DNA from: Syncephalis plumigaleata
Lineage: Eukaryota; Zoopagomycota; Zoopagomycetes; Zoopagales; Piptocephalidaceae
Direction: 5' to 3'
Assembly (NCBI GenBank): GCA_025201365.1
Contig: JAIXMF010000014.1
Location: forward strand, 663,379-727,378
Length of the DNA stretch: 64,000 bases
The number at the start of each line of letters is the position of its first letter. Position 1 is the first letter of the stretch. The position numbers and the translations under genes are program-made. Below, in pieces: positions 1-64,000 of this stretch. The notes under the pieces were generated by a model, which did no database searches, was not told the origin of the DNA, and was given only the letters and a program-made list of their open reading frames with translations.

Positions 1-3000
1 TAATAATAATAATAATGATTCTATTGCAATTACCTGTGTGTCTTCATGGTAGAGTGCCGGTTTAATAAACTCAACAAAGGTATCGCATATATCAGACAGG
101 ATAAAGCGTCTAATCGCATTGGTGGCATCATCCAAGTGTAGTTGATGCAACGCAGTATCAATTGTCATTGTAGTGCGTGCCAATCTTGATAGCAGATATC
201 GACTTAGTAATGAGAGTTGATTAACATCTACATCGACATCTACTCGATATTTAGTTACATCGATGATAGTCGATGACTCATTTAATAGTACATCCAAGCG
301 AGATAATGTTAGCTTAGTAAGATTCCATAGCTTATTAGCAAAATGATTAGCCGATACAACATTGTTCATATCCATATTGATTTGTCGTGTCTTACAACAT
401 GATCATCTATGGGTTAGTGCAATTCTATATAGATACATAATCATGACAATTTACCTGTTGTGTGGCCAGTAGTAATGCCATACGAAGTGCATCAGATCCA
501 CAGGCTGGCATTCCTTGTGGAAATTGTTGCTTCATCATCTGAATACTTCTACATATACACATACAATGAGATGAACAGCATGTTAATACTACACTATATC
601 TTCAGATAGTATGTACCTTTTCTTCTCTTTTTCTGAAGATTACTCTCTTCAATACCAGTTTGCAACTGGAGTTGTGATCGTCCCTCGATGACATGCAATG
701 GATCAATGACATTGCCTAGGGATTTGGACATTTTACGTCCTTGTGTGTCGCGTACCTACATGAATATCAATGATTAGTGATGATATAGATATATTTACTA
801 TGTGTATGATGTACATACCATTGGATGTAGTGCAATAGTATGGAATGGAAACACACCCGATAGATGACTACAAAGCATGGCCATACGGGCAACCCAAAAG
901 AAAATGATATCACCGCCTGTTTCCATCAAGTTTAATGGATATTTACTCTAGTATGACATTAGCTAGACTAATAGACAATCATGTCACTATCAAGCTTACC
1001 GGTATTGCATTGGTATCCCTTGTCCAACCCAAAGCAGATAAGGGCAGTAATCCAGATGAGAACCAAGTGTCTAGTACATCATGATCCTAATTAATGTGTT
1101 AGCAATAATAGTAATGTTGTTATTGTTAGAGATACTAACCTGCTCTAGTCTAAATGTTATAGTGGATGTGTCATACCCCATATGTGTCAATTTCTTCTTT
1201 GCTTCCATATAAGCATCAGATTCAGTCATGGCCACAACCCAAATGTCATCAACTAATAAATAATTGACATGGATCAATGAATGTTATTGCTTGTATATTG
1301 TATGCATACCATACTTACTTTGATGTTGATGAGTTGATGATGGCAATCCTTTGATAATCACTTTATAGGCGGGTATACGATGCCCCACCATAGTTGACGA
1401 GATATACACCAATCATGAATGTTGTCTATTACGTATATATATATATATCATTAGTATTGCCATATCAATTTATAGATTACTATTCACCTAGCCATCGACG
1501 CCATTCTGCTTTGTAATGATGCGGTATTATCTGATATGGCTGAGTATGCTCGGTTGTGTCATTCTCAAGTTGATCTAATACTTTTTGTGCCATAGTACTA
1601 CACTTGACATACCTAATAATGATGGGGAATGAATTGAAATGCATTCTAATACTGCTACTGCTACTCACCATTGTGGACGTAGCATAGGTTCAATAATATC
1701 ACCTGTACGGGAACAACGACCAATACGTGTTACGTGTTGTGTATCCGCTCCTCTATAATAGCCAGTCTTCTTATATTGCTCCAAAAGTAAGGAACGAACA
1801 TCAAAGCGATTCATACCCTTGATGAATGTAACAGCAATATTAATTGTAAACATTCATCATTCTACTACTAAGGTAACTTACTATCAATTCCGGTAGAGGA
1901 CAGTGCTCATTAATTGTACCATCCATGTTGAATACACCAATGACGGGTAGTTGATGTCGACGTGCACAAGCATAATCATTTGGATCGTGTGCTGGTGTGA
2001 TCTAATATGACAATGTGTAATATTGAGTTACTAATACGTAATACGTACAAATATGACTATACCTTAACTACACCAGTACCAAATTCTGGATCTACTAATT
2101 GTTCATCCGCAATGATTGGCATTAATTGTTGTGTAATCGGATGTCTGACATGATGTCCAATGTAATCCTAGTTATTATATACGTATATATGGCTTAATAA
2201 TCATTCAGTCATTAGTTATTAGCATGTGATTTACCTTATAGCGAATGTCATCAGGATGAACGGCAAGTGCACAATCAGCGAGTATTGTTTCCAACCGAGT
2301 TGTACCCACGATCAACTCACGCATATCATTGCTATTCGAGTTTGTTTCTACTGGATAGGCTATTTGATGTAGTACACCAAATTCAACCCTGTATTAATTA
2401 TGTATATGTATACCTTAGTTATTGAATAATTGTTAATAATAATGCATTATAGAACATACGGTTTAGATTGATTGGGTACCGATACTAATGTACGACCGTT
2501 GATATCTTCATAGTCGATCTATAGTGTATTAGTTAATGAGGGTGATCTACTAATATTTGTGTATGCTCGCTACATTACCTCAATATCTGAGATTACTGTA
2601 CGAAGAGCACAGCACCAATTGACAAGACGAGTATCACGATAAATGAGTCCATCATTGTAGAGTCGACAGAATGCCATGTTAACTGCCAAAGAACGTGTAT
2701 CATCCATGGTGAAGTAGGTGTGCGTCCAATCTAGGGAAGCACCTACTCGTCTCTTTGAAATCAATATATTGGGATTAGTATTGTATGTTATATATATGTA
2801 TATGTATATGTAGTATGTAGTATGTATTATAGCTCGTACCAATTGTTGAAAGATACGATCACCGCATTGATTCTTCCATTGCCATACATGTGATAGGAAT
2901 TCATCTCGTGTCATATCCATACGTCGTTTCTAAGTAAGCATGTCAAGTAATATTACTCAACAATTAGTATAATCATAATAGATAGTAATAATACAAATAT

Positions 3001-3755
3001 GCGTACTTTATGTTCTTTCCACAGCTGTTTCTCAACAATAGTTTGAGTGGCAATGCTTGCATGATCTGTACCGGGAATCCATTGAACAGATTTGCCTTGC
3101 ATTCGATGCCATCGTACTATAGCATCCTATATCGAGTATGAATAAGTAGTTCTATTAGAATATACGGATTAATCAATCAAATCTAACCTGAATGTAGGCA
3201 GTAAGTGCATGGCCGATATGTAGTGATCCTGTCACGTTAGGTGGTGGCAGTAACATGGTGAATGTGTCATTTTCTTTAGATGACTCGTGAGATGTAAATA
3301 GGCCTATCGAACAGTTAGTAGCTATTATATTATGATTGTGCCATTAGTAGTTACCCTGTTGCTCCCACCAATCGTATAGATCACGCTCTACCCATTGCTT
3401 ATTATCCTGTAAGGCTGATGTTTAACTAGACTGTGTTCAAGTAGAACTTACTGGATCATAGGTTGCCGCTAATGGCTCACGAAATATACGAACATCCATT
3501 GCACTTCTAGTTCTTGTATTACTGATTGAATACACATGTTGACTTGTTGTAAATAGTCTTGTAGACTGACGTGAACGGGACCAACATGCTAATTGTACCC
3601 GTTGGATGCCTATGCATGATAATCGATGATAATGACATCGTAAACTAGTCTATATACATTATTGTTGTTAGTGCTTCATATCTAATTGATTTCTACTAGA
3701 TATTGCTACTCTTTCCGCGTACATTGCTATTATATAAAGTAATTAAGCGATTCAT
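1..3755 (-). CDS. Valyl-tRNA synthetase (partial; C-terminus off the left edge), probably dual cytosolic/mitochondrial
   Basis: Class I aminoacyl-tRNA synthetase that charges tRNA-Val. Translating the minus strand with short introns removed gives the HIGH-type signature [15 protein letters not shown] (near 3230) and the KMSKS motif in [13 protein letters not shown] (near 710-740). Between them lie typical ValRS segments such as [12 protein letters not shown]. The gene has many introns of about 50-80 nt; the last visible exon ends at the left edge, so the C-terminal anticodon-binding/coiled-coil part is missing. Two in-frame starts are possible. The ATG at 3500 gives [10 protein letters not shown], a cytosolic-type start. 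The ATG at 3755 gives an 11-codon exon (3755-3723) joined across a 73-nt intron (GTACGC donor, CACTAAC branch-like site, ATAG acceptor at 3650) to an in-frame Arg/Ser-rich extension without acidic residues, like a mitochondrial presequence. The enzyme call is secure. The upstream start is inferred. Confidence 0.93.
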
Positions 3756-4008
3756 AATGTGAGGTGTAATTATCTGGAAAAACAAATAAATAAATAAATG
3801 GAGCGTTAATGATGATGATGACACGAATGAATTCTGTAGATGCCATTTGATTTAGTTTTCCAATTCAAAAAATGGTAAATAAAAAATAATACTTGACTCT
3901 TCTTCTCTCGCACCAAGTCTATAAGCAGAACATTTGTGTGTTCAACTATCATAAATATATACGAATAGAGGAAGAAGAGTTTCTGTGCTATTAGTTACTG
4001 GTTTACTA

Positions 4009-5001
4009 ATGTAAGTAGTAGTAGTAGTATACTGCACGCCATTGAAGTAAACACTGATGATAATTGATACGTCTGTGTATATATCACATAGGCCACGTCC
4101 GGTATCTATATCGCGATCGAGATCGCGGTCATTCTCCCGTTCCCGCTCTCGCTCGCTTTCTTCGCGTTCTTCTCGCTCGTACTACTCTCGTTCACGCTCG
4201 CGTTCACTAACGCGATCACTTAGTAGGAGTCGTTCTTCCTCGCGTTCATACTCTCGTGGTCGATCTCGACGTCGACGATACTCGCGCGACCAGTTCAGTT
4301 CTCGATCGCGTTCTCGTTCTCGGTCACGTTCCCGTTCACCGTTGCGCAAACCAGTGATTAATGTTAATAAGCTAACTCAAAGTGTAACTGAAGAGCATCT
4401 ACGGGAGATATTTGGTGTTTATGGTTCCATTCGATCGATAGAGCTAGGGCGTATCGAGCGATTGAACGTTCATCGTGGACATGCCACCATTGAGTATGAA
4501 ACCTTGGCCAATGCCGAGAAAGCCATTGAGTGCATGAATGGTGGTCAGCTTGATGGTATGACGCTAGTGGTAGCCTTCAATCGACCGGTCCTCTCCTCTA
4601 CCGCTGCTAATAGTCATGCGTATTCGCAAAGTGGACCCGCTACCTCCGCACGTGGCGGTAATAGGAATCGCTCTCCTCCACCTCGCTCGCGTGGATATAT
4701 ACGAAGAGATGAGAGACGAGACAATGAATACGAGTCGCGTTACAATCGCTTTCGTGGTGGACGTTATCGCAGTGGTGGTGCCGATTTATATCGACCCGGT
4801 GAACAGCATCCATCGGGTGGACGTGGCGGTCGATCACGTAGTCCTCCGGATCATTATCGTTATCGACGACGCTCGTATAGTCGATCAACCAGTAGGACAC
4901 GCTCACCCGACTCGTCGAGTAGAGGTCGTACGAGACGTCGTAGTCCCTCGTATTCTCGATCACGTTCGTATAGTCGGTCAAGAAGTCCGAGACGTATGTA
5001 A
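4009..5001 (+). CDS. RNPS1-like SR protein: one RRM flanked by RS domains
   Basis: Predicted nuclear splicing/exon-junction accessory factor of the RNPS1 type, 303 aa. Residues about 5-95 are an Arg/Ser-dipeptide domain. An RRM follows at about residues 98-175: the RNP2-like strand is INVNKLTQSV, the RNP1-like strand is RGHATIEYE, and it includes ECMNGGQLDGM, where GGQ-x-DG is typical of RNPS1 RRMs. The C-terminus is RG- and RS-rich. The best start uses a codon split by an intron: AT at 4009-4010, donor GTAAGT at 4011, acceptor CACATAG ending at 4091, and G at 4092. This gives MPRPVSISRSRS and a total CDS length divisible by three. An unspliced start at 4057 (MIIDTSVYIS...) is the alternative. 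RNPS1 acts with ASAP/PSAP complexes in splicing and mRNA surveillance; that role is from family knowledge. An AATAAA-like signal lies near 5070. Confidence 0.88.
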
Positions 5002-5114
5002 TGGAACACTGAAAAAGAAAACAATGTGAGAATAGTGGCCTATTCGGTAGTTGATTTATCCTGCAATGAATTAATAAAAATAATAATGTATTCAGTGACT
5101 ATTATCCTGTTGAA

Positions 5115-5312
5115 TTACAAATCAAAATGTGTTTGCCATTGCGAAGGCGTTGAACCAGGCGAGTCATCTGCCTGCCTGTTGCATAATTGATCGATCAAAT
5201 CAGTAATCACTAGAATGGAATGTCTAGATGCACACTCGCTACTATCAATTGATGTAGACGAGTCATTATTAGTGCAAGATGTAGCTAGATGATAGGCTAA
5301 CAAAGGCAGCAT
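5115..5312 (-). CDS. Small hypothetical protein (65 aa), convergent with the SR gene
   Basis: A single 65-codon frame begins MLPLLAYHLA and ends SQWQTHFDL. The first half is Ser/Thr-rich and the middle (HSILVITDLIDQLC) could form a short amphipathic helix. Composition is protein-like rather than simple repeat, and the gene would converge on the 3' end of the SR gene with about 110 bp between stops. I recognise no family. A chance ORF is quite possible at this length. Confidence 0.3.
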   Translation of the reverse strand: MLPLLAYHLATSCTNNDSSTSIDSSECASRHSILVITDLIDQLCNRQADDSPGSTPSQWQTHFDL

Positions 5313-5688
5313 CCGTTGTTATTTCTACGCGATAACGATGGGATGCTAGTTAAAACGAGAAGGAGAGATATTTTTAAATCACTTCATATAATCATGACTT
5401 TTACTTCAAAGTTCTAGTACGCCTTTGAGGCTACCATGCACTCTTGGACATTGTACATTTACCGCTTCTGTTCGATATAAAATTGTATCATTGCTTTGCT
5501 TCATCAAGAGCGGAAAAAAACAACAACACGCATTCTTCTAGCAATTCTTTAGGTCATTTCAGCATATCCTTCATTTCTATCGCATTTCATTCAGTATTAG
5601 TTGCATTCCTACTAGCCTTTCAGTTCATAGTGTGATACAAACAGATTGATCGATTCAATTCGACCACTCTACCGGGTAATCGCTCGAT
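5313..5688. other. Intergenic / 5' UTR, no gene seen
   Basis: AT-rich with T-rich runs towards 5640. It probably holds the divergent promoters of the small ORF and of the first DUF4436-like gene. No conserved element was recognised. Confidence 0.5.
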
Positions 5689-7051
5689 ATGTCTATTGGT
5701 ATATTGCGACGCGTGTCACGCTTTGTACAGCGACATAGATACGTACGCTGGACACTATGGTCACTCCTTATACCCATCCTGTACATTTGCATCGTTTATC
5801 CAATTTATATCGCATATCAATATGAAAGTAATAATCGTCAGGTCTATGTCAGTCGAGATCCTATTATGGCCAATATGACAGAGTTAGTGCAGAAGGCCAA
5901 TGAAGCGAACATGACAATCACCGAGTTGTTGCAAACTGATCGCTCATCCATTACCGAAACGAACGATTTTATCGATATCTTCTTTCAAGCCATAGCTGCC
6001 GACTTTCCAAATAAAATGCTCAAGCTACGAGCTAAATTCATTCCTGTGGGATCCTATTCTCGCGAGAACAATAGGAATTTGATTGGGGAGACTTTTCTGG
6101 ATATCAATACCACGTTAAATAGAGGTGACGTTGATAAAGATAATCTTACGGCACTTGCCTACCTATCCACTCCAGTGACCGCTGTTATTGGCAATACCGT
6201 GGTCAAGTTTCCAGCAGGACAACCAATGTAAGCAGCTCTAGAAGGATAGTATAGTATTAGCATGTTAATTATAATGCATGGTAAATAGGGAAAGCCGTGA
6301 GATCCAATTGCCATTTCTTTCTGGTGATCAAGGTCAATATCCTAATGATCGGTATCCATCTTCGTTATACGTGGAGGTGTATCAAGAGCCAGCCAATGAC
6401 ACTGCTACACCAATTCGACGAGCAGTTCCATTCCATGCGCAATTCTACGGAGCAGTACAAGGAATTCATTTTCGTGCATTTGTTATTCGAGATAATGTCA
6501 CCAATGTTTCCTTTTACCTTCGCACTCGTCGTACCACCACAACTATCGTGTTTTCGATATTTGTTTGTATTCTGCTATGGCTTCTTACCATAGCATTGGG
6601 CGTTTTCTGGATACAACTAGTGATATGTGGTCGGGAGATATTGCCTAATCATCTATCAGTGGGTACGGCCATTCTATTTGCCATGCCTAATATACGCAAC
6701 TCGCAACCCGGTATCCCAAGTGTAGGTGTTAGCAGCGACATGCTTGGCTATGTATGGTAAGCCATCGATCTTATTATCATTGCTATGAGCTATTCAGCTA
6801 ATCGAATACTATGTAGGAATCTCTCACTTGTAACCATTTTTACTGTGAGCATCATATTAACATACACATTACGTTGGCTCTCGGATAAGAAAAAGGACGA
6901 AAAGGACAAGAAGGATAAAAAAGACGCTGAACCAGCGGTAGATCCTACGCTATGCGCCGCAGCAGTAGCACCTTCGCTGCCGCACCTTGAGACAGTATCG
7001 GTTGTCGAGTGGGCTTCTCATCAACCAGGTGTACCGCACCATCATCCCTAA
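5689..7051 (+). CDS. DUF4436-like integral membrane protein, intact copy
   Basis: Uncharacterised membrane protein, 413 aa in three exons: 5689-6227, 6289-6756 and 6817-7051. The phases fit and the total is divisible by three. Residues about 22-42 form an N-terminal membrane segment after a basic start (MSIGILRRVSRF). A large luminal/extracellular region follows, with several NxT/S sites. Further membrane segments are TTTTIVFSIFVCILLWLLTIALGVFW and the final VTIFTVSIILTYTLRW. The segment NIRNSQPGIPSVGVSSDMLG between the last membrane segments matches the Arg-Asn-x-x-Pro-Gly-x-Pro pattern I associate with DUF4436. The cytosolic tail is Lys/Asp-rich. A tandem paralogue follows at 7660. Function is unknown. 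Confidence 0.8.
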
Positions 7052-7659
7052 GTAAAAGAAATTAGATGTGGATGACTATTACCTATATCATTATGGTTAT
7101 TATGGTAACCGTAAATAGCCTTGTCACTTTCCTAAATAAATGGCACGGCTATTACAAGTCAATATCAACGTAGAATTTTCTATCTAATAGTAATTACAGT
7201 TCTTCTAATTATATTGCAAATGCACATTACCTAATAGCGCGTTTACATACCTGCATTATCCATTTATATCCACAATCCTTCTCCGTTATAAGCATTGGTC
7301 ATGCCGACATCTAGTTACATCGTGGTGATACGTACTATTCATATCAGAAATCCTATTCGTATACAAGCAATTCCTGTCATCTTTAACTAGTCAACCGTTG
7401 ACAAAGTGTGTATTTCAACCGCAACTTACATAGCAATTCAGGTATTGTGCATTTCCTAACTTGCAGTCATATTGCTAAACATCTCGACATTGATAATATA
7501 TCCACATATAATTTACCGGAATCGACCTTGTTATAATCTAGCTACCTGTGTATATATTCATACATCTATCTACCTATCTATCTATCCATTAATACTGCCG
7601 TGTCAACTCACTCCTTTCCGATCGATTGTTGTGATTGTTGCTCCAACTGGTCATTACAC
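7052..7659. other. Intergenic between the two DUF4436-like genes
   Basis: About 600 bp, AT-rich. Its last part (about 7555-7595) is rich in short CTAT/CATC runs and is probably 5' UTR of the downstream copy. No conserved gene or RNA element was seen. Confidence 0.5.
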
Positions 7660-9014
7660 ATGCCTCTTGCTCCATTACGACGCGTATCGCGTTGCCTACA
7701 CCGACACAAATGCATACGCTGGACATTATGGGCACTGCTTATACCTGTCCTATACGCTATCATCGTTGTGCCGGTTTTCTTTATTTATCAAGGCGAGAGC
7801 AATAGTCACGAGGTCTACGTCAATCGACTTCCCATCATGGCCAATATGCAACGATTGGAGCAGCGAGCAAGTAGAACGAATATGACTTTAACGCAGCTTG
7901 TGGCGAATAAAGATCCGCTTATTGAGGAATCAAACGATTTTATTGATATCTTATTTCGAGCTACTACGGCCGATTTCCGTAATAAAATGCTCAAGATGCA
8001 GGTCATCCTTACACCTGTGGGTAGCTACTCGCTCGAAAACAGTACCAATATGATCGGCCATTCACTTTCAGGTGTCGCCGCTAACTTGAACGCGGGCGAT
8101 GATGATATATTCAATGTGACGGCACATGCATTCCTTGCTACTCCAGTAACCGTTGTTCTCGGCAATACCGTGGTCAAATTTCCAGCAGGACAACCAATGT
8201 AAGCAACTCTAGATGGATATAGTATAGTATTAGCATGTTAATTATAATGCATGGTAAATAGGGAAAGTCGTGAGATACAACTGCCATTCTTTCTGGCGAT
8301 CAAGGCCAATATCCTATCGATCGTTATCCGGCATCGCTATACGTGGAGGTATATCAAGAGCCGGCCAATGCCACTACTACGTCCACTAGATTGCCAGTTC
8401 CATTCCATGCGCAATTAGTGGAGCCGTGCAATCCATTCATTTTCGCGCATTTGTTATTCGGGATGGCATCACAAATGCATCCTTCTACATTTGTGCTTCT
8501 CGTACACTTACAACTATCGTGTTTTCGATATTTGTTTGTATCTTGCTATGGCTTCTCACTCTCGTCTGGGTGTTTATTGGGTACAATTAGTAGTGTGTGG
8601 TCGAGAAATATTGCCTACACATTTATCAGTGGGTACGGCCATCCTATTTGCCATGCCTAATATACGCAACTCGCAACCCGGTATCCCAAGTGTAGGTGTT
8701 AGCAGTGACATGCTTGGCTATGTATGGTAAGCAATCGATCTTATAGTCATTGCTATAATATTCAGCTAATCGAATACAGTAGGAATATCATGCTAGTCAC
8801 CGTTTTTACTGTAAGCATCATATTAACATACACATTACGTTGGCTTGGAGCCAATAAAAAAGGTAAAAAAGATAGCAACAACAACAACAACAACAAGGCA
8901 CAGATAGAGGCAGTGCCATCAATGGGAGCGGTAACGTCTTTTCCACCACTTATTGAACCTATATCTGCTGTTGACCCGCCCTTCCAGTCGAAATCGCAAA
9001 GAAGTCCAAAGTGA
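7660..9014 (+). pseudogene. DUF4436-like tandem paralogue with three single-base deletions in exon 2
   Basis: Same three-exon structure as the upstream copy: 7660-8198, 8262-8726 and 8783-9014. Exon 1 has exactly the same length (539 nt) and is well conserved in protein sequence, starting MPLAPLRRVSR. Exon 2 is 3 nt shorter because of three separate one-base losses relative to the first copy: near 8291, between 8415 and 8440, and near 8560-8575. They move the frame 1 to 0 to 2 and back to 1. Read literally, the frame meets a TAG shortly after the second conserved block (HSMRN-stop). The last part (WVQLVVCGREILP... to NIRNSQPGIPSVG) and exon 3 are again in frame. Either a pseudogene or three assembly errors. 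Exon 3 carries an Asn run (about 8877-8895). Confidence 0.75.
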
Positions 9015-9142
9015 AGTAGTATTTTATACGATCATGTTCATTATAATATAAATAAAAAACAAACAAACACATATATCTATCGAAGCAAGGGATGTACATC
9101 TGATTGGATTTTAACAAATTTTATATAAAAATACGCTACATG

Positions 9143-11210
9143 TTACATTGCCAATCCGGAGAGCCATTGATGAGAGAGCAATTCATTAAGGTAGACCGCA
9201 CACTCATTGACCTCGTTCTTTGTAGCATACGAACAATGAGGCAGGGCTATTAGCTTGTTTTTATATACGTAATTTAGTGCAATGCTTACCAGACTCGCCT
9301 TCACCAATCGTGCTAATGAGGTGCGAGGTAAAAACGACGAAAGTGATCTGTGCTGCGTCAGCGATGGATGTTCCTTATGGAAATCCATTAGTGCACGATC
9401 TAATGCGGCAACCGCCAAGATGGCCGGTTTAAAACGAAGAGCGTGGTAATCTAATATAACATAGCCGAGTATAACTATTATTAATCATCATCATCACCAT
9501 TATCTATTACATGATTGCCAGCCACACAATCAATCATTCTCTTCCATTACCAATACTAGCCATGGCAATATATCGAAATGCCGTGCGAATTAGCTCGTCA
9601 CCTAGTACACTTGATAGTGCAGGGATTGCTGCACTGATTTCTCCAATGACACGATGTGGTGTTACAGGTCGATATTGATAGTTGAGCGCTTTGCTGAATT
9701 CAATCTCCATACGCTATGATGACATGACAAGTGGCGTTAGTAATGCGTGTCATCGTGCCATCTACCTGATGCTCACCTTGATCTCTTGTCCAGTGGTGCC
9801 ACCATCGCAGAAACAGGTAAAGTCGGAAGCACACGGGTTCCGATTCTCCTCGGTGAGTTTGGCCGACATTAGCAGTGCGGTGACAGCTAGTCTTTGAAGA
9901 TCTTTCGCTGCAGCCACTTCATCTTGAACGTAGTCAAGCTTATCACGTAGTTGCACCCGAGACAGGTAGCGATCGATAAAGTTGACCGCCAAATAGGCCG
10001 TCTCTTTGTGGTAACCGAGTACACCTGATGTCTAGAAAATCACGCGATTATGATGTTAGGAATGTCATCGTGTAAATCGTCAAGTATATAGATGCAAGCA
10101 ATTTGAAACAGAACAAAAGTCTACCTGAATGGTCCAGATAACAACACGACGACGAAATTTCTGGAAATCCGATGGCAACGCCATCTTAGTGGCATAGTCT
10201 GGATCGGGTTGCGCGCGCATTTGATCATTAATGACATAATTAAGGGAAACAATTAGATCGTCGTCATCGTCTGTGTCGGAATCCTTCAAACACAAGTTCC
10301 AATCGAGTACCTCGGGCTGTGGCAATTTGAGCGTAGATGATGGATGATTCTCGCAGTTATTCTCGTCATTTTCGTCATCGTCGAAATCCGTATCTTCACT
10401 GGGTTGATCGCTGTCCAGGAAATGCTGATGATTAACTGTGATCGAATCGTTGAATAAAATTGTACTAGACGAAGTATAGTTGGCGAAATCATGCGACTGC
10501 GACATTGAATAGGTATCGGTGGAATTGATTTGCTGTGCTAAGGAAGCAGTTGACTGTTCCTGATTTTGAAATGTAAAGTTAAACACGGATGGTTGATCGA
10601 CGAAGCTCGACATGTCTTCATTCATATGCTGATGCAGCGTTAATGGCGGCGCGTCTGTCATTTCAACGGACATCATTCGTGTTGGATAGCGAGATACCGG
10701 ATGCGATATGGTTGTCGTAGCGTGTGTAGAGGACACATACGACGATGACTCCATATCTGTGCTACAATCAACTTTGCGTCTTTTTTCGGGTTGTGACCAT
10801 ATGTCCATAGCAGGATACTCGTCTGGTTCATATGATTCCATGGACGTGTCATAAAGTGATGGCGCACGGGTTAATAGCTCGGATAATGGTCTTCTGCAAC
10901 TGCTAGATCTCTGAAGATGGGATCGAGGATTACTCAGGGTAGCAGCAGCAGCAGCAGCAGCAGTAGCAGAAATATCAACTATATCCGACGTTGATTGTGA
11001 TTTATTGTCCACCGTATCTTTACCTTGATATGAGCTGTATCGTTCGTTTACCTCAACATTAGATTGATCACTACTACTACTGCTAGTTGTTGTTGTTGTT
11101 GTATCAGCTTTGACGACATCAGACTTTGTACTATTATTACTGTTATTATTTTGAATATGTGTTCGTTCTAAATTATCCGTAAAACTATGGCTTTTCTCCC
11201 TCACTGTCAT
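9143..11210 (-). CDS. Cyclin with a long disordered N-terminus (G1 D/A-type box)
   Basis: Cell-cycle cyclin that would bind a CDK through its cyclin box. The exon model is 11210-10125, 10031-9777, 9713-9551 and 9450-9143: 1,812 nt, 603 aa, frame closed. Residues 1-340 are low-complexity: Ser/Thr/Asn-rich, an Ala run near 10945-10965 and several acidic runs. The box begins FRRRVVIWTIQ, continues HKETAYLAVNFIDRYLS and LQRLAVTALLMSAKLTEE, and is followed by the second cyclin fold (MASIDYHALRFKPAILAVAALDRALM). The TAYLAVNxxDRYLS form resembles D- and A-type cyclins; the exact subtype is uncertain. The in-frame codons upstream of 11210 run into a stop, supporting this ATG. A 107-codon upstream ORF ends 5 nt before it. 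Confidence 0.88.
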
Positions 11211-11215
11211 TGATG

Positions 11216-11539
11216 CTACGTCAGCGGACCGTTGATGCGGGGTTGAGATCCGCTAGAGCTAGCTACTGATATGCTAGATATGCTATGTCTACGACCGTTG
11301 GATGGTCGTGATCGTTGATGTAGATCTGGGAATGATGATTCGCTGAAATGGCCAGCATCACTTCCACTACCCGTGCGCTTGCATCGATTATTCTGGCTAT
11401 AGGCTAGACTTGGTATCGGAAGTATCGTAGTTGAGGCGGTTGCAACCGAGGTTGCACGTGATAAACACCGCTCTACCGGCATGTAGACTGAACAAGAGGC
11501 AGAGGGAGGGAGCGAGCGAGCGATATAATGCCTATTCAC
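11216..11539 (-). other. Long upstream ORF (107 codons) ending 5 nt before the cyclin start
   Basis: The frame begins MNRHYIARSL and is Ser/Arg-rich towards its end. Its stop (11218-11216) is followed by five bases and then the cyclin ATG. The composition resembles the disordered cyclin N-terminus, so it may be a translated uORF, a real N-terminal exon in another frame joined by an intron I could not define, or chance. Confidence 0.35.
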
Positions 11540-13008
11540 ACGTACTGAGTATATAAAGGAGTTCTGAAATAAGAAACGAAAGTCTCGAACGGCAAAAAGA
11601 TGGAAAAAGAACCGGTAGGGAATACGATAGCAAGCGCAGTTTCTACGTTTAACGTGTCGCTATTTGTGCACAGACACCATGTATTGCGAATAATGTAGAC
11701 GACGAATATGATGAATATGATTGTTTGTGCAGGAATGCTAGACAAGGGAGTGCACGCGCGTAACAAATAAAAGAAACGCGTATACTTTCGCTAACACGTA
11801 TGTTCCGCGTCGAGATAATACGATAGTATACTGGCGACTGTATGATAACACGAACAAGACAGTAATTACGCTTGATTCCTGTCGGTTCTCAATGATAGTG
11901 TAGAGTGAGTAAGCGAAAGAGAAACAAAAGGAAAACGATGCCGAAGCAGAGAGGAAGTAGAAAAGAAAAAAAGCCCAGCGAAAAGCGAAAGAGGTGGCGT
12001 ATTGATTCGTGGACGGTAAGCGCTAAATAAGGCGATAAACCCGACCACACTTGCTACGAGAACAAGCGTCTAGAGTGCAATTAGACGATTAATGATACTA
12101 GTAATAGACGAGCAAATGTATCCTACTATTGCGATAGTAGAGCTCCTTACGTTTGCACTGCTGTATCGTCTCTGTGTGTGAGTGTGCGTTTCTACAGTGA
12201 ATGGATATGCTAATCTACAAGACTGTGTAATATTCGAGATAACCGGTAGTAGTAATAATAGTAATAGTAATAACAAACAATATATGTTAACATACCCTTG
12301 CTGAATCAAATACGAGCGACCAATACTAAGGGGCGTAGTTTTTAATGGTAACGAGCGTAAACTGTACAATTTATTCCGCAAAAAATAGCAATAACGCGTC
12401 TTTCTATTGGATGTTTCATTGTTACACGAGCAATGGTTAGAAAGCGTAACATTATCGTATTATGAGTAGCACACACACACACGCGGATATTATAGGCTTT
12501 AAATAATGTACGTTTGTTACGTATACGTGAGAATGGAATCAAGCCTAGTGCAGACACAATGCATATTTACGATCAAGTGTTCAAATATCCGTTGTATGAT
12601 CAACATGAGCTACAAGTAATATTTGTCCTACTAAGAAGGACGCAATTGGTAATGCATGGCTTACAATGGTGTATCAACGATGATTGATGATGACGATTGT
12701 TTAATGGTGTTAGATTCTGACGTATACAATTGTCATACCTCTACTACACTGTATCGTTTAGTTTAGTGATCATTATTGAATAATATGGTAGGTATCACAT
12801 GTAGAATGGAATAAAACATGTAAGAACGATCACAGCTATAATAATGAAAGTATAGTTTGTTGATACTACTAGCTAGACAGATAGAGACATACACACACAC
12901 ACACAGATATGCTTGTTATTGCTACGACTACTACTACTATTATTATTGACTGAAATGATGCTTTATGAAACTATATTAATAAAACAGAGTTGACCGTACA
13001 CGGAAGGT
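11540..13008. other. Intergenic, no convincing gene
   Basis: About 1.5 kb upstream of the cyclin and downstream of the first Pmp3 gene. It contains a short GT/AC run near 12170-12185, (AC)n near 12473-12483 and 12891-12905, TAG/TAA-rich stretches and a few random ORFs of 60-103 codons on the minus strand with no protein-like pattern. It probably holds a long cyclin 5' region. Confidence 0.5.
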
Positions 13009-13251
13009 CTAGTATTTGAGAATGATATAGAAAGCGTGAATGATACCTAGAATGATCACAATATACATGAGTACACTTGTGGAGCTAAACAAAATAAACT
13101 ATAGATAATGCTTACCTGGAATAAAACCAAGGAGTGTAAGACCGATGTTAATCAATAGATCAACACCACAACCACGTTCGAGTAGTACGCCGAGTGGAGG
13201 GAAGATAACGGCACCAATGAACTTGAAAATGTCGGTACAGGTAAGAACCAT
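13009..13251 (-). CDS. Pmp3-type plasma-membrane proteolipid (copy 1, one intron)
   Basis: Small hydrophobic protein of the Pmp3/UPF0057 family, 57 aa, which in fungi modulates plasma-membrane potential and salt tolerance. Exons are 13251-13116 and 13046-13009, joined across a GTAAGC...CTAG intron in phase 1. The protein starts MVLTCTDIFKF. It has the family hallmark FPPLGVLLERGCGVDLLINI, then GLTLLGFIPG, and ends with a short second membrane segment IIHAFYIILKY. Length and two-helix layout match the family. A paralogue of the same length lies about 0.8 kb upstream on the same strand. Confidence 0.93.
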
Positions 13252-14018
13252 GATGATAACGATGATATGTTATAGTGCGCTGAAGTTACGAGGTGATAAA
13301 CTAAACAACTATTTTGTTGGTAGCAGACAGTTCAAACAAATAACAGAGGAGTAAAGGAGTGCAGATTGCAAAACTGGCGGTAGTGGCATGTAAAATCGTG
13401 TCTATTTATTTGATTGAAAAAAGGAGATTTTTTTATGGTCAAGGCGACACAGTATAGACAAGATGTGGACGGATATGGTGGAACAAACGGATTGAGCACT
13501 ACTGCATATCACTCTACCATGCGATGATGATGCATGACTATGGAAGGATGGAAGAGGTAGAGATAGAGAAAAGCCATACGCTTACACACATACACCCACA
13601 ATAAGTGCACATGACAATGGGTGATTAAACATCATGCTGATAAGAAAACAACGCAATAGTGTCGTTAATCGTATGTCATCATATCCTGTAATAAAGCTTG
13701 GCAATCAAAAAATCGTGATTATTATTAGAATAAACGTCATTGATTGATAATACACACATTTAACGTGTGAGTAATTGTGCGTTCATGTGGTTTGACACTC
13801 GATATACAGCCAACGCATATGACAGAGGAGCATGCGGATGAATGACGAGGAAATGAAGAAAGCAGGAAGAAGGAAAAAGAAGAAGGGAAAAAGACGGAAG
13901 CATGCTAATTCATATGCTTCTCATTTCTCTTCATTCCCTCGTCATTCATGTATACGCGCGCGCGCGTGTATGTATGTGTGTCTGTTGATTTTGTCGTGAT
14001 GGGAGAATTTACTGCGAA
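13252..14018. other. Spacer between the two Pmp3 genes
   Basis: About 770 bp. Contains the promoter side of copy 1 and the 3' side of copy 2, a purine-rich tract (13850-13900), an imperfect 21-bp inverted repeat and an alternating CG/TG stretch (13952-13980). No ORF of note. Confidence 0.55.
13839..13948. repeat. Inverted repeat with 21-bp arms and an inner hairpin
   Basis: The arms 13839-13859 and 13928-13948 are reverse complements with one mismatch. Inside, GAAGCAT (13898) and ATGCTTC (13914) pair around a short loop. It lies 3' of Pmp3 copy 2 and 5' of copy 1, next to an alternating CG/TG tract. It could be a transcript-end structure or a short mobile-element relic. Confidence 0.6.
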
Positions 14019-14192
14019 TTAGTATCTGGTGATGATGTAGCATGCGTGGATAATGCCAGGAATATACCCGAGTATAGTCAGACCAATGTTGATTAGGAGA
14101 TCGATACCGATACCGCGTTCAGCGAACACACCAAGTGGCGGAAGCACGACTGCACACGCAAACTTGCAGATATCTGTTATGGTCAACGGCAT
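14019..14192 (-). CDS. Pmp3-type plasma-membrane proteolipid (copy 2, intronless)
   Basis: 57-aa Pmp3/UPF0057 protein encoded by one uninterrupted frame. It starts MPLTITDICKFACAVVLPP and has LGVFAERGIGIDLLINIG and GLTILGYIPGIIHACYIITRY. It aligns end to end with copy 1 but lacks its intron. Expected role: small two-helix plasma-membrane protein affecting membrane potential and cation stress. A CCAAT box and TATATAA lie about 100-120 bp upstream, unusually clear for this window, suggesting strong or inducible transcription. Confidence 0.93.
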   Translation of the reverse strand: MPLTITDICKFACAVVLPPLGVFAERGIGIDLLINIGLTILGYIPGIIHACYIITRY

Positions 14193-14298
14193 GGTGGTAA
14201 TATGACAATGCTTGTGTAAAAAGTTCGACGGATAATGATCGATAATGGTAAGATGAGAACTCGCTAGGTTGACAGGACCAGCTATGATCCTACACCGT

Positions 14299-14315
14299 TT
14301 ATATAGTGAGATTGG
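14299..14315 (-). promoter_or_regulatory. CCAAT box and TATATAA promoter of Pmp3 copy 2
   Basis: On the minus strand CCAAT (14315-14311) is followed after five bases by TATATAA (14305-14299), about 107 bp before the ATG at 14192. Spacing and order are as expected for a core promoter. Confidence 0.6.
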
Positions 14316-15773
14316 CCATCTACTGTCGTTATAGAGACGCGTAGATGATGGCTATGCAATACGAGCATTTCAGGGTGAGTTGATAGGCGAGCACGTCTCG
14401 TAATATCGATGACACACATTGATTAGTCTAGTTGCTAGGTTGCTAATTTCACATAATTGGCACGGTAAGATTACCCTGGTCCGTCCTCCATAAGCTGTTG
14501 CTTAATAATAATGATGCTATAGAGTACATTAATATTTCATTTATTAATCATTTAAGGCGAAGGAGAAGACAAATTGCAATTGATTGATTGTAATCAAAAA
14601 GGGTCAAATTACGATCATCATCTGGTAGGATTGATAGATGTAGGCATGATATTGATGATCGTAAGTAATATATACGAAATCACTTCTAGTTTGCCATAAC
14701 GTCGCTATTCTTGTAAACGATAACCTGTTTGCTTGTACCATCTAAAGAGGCGTATTAGCAGGTTAATTAATGGTAAAAGTCATGTACATCATCAAGAGGT
14801 AGGAAAAGAAAATACCTCACTATTTCCTGTTTTACAGAAGAGGCATGATAGTAAGACATTGCCTTGATCTGTTGACTTGAATCAACTACCACCACTACTA
14901 GCTAGCTAGCTAGCTAAAGGAAAACTATCCAAATGATATGATCCATTCTTAGGCCATATACGAATCATCTTGTACATGCATTAAAGTAAACGATAATAAA
15001 GGGTAACGTCAAACTACAGTGCTTTGACTGACGATATTGCCGATTATTTCTTATAACCAAGTAATTACTAAACGATGTTTTACTTTTACGTACGTTAAAT
15101 GTCGACATTATCTGCTATTTGCTCGTTTCGTTATATCGGAAACAGCGTCGATGATACCGAGAAAGGAAAACGGTTCAGCCAAGTGATCGTTTCTCAGATG
15201 ATGTAGCACCGTTATACTACATAAAAAAAGGTAATTAATTAATTGTTTCAGCATTTACGATAATGCTTGTGTCGCAATAAGGCGTAGAAAGAAATTGTAC
15301 TCCTTGACCGATAGGCCTTCAGTTAAACAGCTATTGCGTAGATTGAGGCCACTATACTTCTTAGCACCATTGTTTTACAAGATTGATGGCCTATTTTAGA
15401 AATCTACCTCTATAATATTCATAAGAGCACTTATAATTAAGCTGGCGTGACTAGAATGCCAGTGTCACTCGAGACTAATGATGAGCGTACCGTGTGGAAC
15501 CAACCGTTAAGTCTGTATATCCAGATTGCGTTATTTTTAATGCAATTCCCCTATACCGTATAGTTGCTGTGTAGTGCTTGCAACATATAAATATGTAAAA
15601 GTTAACGTATGGATTGTTCAAGTTAACCATACCAGTATAGTAGCAGTAATATTTCCTCTAATCTACACAAGTAATACTTCAACTTTCGCAACTAATTAGT
15701 CATATTATTATATGTTATTGGAAACGATCATTTTCATCTATTAGTTAATAACAAAGTACCAGTAACACGTATA
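14316..15773. other. Intergenic, 1.45 kb, no gene seen
   Basis: AT-rich sequence with a short (TAGC)n run at about 14898-14916 and scattered poly-A/T. It probably contains the promoter of the Pro-rich secreted protein. No RNA gene was recognised. Confidence 0.5.
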
Positions 15774-17314
15774 ATGATTGGCAAGCATAAGATCCTGGCT
15801 ACGGCCTTGCTCATTGCTGCAACCAGTAATGCTTTGTCGGTCGCGGCAATACCATCACAAAGAGACGACGAGTCAACGGACCAACCTGTTAATATCGATA
15901 TTCCCTTCCTCGGATGGCGGTTTAGGGCGAGTACCGCTGCCGCTAACCAAGAAGGAGCCACAGCTGGAGCCGTCACATCATGGTGTATTGAAGACCCATT
16001 TGGCGGTATAATCAATGGGAAGCTCAACGCTAATGCTCGCTCAGATGATGGCTCGACACATTGGAGCACGGGTTTGCACATACAAACACCGGAAGGAAAG
16101 GCATGGAATAAGGAATTCAATGCAAATGATGCTACAGGTAAATAGCCATAGTTTGTAAGCAGTAACACGATAACTTACTAGGATATAGCTACACAAGAAC
16201 AGAGCAATGTTAGCATGAAGCGTGACGTAGAAAGCGCCACCGAGAGTCAAGCGTCCTTCCATACTGTAAATCAAGCGATGCACAGTGAAGCTCATGAAAG
16301 CAGCGAAACAAGGCATTTCTCTGCACAAACCATTAATGAAACTCATGAAACTCAAAACAACGAAGCTAACTTTGTCAGTTTCACAAGTCATGGTCGACAC
16401 TCTGGTCGTGGCCGACATCCAGTTCCGTCGCATCCAAGACCGCGCACTCATCATCGAAATCATCCACCGCCGTCAAGACCCGGTCCGCCACCACGTCACC
16501 CACCCTCTCCACCACGTCACTCACCGCCACCAACTCCTAAACCACCAGCTCCACTGTACCACGACCTGCTCCGCCAGCACCGAAGCCACCACAACCTGCT
16601 CCGCCAGCACCAAAGCCTCCAGCACCTGTCCCTAAACCGCCAGCACCACGACCAGCTCCACCAGCACCACGACCAGCTCCACCAGCACCACGACCAGCAC
16701 CGCCAGCACCAAAGCCACCAGCACCTGTCCCTAAACCGCCAGCACCACGACCAGCTCCACCAGCGCCAAAGCCTCCAGCACCTGTCCCTAAACCACCAGC
16801 ACCACAACCTGCACCGCCAGCACCAAAGCCTCCAGCACCTGTCCCTAAACCGCCAGCACCACGACCAGCTCCACCAGCGCCAAAGCCTCCAGCTCCTGTC
16901 CCTAAACCGCCAGCACCAAAGCCACCAGCACCTGTTCCTAAACCGCCAGCACCACGACCAGCACCGCCAGCACCAAAGCCGCCAGCACCTGTTCCTAAAC
17001 CGCCAGCACCACAACCTGCACCACCAGCACCAAAGCCGCCAGCACCAAAGCCGCCTACACCTGTTCCTAAACCGCCAGCACCACAACCAGCACAACCAGC
17101 ACCAAAGCCTCCAGCACCTGTTCCTAAACCGCCAGCACCTGTTCCTAAACCACCAGCACCACAACCAGCACCACCAGCACCAAAGCCACCTACACCGGAG
17201 CCATATACACCCAGCTACCCATCTCTTCCTCAAAATCCATATCCCCAATATCCTCAACCACAGCAACCTTCATACGTATCCAGCAATCCTGGTAATGCTT
17301 ATTCTTACTATTAA
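15774..17314 (+). CDS. Secreted Pro-rich repeat protein, one frameshift
   Basis: Unrecognised secreted protein, about 496 aa if the frame is continuous. The start MIGKHKILATALLIAATSNA is a signal peptide. A Ser/Asn/Thr/Glu/His-rich region follows, then a long Pro repeat region and a Pro/Gln/Tyr tail (PEPYTPSYPSLP... SNPGNAYSYY). Exon 1 is 15774-16137 and exon 2 starts at 16199-10 = 16189. The intron of 51 nt (GTAAAT...GATATAG) joins in phase 1. The Pro-coding frame switches by one base at about 16552-16558: before it the frame reads TPKPPAPL, after it the repeat PAPKPPAPVPKPPAP runs in another frame to a TAA at 17312. The switch fits one lost C in a CC pair. Cell-wall or extracellular-matrix function is a guess from composition. 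Confidence 0.65.
16556..17190 (+). repeat. Pro-rich coding minisatellite (PAPKPPAPVPKPPAP type)
   Basis: Imperfect tandem copies of CCAGCACC-, AAGCCTCC- and CCTAAACCG-type blocks that encode alternating PAPRPAPP, PAPKPPAP and VPKPPAP motifs. Such arrays vary in length between strains and are prone to slippage and assembly errors, which matters for the frameshift at its left end. Confidence 0.85.
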
Positions 17315-18565
17315 TGATAATGAGATGATCACTACTGCTACAGGGTTTTCTAACCGATTAACGCAGTTATCTTTAACTTTGGCTGTTTATTAATAAATAA
17401 ATTTGCACAATTGTTAACACCATTATCATCATAGAAATCCAATTGATATAGCCGATAATAATAACAATTCAGTTTCAGTAATGGATCATTTATTGATAGC
17501 GATAACTATCATCATCAATTATATAAGGTATACGATACAAGTGTACTAATATAGTTTGATATTGCCATGTCATGTACTAACAAGTATTAATAACTAGGAT
17601 GGTAGATAAGTTATGATAATAATGCTTACGGTTAATTGCGTAGAGTAGCAACAAGTAAACAAAGTGAATACACGATAACAATGTAATAAACAAGCAGTAG
17701 TAGTAGAATGACTGACTTGTCACGAACGAGCAAGGAATGAGCAAAGAAGGGTGCATGAACACGTATGTCAGTTTATTTGAAGAAGCAGTATATGCTTGTA
17801 TGTGGTAAATAGAGTATGTATATGGCAGTAAACAAATGAGAATACAGATAAAAGCATGACGTAATAGTGGCATACAAACAGATGACGGAAAAGAGTGGTA
17901 AAAGTGAAAGGTACATATTACAACGAGAGCAGTAAACGCTTAAACATTGATAAATAAGCAGGACAGTGATAGAAAACAAAGGACTAGAACAAACAATAAA
18001 CAATGCTTATTGGTGTAGTAATAATAACGACAAGTGAGCATGTAGATAGTTTAGAGCAAGAGGAAGAGAACAAAGAGATAAATAAAAGTCATAGAGATAG
18101 TATGGCAGAGTAGCTGCTATTGGGAATGTGTATGCTAAAGTGAAAGGGGAAGTAAGTGGAATGTGAATGACACGAAGAAGACGCGTATTACTGAGAAAAT
18201 AAAAGAAATAACTAGCATATAGTTAAGAGGAAGTGGACGCGTATTGTTTACTGACAAGTGGAATGTAGCTGACACAAAGAAGACAGCATTGGTAAAGAAG
18301 TAAGGGAAATAACAATGATATGGATACTTAGAAGTGGATTAGTAAACCATTAATGACAATTAATAAGTATTGGCACTTGCTTGTTCTTATTGATTGTTGT
18401 GTTCTAAGCGGCATTGTACCATTGTAACTTCGCTACAATGACATCGGATGACACGAATCTTACTGTATTATCATAACTACTATTTATTAGTAAAACAAAA
18501 TGCTAACTGCGTTAATCAGAAGGAGAAATCCTGTATTAAGCAGCAACATACTCCGCGTGCCAACT
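17315..18565. other. Intergenic, purine-biased stretch, no gene
   Basis: About 1.25 kb. From roughly 17630 to 18340 the plus strand is rich in AAC, AGT and GAAGA words and poor in C, so the complementary strand gives spurious Leu/Tyr/Ser-rich ORFs (for example 17577-17873). The same texture returns in the right part of the window. Confidence 0.55.
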
Positions 18566-19174
18566 TTAATATCCTCGTCTTCCTCGACGAATTCGTGCAA
18601 TAACTGCGCCTGTCACTAGACCCAGAACAAGCATGCCTACAATCACTCCAACGGCTAACACGATCAAATTGGTATGCATACCAAATATGACTGATGAATC
18701 ATTACTAGATGCTGCGATGCTACCACTACCACTACCACTACTTTGATTCATAATGCTCTCGCCACCGGTTCTTGATGTGGGTGGAGCAACTAGATTGCCA
18801 CTACTTGATTCCTCGTTAATTCGAGCCATATTCTCGTTCTTAGATTTGCCCTTTGCATCGGCAGGGGTGCCCGATGAGATTAGTGGTTTGTTGTCTAGGC
18901 TAATCGACGAGTCGCTATTGGCGGCGGCGGCGGAGGAATCTTGACTCCCTTCTTTAGGTGTCGTGTCATCAGCAGTGGCGGTACTCGCTTTGTCACTATG
19001 CCGCTTGGGCTTCTTTCCAGTGTCACCGTCTTTGTCGTCGCTTTCCTTTGATGTCGGTGATGAAGTGGATGGATCGGCCAGTTGCGCTGGCATAGCAACA
19101 ATGTATGCTCCTTTATTTGCCGCTAGTAATAGCAGTAGCGAAGCAGTGCTTAGGATGGGTTGTATATTAGACAT
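18566..19174 (-). CDS. Ser/Thr-rich type-I membrane protein (mucin-like)
   Basis: 202 aa with the start at 19174 (MSNIQPILSTASLLLLLAAN), chosen because it opens directly with a signal peptide; the frame extends 23 codons further upstream without a better start. After the signal comes a low-complexity Ser/Thr/Asp/Lys/Ala ectodomain of about 130 residues. One C-terminal membrane helix (NLIVLAVGVIVGMLVLGLVTG, with GxxxG spacing) follows, then a short basic tail ARIRRGRRGY. The layout resembles fungal cell-surface sensor or mucin-type anchors, but there is no recognised domain. A TA-rich tract lies just upstream. Confidence 0.65.
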   Translation of the reverse strand: MSNIQPILSTASLLLLLAANKGAYIVAMPAQLADPSTSSPTSKESDDKDGDTGKKPKRHSDKASTATADDTTPKEGSQDSSAAAANSDSSISLDNKPLISSGTPADAKGKSKNENMARINEESSSGNLVAPPTSRTGGESIMNQSSGSGSGSIAASSNDSSVIFGMHTNLIVLAVGVIVGMLVLGLVTGAVIARIRRGRRGY

Positions 19175-19762
19175 ATTGTTGGATGCTATATATATATATT
19201 TATATATATGTCCCGTAATATGCTGATAGAACAAAACAGACAAACGCTAGAAATTGTATCTAAGCACGATACAAATAAAACGAATAAGGGGTAATAATAA
19301 TAACAACAACAGTAATAATAATAGTAATAATAGTAATATATTGATAGTGTGTATATATAGAATAAATGGTAGACGATACAAATTGAACGAGAAAGAAAGG
19401 GGAACGACAGCGTGGTTGCTTAATGTTTAGACCGCTATTCATTTATTCAAATGTCGTTTCTTTCTTTTTTCGTCAACCTACAGACACCAATCAAATAATG
19501 CGAAAGCAAGCGCATGCAGCATCGTGCACTCACTAACATAGCTCAGTTTACCTTTACTCCTTGAGTATTTCCTGTAGTTGTAACGATACTAGCGTATACT
19601 AAATGTAATAGTAATTGTAAGTGTATGTCATATTATTGAACTGACAACGACTACTTACGAATATAATGTTCATCAAGAATGACATGTCTATTGTTCTTGT
19701 CTTGTCTTGTCTTGTCTTGTCCTTGTCTTTTCTAATCGATTGATGACATGATTGATATATCA
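19175..19762. other. Intergenic with TA tract and (CTTGT)n
   Basis: A TATATATATTTATATATATG run at about 19187-19209 sits immediately upstream of the Ser/Thr-rich membrane protein and may act as its TATA region. A (TAATAATAG)-like run occupies 19290-19340, and a (CTTGT)n microsatellite of about five units lies near 19696-19722. Confidence 0.55.
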
Positions 19763-20098
19763 TCATTGTATGGACTGGTTATTTTGAACCTTCTTAATAC
19801 GGCTCCGCGCTTCTAATAGGCGATAATCACGATTTAGGCCGAATCTTCTTATGAGTATCAACTTGGCGCCAATGATGATGGTAACAGTAATTGTATTAGG
19901 ATTCTCCTCAACTTGAAACGTATCTACTTGTAAGGAAGCACAAGCTTTGATACACACACATGAGCGAATGAACGAACAACTAGGCCTGAGTAACCATGTC
20001 CTCGAGCATTGTGATTCATACGTTTGAATGAATCGTATAAACCTAAACAAGTCTATTAATACGCACCATGGATTAATAGCGAGGATCACTGGTAGCAA
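19763..20098 (-). CDS. Possible small membrane protein (uncertain, may contain introns)
   Basis: An open frame of 111 codons begins MLPVILAINPWCVL and ends with a basic, protein-like segment RRFGLNRDYRLLEARSRIKKV. The middle is Cys/Ser-rich and looks less like coding sequence. Possible donors (after INPW, and GTAGATAC) suggest that the real product could be a smaller spliced protein. No family recognised. Confidence 0.3.
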   Translation of the reverse strand: MLPVILAINPWCVLIDLFRFIRFIQTYESQCSRTWLLRPSCSFIRSCVCIKACASLQVDTFQVEENPNTITVTIIIGAKLILIRRFGLNRDYRLLEARSRIKKVQNNQSIQ

Positions 20099-20468
20099 AT
20101 GATGGAAGGGAACAAAAGAAAGTTCACAGTATGGTGATTCCTAATCCTAATCAGGATGTACGTTGAACAAAAAACCCTACCTTGTTCTATGGTCCTATTC
20201 TTCTTGTAATGACTATACTTGTTTTCTCCGCAATTGACGCCAAACTTGTTCGCCTTCATATTATACTGCTTTGTGTTGCCGCCCCCCTACCTCAACTAGC
20301 CTGCTGCTTGTTTCGTCTATTCAACTAGCTAGTATAGTTGCTACTAGTACGAATTTACCTTTACAAGTATTTCTTTTTCCTTTATCTTTTTCCTAATCAC
20401 TGTTTTATTTACTTATTTATCTAGTTCTCTATTATTTCAATCTAATAGCATTGTTGTTTAGCTGAATA

Positions 20469-23400
20469 ATGAGCGCCGACAGTCATCGTCGGCGTCGACA
20501 GAGTGCCGGCATACGCGGCGCAGTGCCAATGTCGACTAGTAATGGCGCTCGCAGTGACGGCGAATACTCGTCCATGTCGAACAGACGTACTCGTTCGCGA
20601 GAGTCGGCAGCCCACCTATCCTCGTCTTGGTTGGGCAGGACTAGTCAGCGAACGGTGTCCATTCTCGTTAACAATCGACATCCTGAAGTTGAATTACGCA
20701 CTTTACATCCCTGCATTCTTTCGGGATTTATTACCAGTGGACGTTTGCCGTCAAGTTCCTTAGGAAGTGGCGATAGACGCGAAGTCATCTATGCAACGGA
20801 ACCCGTACACCACGAAGGACCATCGGGTGAGATACGAGAGGAGACGCGTGGCGGGTTTGTTTACCAGCTACGCGGTAGACGTGGTATGCCTTTATCGCGT
20901 CGATTATTTCTATTTATCGCCTGGTCAGTGCCGGGAAGCGGTACATGCCAATGTATGGCACAGGTAGTGGAGGCCGATCATTGTACGTTTCCCGATGAAC
21001 CAGCCGAGACTCGTGGACAATTCCGTCGTCTTACGAAGCAGCGCATGGGTAGTACGGGCGGTGTACGCCTCGATAGACGACGCAATGAATCGATGGGATA
21101 TGTATCGGAGTCGGCGCAATCTTACAGACATGCAACGAGCCGTTCCATCGACAATGGTGCCTATAGCGATGGCGAGTCCATGATATCAATGAATAGCAAC
21201 GGCAACAATGGTAATAGTAATAGTGGCTCGTCGAAGCGTCAACCGCCGCGTCATCGAGAGCGATATCGCTATGTACTTGATGAGGATCGAGTGGCGTTCA
21301 CCATCATATCATCGATGGAGTACACGCAGGAACGAGCTGAATTGCGAGTTGACATTATCGATGAAGCGTTTGACGGCTATGCCGATAGTAAAGCTATGGC
21401 TAAGCGTACATCTCCTATATGGCTTGAAGCATTAGGCGACGATGGTGACCAAGAAGAAAGTGGAGACGAATCAACGATGAACGATCTATACACGAGTCAT
21501 GGAGATCGCACACCAGATACGACAGATGTTTATAATTATAATAGCAATAGTAGTACGAGTAATATTGCTAATCATGGATTTGATGAATCATCGTAAGTAT
21601 AAAATGGATACTAGTGCAATCGAGATATGTATATAAATATGAATGTATAGACTAATGAATTCTATTTTATTAGATTTGATTCAAATATTAATCGAGATGT
21701 ATCAGGTTAGTGGATTGAATAAAGAAATAGATAGATAGATAAATAGATGGATAGATAGATTGACACAACTCATTTGTTGTTAGATTCGCGTACAAGCAGT
21801 ATCGCTAGTCGAATGTTTCGACATGTTACCGTTACCATACGTAATCGTCATTACGGTCTTGTCTTAGCGGGACCACATATGGATATGCGACGGGGTAGGA
21901 ATCAAAGCACGCCAGACAGCTCTATTATGGCGGGAAACAAGGATATGACGTGTGTATTTCGCTCGGGTGTCCTAGGGGCAAGCGGCATCAAGGGGTGTCT
22001 CATCTACCAGATTATACCACGAGCAGCCACCGAGTCAATGTCTATCGTGCAACGGCAATTTCTTGCTATTGTATGGGATGTACATTCATCATTGAGTACC
22101 GATAGCAAATCACGTAAAGATACTGGTCGTGCGACAGGAAGACGTTTACGCGCCTTCGTCTTTACTATTGATCGACCACGCTTCCCGCATGATAGGATGG
22201 AACGTGAACGATTCTTTCGAGTCGTATACGAGGAGTTGGCTAAAGCAACCGATGGTTATCGCGGTGCACGCTGGTGCGGCCGTGTCGGTGAGGAAAGCTA
22301 CACCTGTCGTGTGAAGCCTCTACTGAGCGAAGGCAATGACGGACGACTAATGGCCACCGGTATTGTGGCAGAGTTTCGCCCTATACGATCAAATAGATTA
22401 CCAGGACGTTGGCCGATATTCGTACCACCTGAACTATTTGTGTAAGTAATAGACGGTAACCATGTAATATGAATATTTACAAATTTATGTATATGTATGT
22501 ACAATATGATAGATTTCAATCGTCAACAGCGGCGTTAAAAGTACGCGAAGTGATTGGCCAGCATAATGCCACTGTTGAAAATGAGAAACGAGCACCGAAT
22601 TCAATGGTAGTCGTACTATTAGAGAATCGTCACTCCTTAATTGGGTTAAGCTTACGCTCTCATGATCCTGGTATTTATATCGGTGAACGAATGCAAGGAC
22701 TGGCTAAACAATTGCTACGCGACGAGTATGAAGTGGCCACACTACTATTAGATCGTGTTTATTTACGACAGAAGAATGCGCTACTCGGTAAACAACGTAC
22801 CGTATTTGGTTATACCGTGTATGAATTGGTGGATTCCTCTCGTATAGCCGCCAACTTTCACGCAAACACCCATCAGAATCGACATCATTCATTGGCGGTT
22901 ACATCGCAAAGCGTAGATCGCTCCTTAGTCTACAATAGTAATCATCAGCATCATCATTCCATGATCGCTAAAGAATCTCGTTATCTTCTAGTGGGTTGGG
23001 TTAAACTATCCGGTCGTAATATACGATTTGCCGTTCTAGTATTTCGATCAGTGTGTAATCCTGATCAGATACCGAATGGTTTGCCAGAGTCACCGCATCT
23101 ACGTCAATACATTTATCGCACATTGATCTCGTATACGCATTGTAGCACGGGTATATGGGAGCAAGACACGGATTCCGGCCGACCTTATCATAATCCGAGT
23201 GCTTCGTCATCCGCTGCATCGGTGCAAATGAATCAGAGAGATGGCTGGCTACAAGGTTTATCGTATTCCAGCTATTTGGGAATAGGACAGATACCAGTGC
23301 TATCTGTTCAGCTGTATGAAGTGAGTAGTTTATTGATTCAGTATAGTTATAATTGAATATTGATGATGTTTTCCTTTTACTTTCTCTCCTCTTTAGATGG

Positions 23401-26400
23401 ACGGTATTCCCAAGAGTCCTGCCCTAGCAACTTATCCTAAATGCGGTAAGTGTGCATTCACAATCATCAATTAGTATTGTAATCAATAATTAATCATGTA
23501 TGTTTATATATTATTTAGATCAAGCATCTGTGGCATGGCCACCATCCGAACTACAAGTGCAGGTGGATAACTCGCATGGTGCACTTCGTCTACTTAATGG
23601 TAGATTCTTCTCGGCGGGAAGTCGATGTGTCACCGAGGTGAGTCGACACTTGCATCCCAATGAAAGATCGTTGGGCGTCTACGTGCCAGATTCATCGAGT
23701 CAACGATCGATAGGCATCCTATGCTTCCAAGTGGTTGATATAGGCAGTAATCTACTGCAACATTCACCACATGTCGTTATCTCCTGGTGTATCTCGGGAG
23801 AGGCAGGACAGGAATCGCTTAAATTTCACGCTGACATACTGCAAGATAAAGATATGGGATATGATGGCAATCTTGGCGCTTTACACGCACCCAACATTTA
23901 CACACAGGTCATGGCATCCTATCTGAAATCCAACAACCCAGATGATGCGTCCATTACGAGTAATACCGATATCACTGGTGAATGGGTTATGGAGTGTACG
24001 GCACTCCTGGATATACGTATCCCGTATCGTATGACAACACGAGCATGGATGAGTGAGACGGGTCAGCTATGCTATAATGTTACATTATCGGGTAAAGGCA
24101 GTGTAAGTCATTATTACTATTATTAGTAGTAGTAGTAGTCATTGGATAGATGGATGGCCTAATGTATATGATGTCACTATTAGCGATCAGCACGTAGGTC
24201 AAGTGCCAACAGTAATAATTCCATTTACATGTCAAATACACGTAGTAAGTTTGTTATGATCATATATATTATGCAATGTATTTATTATTATTATTGTTGT
24301 AATAGCGCGCAAAGGATCCATGCCATCTCTCTCTCAGTCGCAAGTAGCCACGGCACAATGGCGTAACTCAACCATGAGCACTTCCACCGCTGTAACAACA
24401 ATGACGATGAACACTGATGTATCACATAGTACTATGCCCGTCAATCGTGCACCATTCGATCGTGCTAGTATGAGCCAACATTCTATTTATACATTGCGTG
24501 GTGCATCATCTACCGATCCATCTCTCGTTATGCCTAAAATGCCGGTGATGTCACAGTTGTCTATTCATCATTTGCCACCACCACCACCACCACCGCCTTT
24601 ACCGCCACCGCCGCCATCTATCCCTACTAATTTATTAATCAAATTACGTATACAAAATCAATTGGAATTGATTCAATTATGTACACCACGCACCTTTCTA
24701 ATGGATTCAAATATAACACCTACCACTTTGGATACATTCCCTATAGAAGCAATCCTACCTAAACAGTCGACCGAGTTTGTACTTGACCTACCATTGACAC
24801 CGGATACTTGTACTACTAGTACAATTATTAAGGGATGTACAATGTATGAAGTAAGAGGAGCTACAAACACCGCCGAGGAGGGTGGCGCGATTAGTAATAG
24901 CAATATTCCGGATGGCACTTTCTTCGCCATTGGCTGGTCGATCTCGATGAATCCCGCCGAGGGACAACGGCAATTCTTTGCCTCTATCGCGCATATCCCC
25001 GGTGTTATGGCTACTGTGAATATGCGATCACAGAAATCGTCACCGCAAGTACGTCGTATTATCGATTTACTTATTGCAGATAGTAAGGGACAGAGTCAGC
25101 TATTTACGCAACTGGCGAATACACGATTTAAATCGGCCGGTGAATCAATGCGACAAGCGTATATGTTGCCATCAGGTACCTCGGTAGGTGTTGCAGCGAG
25201 TATGCCGGTGGATGGACCTATTGTCATGGATGTCGTACTATGGTCAGCTGCAGAGAATACGAGCACACCATTGAAATCGTCTAAATCATCTCCACCATTA
25301 GTATCACCGCCACCCAGGTAAGTGTTTATTAATTTACATACATATACATATATAACTAATTGATTGATAATGGTAGTAATACGACAAAAGAACAATCAGT
25401 AATACCATTGAAATCCTCGCCATCTTCATCGTCTTCACCCACTTCCCCTCCTCCTCCTGCACTGCCCGTACGACGACGACCACCTCTTTCCTCGCCACCG
25501 CCCTTACCCGACTTGGCCACTGATTTAGACGATAAACCTATTTATAGCATGGGTAGTCTATTAACAGGTAGGCTAATTTGATCAATGACTGCCCAACTCT
25601 ATAGTATACTTATAATATTACTTATAATGATAATAGCGGAAACATCGAAAATGATTGCAGCTCGATCGCGTGCCATCTCTGATGTCTCTGACACGAGTCT
25701 ACCATCAGAATTGCCACCGGCTGTCCCACGTCCTACACTGCCGCCACCACCATTACCGGAGGAGGAATCAGTGCCAGCGCCAGCTCCAATGGCTAGTTTT
25801 AAGATGCTATTATGTATCGAGCAACGTCATCGTCAAGTGAATCTATGTCGTCTATACGAACAAGTGCTACATGGCATTTGCGAGAAGAACTCGCTGGCTA
25901 CGATTGCCGTGGGACACGATAGTCTGTCCACCTATTGTGCCCTACCCAGTCAAACAAGTAATGGCAATAATAGTGCGGATACCTTGATTGAGGGTTCATT
26001 AGTGTACGGATTTACATCGGCTGCCTCCACCTTTAGTATCGGTGGCTATTGTCTATCGATTAGATGGCGTGCTGACCTCGATAGAAAGGCGTGCTTCTAC
26101 TCGGCCATCCTATTCCGTATGGACATTGAAATGATGCCCGAGGATGATATGGACTGGAGTTATCTATTAGATACGATGCACGAGCAGGATCATTGGCAGG
26201 AAACGGGCACAGGCGTCATACGCTACTACACGTTCACCGATGATAGTCGTCAACTAGCACTACACGCCAATATGTTTATTGAACCCATGATAGTGACACG
26301 AATTGAACTCACCGAGTGGACTGATTATGACATTAAGGTAAGACGAAATTGTAGTAATGTAACTATTTTATACTAATTGCTATGATAGATGATCGATTCA

Positions 26401-27336
26401 GGTAAACATCAAGCCATTTATCCATTATCTGCTCGTGAATTCTTGATCAACTCTCGTAAGTAGTTGTACACTCATATTGTTAATACTATTTCTAATCATT
26501 TCTTATTGTAATTATTAGAAGCAGCAGCTCAAGAAGGTGATGATACACTAGCAGGTCTAATACCTGCAAGTGTTAATATGACGGTGCAGTTGACATTGGA
26601 GAATCTTCATCCTACATTCTCATTACAAAATGGACAACTGCTTGTGGTGGATGGTCAGCAAGTACAACGACCACCCACGGTAGTGCCGAGTGGACAGAGT
26701 ATCAATGGGCGTTTCTCCATCTCATGGGCTATGCCAGAATACATTGGTGCCTCGATTGCACCATTAGCTTGTCTACTTGTGTATGAAATCTCACAGCCTG
26801 ATGGTAAAGAATTAGCAGATCGACCTCATTTAATAGTAGGTTGGCGAGTGAATGGTAACAGTCTAAATCGTCAAGAGAACAAAGCAGCAGAAGAAGGAGA
26901 AGCAACAGTAGAAGGAGAAGATAGTGAGAAGCAACAGCAGCAGGATACATCACGTCAATTCTTTGCACGTATCATTGGCGATGCACTCACTCAGGATATA
27001 CTAGAATTATGGACGATGAAACAAGCGATACCTAGTGATCCTCTGGTAGTGGCACAGAAGGATCAATCATTTATTGAACTGGCCGGTAATGGATTGATGC
27101 CAGCCAATGCACAATCCAAGGAACGGCGTCTATTAGCAGATGGCCGTATTCTATTAACACATGCTAGTTTAACCAGTGTAGAGGTGGCATCATCGAATGA
27201 TCCATCATCAGCAACCTCACCCACCACATCAGTGAATAAGATGCCTTCTAGTGTTCATTTAGCACTTAAAGTGCAACTATCTCGTGAACCATCACGAGCA
27301 TCTATTATAGGTGAATGGTCACTCAATTCCACCTAG
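20469..27336 (+). CDS. Giant seven-repeat protein (about 2,034 aa), repeats possibly of cytolysin/lectin (actinoporin-like) fold
   Basis: Twelve exons: 20469-21592, 21674-21705, 21784-22441, 22513-23320, 23397-23445, 23519-24102, 24184-24244, 24306-25317, 25377-25567, 25637-26337, 26389-26455 and 26519-27336. All have GT/AG ends and the total, 6,105 nt, is divisible by three. No signal peptide or membrane segment is seen. Seven diverged repeats start near residues 61, 398, 635, 901, 1213, 1559 and 1783. Each has three aligned blocks: a first strand (VTVTIRNRHYGL, MVVVLLENRHSL, LQVQVDNSHGAL, MTVQLTLENLHP), a central strand (KGCLIYQII, FGYTVYELVD, KGCTMYEVRG, ACLLVYEISQ) and a third (FLAIVWDVHS, YLLVGWVKLSG, FFAIGWSISMN, HLIVGWRVNG). 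A poly-Pro stretch precedes repeat 5 and another lies in exons 9-10. The block order resembles the actinoporin-like cytolysin/lectin fold, but no catalytic or pore-forming claim is made. Confidence 0.85.
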
Positions 27337-27814
27337 AAGATGGAAATGTTTATTATTATTATAACTCTATATACTATTATTTATATGTATTATTATTATT
27401 ACAATTATTCAATCTACCTTGACACAAATATTAATAAAAAGAAGTAATAGGTCTTTGTAATCATATATTACTGTTATATAGTAGTTGAGCATTGACTTGT
27501 TTCGTTAAAATGAACGCGTATTCTTGCCTATCACAATACATTCATCATTTAAATGGAACTCGCTCTTTTTGGTTATTATTTCTTAACTGCTAGTTAAACG
27601 CTTACACACTCCTTCACCCCTTTTCCTAATTGTTTCCCGTTCAAGTATCTACCTTGTTACTTACATATACACGTAGTCTATTAGAAGCAGTGTATATACG
27701 CGTCTATCTGTCTGTGTGCGTGCGTGTCTGTGCGTCTGTACGTGTATATGAAGTATTTGTGATTATTTGCTACTACTACTACAACAGCAACAGCAACAGC
27801 AATTTGTTACTCCT
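27337..27814. other. Intergenic / 5' UTR of the citrate carrier
   Basis: Opens with TTATTATT-rich 3' sequence and an AATAAAAAG-type polyadenylation signal near 27430. It then becomes T/C-rich and ends in a GTGTCTGTGCGTCTG run and CAACAG repeats just before the ATG. No gene seen. Confidence 0.55.
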
Positions 27815-29087
27815 ATGGCTGCTTCTAGTGATAAAAGTCAAGTAAGTAAAGCTATCTTTATATCTATTCTATTATACTAATCCAAGTCTGACTAGCTGCC
27901 TAAGCGTCGTTGGTTTAGTTTAGCCGCGGGTGGGGTTGCAGGTGCGGTAGAAGCAACGGTCACTTATCCCACCGAGTATATTAAGACGCAATTACAACTA
28001 CAAGATGGTGGTCGAGTTAAGGTAGCTCAATTGATACTTGAGTCATTCTATCTACTAATAGCTAGTATTGTGTCTAGTTTCGTGGCCTATTCATTGTTTA
28101 ACGACAACAGTGCGTGAACATGGCATATTCTCCGTGTATCGTGGATTATCGGCGATGATTATCGGTACTGCATCCAAGGCGGCCATTCGTTTTGTATCAT
28201 TTGAACGATTTAAAGCGTTCCTAGTCGATGAACAAGGTCGATTATCGGGACCACGAGCCATGCTAGGTGAGTACTAGTAATGACGATATTCATCTGTGAT
28301 TACTGCTTTGATCTAATAACGTTTATCAAATACAGCTGGTATGGGAGCCGGTGTATGTGAGGCAGTACTTGTGGTTACTCCCACTGAAACGATCAAGTAA
28401 GGGGACGACATCTACAAGTAAATAATAGCATTGTTAATGATAATAATAATGTAACTGTCTATTAGGACAAAGCTTATTCATGACCAGAACCAGTTACAAC
28501 CCAAATATCGTGGTCTTATTCATGGTATTTATTTAGTTATTTACGTATTCATATTCATATTCATATTCATATAATTGAATGCTAGGTGTCACTACCATTG
28601 TTCGTACAGAAGGACCCATGGGTATCTATCGTGGCCTATTCCCTGTGGTGGCACGACAAGGTGCTAATCAAGCTGTACGATTCAGCGTTTACTCCTCGAT
28701 GAAGCAATGGATCCAGACGAGACAACCCGCTAACCAGCCTATTCATTGGGCTACTACGTTTGGTATTGGCATGGTGGCAGGCACCATTACAGTGTACGCT
28801 ACAATGCCATTAGATGTGATTAAAACGAAGATGCAAGGCATTGGAGCCAAAGAACGTTATGGCAATAGTGTGCGTTGTGCACTACAAGTACTTAAAGAGG
28901 AAGGCCTATTAGCATTTTGGAAAGGCGCAACACCACGTCTTTCCCGACTTATTGTAAGTGCATACTGTATATTATAAGTGTTTGCGTGTACTAATGAATA
29001 CGCCTGTATTGATAGTTCTCTGGTGGTATTGTATTTACGGTATACGAACAAGTATTACATTTATTGAATGCATCAGTAAAAGATTAA
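27815..29087 (+). CDS. Mitochondrial citrate/tricarboxylate carrier (SLC25A1/Ctp1 type), one missing base
   Basis: Inner-membrane exchanger of the mitochondrial carrier family, 300 aa if the frame is continuous. Seven exons: 27815-27841, 27896-28021, 28078-28266, 28336-28396, 28466-28524, 28586-28953 and 29016-29087. The three carrier signatures are TYPTEYIKTQLQLQ, TPTETIKTKLIHDQ and MPLDVIKTKMQGIG. The first and third match citrate carriers closely, as does the ending LSRLIFSGGIVFTVYEQVLHLL. The exon sum is 902 nt, one short of 301 codons. At the start of exon 3 (about 28085-28090) the frame needs one more base in a CC run to read FRGPIHC as in the family; as written it meets a TAA. Single-base assembly error or a recent inactivating deletion. 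Confidence 0.88.
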
Positions 29088-30472
29088 TAAGAAAGAAAAG
29101 ACATATTACTACTGCTGCTGCTATTATGCTGATTACTATTATTGTTATTTGATTGATAATCGATAGATTGGCAACATTCTTGCAAATATGCTGCCTATGT
29201 TCTACCTTATCATTCAAATGTTGAAACATCTAAATAAAGAGCAGTCAGAATGGAAACGTGTCCTATGTTCAATTGCTTGCTTTGTTTTGGTTACTGGCGC
29301 TGCTGTTTCACATATTCATTGACAGCAAACGCACACTGTCATTTTTGCACGTTGTTCAAACAACGCATCATGCTAAAAGCAACCAAATTCAGCGTCGGTT
29401 ATTAAAGATGAGTTGCTAATTACACCTACTTTCCTTTATCGTATATATGACGGAGATGACATGTAAAGTGTCTCGACAATGCAAACACATACACACACAT
29501 ACACATACTTGATCAAGGAGAAGCAACGGGATAGAATGAGCGAGTTTATTGTTTGTATCATTGACACACGTTCATCTCACTAATACGGTGTTAACAATGT
29601 GATGACAGCATACAAATTGGGTCGAGTTCCCATCCATCCATTACCGAATAAAGCAATGTTTAAATTTATCTGAGCTGTTCAAACACTATGCATAGGAAAA
29701 GTCCGAAGCCGAGAATAAATAGATTCGTACACAGAAATATATGAGCACTTGGCCTTATCATGTCAATACTTGGATGCTTGGCCTTTAAAAGTCGAGCACG
29801 TTCTACAGAAAATATCGAATGCTGTCACGACAATCCTTCTCTGCTTTTTTCGATTAACAAACTCTTTGCTTGTGACCAAGTGCGTGTACTACCACTAATC
29901 TCCCCGTCTTTTAGTATTTAAGTCGTGCCATTCGTTGCTACACCACTATCTCCGTAGTGTAGTGTTTCTTCTTTCTTTACGCTTCAACCTTCTTATTTGT
30001 CTTGCAGATAATTAAGAAAGACGTCTATTCATCTCATATCATTCTTACTATCTTACGTTACCGGTGTCTCGGCTAGTCTATCCTTACATCGTTCATTTGC
30101 GACAACATTCCCGTTGGCACAAGTACACAAATACAGACGTATCAAGTTCTAGTCGTATTCATCTCCTAAACGCACACACACACACACACACACACGTACA
30201 CACAAACGTACCAAGTAGATCTCCTGTTTCAACACGGTCTACTTTTGTCTTTTTCTTTCTTGATATAACTGTCCTGGCGACAAGGTGTCCTCTGCTCTTC
30301 TTCATCTTAACGTCTTAACGTCTTATTAACTTTTCTTCCTTTCTTTTTATCCTTTTTATTTCAATCAAAAAAGGTTTCTTTTTTATCACCGTTCGTTCAC
30401 GTATTTTACCGAACAATTCTTACGTAAATCTTATCTTAATAGGAATACATCAGTAGCACTATTATCGTCATT
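29088..30472. other. Intergenic, 1.4 kb, with (CA)n
   Basis: AT-rich, no ORF with protein-like pattern. Contains a CACATACACACACATACAC run near 29484-29505, a (CA)n microsatellite at about 30172-30196 and a strongly T/C-rich stretch (30235-30420) that is probably the promoter and 5' UTR of the LPMO gene. Confidence 0.55.
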
Positions 30473-31567
30473 ATGCCTTCCCTTACATCTACCGTCACAG
30501 CAGTTGCCGCACTCTGTGTTACCGCCATGACTAGTCAAGTGGCCGCTCATGGCTATTTAACCTATCCACCCCCGCGTGGTATCGAGAAGGAGAGTTACTC
30601 GGTTGATTTACTTAAATCGCCAACATCACTCGGTAATATCTGTCGTGGTGAACCAGCCAGCTCCTTCATAACCACGGTGGGACATCAACTCACCTTGAAG
30701 TTCCTTGCTACCGCACCCCATAAAGGACCATGCGCAGCAATCATACTCGATGAGAACCTTGGTAATCCAATCATTATTGCTAATAAGACCGATTGTGCCG
30801 CACCTGGTGTTGATCATACGTGGCCGATCAACATTCCTGCTAATATCTCGGGTCGTAAAGTACTACGATGGACTTGGGAGGGATGTCACGTTACACCTTG
30901 TGAGCATTATGAGCAATGTGCCGATATCAACATTGGTGGCGGTGGTGTTTACAAAGAGACTCCTACCATTCCTTCTAATGGCGATGATAATGATTCAGGC
31001 TACGATTCAGGCTATGAATCGTCGTCGTCATACACGCCTAAGCCTGCACCTTCACCATCACCAGCTCCTAGTCAAAGCTATCCAGATACTCCCGCTCCAG
31101 CTCCTAGTCAAAGCTATCCAGGTACTCCAGCTCCAGCTCCTAGTCAAAGTTATCCAGATACTCCAGCTCCAGCTCCTAGTCAAAGTTATCCAGACACTCC
31201 CGCTCCAGCTCCAGCTCCTAGTCAAAGTTATCCAGATACTCCAGCTCCAGCTCCTAGTCAAAGTTATCCAGACACTCCCGCTCCAGCTCCAGCTCCTAGT
31301 CAAAGCTATCCAGACACTCCAGCTACTAAGACTCCATCGTCTGGTGATCAACAATCTAATAGCAATTCGCACGGTAGCTTCACTGGTAAATGCTGTAATA
31401 ATGGAGCTGTACGCTGTCGTGGCAATGCCGTGGCCAAGTGCGATCATGGCAAATGGGTCTACTTCCCTTGCGGTACAGGACTCGTCTGCATTAATAGCGA
31501 TACCGTACCAACTTGTGGCCTCCCCGCCATCAATACCAACAATCGTAATGTCACTATCGTCTATTAG
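30473..31567 (+). CDS. Secreted lytic polysaccharide monooxygenase-like protein with Cys-rich C-terminal module
   Basis: 364 aa, no introns. Signal peptide residues 1-25 (MPSLTSTVTAVAALCVTAMTS...) end right before HGYLTYPPPRG, so the mature protein would start with the copper-binding His of LPMOs. The second His is likely in TAPHKGPCAAI and the axial-site region in EHYEQCADINI. The catalytic part is compact (about 150 residues), resembling chitin-active/AA11-, AA15- or AA16-like enzymes. A linker of seven PAPAPSQSYPDT-type repeats (about residues 190-283) leads to a Cys-rich module of about 45 residues (GKCCNNGAVRCRGNAVAKC... GTGLVC) that resembles small chitin-binding CBM19-like modules. Expected role: oxidative cleavage of chitin or similar polymer outside the cell. 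Exact AA family uncertain. Confidence 0.8.
   Translation: MPSLTSTVTAVAALCVTAMTSQVAAHGYLTYPPPRGIEKESYSVDLLKSPTSLGNICRGEPASSFITTVGHQLTLKFLATAPHKGPCAAIILDENLGNPIIIANKTDCAAPGVDHTWPINIPANISGRKVLRWTWEGCHVTPCEHYEQCADINIGGGGVYKETPTIPSNGDDNDSGYDSGYESSSSYTPKPAPSPSPAPSQSYPDTPAPAPSQSYPGTPAPAPSQSYPDTPAPAPSQSYPDTPAPAPAPSQSYPDTPAPAPSQSYPDTPAPAPAPSQSYPDTPATKTPSSGDQQSNSNSHGSFTGKCCNNGAVRCRGNAVAKCDHGKWVYFPCGTGLVCINSDTVPTCGLPAINTNNRNVTIVY
31055..31325 (+). repeat. 36-42-bp coding minisatellite in the LPMO linker
   Basis: Seven tandem units encode (PA)PAPSQSYPDT/PGT with PAPA or PAPAPA length variants. Nucleotide identity between units is high, which points to recent expansion. Confidence 0.9.
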
Positions 31568-31960
31568 ATTGATTCATTAATAATCAAGTATTAGTGCAAA
31601 TGCATAAATATACATATATGCATTCTACATTAGTAGCAGTAGCAGCAGTAGTAGTATTGATAGGAATATATGAATGATGGTTATTGGATTGTTAGGAAGG
31701 CCATATTGACACCACTATTCATATCATCTTTTGTTTTTGATTGAATATAATATAACTAACTAAATAAATATAGCTGATATACATTGTCGATTATATATAT
31801 ACATGTTTACCTCGTTAGTTTTACTAAATAACCACGCATTCGAGTGTTACTGCGCCAATAAAGAGGCATATGATTATTTCAATAATTTTTATCCATAATA
31901 ATTCAATAGATTACTATAACGAGTCATCATTTCATACTTTTATAATCAATTGATCTTGTA
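31568..31960. other. 3' intergenic between LPMO and eIF2B-epsilon (convergent)
   Basis: AT-rich with TAGTAGCAGTAGCAGCAG-type runs near 31633 and AATAAATATAG near 31760. Likely holds both polyadenylation regions. No gene seen. Confidence 0.55.
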
Positions 31961-34912
31961 TTACTCGTCATCACTATCACTCTCTTCCTCGTCTGCTTCT
32001 TGAAGCCATTGCATAAATGGTGTTACCTATGCTCAGTGTTAACGTATGAATACACGTGTACACTCTTGTGACTAATCAACTCTTACCAGATCTCGTAGTG
32101 CTTTGTCTACCGAGAGAGCACGCGTAGATCCATACCATGCTATAATGGCCTCTTCCTCCACAACGTCCAATTCATAAAAGTAGCGTAGCGTAGGGAAGAA
32201 TGCTCGTCGATGCAGTTCACTATGTGCGCAGTATTCCTAATACAATCCTATTAGCTTGCAATGCTAGATGATTATAGCTGCATACCGCAACATTACCTGT
32301 AGCAAGAATAGCGCATCCACTTGATCTTTGTCCGAATGAATCATTCTACCGAGTAAGGGTGCCCATGTTGTCATCATCTATCATTGCCATCATCAGTGTT
32401 AGAGGTATAGCAAAGAAAAAGGTAAGCTAGTATAGCCGGAAAGAAAGAGAAAAGACTACTCACCTTCTTTAAGCTAGCTGCCATGTTGGACATATCCACA
32501 TGACGAAGTATCACGGGAATGAGCAATTGTCGAATGGTATGATAGTTGGCGTTATACGACATTCGCAGCGTGTTTAACTCCAGTGCCGCTACCTCTACCG
32601 AATGCTTATCCGCGACTGCTCGTTCAAACGTTTGCGCCACCTCATAATTGAACTCGTCCTCGCCGCCAATGTCCGAAATGTCCGAGTCGCTCTCCTCGTC
32701 CGACGAGTCTGATGTAAGTCCCTCTTCAAAGTCGAATCCTGCCAACGTGCTCGCTATCATAATGGTAAGTAAGCGTTTACCATGTACATGATCGTGCTAA
32801 TGGATATACGATAGGTTACCTAATTCGCCAATGGCTCGTTGTCGTGGATCGACTTCTTCATCGTCTGAATCGGCATCATCGTCATCTCCTGTCCATAGGC
32901 TGCCGACGCCTTCTTTACCCAGATCAATGGTAGATTCCTCTTTTGATTACGTATTAGATATTGCAAATAATAATAATAATAATAAATGATATACGCACCA
33001 TCATCGTGTTCATTATCGGATAGAGTTGCGTTAAATAGTTTAGTACCTGGGGCAAGTGTTACATTTGGTCCAACTACAACCTATACGTATACATTGTATT
33101 AATGAATCCAATTAATAGTAATGCCTGTATACACTAACCTGCGGACCAAGAATGGATCCTGCCGAGATAGTAACTTGATTATGGACGATTATACCCGCTG
33201 CCAAAATGGATCGATCAATGCTGCACTGCTCGCCCACCTGTACATCTTCCCATAGATACGTATTCGATATGTGTGTATTATTACCTATACTCATGATGAT
33301 CATATTAAATACATTGCTATACTCGTTAATATATTTGCATATAAATATACGCTATAAATATATATATATATATATATATTGTTTCCTACCAATACGACAG
33401 TTCGAGCCAAGTACCGCATTCTCGATCGTAACATTCTCGCCAATGACACATCCACTGCCTAGCAGTACATTGGCGCCAATTCGACTGGACCGCGCAATAG
33501 TCACACGATCTCCCTTGTACCATTGACCCTTGACTAGTTGATAACGATCTTCACCTTGCGCCATACTCTCTGGCACAATAGGATCTGCCCAACGATGTAA
33601 AACATTCTTACTATGTGGCATGAGGTGAAAATGATTAGCAATTGACCAACCGTATCCTATATATATATATATATCCTATATAAATAATATCTACCTAATA
33701 GCATCATAGAGGCGAAGTCCCGTGGCACGGGCAGCGTAATTATGAGAAAGAACATGCGCGTAAATGGTTTTATCGAGCAAGTCCGAAGTAAGAACGCCAT
33801 AAACAAAGTCACGGCGAATATCTTGATAATCAAAGTTCTCCGTAAACAACGCTAACACCTACATTTCCATCAATTAATCATGAGGTAGTAGCGGTGAACG
33901 CATTTCGAATAGTCACCTCTGGAGTGCAGATATCAATCTGACAGTCGATTAGATCGTTACGTAGCTCTAGCTCTGGATGTTTCTTGAATATTTCGCAATC
34001 AATCGTTATCCTATTGCTACGAGGAAACACGTCTAATGCCTCGTAGTGAACACATTCATTGGACGCGGCATCCAGTGCAAATACAGATGCCGAAGAAATA
34101 TCGCTATGAACGGCATGCTAGTTAGTGTCATTAATATCTAATATACAGCAATAAACTGATTACCGAGTATTATGGAGCGAACTTGCCGATTTCAATACCT
34201 AAATAGCTTAGCATAAGTGATCATTAGCCAGTCTACAGTAACATCCACTTACCATGGTCATAATGGCATTTTTATCGCGTGATTTACGTTGGCGATGCTC
34301 ATCGAGCACCTCTTTCAGCGAGAAGTTTGCTATCAGATCGCCATTTACTAGGATAAAATCGCCATCAAGAATTTGCTTCGCATCCAGTTCACGTAGCGCA
34401 TCGCCCACCGAATAGCACTCTTGCGATACAATAGTTACCACTTCCATCAGCGATGTCTTCTTGCCCCATTTGGACTGGCTAAACGCATTCAATGTACGAA
34501 ATGGAGCTGATTAGCTTGTTGCTGCTTCTACAGCGGTTCTAATAGTTCCACTATCCAACTCACCGAATATAATCTTTTACAAGTGCCGATTTTGACTGAC
34601 AGAAAATAAATGTTTTCTGCACGCCCGACAAAGCGAGGAACTCGAGCGTGTACTCGATTAGCGGGAATTGCATAACGGAATCAAACACTACGGTATTTTC
34701 TTAGTAAATAAAGGTTGCATAACTACGGAAATACACCGGTTACTTACTCGTGGTCGATCAACCGTAAGTGGCTTAAAGCGATCGTCAAAACTATCGGCCA
34801 GAACAACAGCTTGAAGCAATTCCTCGGCTTCCAGGCTTCGAGAGGCGGTATTGCTTTTAGGTTGCATAACGCTTGTAAGGCTTACAGCTGCGTGATTAGT
34901 AGGTGACGACAA
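31961..34912 (-). CDS. Translation initiation factor eIF2B subunit epsilon (Gcd6 type)
   Basis: Catalytic subunit of the guanine-nucleotide exchange factor for eIF2. Multi-exon minus-strand gene starting MSSPTNHAAVSL at 34912 and stopping at 31961. The N-terminal nucleotidyltransferase-like domain includes LQAVVLADSFDDRFKPLTVDRPR, LDGDFILVNGDLIAN and NAIMTMV. The left-handed beta-helix (hexapeptide) domain includes RSSRIGANVLLGSGCVIGENV, CSIDRSILAAGIIVHNQVTI and VVVGPNVTLAPGTKLF. After an acidic linker (WTGDDDDADSDDEEVDP) comes the W2/HEAT-like catalytic domain (TFERAVADKHSVEVAALELN...). It ends in the aromatic/acidic tail FMQWLQEADEEESDSDDE typical of this subunit. The exon joins checked by hand are in frame; no defect seen. 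Confidence 0.94.
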
Positions 34913-35786
34913 AGTGAGGAAATGTAAAGCAACAAAAAGTGTTTTGATATTTTGTCAAATGATTATTCCTTAGCTCATTAAAAAGATCACGTTACCATTT
35001 TCAACATCTAATAATAACTATTCTCCTATGACGAGCCAGCCATTCGTGAAGCCTTGTCACTGCATCGCGTCGATTGTGACGAGTACCTCAAGTGGGCGGT
35101 AGATGTCTTTCTCCTGTCAAGTACTGGTGTTGCTGATACATCACAATGTATAAACAGAACCATTCCATGTATGATTCTGCTTGTTGTTTAACTTGTAAGC
35201 GGTAAACGTACACGTGTCTAGTAAAAGTCATTACATGTGTGATGCATGTGGATAGACATCTATTTATATTGCCATACCATTCACTTATATCGATATGGCT
35301 CGTGTTATTGGACTCTATCGGTATTGAATGCCATATGCGATTGCTAATACCTTGACGATTTGCTGCTAAAGAACCTTACTTGTTGCAAGACACTTGTAAA
35401 TATACAGCTTCACAAACACATGTACAGTGTCAAGCCAGTGCTCCATTGCTGATACATTATGAAGGGGAGTGATAGTAATACCGTTTTATGTTTCCCTAAT
35501 TAGATTAATGCGAGGGCATTCTTGGTTCGATTGATGAAACAATCAGAATGACTGCTTGAAATCGGAATAGCTAACTTGGAATAATGCATGCGTTTTTGTT
35601 AGAAAATCCATACACCACGGAGATATCAATAAAAAACGATATTGACAAATATGAAAATGGATGAACAGTGAATCTGGAAGCATAGCATAGGGAGACGTAT
35701 AAATACCATAATGAAAGCAACACATTCATATCATTCCCGTAAGCCTTTTTATAGAATTCTACATAGATACACTGCTACGCACCATC
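34913..35786. other. Intergenic, 870 bp, no gene
   Basis: AT-rich with no protein-like ORF. A weak minus ORF of 60 codons at 35543 has no recognisable features. Probably carries the divergent promoters of eIF2B-epsilon and the subtilase relic. Confidence 0.5.
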
Positions 35787-37850
35787 ATGATACCGCATTA
35801 TAGATCGATCACCGTACTACTACTATCTACACTGGCGTTGCAAGCTATATCTATGCCATGGAATAATCAAGCATCATCACCATCATCATCACCATCATTA
35901 TCATTGAAGAATCATGAACAATCAAGATTAGTTAGTCTACGACCTCGCTCATCGCTTGGTAGCAGTGCCATCAATGCAATGCGTTTAGGGAATGATCCTT
36001 CCAATACACACTTACTAGATATAAATGATATTGCGCTGGCAACTCTGGGAGGCGGTCCCATCGCTAGACACCCAGTGACAGGAGAGGTATTCGATCCTGG
36101 TGTAGTACATTTGGCGACAGGTGTGAGTGAAATGTATAAAGATAGACTTATCGGCAAGGGCGTCAGAATCGGCATTATTGATACTGGCGTCGATTATATG
36201 CATCCAGCACTAGGTGGAGACAATCCCGCCACTAGACGAGTTCTATTCGGTTATAATTTCGTTGATAATGAGATTATTAATGGCAAACTGCAACCGCCTG
36301 AGGATCCAATGGATTGTGCTGGACATGGTACTAAGGTGGCAGGTATTATTGGTGCAGTAACTATACATACACTGGTGTAGCACCGGGCGCCATACTCGGT
36401 GCTTACAAAGTTTTCGGTTGCAAACCCACGCTTATCTCTATGAAGATGATCGAAGATGCTATGTATACGGCGTATAGGCATGGTATGGATATTGTCAATA
36501 TGTCATTTGGTGTCGGATCTAACGATGCGGAAATATTGGCCCAAACAATGCAAAAATATGCTCAATTCAATATGATTATCATTGCTGGTGTACCCAACTA
36601 TAGAAAGGGCGATATAACGGGATGGAATATAATACTGCCTAGTCTTCTACCAACTGTCATATCAGTGGGCAATATGAATGTGCCATATCAACTAATGGAT
36701 CATTCTATCTTTACTATAGCATATACCAAGAAGAAATTAGCTATAAACTTGCATGTGGTACCAGACATCCACCTAGTACGGTATACTCTGTTATAACAGC
36801 AAAGCCAATGACTAGTGGACGACAATGTGGTGTACCTGGCGACGCTCAAGGTAACATTGTAATTGTGCCTAATGAGTGTAATACGCTACCGTTTATCAAC
36901 ACATTAGCTCAAAGTGAAGCCGTTGCAATCATTATGTCTAGCTCACAAAATCATCTATCCACATGCACGATACCGGTGATCAACATCGATTCAGATGTCA
37001 TGTCAAAGTTGCAACAATTAAGCAAGCAAGGGACGCCAATTGAAATCATGTTTGCTGGAAGTAAAAAGATGGTGCCGCAGCTAGATAAGATAGCAGGAGG
37101 TAAACTGTCTGCCTGGGGACCAACAGCTAGTCTTCAACTAAGTCCTGAGATTACTGCTCCAGGCAAACATACAGTGACTACGATGAATGGGGAATATAGT
37201 ATTGCAAGTGGCACTTCATATGCTGCACCTTACTTGGCTGGCATGGCTGCTCTTTACTTTGAGCATTGCGATAAAAACGGAAAGACACGACCGAACTATA
37301 GTCAACTTCGATCATTGCTACAAAATAATGCCATACCGTACATGTACCGGGTAAGAATCTGGCTGGATCAGTGGCACATCAAGGTGCTGGCATGGCACAC
37401 ATAGACAGAATGTAAAACGTACATTTAGTGTATGGCCATCAGCAATCGAGCTACTTGACATTAAACAACGGCCTACATCGATTATACCAAATCAGGAAGC
37501 ATCACCATCAATAACCTTAGCAATATAGGCGGACATTTACCTTCGACATATACCAGCAGTGTCTATGCGTGCATTCCATGCAAACGGTGAAGCAACCAAG
37601 GAAATAGTAACAACCGACATTCATATCGAGCTAGTTTACTGGACCGCAAGTTATTACTCTAAAGCCGAAGACAAAGCATCCATACCTATTACTTTCACAA
37701 TACCAGTGGACCTTAACTATGATCAACATTGGCTCTATTCAGGATACATAGTCATTGATACGGAAGCACCGGTCAATGGGAACCACCATCTGATCATGCT
37801 GTCTATGTGCCATACCTTGGTTTGAATGGTAATATTCAAACTATCCATAA
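35787..37850 (+). pseudogene. Secreted subtilisin-like (S8) protease, multiply frameshifted
   Basis: Begins with a signal peptide (MIPHYRSITVLLLSTLALQA). The catalytic Asp is in RIGIIDTGVDYMHP, the His in CAGHGTKVAGI and the Ser in ASGTSYAAPYLAGM. The layout, with a long insertion between His and Ser (PA-like segment CNTLPF...VAIIMSS) and a C-terminal beta domain ending VPYLGLNG, resembles large secreted Vpr/cuticle-type subtilases. The expected oxyanion-hole Asn block reads IIIAGVPNY and the Asn is not in place. The frame breaks near 36350, between about 36700 and 36790, near 37350, near 37408, near 37505 and near 37785; most are single-base losses. No intron explains them. Taken together a decayed gene is more likely than an active protease. 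Confidence 0.8.
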
Positions 37851-39687
37851 ATTCTTTGAAATAAGAAGCCATAGCTTCCAGAGGTGATATGCTAACCAGT
37901 AGCATTGCCTATAATTCAGTTACAACCGTACAGCATTTGCTATGCTCTATCATTATTCAGATAGCCATCAGCAATAGCTAGCACTAATATGATCATTATC
38001 GATAATGACTCAAATAAAATATATATACCAATCTATTACTAGTTTACAATGTGGAAAGGTATCAAGCATAGTTATCGTGTCTACACATTATGCAACGTAT
38101 GCTTATAGAATACAAACAAATAAACAAATACCAATTTATTACCAATTAGTAGGTGTACTAATAGCTTTATTGCTTTTTATTAATAAATGGCTTATACGAG
38201 TGTAGTGATCATAGAAAAGTAAACAAACGGAACTTACTTGAAGCCTACACAGTATGCAAAACAGCATACAGAATAGCGTTAGACGCGCAAGCAATACCCG
38301 TAGCTAGTGCACAGTAGACATCTAATAAACAAACGGCAGCATACATTGCAATACAAAGAGTAGCAGATGAGCACTGTTGACGTACAAAGGAATAAACGGC
38401 GAGTGGATCATGACGCAATGACCCGTAAGACACTCGCAGAACACACGGTAGCCTTGCGTGCACAAGCGCTACAGGCTGAAGGGGAGTGATTACAGCAGAA
38501 TAAAGTGAGTATGAACGCTTGATCGTAGTGAGCGTGCGTAGTAAAGCAGCGCAAACTACAAAGAAGTAAGGACAATAGACAGGATGAATAGAACGTGTAG
38601 ATGATGACGCGAACTACCGTAGATCAACGACAACAACAACAACAAGGAGCGGTGAATAGCAAACGCGGAGTAAAACATAAACATAAACAAGCGAGAAGGA
38701 GAAAGTACAAGTACGCGAGTGTGCTAAGCAAAGGTAAGTGCATACAAGATGAAGGAAAGAGAAACAAAGAACAGGTACAGCGAGCATTACGAATACGAGT
38801 AGTGAACGGTGAAGAAAGAGAGAAAGGAAAGAGAGTAAACGATAGAGAGAGAGAGGAATGAACATGTAAAGCATGTGGTATTCACCAATAACCAAGAATG
38901 AATAGGAACTATTAACCGTCAGGTACATGTAACCATGCGAGTTAGTTACGCGGTATAGGTTCACGTAGGATGCACCGGCCAATATATGGAGCATATAGGC
39001 ACGTAGTCGAGAATGGCACACGTTGCTTCATAGCCTGTTGATATGTAGAGAGTGGTGTTAAACGGCGTAGGTCAGGTAATAGTAGACAGAGCGGCACACG
39101 ACTGAATGTCCACCTGACCGAGTATTATCTATGCATGCTAGATCGTGAAACTAAACTGCCTTCTAGAACAGGAGTTAGTCATGATGAAGTGAAAGCGTCA
39201 AGCCTCATAGGACACGCTCGAGGTCTGTTCTAAACTCACTCGTGAATAATAATAAACCTTTAGTACACCTTGTGTAGAATCACGTAGCATTAACCGATCA
39301 ATGTACGTTCCATATTACTATGTACCGAAGACGGTATGTAGCGAGCTATGCGTTACTCGTTTATTCGTTATTTGCGTATCTATTGCCGTGGCATTAATTG
39401 ATGCTAACAATGCTCGTTAGTACATTCATTATTCGCCATTCATAATTATCAGTTAGCATCAGTCATACTGTATAGTCATTGTATATCTAGTTGTATACAC
39501 GTAGCCAAGTCCATTGCTGGCTATACTCCTAATGACGAACACATCATATTGCAGCAGTACATTTAAAAGCTATAATAATATTGTATCGAAATAGTGAATA
39601 CGCTTTATTGATGATGAATCATTAGATCATACAGCGATAGCAGTATTGTATGGTCATGCTGTGCGAGTGTCATCACATTCTCATTGT
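37851..39687. other. Non-coding, second half purine-biased
   Basis: 37851-38240 is AT-rich relic sequence. From 38240 to about 39120 the plus strand is A/G-rich and C-poor (AACAAACGG, AAAGAGAAAC, GAGAGAGAGAGG words). The segment about 38490-38600 shows an interrupted match with about 42675-42785 (both contain AATAAAGTG, a CAAAGAAGTAAGG block and GAATAGAACG), so these are diverged dispersed copies. No gene accepted. Confidence 0.5.
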
Positions 39688-40999
39688 CTATATGATTGCT
39701 AATCGATTCAATGACAGATTAGTATTTTAATAGAATGAATCAGCTACTGTTCGATACTTACCGTATACTAATAGTATTACCATTGGAACGTGGGCTATTT
39801 GGTCTACTAGTGTACCAATGCGCGGTGGCTCTTCTATTAGTACACGTAGAGGAGAGGAGCAAGGGAAGTCATCGCGCCACATTGTGTAATACGCTTGTGT
39901 AAGGTGAAGTATCGCTGGCATGGCTGCCTTTAAATCACCTTGTTCTGATTTAATATACTTTTGAGATCGTTTAAGTCTTGTACAATAGTTTTGCGCAGCT
40001 CGCCCGGTTAATACATAGTTATGAGCAAAGGGGTCTTCTGTCTTATGGGGATTAACAAATATATCCAAAAATTCAACTATCATAAAGTGAAGCCCGTTAC
40101 AACTCTTATATCTCTGAATTGGATTGTATGAGAACTCCTCTCGGTTACGCGGGTGTATAGGTTGCCAGCCTTGTTCCTTCTCAAATACTTCGACTAAATC
40201 GAAATCTATAATCTTTAAACCAATCATTCTACCAATGGAATCTTGCTCTAGCATGATGTCTATATTCCATGGTTAGCGTATTTCATTATCGTAATGATTG
40301 CTTACTTTTTGGAGACATATCATTATGAATAATGCCGGCATTGTAAAGATAAATCATGCCTATAAAGCAATTAGTAATCATGCTATATGAATAATCACCA
40401 TACTTACCTCTTATAATATTAGGTAATACTCTGGCAGTAATAAGAAATATCTGAGAAATAGTTCGTTCCTTGAAGTAATCATCTAGAAGTACACCATTGA
40501 TATAGCTGTAAAGATGGCAGAAATGTTCCTGGTTGTTGCTATCGGAAAAGCCAAATTGATGCAATGGATCCATGACATTATGTCGACCCATTGTGTTGAG
40601 GTCTGTCAACCTCTTTGCTTCCTTTAATGCCTATTTATACCATAGGGTGAGCAAGGCTGTTTGAATAATAGACTCAATACACTTACTTTGAATGCTTTAC
40701 TTCTCTAGATGCTCTATCGCATTTCATAAAGGCATCTTGATTGTTCCAAGTTACTCGAGCAAGACTAAGCTTTCCTCCATTTCCTCCACCCCAGCGTATA
40801 TTCGACAGTCCAAGCTTTTCCTTGTTTGCCTCGACATATTCTGGGCAAAGGTGTCTATAGGATGATCACCTATAAACAAGTTAGCAGACATAGATAGATC
40901 ACATATGAATAGCTTACCTTCTTTATTGTAAACACCCTTATGTGAGTGAGCACTCGGTAGCTGAGATAACAGTGCTAGAGCACAAATGCTAATAGCCAA
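39688..40999 (-). CDS. Secreted protein-kinase-like protein with two missing bases
   Basis: About 350 aa in six exons: 40999-40918, 40869-40687, 40630-40408, 40359-40306, 40259-39762 and 39698-39688. Starts with a signal peptide (MAISICALALLSQLPSAHS). Kinase-fold features: a probable ATP-binding Lys in DAFMKCDRAS, a catalytic loop in IIHNDMSPKNIML (HxD with the downstream Asn) and a metal-binding Asp in LKIIDFDLVEV (DFD in place of DFG). An acidic/aromatic lobe follows. Exon 2 is in the kinase frame only if one base is added near 40846 (CCC run before AGAATATG) and one near 40695 (AAA run); then the total is divisible by three. Reading on from exon 5 to a stop at 39727 instead of splicing the last exon is also in frame. 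Substrate unknown; extracellular or ER-Golgi location is inferred from the signal peptide. Confidence 0.72.
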
Positions 41000-41155
41000 T
41001 GTAGAATGTGGATTATTCGCATATTGTTCGTTACGGTCTAAGAAAAAGAAGTGGATGTATTTATGCTGTGCGTGTAAATGAGAAGAGGATAATGAGCTAT
41101 CGATTATTCACGGCAAATGGATGCTCATTTATAGTGAGTAATCGATGGCTACGAT

Positions 41156-41465
41156 ACTGGAACGTCTTTCAAAACCAAGCATCGAATAAACAAACCATGG
41201 TATCGTATACCATAGATCATTACCAATTATAGACCTTGAATGGCATTTGTGGTACTCATCTATAGTTCCGATTCTGTTACAGCTACCATGCGTGAAATCC
41301 AGAATAGTATACTGGAACGTTTTCAAACGACGTATCAAGGAAACAAAACATAGTATCGTTTGCCATGTGCAATTACGAATTATAAATATTGAATGCCATT
41401 TACGATAGTCGTTGTTTTGATTCTATTACAACTACCATGTGTGAAATCCATAATGATGTATTGAA
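41156..41465. repeat. Diverged 155-bp tandem duplication
   Basis: ACTGGAACGT at 41156 recurs at 41311. GAATGGCATTT (41238) recurs as GAATGCCATTT (41391), followed in both by an interrupted match through the block ending in CATGYGTGAAATCCA. The period is about 153-155 bp and identity about 70-75%. Non-coding. Confidence 0.7.
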
Positions 41466-43109
41466 TACAGTGCAATTGAAACATGCATGATTGATATTGG
41501 AATGGAATGGAATTCGATTTAGTTTCAATAATAGCTCGATCAACATGATGCATTGGTATGCAACTAGCTAGCATTAGAGCATTCGAGATAATAGACAAGT
41601 CATTGAATACACTCCAACTATGATGGCAATGACCATTAAACCATTGTTTCTACTTGTAAGCCATACTGTCATTCAGTTATAGTTCATGATTCAAGTATTA
41701 GGTAGTAATCGTGTATCCATGTCAATGCACGCACGTTCACGTCAGATGGTCATATCTATTGTGTTGTTCGATGATTTGCTATACAATTCATTACAATGAC
41801 TACAGGCAAATATACATCCATTGATATTAATGCATATCAGTGAGTGGATGAGTGATATATTCTAGTTGATTGTATGCTGCTGATAACTGAATAAGAATGA
41901 TAGGAATAGCAGTGGTAGTAGTGCTAGTTGTATTGGTTGAAAGCAGAGTATGTTCAATAGAGTGTAGAGAATACAGCGATATGTATGAAGTTGATATGGT
42001 GTTTATTGGCTGAATGAGAATAGAAGCAGAGGACAAGTAGTATGGATAGCAGTAGGAGTGAATAGAGCGAATGAGCACATATGCTTAAGAATACAAACAA
42101 AAAACAAATAAACAGAGTTGAAACGACAAGAAAGAGCAGCAGCAGCAGCAACTAGTGAATAGAGTGAATACCGCGTATACACCACTTACCGTGTAGATTA
42201 CAAATAAACAATAGAGATATGAGTGTATGAATAGAGTAGTGGACGAGTAAGCGAACGAGCTATCAGTACAAGCAACAAGCAGTGCTGTCAATAAACTATT
42301 GAGAAGCAGCGTTGCTGTGAGTGATATAACCAAACAATATGTTTTAGCAAGTGGCATACTACCGGGAGAAGCTATAGCAGTACATTCTGGTCGACTAACC
42401 TGCATGTATGCATATAAGCTACTCCTAGTAGTCAATACAGACTGATGACATACGCATACAGACCGGTAAGCAAACAGTGTGAGTATCCATAGGAGCATAC
42501 AGTGATAGAATACGGTAACTGGTACGGATCTGACGAGAGTGCAGTATCGTAGTTTGATAAACAAGGGAAGGGTCAACAAGTAGCAGTAGTATCGTGCACA
42601 GGTACAAGCACCAGACTAGAATACAAATAAACAGTGTAGCTTATCGTGTATGAGTGTTATAGAGTGGAGGACAAACACAGCGGAATAAAGTGCGTATAAG
42701 TGTAATTGCAGTGGCTGTCCGTAGAGAAGCACCACAAGCTGCAAAGAAGTAAGGCAATAGAGAGAACGAATAGAACGCGTGAACATATGACGTGGCGTTG
42801 ACTTATTGCTAGAGCAGCAGCAGTAACAACAATAGGAATAGGAATATACGAATAGTGAAGGTGACCGAGAACAACAAACGAGTAATGAGAAGAGGAGTAC
42901 AGGTATGGGAGTGTATTCAGGTAAGAGACGTGTAGTGTTAGCGTAGCGAGGAGCAGATGGAGAGTGGCTAACGGGGAAAGACGGGTAGAGGTGGAAGAGT
43001 AAGCAAAAGAATCAAGAGAAGCAGGAATGATGATTGGCAGATCAAATAGTGAGAGGAATAAAGAAGTAACGCGTAAACAAAGCGAGTACGTTTACAAGTG
43101 GACTAGTGA
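41466..43109. other. Transition zone of low-complexity, purine-biased DNA
   Basis: No gene seen. From about 41830 onwards the plus strand becomes purine-biased with AATAGAGTG, AACAAAC and GAGTGAATAG words, producing spurious Leu/Tyr/Ser ORFs on the other strand. The texture leads directly into the satellite array and shares AACGAGTA/GAATAGAGT words with it. Confidence 0.55.
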
Positions 43110-46100
43110 ACATATCCACCTCCTACGAGTGTCACGGTGATAGATACGCGGTTGACGAGTGAACTAGTCAGTTAGTCAGCTAATAAATAAACAAGTAGTT
43201 AGCGCGCGTGTGTGTGTGCATATCCACCTCCAACGAGTGTCGCGGTGATAACTACGCGGTTAACAAGTGAACGAATGAGCAATAAACGAGTAACGAGTAA
43301 CGCGTAAGCAATAAACAAGTGTGCTGACAAGAGTGTTAGTGTGCATACAGCCAGTTAAGAGTGTTACGGTGATAGATACGGGAATAACGAGTGAACAAGT
43401 GAACGAATGAGCAATAAACGAGTAAACGAGTAACGCGTAAGCAATAAACAAGTGTGTTTATGAGTGTGTTAGTGTGCATACAGTCAGTTAAGAGTGTTAC
43501 GGTGATAGATATGCGAATAACGAGTGAACAAGTGAACGAATGAGCAATAAACGAGTAAGCGAGTAACGCGTAAGCAATAAACAAGAGTGTTGACGAGTGT
43601 GTTAGTGTGCATACAGCCAGTTAAGAGTGTTACGGTGATAGATATGCGAATAACGAGTGAACAAGTGAACGAATGAGCAATAAACGAGTAAACGAGTAAC
43701 GCGTAAGCAGTAAACAAGAGTGTTGACGAGTGTGTTAGTGTGCATACAGCCAGTTAAGAGTGTTACGGTGATAGATATGCGAATAACGAGTGAACAAGTG
43801 AACGAATGAGCAATAAACGAGTAACGAGTAACGCGTAAGCAGTAAACAAGAGTGTTGACGAGTGTGTTAGTGTGCATACAGCCAGTTAAGAGTGTTACGG
43901 TGATAGATACACGAATAACGAGTGAACAAGTGAACGAATGAGCAATAAACGAGTAACGAGTAACGCGTAAGCAATAAACAAGTGTGTTGACAAGTGTGTT
44001 AGTGTGCATACAGCCAGTTAAGAGTGTTACGGTGATAGATATGCGAATAACGAGTGAACAAGTGAACGAATGAGCAATAAACGAGTAAGCGAGTAACGCG
44101 TAAGCAATAAACAAGAGTGTTGACGAGTGTGTTAGTGTGCATACAGCCAGTTAAGAGTGTTACGGTGATAGATATGCGAATAACGAGTGAACAAGTGAAC
44201 GAATGAGCAATAAACGAGTAAACGAGTAACGCGTAAGCAGTAAACAAGAGTGTTGACGAGTGTGTTAGTGTGCATACAGCAGCCAGTTAAGAGTGTTACG
44301 GTGATAGATATGCGAATAACGAGTGAACAAGTGAACGAATGAGCAATAAACGAGTAACGAGTAACGCGTAAGCAATAAACAAGTGTGTTGACGAGTGTGT
44401 GAGTGTGCATACAGCAGCCAGTTAAGAGTGTTACGGTGATAGATACGGGAATAACGAGTGAACAAGTGAACGAATGAGCAATAAACGAGTAGACGAGTAA
44501 CGCGTAAGCAAAAGCAAGTGTGTTGACGAGTGTGTGAGTGTGCATACAGTCAGTTAAGAGTGTTACGGTGATAGATATGCGAATAACGAGTGAACAAGTG
44601 AACGAATGAGCAATAAACGAGTAAACGAGTAACGCGTAAGCAATAAACAAGTGTGTTGACGAGTGTGTGAGTGTGCATACAGCAGCCAGTTAAGAGTGTT
44701 ACGGTGATAGATACGGAATAACGAGTGAACAAGTGAACGAATGAGCAATAAACGAGTAGACGAGTAACGCGTAAGCAACAAGCAAGTGTGTTGACGAGTG
44801 TGTGAGTGTGCATACAGTCAGTTAAGAGTGTTACGGTGATAGATATGCGAATAACGAGTGAACAAGTGAACGAATGAGCAATAAACGAGTAAACGAGTAA
44901 CGCGTAAGCAGTAAACAAGAGTGTTGACGAGTGTGTTAGTGTGCATACAGCAGCCAGTTAAGAGTGTTACGGTGATAGATATGCGAATAACGAGTGAACA
45001 AGTGAACGAATGAGCAATAAACGAGTAAACGAGTAACGCGTAAGCAGTAAACAAGAGTGTTGACGAGTGTGTTAGTGTGCATACAGCCAGTTAAGAGTGT
45101 TACGGTGATAGATATGCGAATAACGAGTGAACAAGTGAACGAATGAGCAATAAACGAGTAACGAGTAACGCGTAAGCAGTAAACAAGAGTGTTGACGAGT
45201 GTGTTAGTGTGCATACAGCCAGTTAAGAGTGTTACGGTGATAGATACACGAATAACGAGTGAACAAGTGAACGAATGAGCAATAAACGAGTAACGAGTAA
45301 CGCGTAAGCAATAAACAAGTGTGTTGACAAGTGTGTTAGTGTGCATACAGCCAGTTAAGAGTGTTACGGTGATAGATATGCGAATAACGAGTGAACAAGT
45401 GAACGAATGAGCAATAAACGAGTAAGCGAGTAACGCGTAAGCAATAAACAAGAGTGTTGACGAGTGTGTTAGTGTGCATACAGCCAGTTAAGAGTGTTAC
45501 GGTGATAGATATGCGAATAACGAGTGAACAAGTGAACGAATGAGCAATAAACGAGTAACGAGTAACGCGTAAGCAGTAAACAAGAGTGTTGACGAGTGTG
45601 TTAGTGTGCATACAGCAGCCAGTTAAGAGTGTTACGGTGATAGATATGCGAATAACGAGTGAACAAGTGAACGAATGAGCAATAAACGAGTAAACGAGTA
45701 ACGCGTAAGCAATAAACAAGTGTGTTGACGAGTGTGTGAGTGTGCATACAGCAGCCAGTTAAGAGTGTTACGGTGATAGATACGGGAATAACGAGTGAAC
45801 AAGTGAACGAATGAGCAATAAACGAGTAGACGAGTAACGCGTAAGCAACAAGCAAGTGTGTTGACGAGTGTGTTAGTGTGCATACAGCCAGTTAAGAGTG
45901 TTACGGTGATAGATATGCGAATAACGAGTGAACAAGTGAACGAATGAGCAATAAACGAGTAAACGAGTAACGCGTAAGCAATAAACAAGTGTGTTGACGA
46001 GTGTGTGAGTGTGCATACAGCAGCCAGTTAAGAGTGTTACGGTGATAGATACGGAATAACGAGTGAACAAGTGAACGAATGAGCAATAAACGAGTAAACG

Positions 46101-49100
46101 AGTAACGCGTAAGCAACAAGCAAGTGTGTTGACGAGTGTGTGAGTGTGCATACAGTCAGTTAAGAGTGTTACGGTGATAGATATGCGAATAACGAGTGAA
46201 CGAGTGAACGAATGAGCAATAAACGAGTAACGAGTAACGCGTAAGCAGTAAACAAGAGTGTTGACGAGTGTGTGAGTGTGCATATATCAGCCAGTTAAGA
46301 GTGTTACGGTGATAGATATGCGAATAACGAGTGAACAAGTGAGTGAATGAGCAATAAACGAGTAACGAGTAACGCGTAAGCAGTAAACAAGTGTGTTGAC
46401 GAGTGTGTGAGTGTGCATACAGTCAGTTAAGAGTGTTACGGTGATAGATACGTGAATAACGAGTGAACAAGTGAACGAATGAGCAATAAACGAGTAGACG
46501 AGTAACGCGTAAGCAACAAGCAAGTGTGTTGACAGTGTGTGAGTGTGCATACAGCCAGTTAAGAGTGTTACGGTGATAGATACGGGAATAACGAGTGAAC
46601 AAGTGAACGAATGAGCAATAAACGAGTAGACGAGTAACGCGTAAGCAACAAGCAAGTGTGTTGACGAGTGTGTTAGTGTGCATACAGCCAGTTAAGAGTG
46701 TTACGGTGATAGATATGCGAATAACGAGTGAACAAGTGAACGAATGAGCAATAAACGAGTAACGAGTAACGCGTAAGCATAAACAAGTGTGTTGACGAGT
46801 GTGTGAGTGTGCATACAGCCAGTTAAGAGTGTTACGGTGATAGATACGGAATAACGAGTGAACAAGTGAACGAATGAGCAATAAACGAGTAACGAGTAAC
46901 GCGTAAGCAATAAACAAGTGTGTTGACGAGTGTGTGAGTGTGCATATATCAGCCAGTTAAGAGTGTTACGGTGATAGATATGCGAATAACGAGTGAACAA
47001 GTGAACGAATGAGCAATAAACGAGTAACGAGTAACGCGTAAGCATAAACAAGTGTGTTGACGAGTGTGTTAGTGTGCATACAGCCAGTTAAGAGTGTTAC
47101 GGTGATAGATACGGAATAACGAGTGAACAAGTGAACGAATGAGCAATAAACGAGTAACGAGTAACGCGTAAGCAAAACAAGTGTGTTGACGAGTGTGTGA
47201 GTGTGCATATATCAGCCAGTTAAGAGTGTTACGGTGATAGATATGCGAATAACGAGTGAACAAGTGAACGAATGAGCAATAAACGAGTAACGAGTAACGC
47301 GTAAGCAACAAGCAAGTGTGTTGACGAGTGTGTGAGTGTGCATACAGTCAGTTAAGAGTGTTACGGTGATAGATATGCGAATAACGAGTGAACAAGTGAA
47401 CGAATGAGCAATAAACGAGTAACGAGTAACGCGTAAGCATAAACAAGTGTGTTGACGAGTGTGTGAGTGTGCATATATCAGCCAGTTAAGAGTGTTACGG
47501 TGATAGATATGCGAATAACGAGTGAACAAGTGAGTGAATGAGCAATAAACGAGTAACGAGTAACGCGTAAGCATAAACAAGTGTGTTGACGAGTGTGTGA
47601 GTGTGCATACAGTCAGTTAAGAGTGTTACGGTGATAGATATGCGAATAACGAGTGAACAAGTGAACGAATGAGCAATAAACGAGTAACGAGTAACGCGTA
47701 AGCAAAACAAGTGTGTTGACGAGTGTGTGAGTGTGCATACAGTCAGTTAAGAGTGTTACGGTGATAGATATGCGAATAACGAGTGAACAAGTGAACGAAT
47801 GAGCAATAAACGAGTAACGAGTAACGCGTAAGCAATAAACAAGTGTGTTGACGAGTGTGTTAGTGTGCATACAGCCAGTTAAGAGTGTTACGGTGATAGA
47901 TATGCGAATAACGAGTGAACAAGTGAACGAATGAGCAATAAACGAGTAACGAGTAACGCGTAAGCATAAACAAGTGTGTTGACGAGTGTGTAGTGTGCAT
48001 AACAGCCAGTTAAGAGTGTTACGGTGATAGATATGCGAATAACGAGTGAACAAGTGAACGAATGAGCAATAAACGAGTAACGAGTAACGCGTAAGCAATA
48101 AACAAGTGTGTTGACGAGTGTGTGAGTGTGCATAACAGCCAGTTAAGAGTGTTACGGTGATAGATACGGAATAACGAGTGAACAAGTGAACGAATGAGCA
48201 ATAAACGAGTAGACGAGTAACGCGTAAGCAACAAGCAAGTGTGTTGACGAGTGTGTGAGTGTGCATATATCAGCCAGTTAAGAGTGTTACGGTGATAGAT
48301 ATGCGAATAACGAGTGAACAAGTGAGTGAATGAGCAATAAACGAGTAACGAGTAACGCGTAAGCAATAAACAAGTGTGTTGACGAGTGTGTAGTGTGCAT
48401 ACAGCCAGTTAAGAGTGTTACGGTGATAGATATGCGAATAACGAGTGAACAAGTGAACGAATGAGCAATAAACGAGTAACGAGTAACGCGTAAGCAATAA
48501 ACAAGTGTGTTGACGAGTGTGTGAGTGTGCATATATCAGCCAGTTAAGAGTGTTACGGTGATAGATATGCGAATAACGAGTGAACAAGTGAGTGAATGAG
48601 CAATAAACGAGTAACGAGTAACGCGTAAGCAATAAACAAGTGTGTTGACGAGTGTGTGAGTGTGCATACAGCCAGTTAAGAGTGTTACGGTGATAGATAT
48701 GCGAATAACGAGTGAACAAGTGAACGAATGAGCAATAAACGAGTAACGAGTAACGCGTAAGCAATAAACAAGTGTGTTGACGAGTGTGTTAGTGTGCATA
48801 ATCAGCCAGTTAAGAGTGTTACGGTGATAGATATGCGAATAACGAGTGAACAAGTGAACGAATGAGCAATAAACGAGTAACGAGTAACGCGTAAGCAATA
48901 AACAAGTGTGTTGACGAGTGTGTGAGTGTGCATACAGCCAGTTAAGAGTGTTACGGTGATAGATACGAATAACGAGTGAACAAGTGAACGAATGAGCAAT
49001 AAACGAGTAACGAGTAACGCGTAAGCAATAAACAAGTGTGTTGACGAGTGTGTTAGTGTGCATATCAGCCAGTTAAGAGTGTTACGGTGATAGATATGCG

Positions 49101-52100
49101 AATAACGAGTGAACAAGTGAGTGAATGAGCAATAAACGAGTAACGAGTAACGCGTAAGCAACAAGCAAGTGTGTTGACGAGTGTGTAGTGTGCATACAGC
49201 CAGTTAAGAGTGTTACGGTGATAGATACGGAATAACGAGTGAACAAGTGAACGAATGAGCAATAAACGAGTAACGAGTAACGCGTAAGCAATAAACAAGT
49301 GTGTTGACGAGTGTGTTAGTGTGCATACAGCCAGTTAAGAGTGTTACGGTGATAGATACGGAATAACGAGTGAACAAGTGAACGAATGAGCAATAAACGA
49401 GTAACGAGTAACGCGTAAGCAATAAACAAGTGTGTTGACGAGTGTGTAGTGTGCATAATCAGCCAGTTAAGAGTGTTACGGTGATAGATATGCGAATAAC
49501 GAGTGAACAAGTGAGTGAATGAGCAATAAACGAGTAACGAGTAACGCGTAAGCAATAAACAAGTGTGTTGACGAGTGTGTAGTGTGCATATATCAGCCAG
49601 TTAAGAGTGTTACGGTGATAGATATGCGAGTAACGAGTGAACAAGTGAACGAATGAGCAATAAACGAGTAACGAGTAACGCGTAAGCATAAACAAGTGTG
49701 TTGACGAGTGTGTTAGTGTGCATAACAGCCAGTTAAGAGTGTTACGGTGATAGATATGCGAATAACGAGTGAACAAGTGATGAATGAGCAATAAACGAGT
49801 AACGAGTAACGCGTAAGCAATAAACAAGTGTGTTGACGAGTGTGTAGTGTGCATACAGCCAGTTAAGAGTGTTACGGTGATAGATATGCGAATAACGAGT
49901 GAACAAGTGAACGAATGAGCAATAAACGAGTAACGAGTAACGCGTAAGCAATAAACAAGTGTGTTGACGAGTGTGTAGTGTGCATAATCAGCCAGTTAAG
50001 AGTGTTACGGTGATAGATATGCGAATAACGAGTGAACAAGTGAACGAATGAGCAATAAACGAGTAACGAGTAACGCGTAAGCAATAAACAAGTGTGTTGA
50101 CGAGTGTGTGAGTGTGCATAACAGCCAGTTAAGAGTGTTACGGTGATAGATATGCGAATAACGAGTGAACAAGTGAACGAATGAGCAATAAACGAGTAAC
50201 GAGTAACGCGTAAGCAATAAACAAGTGTGTTGACGAGTGTGTTAGTGTGCATATATCAGCCAGTTAAGAGTGTTACGGTGATAGATATGCGAATAACGAG
50301 TGAACAAGTGAACGAATGAGCAATAAACGAGTAACGAGTAACGCGTAAGCAATAAACAAGTGTGTTGACGAGTGTGTTAGTGTGCATACAGCCAGTTAAG
50401 AGTGTTACGGTGATAGATATGCGAATAACGAGTGAACAAGTGAACGAATGAGCAATAAACGAGTAACGAGTAACGCGTAAGCAATAAACAAGTGTGTTGA
50501 CGAGTGTGTTAGTGTGCATATATCAGCCAGTTAAGAGTGTTACGGTGATAGATATGCGAATAACGAGTGAACAAGTGACGAATGAGCAATAAACGAGTAA
50601 CGAGTAACGCGTAAGCAAAAACAAGTGTGTTGACGAGTGTGTTAGTGTGCATATATCAGCCAGTTAAGAGTGTTACGGTGATAGATATGCGAATAACGAG
50701 TGAACAAGTGAACGAATGAGCAATAAACGAGTAACGAGTAACGCGTAAGCAATAAACAAGTGTGTTGACGAGTGTGTAGTGTGCATATATCAGTCAGTTA
50801 AGAGTGTTACGGTGATAGATATGCGAATAACGAGTGAACAAGTGAACGAATGAGCAATAAACGAGTAACGAGTAACGCGTAAGCATAAACAAGTGTGTTG
50901 ACGAGTGTGTGAGTGTGCATATATCAGCCAGTTAAGAGTGTTACGGTGATAGATATGCGAATAACGAGTGAACAAGTGAACGAATGAGCAATAAACGAGT
51001 AACGAGTAACGCGTAAGCATAAACAAGTGTGTTGACGAGTGTGTTAGTGTGCATACAGCCAGTTAAGAGTGTTACGGTGATAGATATGCGAATAACGAGT
51101 GAACAAGTGACGAATGAGCAATAAACGAGTAACGAGTAACGCGTAAGCATAAACAAGTGTGTTGACGAGTGTGTTAGTGTGCATACAGCCAGTTAAGAGT
51201 GTTACGGTGATAGATATGCGAATAACGAGTGAACAAGTGAGTGAATGAGCAATAAACGAGTAACGAGTAACGCGTAAGCAATAAACAAGTGTGTTGACGA
51301 GTGTGTGAGTGTGCATACAGCCAGTTAAGAGTGTTACGGTGATAGATATGCGAATAACGAGTGAACAAGTGATGAATGAGCAATAAACGAGTAACGAGTA
51401 ACGCGTAAGCAATAAACAAGTGTGTTGACGAGTGTGTTAGTGTGCATACAGCCAGTTAAGAGTGTTACGGTGATAGATATGCGAATAACGAGTGAACAAG
51501 TGAACGAATGAGCAATAAACGAGTAACGAGTAACGCGTAAGCAATAAACAAGTGTGTTGACGAGTGTGTTAGTGTGCATACAGCCAGTTAAGAGTGTTAC
51601 GGTGATAGATACGAATAACGAGTGAACAAGTGAGTGAATGAGCAATAAACGAGTAACGAGTAACGCGTAAGCAATAAACAAGTGTGTTGACGAGTGTGTG
51701 AGTGTGCATACAGCCAGTTAAGAGTGTTACGGTGATAGATACGGAATAACGAGTGAACAAGTGAGTGAATGAGCAATAAACGAGTAACGAGTAACGCGTA
51801 AGCAATAAGCAAGTGTGTTGACGAGTGTGTTAGTGTGCATACAGCCAGTTAAGAGTGTTACGGTGATAGATACGAATAACGAGTGAACAAGTGAGGAATG
51901 AGCAATAAACGAGTAACGAGTAACGCGTAAGCAATAAACAAGTGTGTTGACGAGTGTGTGAGTGTGCATACAGCCAGTTAAGAGTGTTACGGTGATAGAT
52001 ATGCGAATAACGAGTGAACAAGTGAACGAATGAGCAATAAACGAGTAACGAGTAACGCGTAAGCAATAAACAAGTGTGTTGACGAGTGTGTTAGTGTGCA

Positions 52101-53480
52101 TACAGCCAGTTAAGAGTGTTACGGTGATAGATATGCGAATAACGAGTGAACAAGTGAGGAATGAGCAATAAACGAGTAACGAGTAACGCGTAAGCAGTAA
52201 ACAAGTGTGTTGACGAGTGTGTGAGTGTGCATACAGCCAGTTAAGAGTGTTACGGTGATAGATATGCGAATAACGAGTGAACAAGTGAGGAATGAGCAAT
52301 AAACGAGTAACGAGTAACGCGTAAGCAATAAACAAGTGTGTTGACGAGTGTGTTAGTGTGCATATACAGTCAGTTAAGAGTGTTACGGTGATAGATATGC
52401 GAGTAACGAGTGAACAAGTGAACGAATGAGCAATAAACGAGTAACGAGTAACGCGTAAGCAATAAACAAGTGTGTTGACGAGTGTGTAGTGTGCATATCA
52501 GTCAGTTAAGAGTGTTACGGTGATAGATACGGAATAACGAGTGAACAAGTGAACGAATGAGCAATAAACGAGTAACGAGTAACGCGTAAGCAATAAACAA
52601 GTGTGTTGACGAGTGTGTTAGTGTGCATACAGCCAGTTAAGAGTGTTACGGTGATAGATATGCGAGTAACGAGTGAACAAGTGAACGAATGAGCAATAAA
52701 CGAGTAACGAGTAACGCGTAAGCAATAAACAAGTGTGTTGACGAGTGTGTTAGTGCATATATCAGTCAGTTAAGAGTGTTACGGTGATAGATATGATAAC
52801 GAGTGAACAGGAGAATGAGCAATAAACGAGTAACGAGTAACGCGTAACAGTAAACAAGTGTGTTGACGAGTGTGTTAGTGTGCATATATCAGCCAGTTAA
52901 GAGTGTTACGGTGATAGATACCGATAACGAGTGAACAAGTGAACGAATGAGCAATAAACGAGTAAACGAGTAACGCGTAAGCAATAAACAAGTGTGTTAC
53001 GAGTGTGTAGTGTGCATATATCAGTCAGTTAAGAGTGTTACGGCAATAGATATGCGAATAACGAGTGAACAAGTGAACGAATGAGCAATAAACGAGTAAC
53101 GAGTAACGCGTAAGCAATAAACAAGTGTGTTGACGAGTGTGTTAGTGTGCATATATCAGTCAGTTAAGAGTGTTACGGTGATAGATACACGAATAACGAG
53201 TGAACAAGTGAACGAATGAGCAATAAACGAGTAACGAGTAACGCGTAAGCAATAAACAAGTGTGTTGACGAGTGTGTGAGTGCATATATCAGTCAGTTAA
53301 GAGTGTTACGGTGATAGATACCGAATAACGAGTGAACAAGTGAACGAATGAGCAATAAACGAGTAACGAGTAACGCGTAAGCAGTAAACAAGTGTGTTGA
53401 CGAGTGTGTGAGTGTGCATACAGTCAGCCAGTTAAGAGTGTTACGGCGATAGATATGCGAATAACGAGTGAACAAGTGAA
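43110..53480. repeat. 132-bp satellite array, about 77 tandem copies
   Basis: The unit contains, in order, CAGCCAGTTAAGAGTG, TTACGGTGATAGATATGCG, AATAACGAGTGAACAAGTG, AACGAATGAGCAATAAACG, AGTAACGAGTAACGCG, TAAGCAATAAACAAGTG and TGTTGACGAGTGTGTTAGTG. Consensus length is 132 bp, with 129-137-bp variants. AACGAGT is repeated inside the unit, so it probably grew from a shorter repeat. The two left-edge units (about 43118 and 43238) are strongly diverged, as are several at the right edge (52730-53480). Because 132 is a multiple of three and the complement has few stops, long ORFs appear on the minus strand; they change frame with every indel and are not genes. Confidence 0.97.
43602..45451. repeat. 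Higher-order repeat of about 1,337 bp inside the satellite
   Basis: A run of units with the same variant order recurs: the rare GATAGATACACGAAT variant lies at about 43903 and again at 45240, 1,337 bp apart (about ten units), and the neighbouring variant units match on both sides. This shows that blocks of units were duplicated together. Confidence 0.75.
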
Positions 53481-55330
53481 CAATGAGCAGATGAGCGAGT
53501 GTAGTGAATAAGAGGAATGAGTAAAGCGCGCAACAAACGAGATCGAGCGGAAGGAGTGAGTGTAGTGAGTAGAAGGTGCACGAGGAACGAGTAGAATGAC
53601 AAGAACACACGAGGAATAAGTATGATGAGTAAAACACGAGAAGAGCGAGTAGATCAAGAGAAAGGGTAAGCATAGCGAGTATAGCGCACGAAGAACGAGA
53701 TCGAGCGAGAGAAGTAAGTAAAACGCGAGAGAGTGAGTATATTGAGTAGATCGTACAAGAGGAGTGAGTAGAACACGCGAGAGGACCGAGATCGAGCGAG
53801 AGGAGCGAGTATTATGACAAGAACGCGCGAGTAATGAGTAGATCGAGTGCGAGAAGAATAGTTGAACGTATAGTAGTTTGGATAGTTGATAGTAACGAGA
53901 GCATACACGTATAATAAATAGTATATATTGAACGGTAATGTTTATTAGTTAGTATGCAGTAGCAAGCGTATTGAGTGTAAAGAGTAGAACGCGCGACGAA
54001 CGTAAGAGTAATCAGTAGAGCGTATGAGGAAGTGAGTGGAATGAGTAGCACGCGCGAGGAGTGAGTATAGTGACAAGATCGAGCGAGAAACAAGTAGAAT
54101 AAGCGAGGAGTGTAAGACGAATGCGTGAGCGTAATGAGTATAGTGAGTAGATCCGAGCGAGAGGAGTGAGAGTAGTGAGTAGAACACACGAATAACGAGT
54201 AGATCGTGCAAGAGGAACGAATATAAACAGTAGAACAAGCGAGGCAAGTAAGAAGAAAGAGTAGAACGCGCGATGAAGTAAGAAGAAAGAGCAGATGAAG
54301 CGAGGAAGTAAGAGGAAGGAGTAGAACGAACGAGAGGAACAAGTAGAATGAGTAGGACACGCGAGGAACAAGTATAGTGAATAAAGCGTATGAACAACGA
54401 GTAGATCGAGCAAGAGGAGTAAATAGACACGCGAGAGAAAGCATAGAACGCGTGAGAGGAGCGAGTAGAACGAGCAAGAGGAAGGAGTATAGAGAGTAAG
54501 AGGAACGAGCGTAATGAATAGAACGAGAAAGAAGAAAGAGTAAAGCACGCAAGAACGGGTAGATCGAGCGAGATGAGAAGTATAGTGACGAGATGGAGAG
54601 AGTAGAGAGAGTATAGTGAGTGTGAGGAACGAGATCGAGCGAGATGAGAGAGTAGAAGGTGCCCGAGAAGTGAGTATAGTGAGTAGATCGAGCGAGTAAT
54701 GAGTAGATCGAACAAGATGAGTGAGTATAGTAACAAGTCGAGCGAGAAGGAAACGAGAAAGTATAGTAAATAGAACGCACGAGTAATGAGTAGATCGAGC
54801 GCGAGGAGAGAGTATATGAGTGTAGCGCAAGAAAGAGAGTAGATCAAGCGAGAGGAACGAGTATAGTGAGTAGATTGAGCGCGAGAGTAGTGAGTAAAGC
54901 ACGCAACGAACGAGATCGGACGAGAGGAATGAGCAGATCGAAGGAAAGAGAGAGAGAGGAACGAGTTAATCGAGCAAGAGAAGTGAGTATAGAGAGTAGA
55001 TCGTACAAGACGAACGAGTAGAACGCACGAGTAATGAGTAGAACGAGCGAGAGAGGAGAGTATAGAGAGTAAAGCGCAAGAACAACGAGTAGATCGAGCG
55101 AGGAATGAGTAGATCGAGAGAGAGAGAGTAGCGGGAGGAATAAGTAGAATGTAAGCGCAATGAGTAGAATGAGTAGAATGAGTAGAGGGCGAGACGAATG
55201 TAAGAGGAAAGTGAGAGCGTAATGAGTAGAACACGCAAGGAATGAGTAGAATGAGCGAGTGAAAGAGAGTAATGAATATAACGTGCGAGGAATGAGCGGG
55301 ATTAGTGAAAAAAGAGTACAATAACAATGA
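53481..55330. repeat. Purine-biased irregular repeat block A
   Basis: Irregular succession of GATCGAGCGAGAGGA, GTGAGTATAGTGAGTAGA, AGAACGCGCGAG and GAATGAGTAGA words with no fixed period. The plus strand is strongly A/G-rich. Long Leu/Ser/Tyr-rich minus ORFs (up to 481 codons) result from the absence of stop words and are not accepted as genes. Large parts recur at 61620-64000. Confidence 0.85.
53880..53970. repeat. AT-rich core module, copy 1
   Basis: Contains GTAACGAGAGCATACACG, TATAATAAATAGTATATATT and TTTATTAGTTAGTATGCAGT. The same module, with small changes, is at 61738-61830 and 63578-63665, each time inside the purine-biased block. It is the only part of the block with a TATA-like, AT-rich composition. 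Confidence 0.8.
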
Positions 55331-55336
55331 ATGAAC

Positions 55337-56090
55337 ATAAAAAATCATAATAAATCGAGGAGTGGAGGTACAGCATGTAGTTATATTCATTCGACGCGTA
55401 TTTTGATGAGGAACACGATGGTGTTGATGAATAAATTATAGGAGGCATATTGGAGGAGGTAGAGGCATGAAGGGCCGAGAGTAAGGAGAGCAAGTTAATA
55501 ATTTTTAATAAATCGAGGAGTGGAGGTAGAGCGATGTAATTATATTCATTCGACGCGTATTTCAATGAGGAACATGAATATATTTATTATAAAATTATAG
55601 AGGCATATTGAGGGATAGAGGCATGAAGGGCCGAGAGTAAGGAGAGCAAGTTAATAATTTTTAATAAATCGAGGAGTGGAGATAGAGCGATGTAATTATA
55701 TTCATTCGACGCGTATTTAATGAGGAACATGAATATATTTATTATAAAATTATAAGATATTGAGGATAGAGCATGAAGGGCCAAGTAAGGAGAGCAATTA
55801 ATAATTTTTAATAAATCGAGGATGGAGATAGAGCGATGTAAGTACATTCATTCGACGCGATTGTAATGAGGAACATGAATATATTTATTATAAAATTATG
55901 AACGAGTATTAGAAGGGATAGAGACATGAAGGGCAAGTAAAGGAGATTAAGTCAATTTATTCAATAATTTTTAATAAATTGAATAATGGAGGTAGAGCGA
56001 TGCAAGTGGTTCATTCGAAGCGTATTGAGAAGGGGAAGACGATGGAATGGATTATAAAATTATTAGAAGCATATTGAATGATGTAGATGC
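55337..56090. repeat. Tandem repeat of about 145-165 bp, five diverging units
   Basis: Units begin TTAATAATTTTTAATAAATC-GAGG and contain ATTCATTCGACGCGTATT, GAGGAACATGA, TATAAAATTATA and GCATGAAGGGCC. Starts near 55337, 55497, 55652, 55798 and 55960. Identity falls from left to right. Further copies occur at about 57000-57230 and a diverged one at 61010-61090. Confidence 0.85.
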
Positions 56091-56119
56091 ACGAAGGGCA
56101 GAATGAAGAATGAAGTGAA

Positions 56120-56700
56120 TAATGAAGATAGAAAGTAGCAAGAGCATTTATTGATGAATATTGTAGTGGAGAACACGAAGGAAGATAATAAAAAAATAAT
56201 GGAGGCATATTAAGAGAGGTAGAGACAAGAAGGGAAGAATGAAGAATAGAGGGAAGAATGAATAGAGAAGGAGAGTAGAGAGGAGAAGAATAGAGAAGAA
56301 TAATAGAATGAATAGAGGAAAGAAGAATAGAGGAAGAATAAGAAGGAAGAACAATAGAGAAGAATAGAGAAGAAGAATAATAGAAGAATAGAGGAAGAAT
56401 AATAAAGAGGAATAATAGAGAGAATGAATAATAGAATGAATAATAAAGAATGAATAGAGAAGAGAAGAATAGAGGAATTGAATGAATAATAGAGAAGAAT
56501 AATAGAATGAATAATAGAGGAAGAATGAATAGAGAAGGAAGTAGAGAGGGAGAAGAATAGAGAAGAAGAATGAATAGAGAAGAATAATAGAGAAGAAGAA
56601 TGAATAGAGAAGGAATAATAGAGGAGTAGAGAAGAAAATAGAGAAGAATAATAGAATGAATAGAGAGAATAATAAACAACAAAAAGAAAGGAAGTTAGGA
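56120..56700. repeat. GAAGAATAGA-type purine microsatellite tract
   Basis: About 580 bp composed almost only of A, G and T on the plus strand, built from GAAGAATAGAGAAGAATAATAGAATGAATA-like permutations. No coding potential. Confidence 0.85.
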
Positions 56701-56705
56701 GACAC

Positions 56706-56718
56706 TAGGTTAGGGTTG
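56706..56718. repeat. Short TTAGGG-like interstitial tract
   Basis: TAGGTTAGGGTTG contains one perfect TTAGGG unit flanked by partial units (GG-TTAGGG-TT-GGG). It sits exactly at the junction between the purine tract and the 170-bp repeat copy A. Too short to be a telomere; it could be a relic of a chromosome end. Confidence 0.5.
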
Positions 56719-56888
56719 GGTGCCCCTATAACGATTAGGGCGGGAGCGCATCAGGCGGATATGCACATACATTAAACATAGGGTAGAATTGAATCACACA
56801 TAGAGCAAAGCTGGACCAGATATAGAGTGAACATGCTAATTTTATTTAATCAACGCTAATAAATCGAATTTGAGTGCTAGCGCGGTGT
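56719..56888. repeat. Perfect 170-bp direct repeat, copy A
   Basis: Identical by eye to 57310-57479, starting GGTGCCCCTATAACG and ending GCTAGCGCGGTGT. Offset 591 bp. Identity stops abruptly at both ends. Confidence 0.92.
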
Positions 56889-56999
56889 AGGTGGGTGCAC
56901 TTGATGTGCATTGTAGTGAGGAACATAATGATATACACTAGAAAGATATAGGAGAAGTATTGACCGCGCTATAGTGGCAAAGTGCAAATATATTGTACA

Positions 57000-57300
57000 T
57001 GCACTAAATAATTTTTAATAAATCGAGGAATGGAGATAGAGCAATGTATATACATTCATTCGACGCGTATTGTAAAGAGGAACACGATGATATGCACTGA
57101 AAAAATATAGGAGGAGTATTGAGCGCGCTATATAGGTAAAGTGCCAGATGTATAGTGAGCGCGTTAATAATTTATTAGGGGGAAGAATAAAAATTGAAAT
57201 CACATTCATTCAATACGCATTGAGCTGAGTAATATAATAAATAATAAAAAATTATAGATGAAGCATTGAGCGCGCTATAACAGCGAGGGCCCAAATGGTG
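57000..57300. repeat. Further units of the 55.3-56.1 kb repeat family
   Basis: TAATTTTTAATAAATCGAGG at about 57007 and a related start near 57165, with the ATTCATTCGACGCGTATTG, GAGGAACACGATGATAT and GAGCGCGCTATA blocks. A related stretch is also at 56885-57000 (GAGGAACATAATGATATACAC). Diverged from the left-hand units. Confidence 0.75.
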
Positions 57301-57309
57301 ATGAAAGGT

Positions 57310-57479
57310 GGTGCCCCTATAACGATTAGGGCGGGAGCGCATCAGGCGGATATGCACATACATTAAACATAGGGTAGAATTGAATCACACATAGAGCAAA
57401 GCTGGACCAGATATAGAGTGAACATGCTAATTTTATTTAATCAACGCTAATAAATCGAATTTGAGTGCTAGCGCGGTGT
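57310..57479. repeat. Perfect 170-bp direct repeat, copy B
   Basis: Second copy of 56719-56888. It lacks the preceding TTAGGG-like tract. Beyond 57479 the sequences diverge (GAGTGGGTGCATTGG against AGGTGGGTGCACTTG). Confidence 0.92.
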
Positions 57480-57579
57480 GAGTGGGTGCATTGGCCGCGC
57501 AGCGCGACGGGGAGTATAATGGTATGTATTAGAGCGAAATCGGTCGCATATTGAGGGGGTTAGAGCCATTTAAGTGCAC

Positions 57580-57845
57580 GATATATAATTATTAACATTA
57601 TTAATAATAGTTAATAATTTAGTAATATAAATTAATAAAAAGACATTAAATTTATTTATTAGAAACTAGTAATACCATAATTAATTAAGGTACTATGATT
57701 TGTTAGTAAATGTTAATAAAAATTAGTAGATTTATTAATAAGAGTTAACAGAATGTCAATAAATGGATAGTGAGCAATTGTTAATGAAAGCATTAGTAAA
57801 TTTATTAATGAAAATAAAGCATGCAACTAAATGTAGCAATTTGAA
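57580..57845. other. AT-rich TTAATAAA-type flank, left of the 863-aa gene
   Basis: Built from ATTAATAA, GTTAATA and TAGTAAAT words. A similar stretch follows the gene at about 61090-61205. Together they bracket the gene. No ORF. Confidence 0.65.
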
Positions 57846-57989
57846 AATAATTCTATAACGCAATGCTTCACGTTATGCACATCCTATAGCGATGTTAGAT
57901 TCTGTTCCACATTTGTAACATTCTACATGTGTTCCTTAAAATCATACCATATGGTTACATAGCGTTACTTCGTTTCGTTTCATGTCTAT

Positions 57990-57997
57990 TATAAAAA
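57990..57997 (+). promoter_or_regulatory. TATA box of the 863-aa gene
   Basis: TATAAAAA lies about 145 bp upstream of the ATG at 58142, followed by a C/T-rich leader. Confidence 0.5.
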
Positions 57998-58141
57998 GGC
58001 ATTAGCATTTCTTATTCAAATAAACATTATCTTTACTTCCCGTTCATTCGTGCTTATTGCACTAAGTGATACTAGCTCCTTCAATACACTTCCTATTTCT
58101 TTTTGAGAAAGGTGTTTATTCCAATTTTTTTACATACTATC

Positions 58142-60982
58142 ATGTTCTCTAACACAGATTCTCCCAACTCTCCTCCTCTTGCAAATACCGATTCTGATGC
58201 TGATCAGCTTGGTCCTCGTTTGACGGTGCATGATTTTGTTCAGCATCATCAAACTATTCGAGATGACCACCACTGTCTTTCTGCTGGTATGATTGACGTC
58301 AATACTTTGCTTCGTGGTGTTTATGTCGAAAGCAGTGCATTTTATCCTCGTGATATTAATCTTGGTGTGGAATCAGATTCGCCTTCCGATCAAGACAGTA
58401 TTATTCCATATACCCTTGATATTGATTCCTTTTTTTTTATATGCCCTGCCAACGCTACTGGTTCCTCTTCTGGTTCTAAGCTGCCGATTAAAAGCCAAAA
58501 CTGGAGTCTCTATGCTCGTCCTAATTACGATTTTAGCATCAAAAACAATACCAGTATCTCTACTTTCGTTTATCGTAGCGGTGAATTTTCACGAATGGAG
58601 CTATCTGCCTGCACGAACTTTTTATTTGCAAAAGTTCATGATACTAATGTAAGTTGCTGTGCTTCTAATTGTATGATATCTAAATCAACATTGTTTTGCT
58701 CTTTTTATAGATAAACATCTTCCTCCCTGGATTATTTGATCATTATAAGAACAATGACGTGCCTATTCCTATCAAGTCGTTCATTACACAAGAGCATCAT
58801 GCCGATTTCGTTGACCAAATTTTGCTACCTGCTTGTCGAGTTGTATTTGATACAGAATTCTACCCTTTTGCTTTGGATTACAAGCATGCGGCTCGCAATG
58901 GTATAAGTCACGTTTTGACTAAGATATCCTCAAGAAAGTTGAACAAGCTGATTCGTGAGATGCGTCGCATCGTTGCTTGCCTGGGATGTCCTCTGTTTGC
59001 TGATTTCTTCTTCGTCATTTACTCCCATGGCATCAAAGAAGAGTTCCCCAGGATATTGCCGCCTGGTTATTCCAGCATCTCTCATTATGGTTTGCGTCAT
59101 CAGTTTCTCGATTTTAGACGAGTTGACCACACCAATCTATACGTCGACTTAGCTATCACCTTCAAGTGTGCATATCCACAGTCAATTTCCGCTCGAACTG
59201 GCCTATGGTCAAATTATGAAACTATTCTTCGTCAATTCTTTGGCACAGATCCAAGCATTCCTTTGAAAGGCAATCTTCGTCAAGATTCTTTTTGTAACTT
59301 TACTGGCCTTGGTGGTTTCAAGTACCGCGAAAAAGGCCATGATATAAAGCACGTTCAAGCCTATGGTACATGGAAACATGCCTTCTTTCGCCGCGACACA
59401 CATTCCAATCGCCAAGGCAAAGACTTTAGCTCCTTGGATGTCTTCAACAGGAGTATTTCTTTTGACAAGCTTTTCGTAAGTATACACAGCGATTATTGAA
59501 TGTGTAATTATTTGCTAATTGATTCATACTCCCTTTAGAAAACAATGATAGAGGACACTCAACTGCTTATTGAGCAAGAATGTCGTTATGGTGCTCGTCT
59601 GGAGTTTCGTCTACGCTCAAAGAAAATTGATCAGTTGATGGAAATTTTGTTTGAACCAACTTGTCAGTATGTATACACTTAATTATAACTCATTTACACT
59701 TTTATTTTTACTAATTATATTACTTTCTAGGCGCGCATTGTATAATTGCATTCAATGGCATGATACTGCTTCATTGTTTAAATTAACAATGTATAGATTG
59801 AAAGCCTTGCATTTTATGCGTGACTATTTGGCTCGTGCTATTCCTCGGCATTCAGCAGAGTTTTTGTCCTCTTGTGTGTACATATCCTTCTTGATGTCCA
59901 CAATTTATCATCGTGAGATGAATGACGAATCTCGCTGGAGAAAAGTTGCCGAAGTCTTTGATCGCTGTCGCAACTCTTCGTCTTCCCTCCTCTTTTTCAA
60001 GGATCTGGTTGATCCTGTCTCCCTTCGATTCAATGTCAACTTGAGTAGGAGAACTTTGTCGCATCATTTCACAAGAGATTTGGTGGATAGCTGTTCAAAA
60101 TCAATACCAACTCAACCGTCTCTTCCAGCAGCAGCCTCTGAACCTATTATCAGTAATGATAATCAGTCTACTTCTCTTATTCCTAATGTGCTACTCGCTG
60201 AAAATGCCTCTATTGTTGCTGTTAAGCAAGCTCTGTGTGGTATCCTCGTGAATAGTAATTTTCCTAATTTTAATTTGGTTCATCACATGAAATTGGAAGA
60301 TGATAATGATTTCCCTCGTATTCTTACTAGACATGCTGATGCTAGTTACACTAATTGGTGTTGCTGTCATAACTTATTTGCCTGTTTCTCGCTGGATAAT
60401 GACAACTTAATCAAGAATTTTGTTAACTTGCTGCTTGATGAGTATCTTCGTACAAGACGCGACAATACTTGGGATTCTTATTTGGTTGACGGCGTCACCA
60501 AAGATGATCTCTTAGCATTTAGTCACAACTTGTTCAAGCATAATAACTTGTTCACTTACTTGGTAAGTCATTGATATATAGTCTTTTCTATGTTTAATAA
60601 TCTTTATTTCTTTTACTTTTAGTTGAAATCTAAGGTTGATATAATAGCGTTTAAGAAGCATATTATATGGTTCCAGAATTTACTACCTTCTCCTGAAAGA
60701 ATTCGACAAGACTATGCTGCTTTCAAACGTCGTTCACCTTGGTTAAGGCTCCAATATCGCGCTTTTTACATTCGTTTGGTTCATAAAAACCCCGATGTTG
60801 ACTTTGGAAATTTCACTGATCGCTGCCTGGACTACTTGGTTGCCAATGACTATAGATATTTCCCCAAGAGTGATGCAAGTTCAAAGCTTTGGTATAATAG
60901 CAGCAAGGGTTTACAATTCCATAGGATCCCAACCTCAGCTGAACTGGCTGAGTTTCGTCAACAAAATGTTAACTCAATATAA
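58142..60982 (+). CDS. Intact 863-aa protein of unknown family inside subtelomere-like repeats
   Basis: Five exons: 58142-58648, 58711-59475, 59539-59666, 59731-60562 and 60623-60982. All introns have GT/AG ends (50-65 nt). The sum, 2,592 nt, is divisible by three and no frame break is seen. The ATG at 58142 (MFSNTDSPNSPPL) is the first in-frame ATG. No signal peptide or membrane segment. Distinct blocks: residues 1-170 Ser/Asp-rich with DINLGVESDSPSD; residues 170-430 with a Phe/Tyr-, His- and Arg-rich core (FLDFRRVDHTNLYVDLAITF, FKYREKGHDIKHVQAYGTWKH); a charged segment ECRYGARLEFRLRSKKIDQL; then a helical C-terminal half (LKALHFMRDYLARAIPRH, LLLDEYLRTRRDNTWD, FKRRSPWLRLQYRAFYIR). I recognise no polymerase, transposase, helicase or nuclease motif. 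GC and codon use look like the other genes, unlike the surrounding repeats. Could belong to a subtelomeric or mobile gene family. Confidence 0.8.
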
Positions 60983-61009
60983 AGCTATAAGATTTATGGT
61001 CATATTGAT

Positions 61010-61205
61010 ATTTTTTAATAAACTGAATAATGAATCTAGAGTATTGTAAGTGTATTTATTAAATGTATTTTGTAATAGGAAACATAATTCATATGTATTA
61101 ATAGTTAATATTAATGTCAGTAGTTAACGGTTAATAAAGCTATTAATAAAAAGTAATAAATTTATTAATTAACATTACAAGTGGCATTAATAAAAGATAA
61201 TAATG
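61010..61205. repeat. Diverged repeat unit and AT-rich flank, right of the 863-aa gene
   Basis: TTTTTAATAAACTGAATAATG, TAGAGTATTGTAAGT, TATTTATTAAATGTATTTTG and AGGAAACATAATTCATATG line up with the start of the 55.3-56.1 kb unit. An AT-rich TTAATAAA stretch like that at 57580-57845 follows. The stop codon of the gene is only about 30 bp away. Confidence 0.65.
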
Positions 61206-61221
61206 TAGTGGTGAGAATCGT

Positions 61222-61239
61222 TTGCGGTCATGACCGCAA
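61222..61239. repeat. Perfect 18-bp palindrome
   Basis: TTGCGGTCATGACCGCAA is its own reverse complement. It lies immediately after the right-hand AT-rich flank of the 863-aa gene. Possible protein-binding site or element end. Confidence 0.8.
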
Positions 61240-61620
61240 GCATCTATGAGGACAATCATCATTATCCAACATGCACAGTATGGTGCTTCCGCGAAGTGCG
61301 AAGTGCGATTTTTTGTGCTCTTTTTGCGATTGGGGAAGCGACGGCCGAGTAAACTGCATGTTGAAGTGTGGGAAAGTAAACGATCAGAATAATTTCAGTA
61401 TTTAGAACGAAAGTCATTCGACCCCAAGTTGAAGTGAAGGGGGATATGTGAAGGGGGATATATGAAGTGGGATATATGTGTAGATTTAAAAAAGACATTC
61501 GACCCTCGGGCAAGTTAGTAATGGGGAAATGGGGGAATGTAAAAGAGAAATGTGTAGAACGAAGGGGGGGAAGCAATGAGAGGAATGAGAGAACTGAACG
61601 AAGTGATTGAGTAAAGAGCA
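61240..61620. repeat. Short direct repeats (GTGAAGGGGGATATATG; CATTCGACCC)
   Basis: Three imperfect copies of a 16-17-bp unit lie at about 61434-61480, and CATTCGACCCC (61415) recurs as CATTCGACCCT (61495). CGAAGTGCGAAGTGCG occurs near 61291-61307. No gene; a 104-codon minus ORF here is a by-product. Confidence 0.6.
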
Positions 61621-64000
61621 GAGTAGAAGGAGTGAACGAGGAATGAGCGGAATGAGTATAGTACGCGACGAGTGTAAGTAGAATGTGAGAGGAATTAGTG
61701 TAGCGCGTGAGTGAACGTTGAAGATGTAGCAGCTTTGTTAGTTAATAGTAACGAATGTATACACGTATAATAAATATATATATATATTGAACGATAATAT
61801 TTATTAGTTTGTATGCAGTAATAAGCGAAGAACGAATAGAACGCGCGAGGAGTGAGTAGAGCACACAAGAAATAAGCATATTGAGTAGATCAGCGCAAGG
61901 GAATAAGTATAGTGAGTATAGTGCACGAGTAATAAGGAATGAATAGAACGAGTAAGGTGAGTGAGTAAAGCGGACAGCGAACGAATAGATTGAGCGAGAT
62001 GACTGGATATAGTGACAAGATGGAGAGAGTAGAGAGAGTATAGTGAGTGTGAGGAACGAGATCGAGCGAGAGAAGTGAGTAGAACGCGCCTGAGAAGTGA
62101 GTATAGTGAGTAGATCGAGCGAGTAATGAGTAGATCGAACAAGAGGAGTGAGTATAGTAACAAGATCAAGCAAGAGGCACAAGATCAAGCGAGAAGAACG
62201 AGTATAGTGAGTAGATCGAGTGCGAGAGTAGTGAGTAAAGCACGCAACGAACGTAAGAAGAAAGAGCGGATATGGAGCGAGGAAGTGAGTGTAACGAGTA
62301 GAATGAGTAGGACACGCGAGGAACAAGTATAGTGAATAAAGAGCATGAACAACGAGTAGATCGAGCAAGAGGAGTGAATAGAACGCGCAAGAAGAAGGAG
62401 TAGAACGAGCAAGAGGAAGGAGTATAGAGAGTAAGAGAAAGGAGCGTAATGAATAGAACGAGAAAGAAGAAAAGAGTAAAGCACGCAAAGAACGAGTAGA
62501 TCGAGCGAGATGAGTAAGTATAGTGACGAGATGGAGAGAGATGAGAGAGTATAGTGAGTGTGAGGAACGAGATCGAGCGAGATGAGAGAGTAGAAGGTGC
62601 CCGAGAAGTGAGTATAGTGACGAGATCGAGCGAGTAATGAGTAGATCGTACAAGATGAGTGAGTATAGTAGCAAGATCGAGCAAGAGGAACGAGATCAAG
62701 CGAGAGGAACGAGTATAGTGAGAGAGAGGATTGAGATCGAGAGAGAGGAGTAAGTACAGTGACAAGATTGAGCAAGAGGAGTGAGTAGAACACACGAGCA
62801 ATGAGTATAGTGAGTAGATAGTGCGAGAGGAAGGAGTTAGTAGCAAGCTCATGCAAGTTGAATGAGTAGAAGGAGTAGAACGAACAAGAATAAGGAGTAA
62901 AGCGCGCAATGAATAAATAGAAGTGCAGGAGAAGTGAGTAGTTCGCGCGCCGAACGTAAGAGTAATTAGTAGAACGTACAAGGAAGTGAGTATAGTGACA
63001 AGATCGTACGAGAAACAAGTAGAGCAAGCGAGGAATGACCAGAACGAGTAAGAGAAGTGAGTAAGGTGACAAGAGGAAGGACTAGAACGCGAGGGAGATG
63101 AGCGAGTATAGTAACAAGATTGAGCGAGGAATAAGTGGAGTGAGTAAAGCGCGCGAAGAACGAGTAGCTCAAGCGCGAGAAATGACTAGAACGCACAAGG
63201 AATGACTATAACGCGCGAGAGGAATGACTACAACGCGCAAGGAACGAGTATAGTGATTAGATCAAACGCGAGGAATGTAAGTAAAGCACGCAACAAACGA
63301 GATCGTGCAAGAGGAGTGAGTAAAGCGAGTAAAGCGCGTGAGGAACGAGATCGAGCGAGATGAGCGAGTATAGTGGGTATAGCGCACAAGTAATGAGCGG
63401 AACAAGTAAGAGAAACAAGTATAGCGCGCAACAAACAAGTAGATCGAGCGAAATGAGTGAGTAGAACACGCGAGAGGACCGAGATCGAGCGAGAGGAGTG
63501 AGTATTATGGCAAGAACGCACGAGTAATGAGTAGATCGAGTGCGAGAAGAATAGTTGAACGTATAGTAGTTTTGGATAGTTAATAGTAACGAGAGCATAC
63601 ACGTATAATAAAGTAGTATATATATTGAACGGTAATATTTATTAGTTAGTATGCAGTAGCAAGTGTATTGAGCGTAAAGAGTAGAACGCGCGACGAACGT
63701 AAGAGTGATTAGTAGAACGGACGAGGAAGTGAGTGAAACGAGTAGAACGCGCGAGGAGTGAGTATAGTGACAAGATCGAGTGAGAAACAAGTAGAATAAG
63801 CGAGGAGTGTAAGACGAATGCGTGAGCGTAATGAGTATAGTGAGTAGATCCGAGCGAGAGGAGTGAGAGTAGTGAGTAGAACACACGAATAACGAGTAGA
63901 TCGTGCAAGAGGAACGAATATAAACAGTAGAACAAGCGAGGCAAGTAAGAAGAAGGAATAGAACGCGCGACGAACGTAAGAAGAAAGAGCAGAAGAAGCG
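61621..64000. repeat. Purine-biased irregular repeat block B (to right edge)
   Basis: Same word set as block A (53481-55330) with long collinear near-identical stretches, for example the block around 53826-54030 and that around 63525-63735. It also contains two AT-rich core modules (61738-61830 and 63578-63665). No gene accepted; the long minus ORFs are C/T-rich by-products. Confidence 0.85.

Follow-up and report, generated by a model that had tools for sequence, protein, structure and literature searches.

The gene and its surroundings

The window is a stretch of 64,000 nucleotides of the genome of Syncephalis plumigaleata, a fungus that parasitises moulds. On its forward strand lies a gene in which 11 GT–AG introns of 51–81 nt join 12 exons into 2,034 codons and one terminal stop. 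The product is identical, over all 2,034 aa, to a database protein of the same species (BDF22DRAFT_745497; P0003), found by full-length protein search. The coordinates and the length given for the gene in the initial annotation are therefore exact. The features of the gene are as follows; the repeats are referred to below as R1–R7.

20469..27336, forward strand: whole gene; 12 exons, 2,034 aa, GT–AG splice model; identical to P0003; second allele on contig C266 intact
20601..21371, forward strand: repeat 1; aa 45–301, exon 1; a low-complexity insert precedes the last two strands
21411..21434, forward strand: ‘PIWLE’ motif behind repeat 1; also present in P0004 and P0005
21789..22439, forward strand: repeat 2; aa 388–604, exon 3; most conserved repeat (62% to Thamnocephalis); actinoporin fold predicted
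22517..23320, forward strand: repeat 3; aa 607–874, exon 4, end in exon 5; conserved leading segment STAALKVREV
23542..24102, forward strand: repeat 4; aa 899–1085, exon 6
24184..24616, forward strand: Ser/Thr-rich and poly-Pro linker; aa 1086–1209; spans exon 7, the intron that follows it and the first part of exon 8
24626..25255, forward strand: repeat 5; aa 1213–1422, exon 8
25444..25767, forward strand: Pro-rich linker between repeats 5 and 6; contains an intron at 25568–25636
25663–25710, forward strand: motif RxRxISDxSxTxLPSE in the repeat 5–6 linker; aa 1516–1531
25786..26337, forward strand: repeat 6; aa 1557–1740, exon 10
26563..27333, forward strand: repeat 7; aa 1778–2034, exon 12; predicted to have the actinoporin fold (mean pLDDT 81)

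Each repeat is contained within one exon and the introns lie between repeats, with the exception of R3, whose last one or two residues are encoded by exon 5. Symmetric exon shuffling is nevertheless not favoured, because the intron phases are mixed (2,1,2,0,1,0,1,2,1,0,1 in order). The RxRxISDxSxTxLPSE motif, which we liken to a basophilic-kinase site, is common to three species, though the surrounding linker has diverged. An SDGE motif occurs twice, in the N-terminal tail (20553–20573) and in the insert of R1 (21162–21182); P0004 has it in both places and P0005 in the R1 insert only.

A second copy of the gene and its flanks is carried by contig C266 (14,994 bases; L005), with 98.3% identity over 9.9 kb, every splice site preserved and an unbroken reading frame. 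It differs from the window gene by 52 synonymous and 35 nonsynonymous changes (pN/pS 0.21) and, judged from these sequences, reads as a second allele, with purifying selection acting on the gene. Since this second allele sits on a separate contig, the assembly holds some haplotypes apart.

Just downstream of the gene is a mitochondrial carrier gene (SLC25-type) with introns (27800–29090; PF00153 on its last large exon), and upstream an open frame of 392 aa (16215–17393) lies over short repeats coding Pro/Ala. A satellite-like tandem array occupies 43262–53489 (unit of ~132 bp, ~77 copies, 95% matches, strong GC and AT skew), and further short repeats then run to 64000.

Homology and predicted fold of the repeats

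Pairwise identity among the repeats inside the window protein is only 9–24%. Their relationship was assessed by hhalign with one profile for each position, containing 4–7 sequences each (orthologues and paralogues; 41 repeat sequences in all). Twenty of the 21 profile pairs scored at least 20.3 over at least 159 columns, compared with at most 18.2 in 63 column-shuffled and at most 19.6 in 42 reversed comparisons, and the probability was at least 94% in 11 of the 21. R3–R7 was the sole pair to give no direct match (score 7.4, 58 columns). Each position was also compared with a profile of the other six, a comparison that has no separate control; all seven gave probabilities of 96–99% over 99–167 columns, R3 being the weakest. 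With 20 of 21 pairs above every shuffled and reversed control, the description of the protein as seven diverged repeats is borne out.

The residues shared by the repeats are seen in an alignment (A4) of 23 of the 41, which leaves out the repeats of two paralogues on contig C1, the partial sequences P0001 and P0002, and four repeats of P0004 and P0005. Block 1 had been described as Asn followed by His, Arg or Gln; the pattern is rather N-x-H, with N in 17 and H in 20 of the 23 repeats, Q replacing N in R6 and L replacing H in R5. The G-x-x-x-Y of block 2 holds (G in 21 of 23, missing from R7; Y in 21 of 23, F in R4). In block 3 the position given as Trp or another hydrophobic residue is Trp in all 23. 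Leu27, Gly70 and Tyr74 (R2 numbering) are each present in 21 of these repeats. A helix or long charged region and then a terminal strand had been proposed to follow block 3 in most repeats; in the models described below it is followed by a further strand, then by a single helix in R2 but three helices in R7, and then by three strands. The STAALKVREV segment that leads R3 shows strict conservation across three species and may form a helix, which weighs against the non-lytic scaffold reading given below.

R2 and R7 are both predicted by AlphaFold2 to be β-sandwiches, and the best matches of both models in the PDB are actinoporins. Among the best 50 entries of 997 chains pre-chosen by Foldseek, R7 scored 14.1 with actinoporins and 9.8 with fungal fruit-body lectins; among the best 50 of 978 chains, the corresponding scores for R2 were 12.9 and 7.1. 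The R2 model is moderately confident, with block means of 55–71 pLDDT in the last three strands. The two models are built on shallow alignments (23 and 16 rows) that have repeats in common and are not fully independent of each other.

In sequence searches, phmmer with R2 and R7 against PDB sequences gave nothing useful (one chance match at E 0.68), and hmmsearch with the 23-row profile gave no match at E ≤ 10. The link to the fold is therefore visible here only by structure. The actinoporin family profile, PF06369, did not match the seven repeat exons (E ≤ 1), the 23 repeats (E ≤ 10) or four whole proteins (E ≤ 1). The only recurring weak Pfam match was TRAPP14_C (PF23652), at 15.4 bits in the R5 exon, 15.5 bits in P0004 and 16.6 bits in the genome; its curated cut-off of 28 bits was never reached. 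It matched two of the 23 repeats (best E 3.3e-4) and neither P0003 nor P0005. As a partial domain under the cut-off and missing from P0005, it was rejected as the identity of the repeats. Matches to NT5C, DUF1654 and RemA-like profiles, in one of the 23 repeats each (E 0.07–0.22), were judged to be chance.

The actinoporin-like (cytolysin/lectin) fold is assigned to R2 and R7 by model and to R1 and R3–R6 by homology only. As a proposal of the initial annotation it is upheld, with actinoporin-like β-sandwiches predicted for R2 and R7 and no profile assigning the repeats confidently to another family. It might be argued that the repeats belong to β-sandwiches of some other family that AlphaFold2 has drawn to this fold, given the shallow alignments and the moderate confidence of the R2 model, yet we consider such a chance resemblance extremely unlikely. 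The gene product is very probably an array of seven homologous actinoporin-fold domains.

A multivalent sugar binder of the fruit-body-lectin type, holding glycans at the lectin sites of this fold, is distinctly unlikely: both models score clearly higher with actinoporins, and PF07367, the fruit-body lectin family, has no match in the repeat exons, the 23 repeats or the whole proteins. It has none in the species’ own genome either, in a search that detected just one of 14 controls, below the cut-off.

Conservation in Syncephalis and Thamnocephalis

Protein searches, which rely on shared 5-residue words (the full-length search scored just the 8,000 candidates with the most words in common), returned seven proteins, six from Syncephalis and Thamnocephalis, including the window’s own, and one JGI protein. 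One of these searches did not return the C1 paralogues of the window genome, and the searches thus say little on absence elsewhere. The database records of the gene product and its relatives carry no Pfam domain.

Orthologues in early-diverging fungi had been suggested as a test of the repeat number, and all seven repeats are kept in two of them. P0004 (Syncephalis fuscata; 1,958 aa, 62% identity) and P0005 (Thamnocephalis sphaerospora; 1,937 aa, 40%) cover 99–100% of the query, and the seven repeats align one after another in both; two short stretches are absent from the P0004 model, one where R4 starts and one inside R7. P0001 (Syncephalis pseudoplumigaleata) is a fragment on a 5.4 kb contig with most of R6 and R7. 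Identity to the Thamnocephalis counterpart is 38–62% in the repeats, highest in R2, compared with 19–38% in the linkers and N-terminal tail.

Contig C1 of the window genome carries two divergent paralogues (L006 and L013; about 1114800–1125770), which adjoin and are divergently transcribed. The one on the plus strand has R1, R2, R3, R4, a partial R5, R6 and R7, and the one on the minus strand R1–R5. Because the C1 repeats were included in the profiles of their own positions, only cross-position matches in the paralogue scan are independent. Two frames of the plus-strand paralogue meet near its repeat 5 without a clear intron, possibly through an assembly error or decay. Further genes are found on contigs C112 (L015) and C318 (L016); the two share 96% identity over 3.4 kb, and their frames have otherwise diverged. 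Each contains one clear actinoporin-like repeat (E 1.6e-10 and 1.5e-8); a second match in each is marginal and no better than the best shuffled control (0.0088).

In a tree of the 41 repeats a single branch separates each of the seven positions from the rest (6 changes in all, which is the minimum possible), with R2, R5, R6 and R7 lacking starred support and long branches flagged. Deeper in the tree, R1 joins R2, R3 joins R6 and R4 joins R7, all weakly (80/76 to 88/86); such joins would fit duplication in blocks. On these comparisons the domains look specialised rather than interchangeable, since each position is separate in the tree and the repeats are more conserved than the linkers. Because a related genus has preserved the order of the seven domains, the protein resembles an intracellular design passed on by descent more than it does a toxin.

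Cellular role and relation to known systems

Simple hydropathy, used here in place of a trained predictor, indicates neither a signal peptide nor a transmembrane segment, and a cytoplasmic protein fits this result. With 2,034 aa, seven domains and no hydrophobic N-terminal stretch, the product is not a small single-domain protein with a secretion signal. In the stretches that precede the repeats the helical hydrophobic moment reaches 0.38 at most, a bare value read without an actinoporin yardstick, and no clear amphipathic helix is seen; a pore-forming role was weighed and put low. The part of EqtII, FraC and bryoporin that the R2 and R7 models match starts at residue 20–30 of those chains, which we take to be mostly behind the pore helix; the segment ahead of R7 is absent from the slice that was modelled. 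We infer a cytosolic, non-lytic protein, and one that probably does not form pores, although secretion by an unconventional route is conceivable.

Syncephalis pseudoplumigaleata and Thamnocephalis sphaerospora are termed obligate mycoparasites in one report (PMC6784888), and the fold is that of membrane-binding toxins. The protein might accordingly be secreted or released to attack the membranes of a fungal host. This is very unlikely for a chain of 2,034 aa with no signal peptide by hydropathy and no clear amphipathic helix.

The proposed working is instead that of an intracellular protein in which short or flexible linkers, rich in Pro and Ser, connect seven tandem actinoporin-like domains. 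These would lack the pore-forming helix at the N terminus, either through loss or from the start, and would serve as binding modules, the surface of each being specialised for its own partner, whether a membrane lipid head group, a glycan or a protein. At membranes the chain would then be a scaffold or a platform for recognition, multivalent and without lytic action, a role suggested by the seven specialised modules and the Pro/Ser-rich linkers after R4 and R5. The initial annotation had likewise proposed a multivalent membrane- or sugar-binding scaffold, cytoplasmic or non-classically secreted, and such a role continues to be an inference. As the best explanation of the whole, an intracellular seven-domain array acting as a multivalent non-lytic binding scaffold at membranes stands at about even odds; the role of membrane or partner scaffold is, taken by itself, held tentatively, at slightly under even.

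A protein for intracellular recognition of non-self or stress, whose divergent domains would sense proteins or ligands rather than membranes, is considered unlikely. A fungal precedent is provided by the lectin-fold domain of Podospora BH, an intracellular specificity determinant related, according to PMC10890737, to fruit-body lectins and hence to actinoporins, and the lack of a signal peptide by hydropathy is in keeping with it. However, no HET, NACHT or other signalling domain is found by Pfam in the repeat exons or the whole protein, and conservation across two genera, together with the pN/pS of the two alleles, is unlike balancing selection on a recognition surface.

Separate actinoporin protomers pack into an octameric ring. 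One chain of the window protein might conceivably be a covalently linked, hetero-typic ring or arc, its seven domains packed side by side on the membrane; it would then need no self-assembly and would be a membrane-organising machine, not a toxin. We regard this as highly improbable.

The actinoporin fold is known so far from single-domain toxins, lectins and lipid sensors. If the preferred reading of a non-lytic scaffold is true, an early lineage of fungi made the fold into a modular scaffold, with a fixed order in two Zoopagales genera and each domain conserved. The array would offer natural, diverged versions of one domain for dissecting lipid, sugar or protein binding, and a large conserved protein without a Pfam domain in its database records would gain a first structural identity. 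Among the literature matches listed (titles and abstract openings, with few subscription papers covered), none reports a tandem actinoporin array, and a literature search of similar coverage found no paper treating Zoopagales together with actinoporin. On these listings the fold is known, the architecture new and the use probably new.

Actinoporin-like proteins occur in cnidarians, molluscs, bacteria, oomycetes, fungi, fish and plants, according to one account (PMC9526159). The actinoporins and actinoporin-like proteins FraC, EqtII, sticholysin, Fav, HALT-1 and bryoporin have the same fold and topology as predicted for R2 and R7. Each of those is a small pore-forming protein of one domain that bears an amphipathic helix at its N terminus, whereas the window protein has seven diverged domains per chain, no signal peptide by hydropathy and no clear pore helix. 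Nakanori, from Grifola frondosa, is a single domain of 23 kDa with 13–15% identity to R2 and R7 in structural alignments. The fungal fruit-body lectins (XCL, SRL, ABL and BEL; PF07367) score below actinoporins and their family profile finds no match here, while the aegerolysins and RahU have shorter chains and give lower scores. Podospora BH, a HET protein, is alike in that a related fold is used intracellularly in fungi, as PMC10890737 describes. It differs in that its lectin-fold domain stands behind a HET domain, whereas no HET domain is present here.
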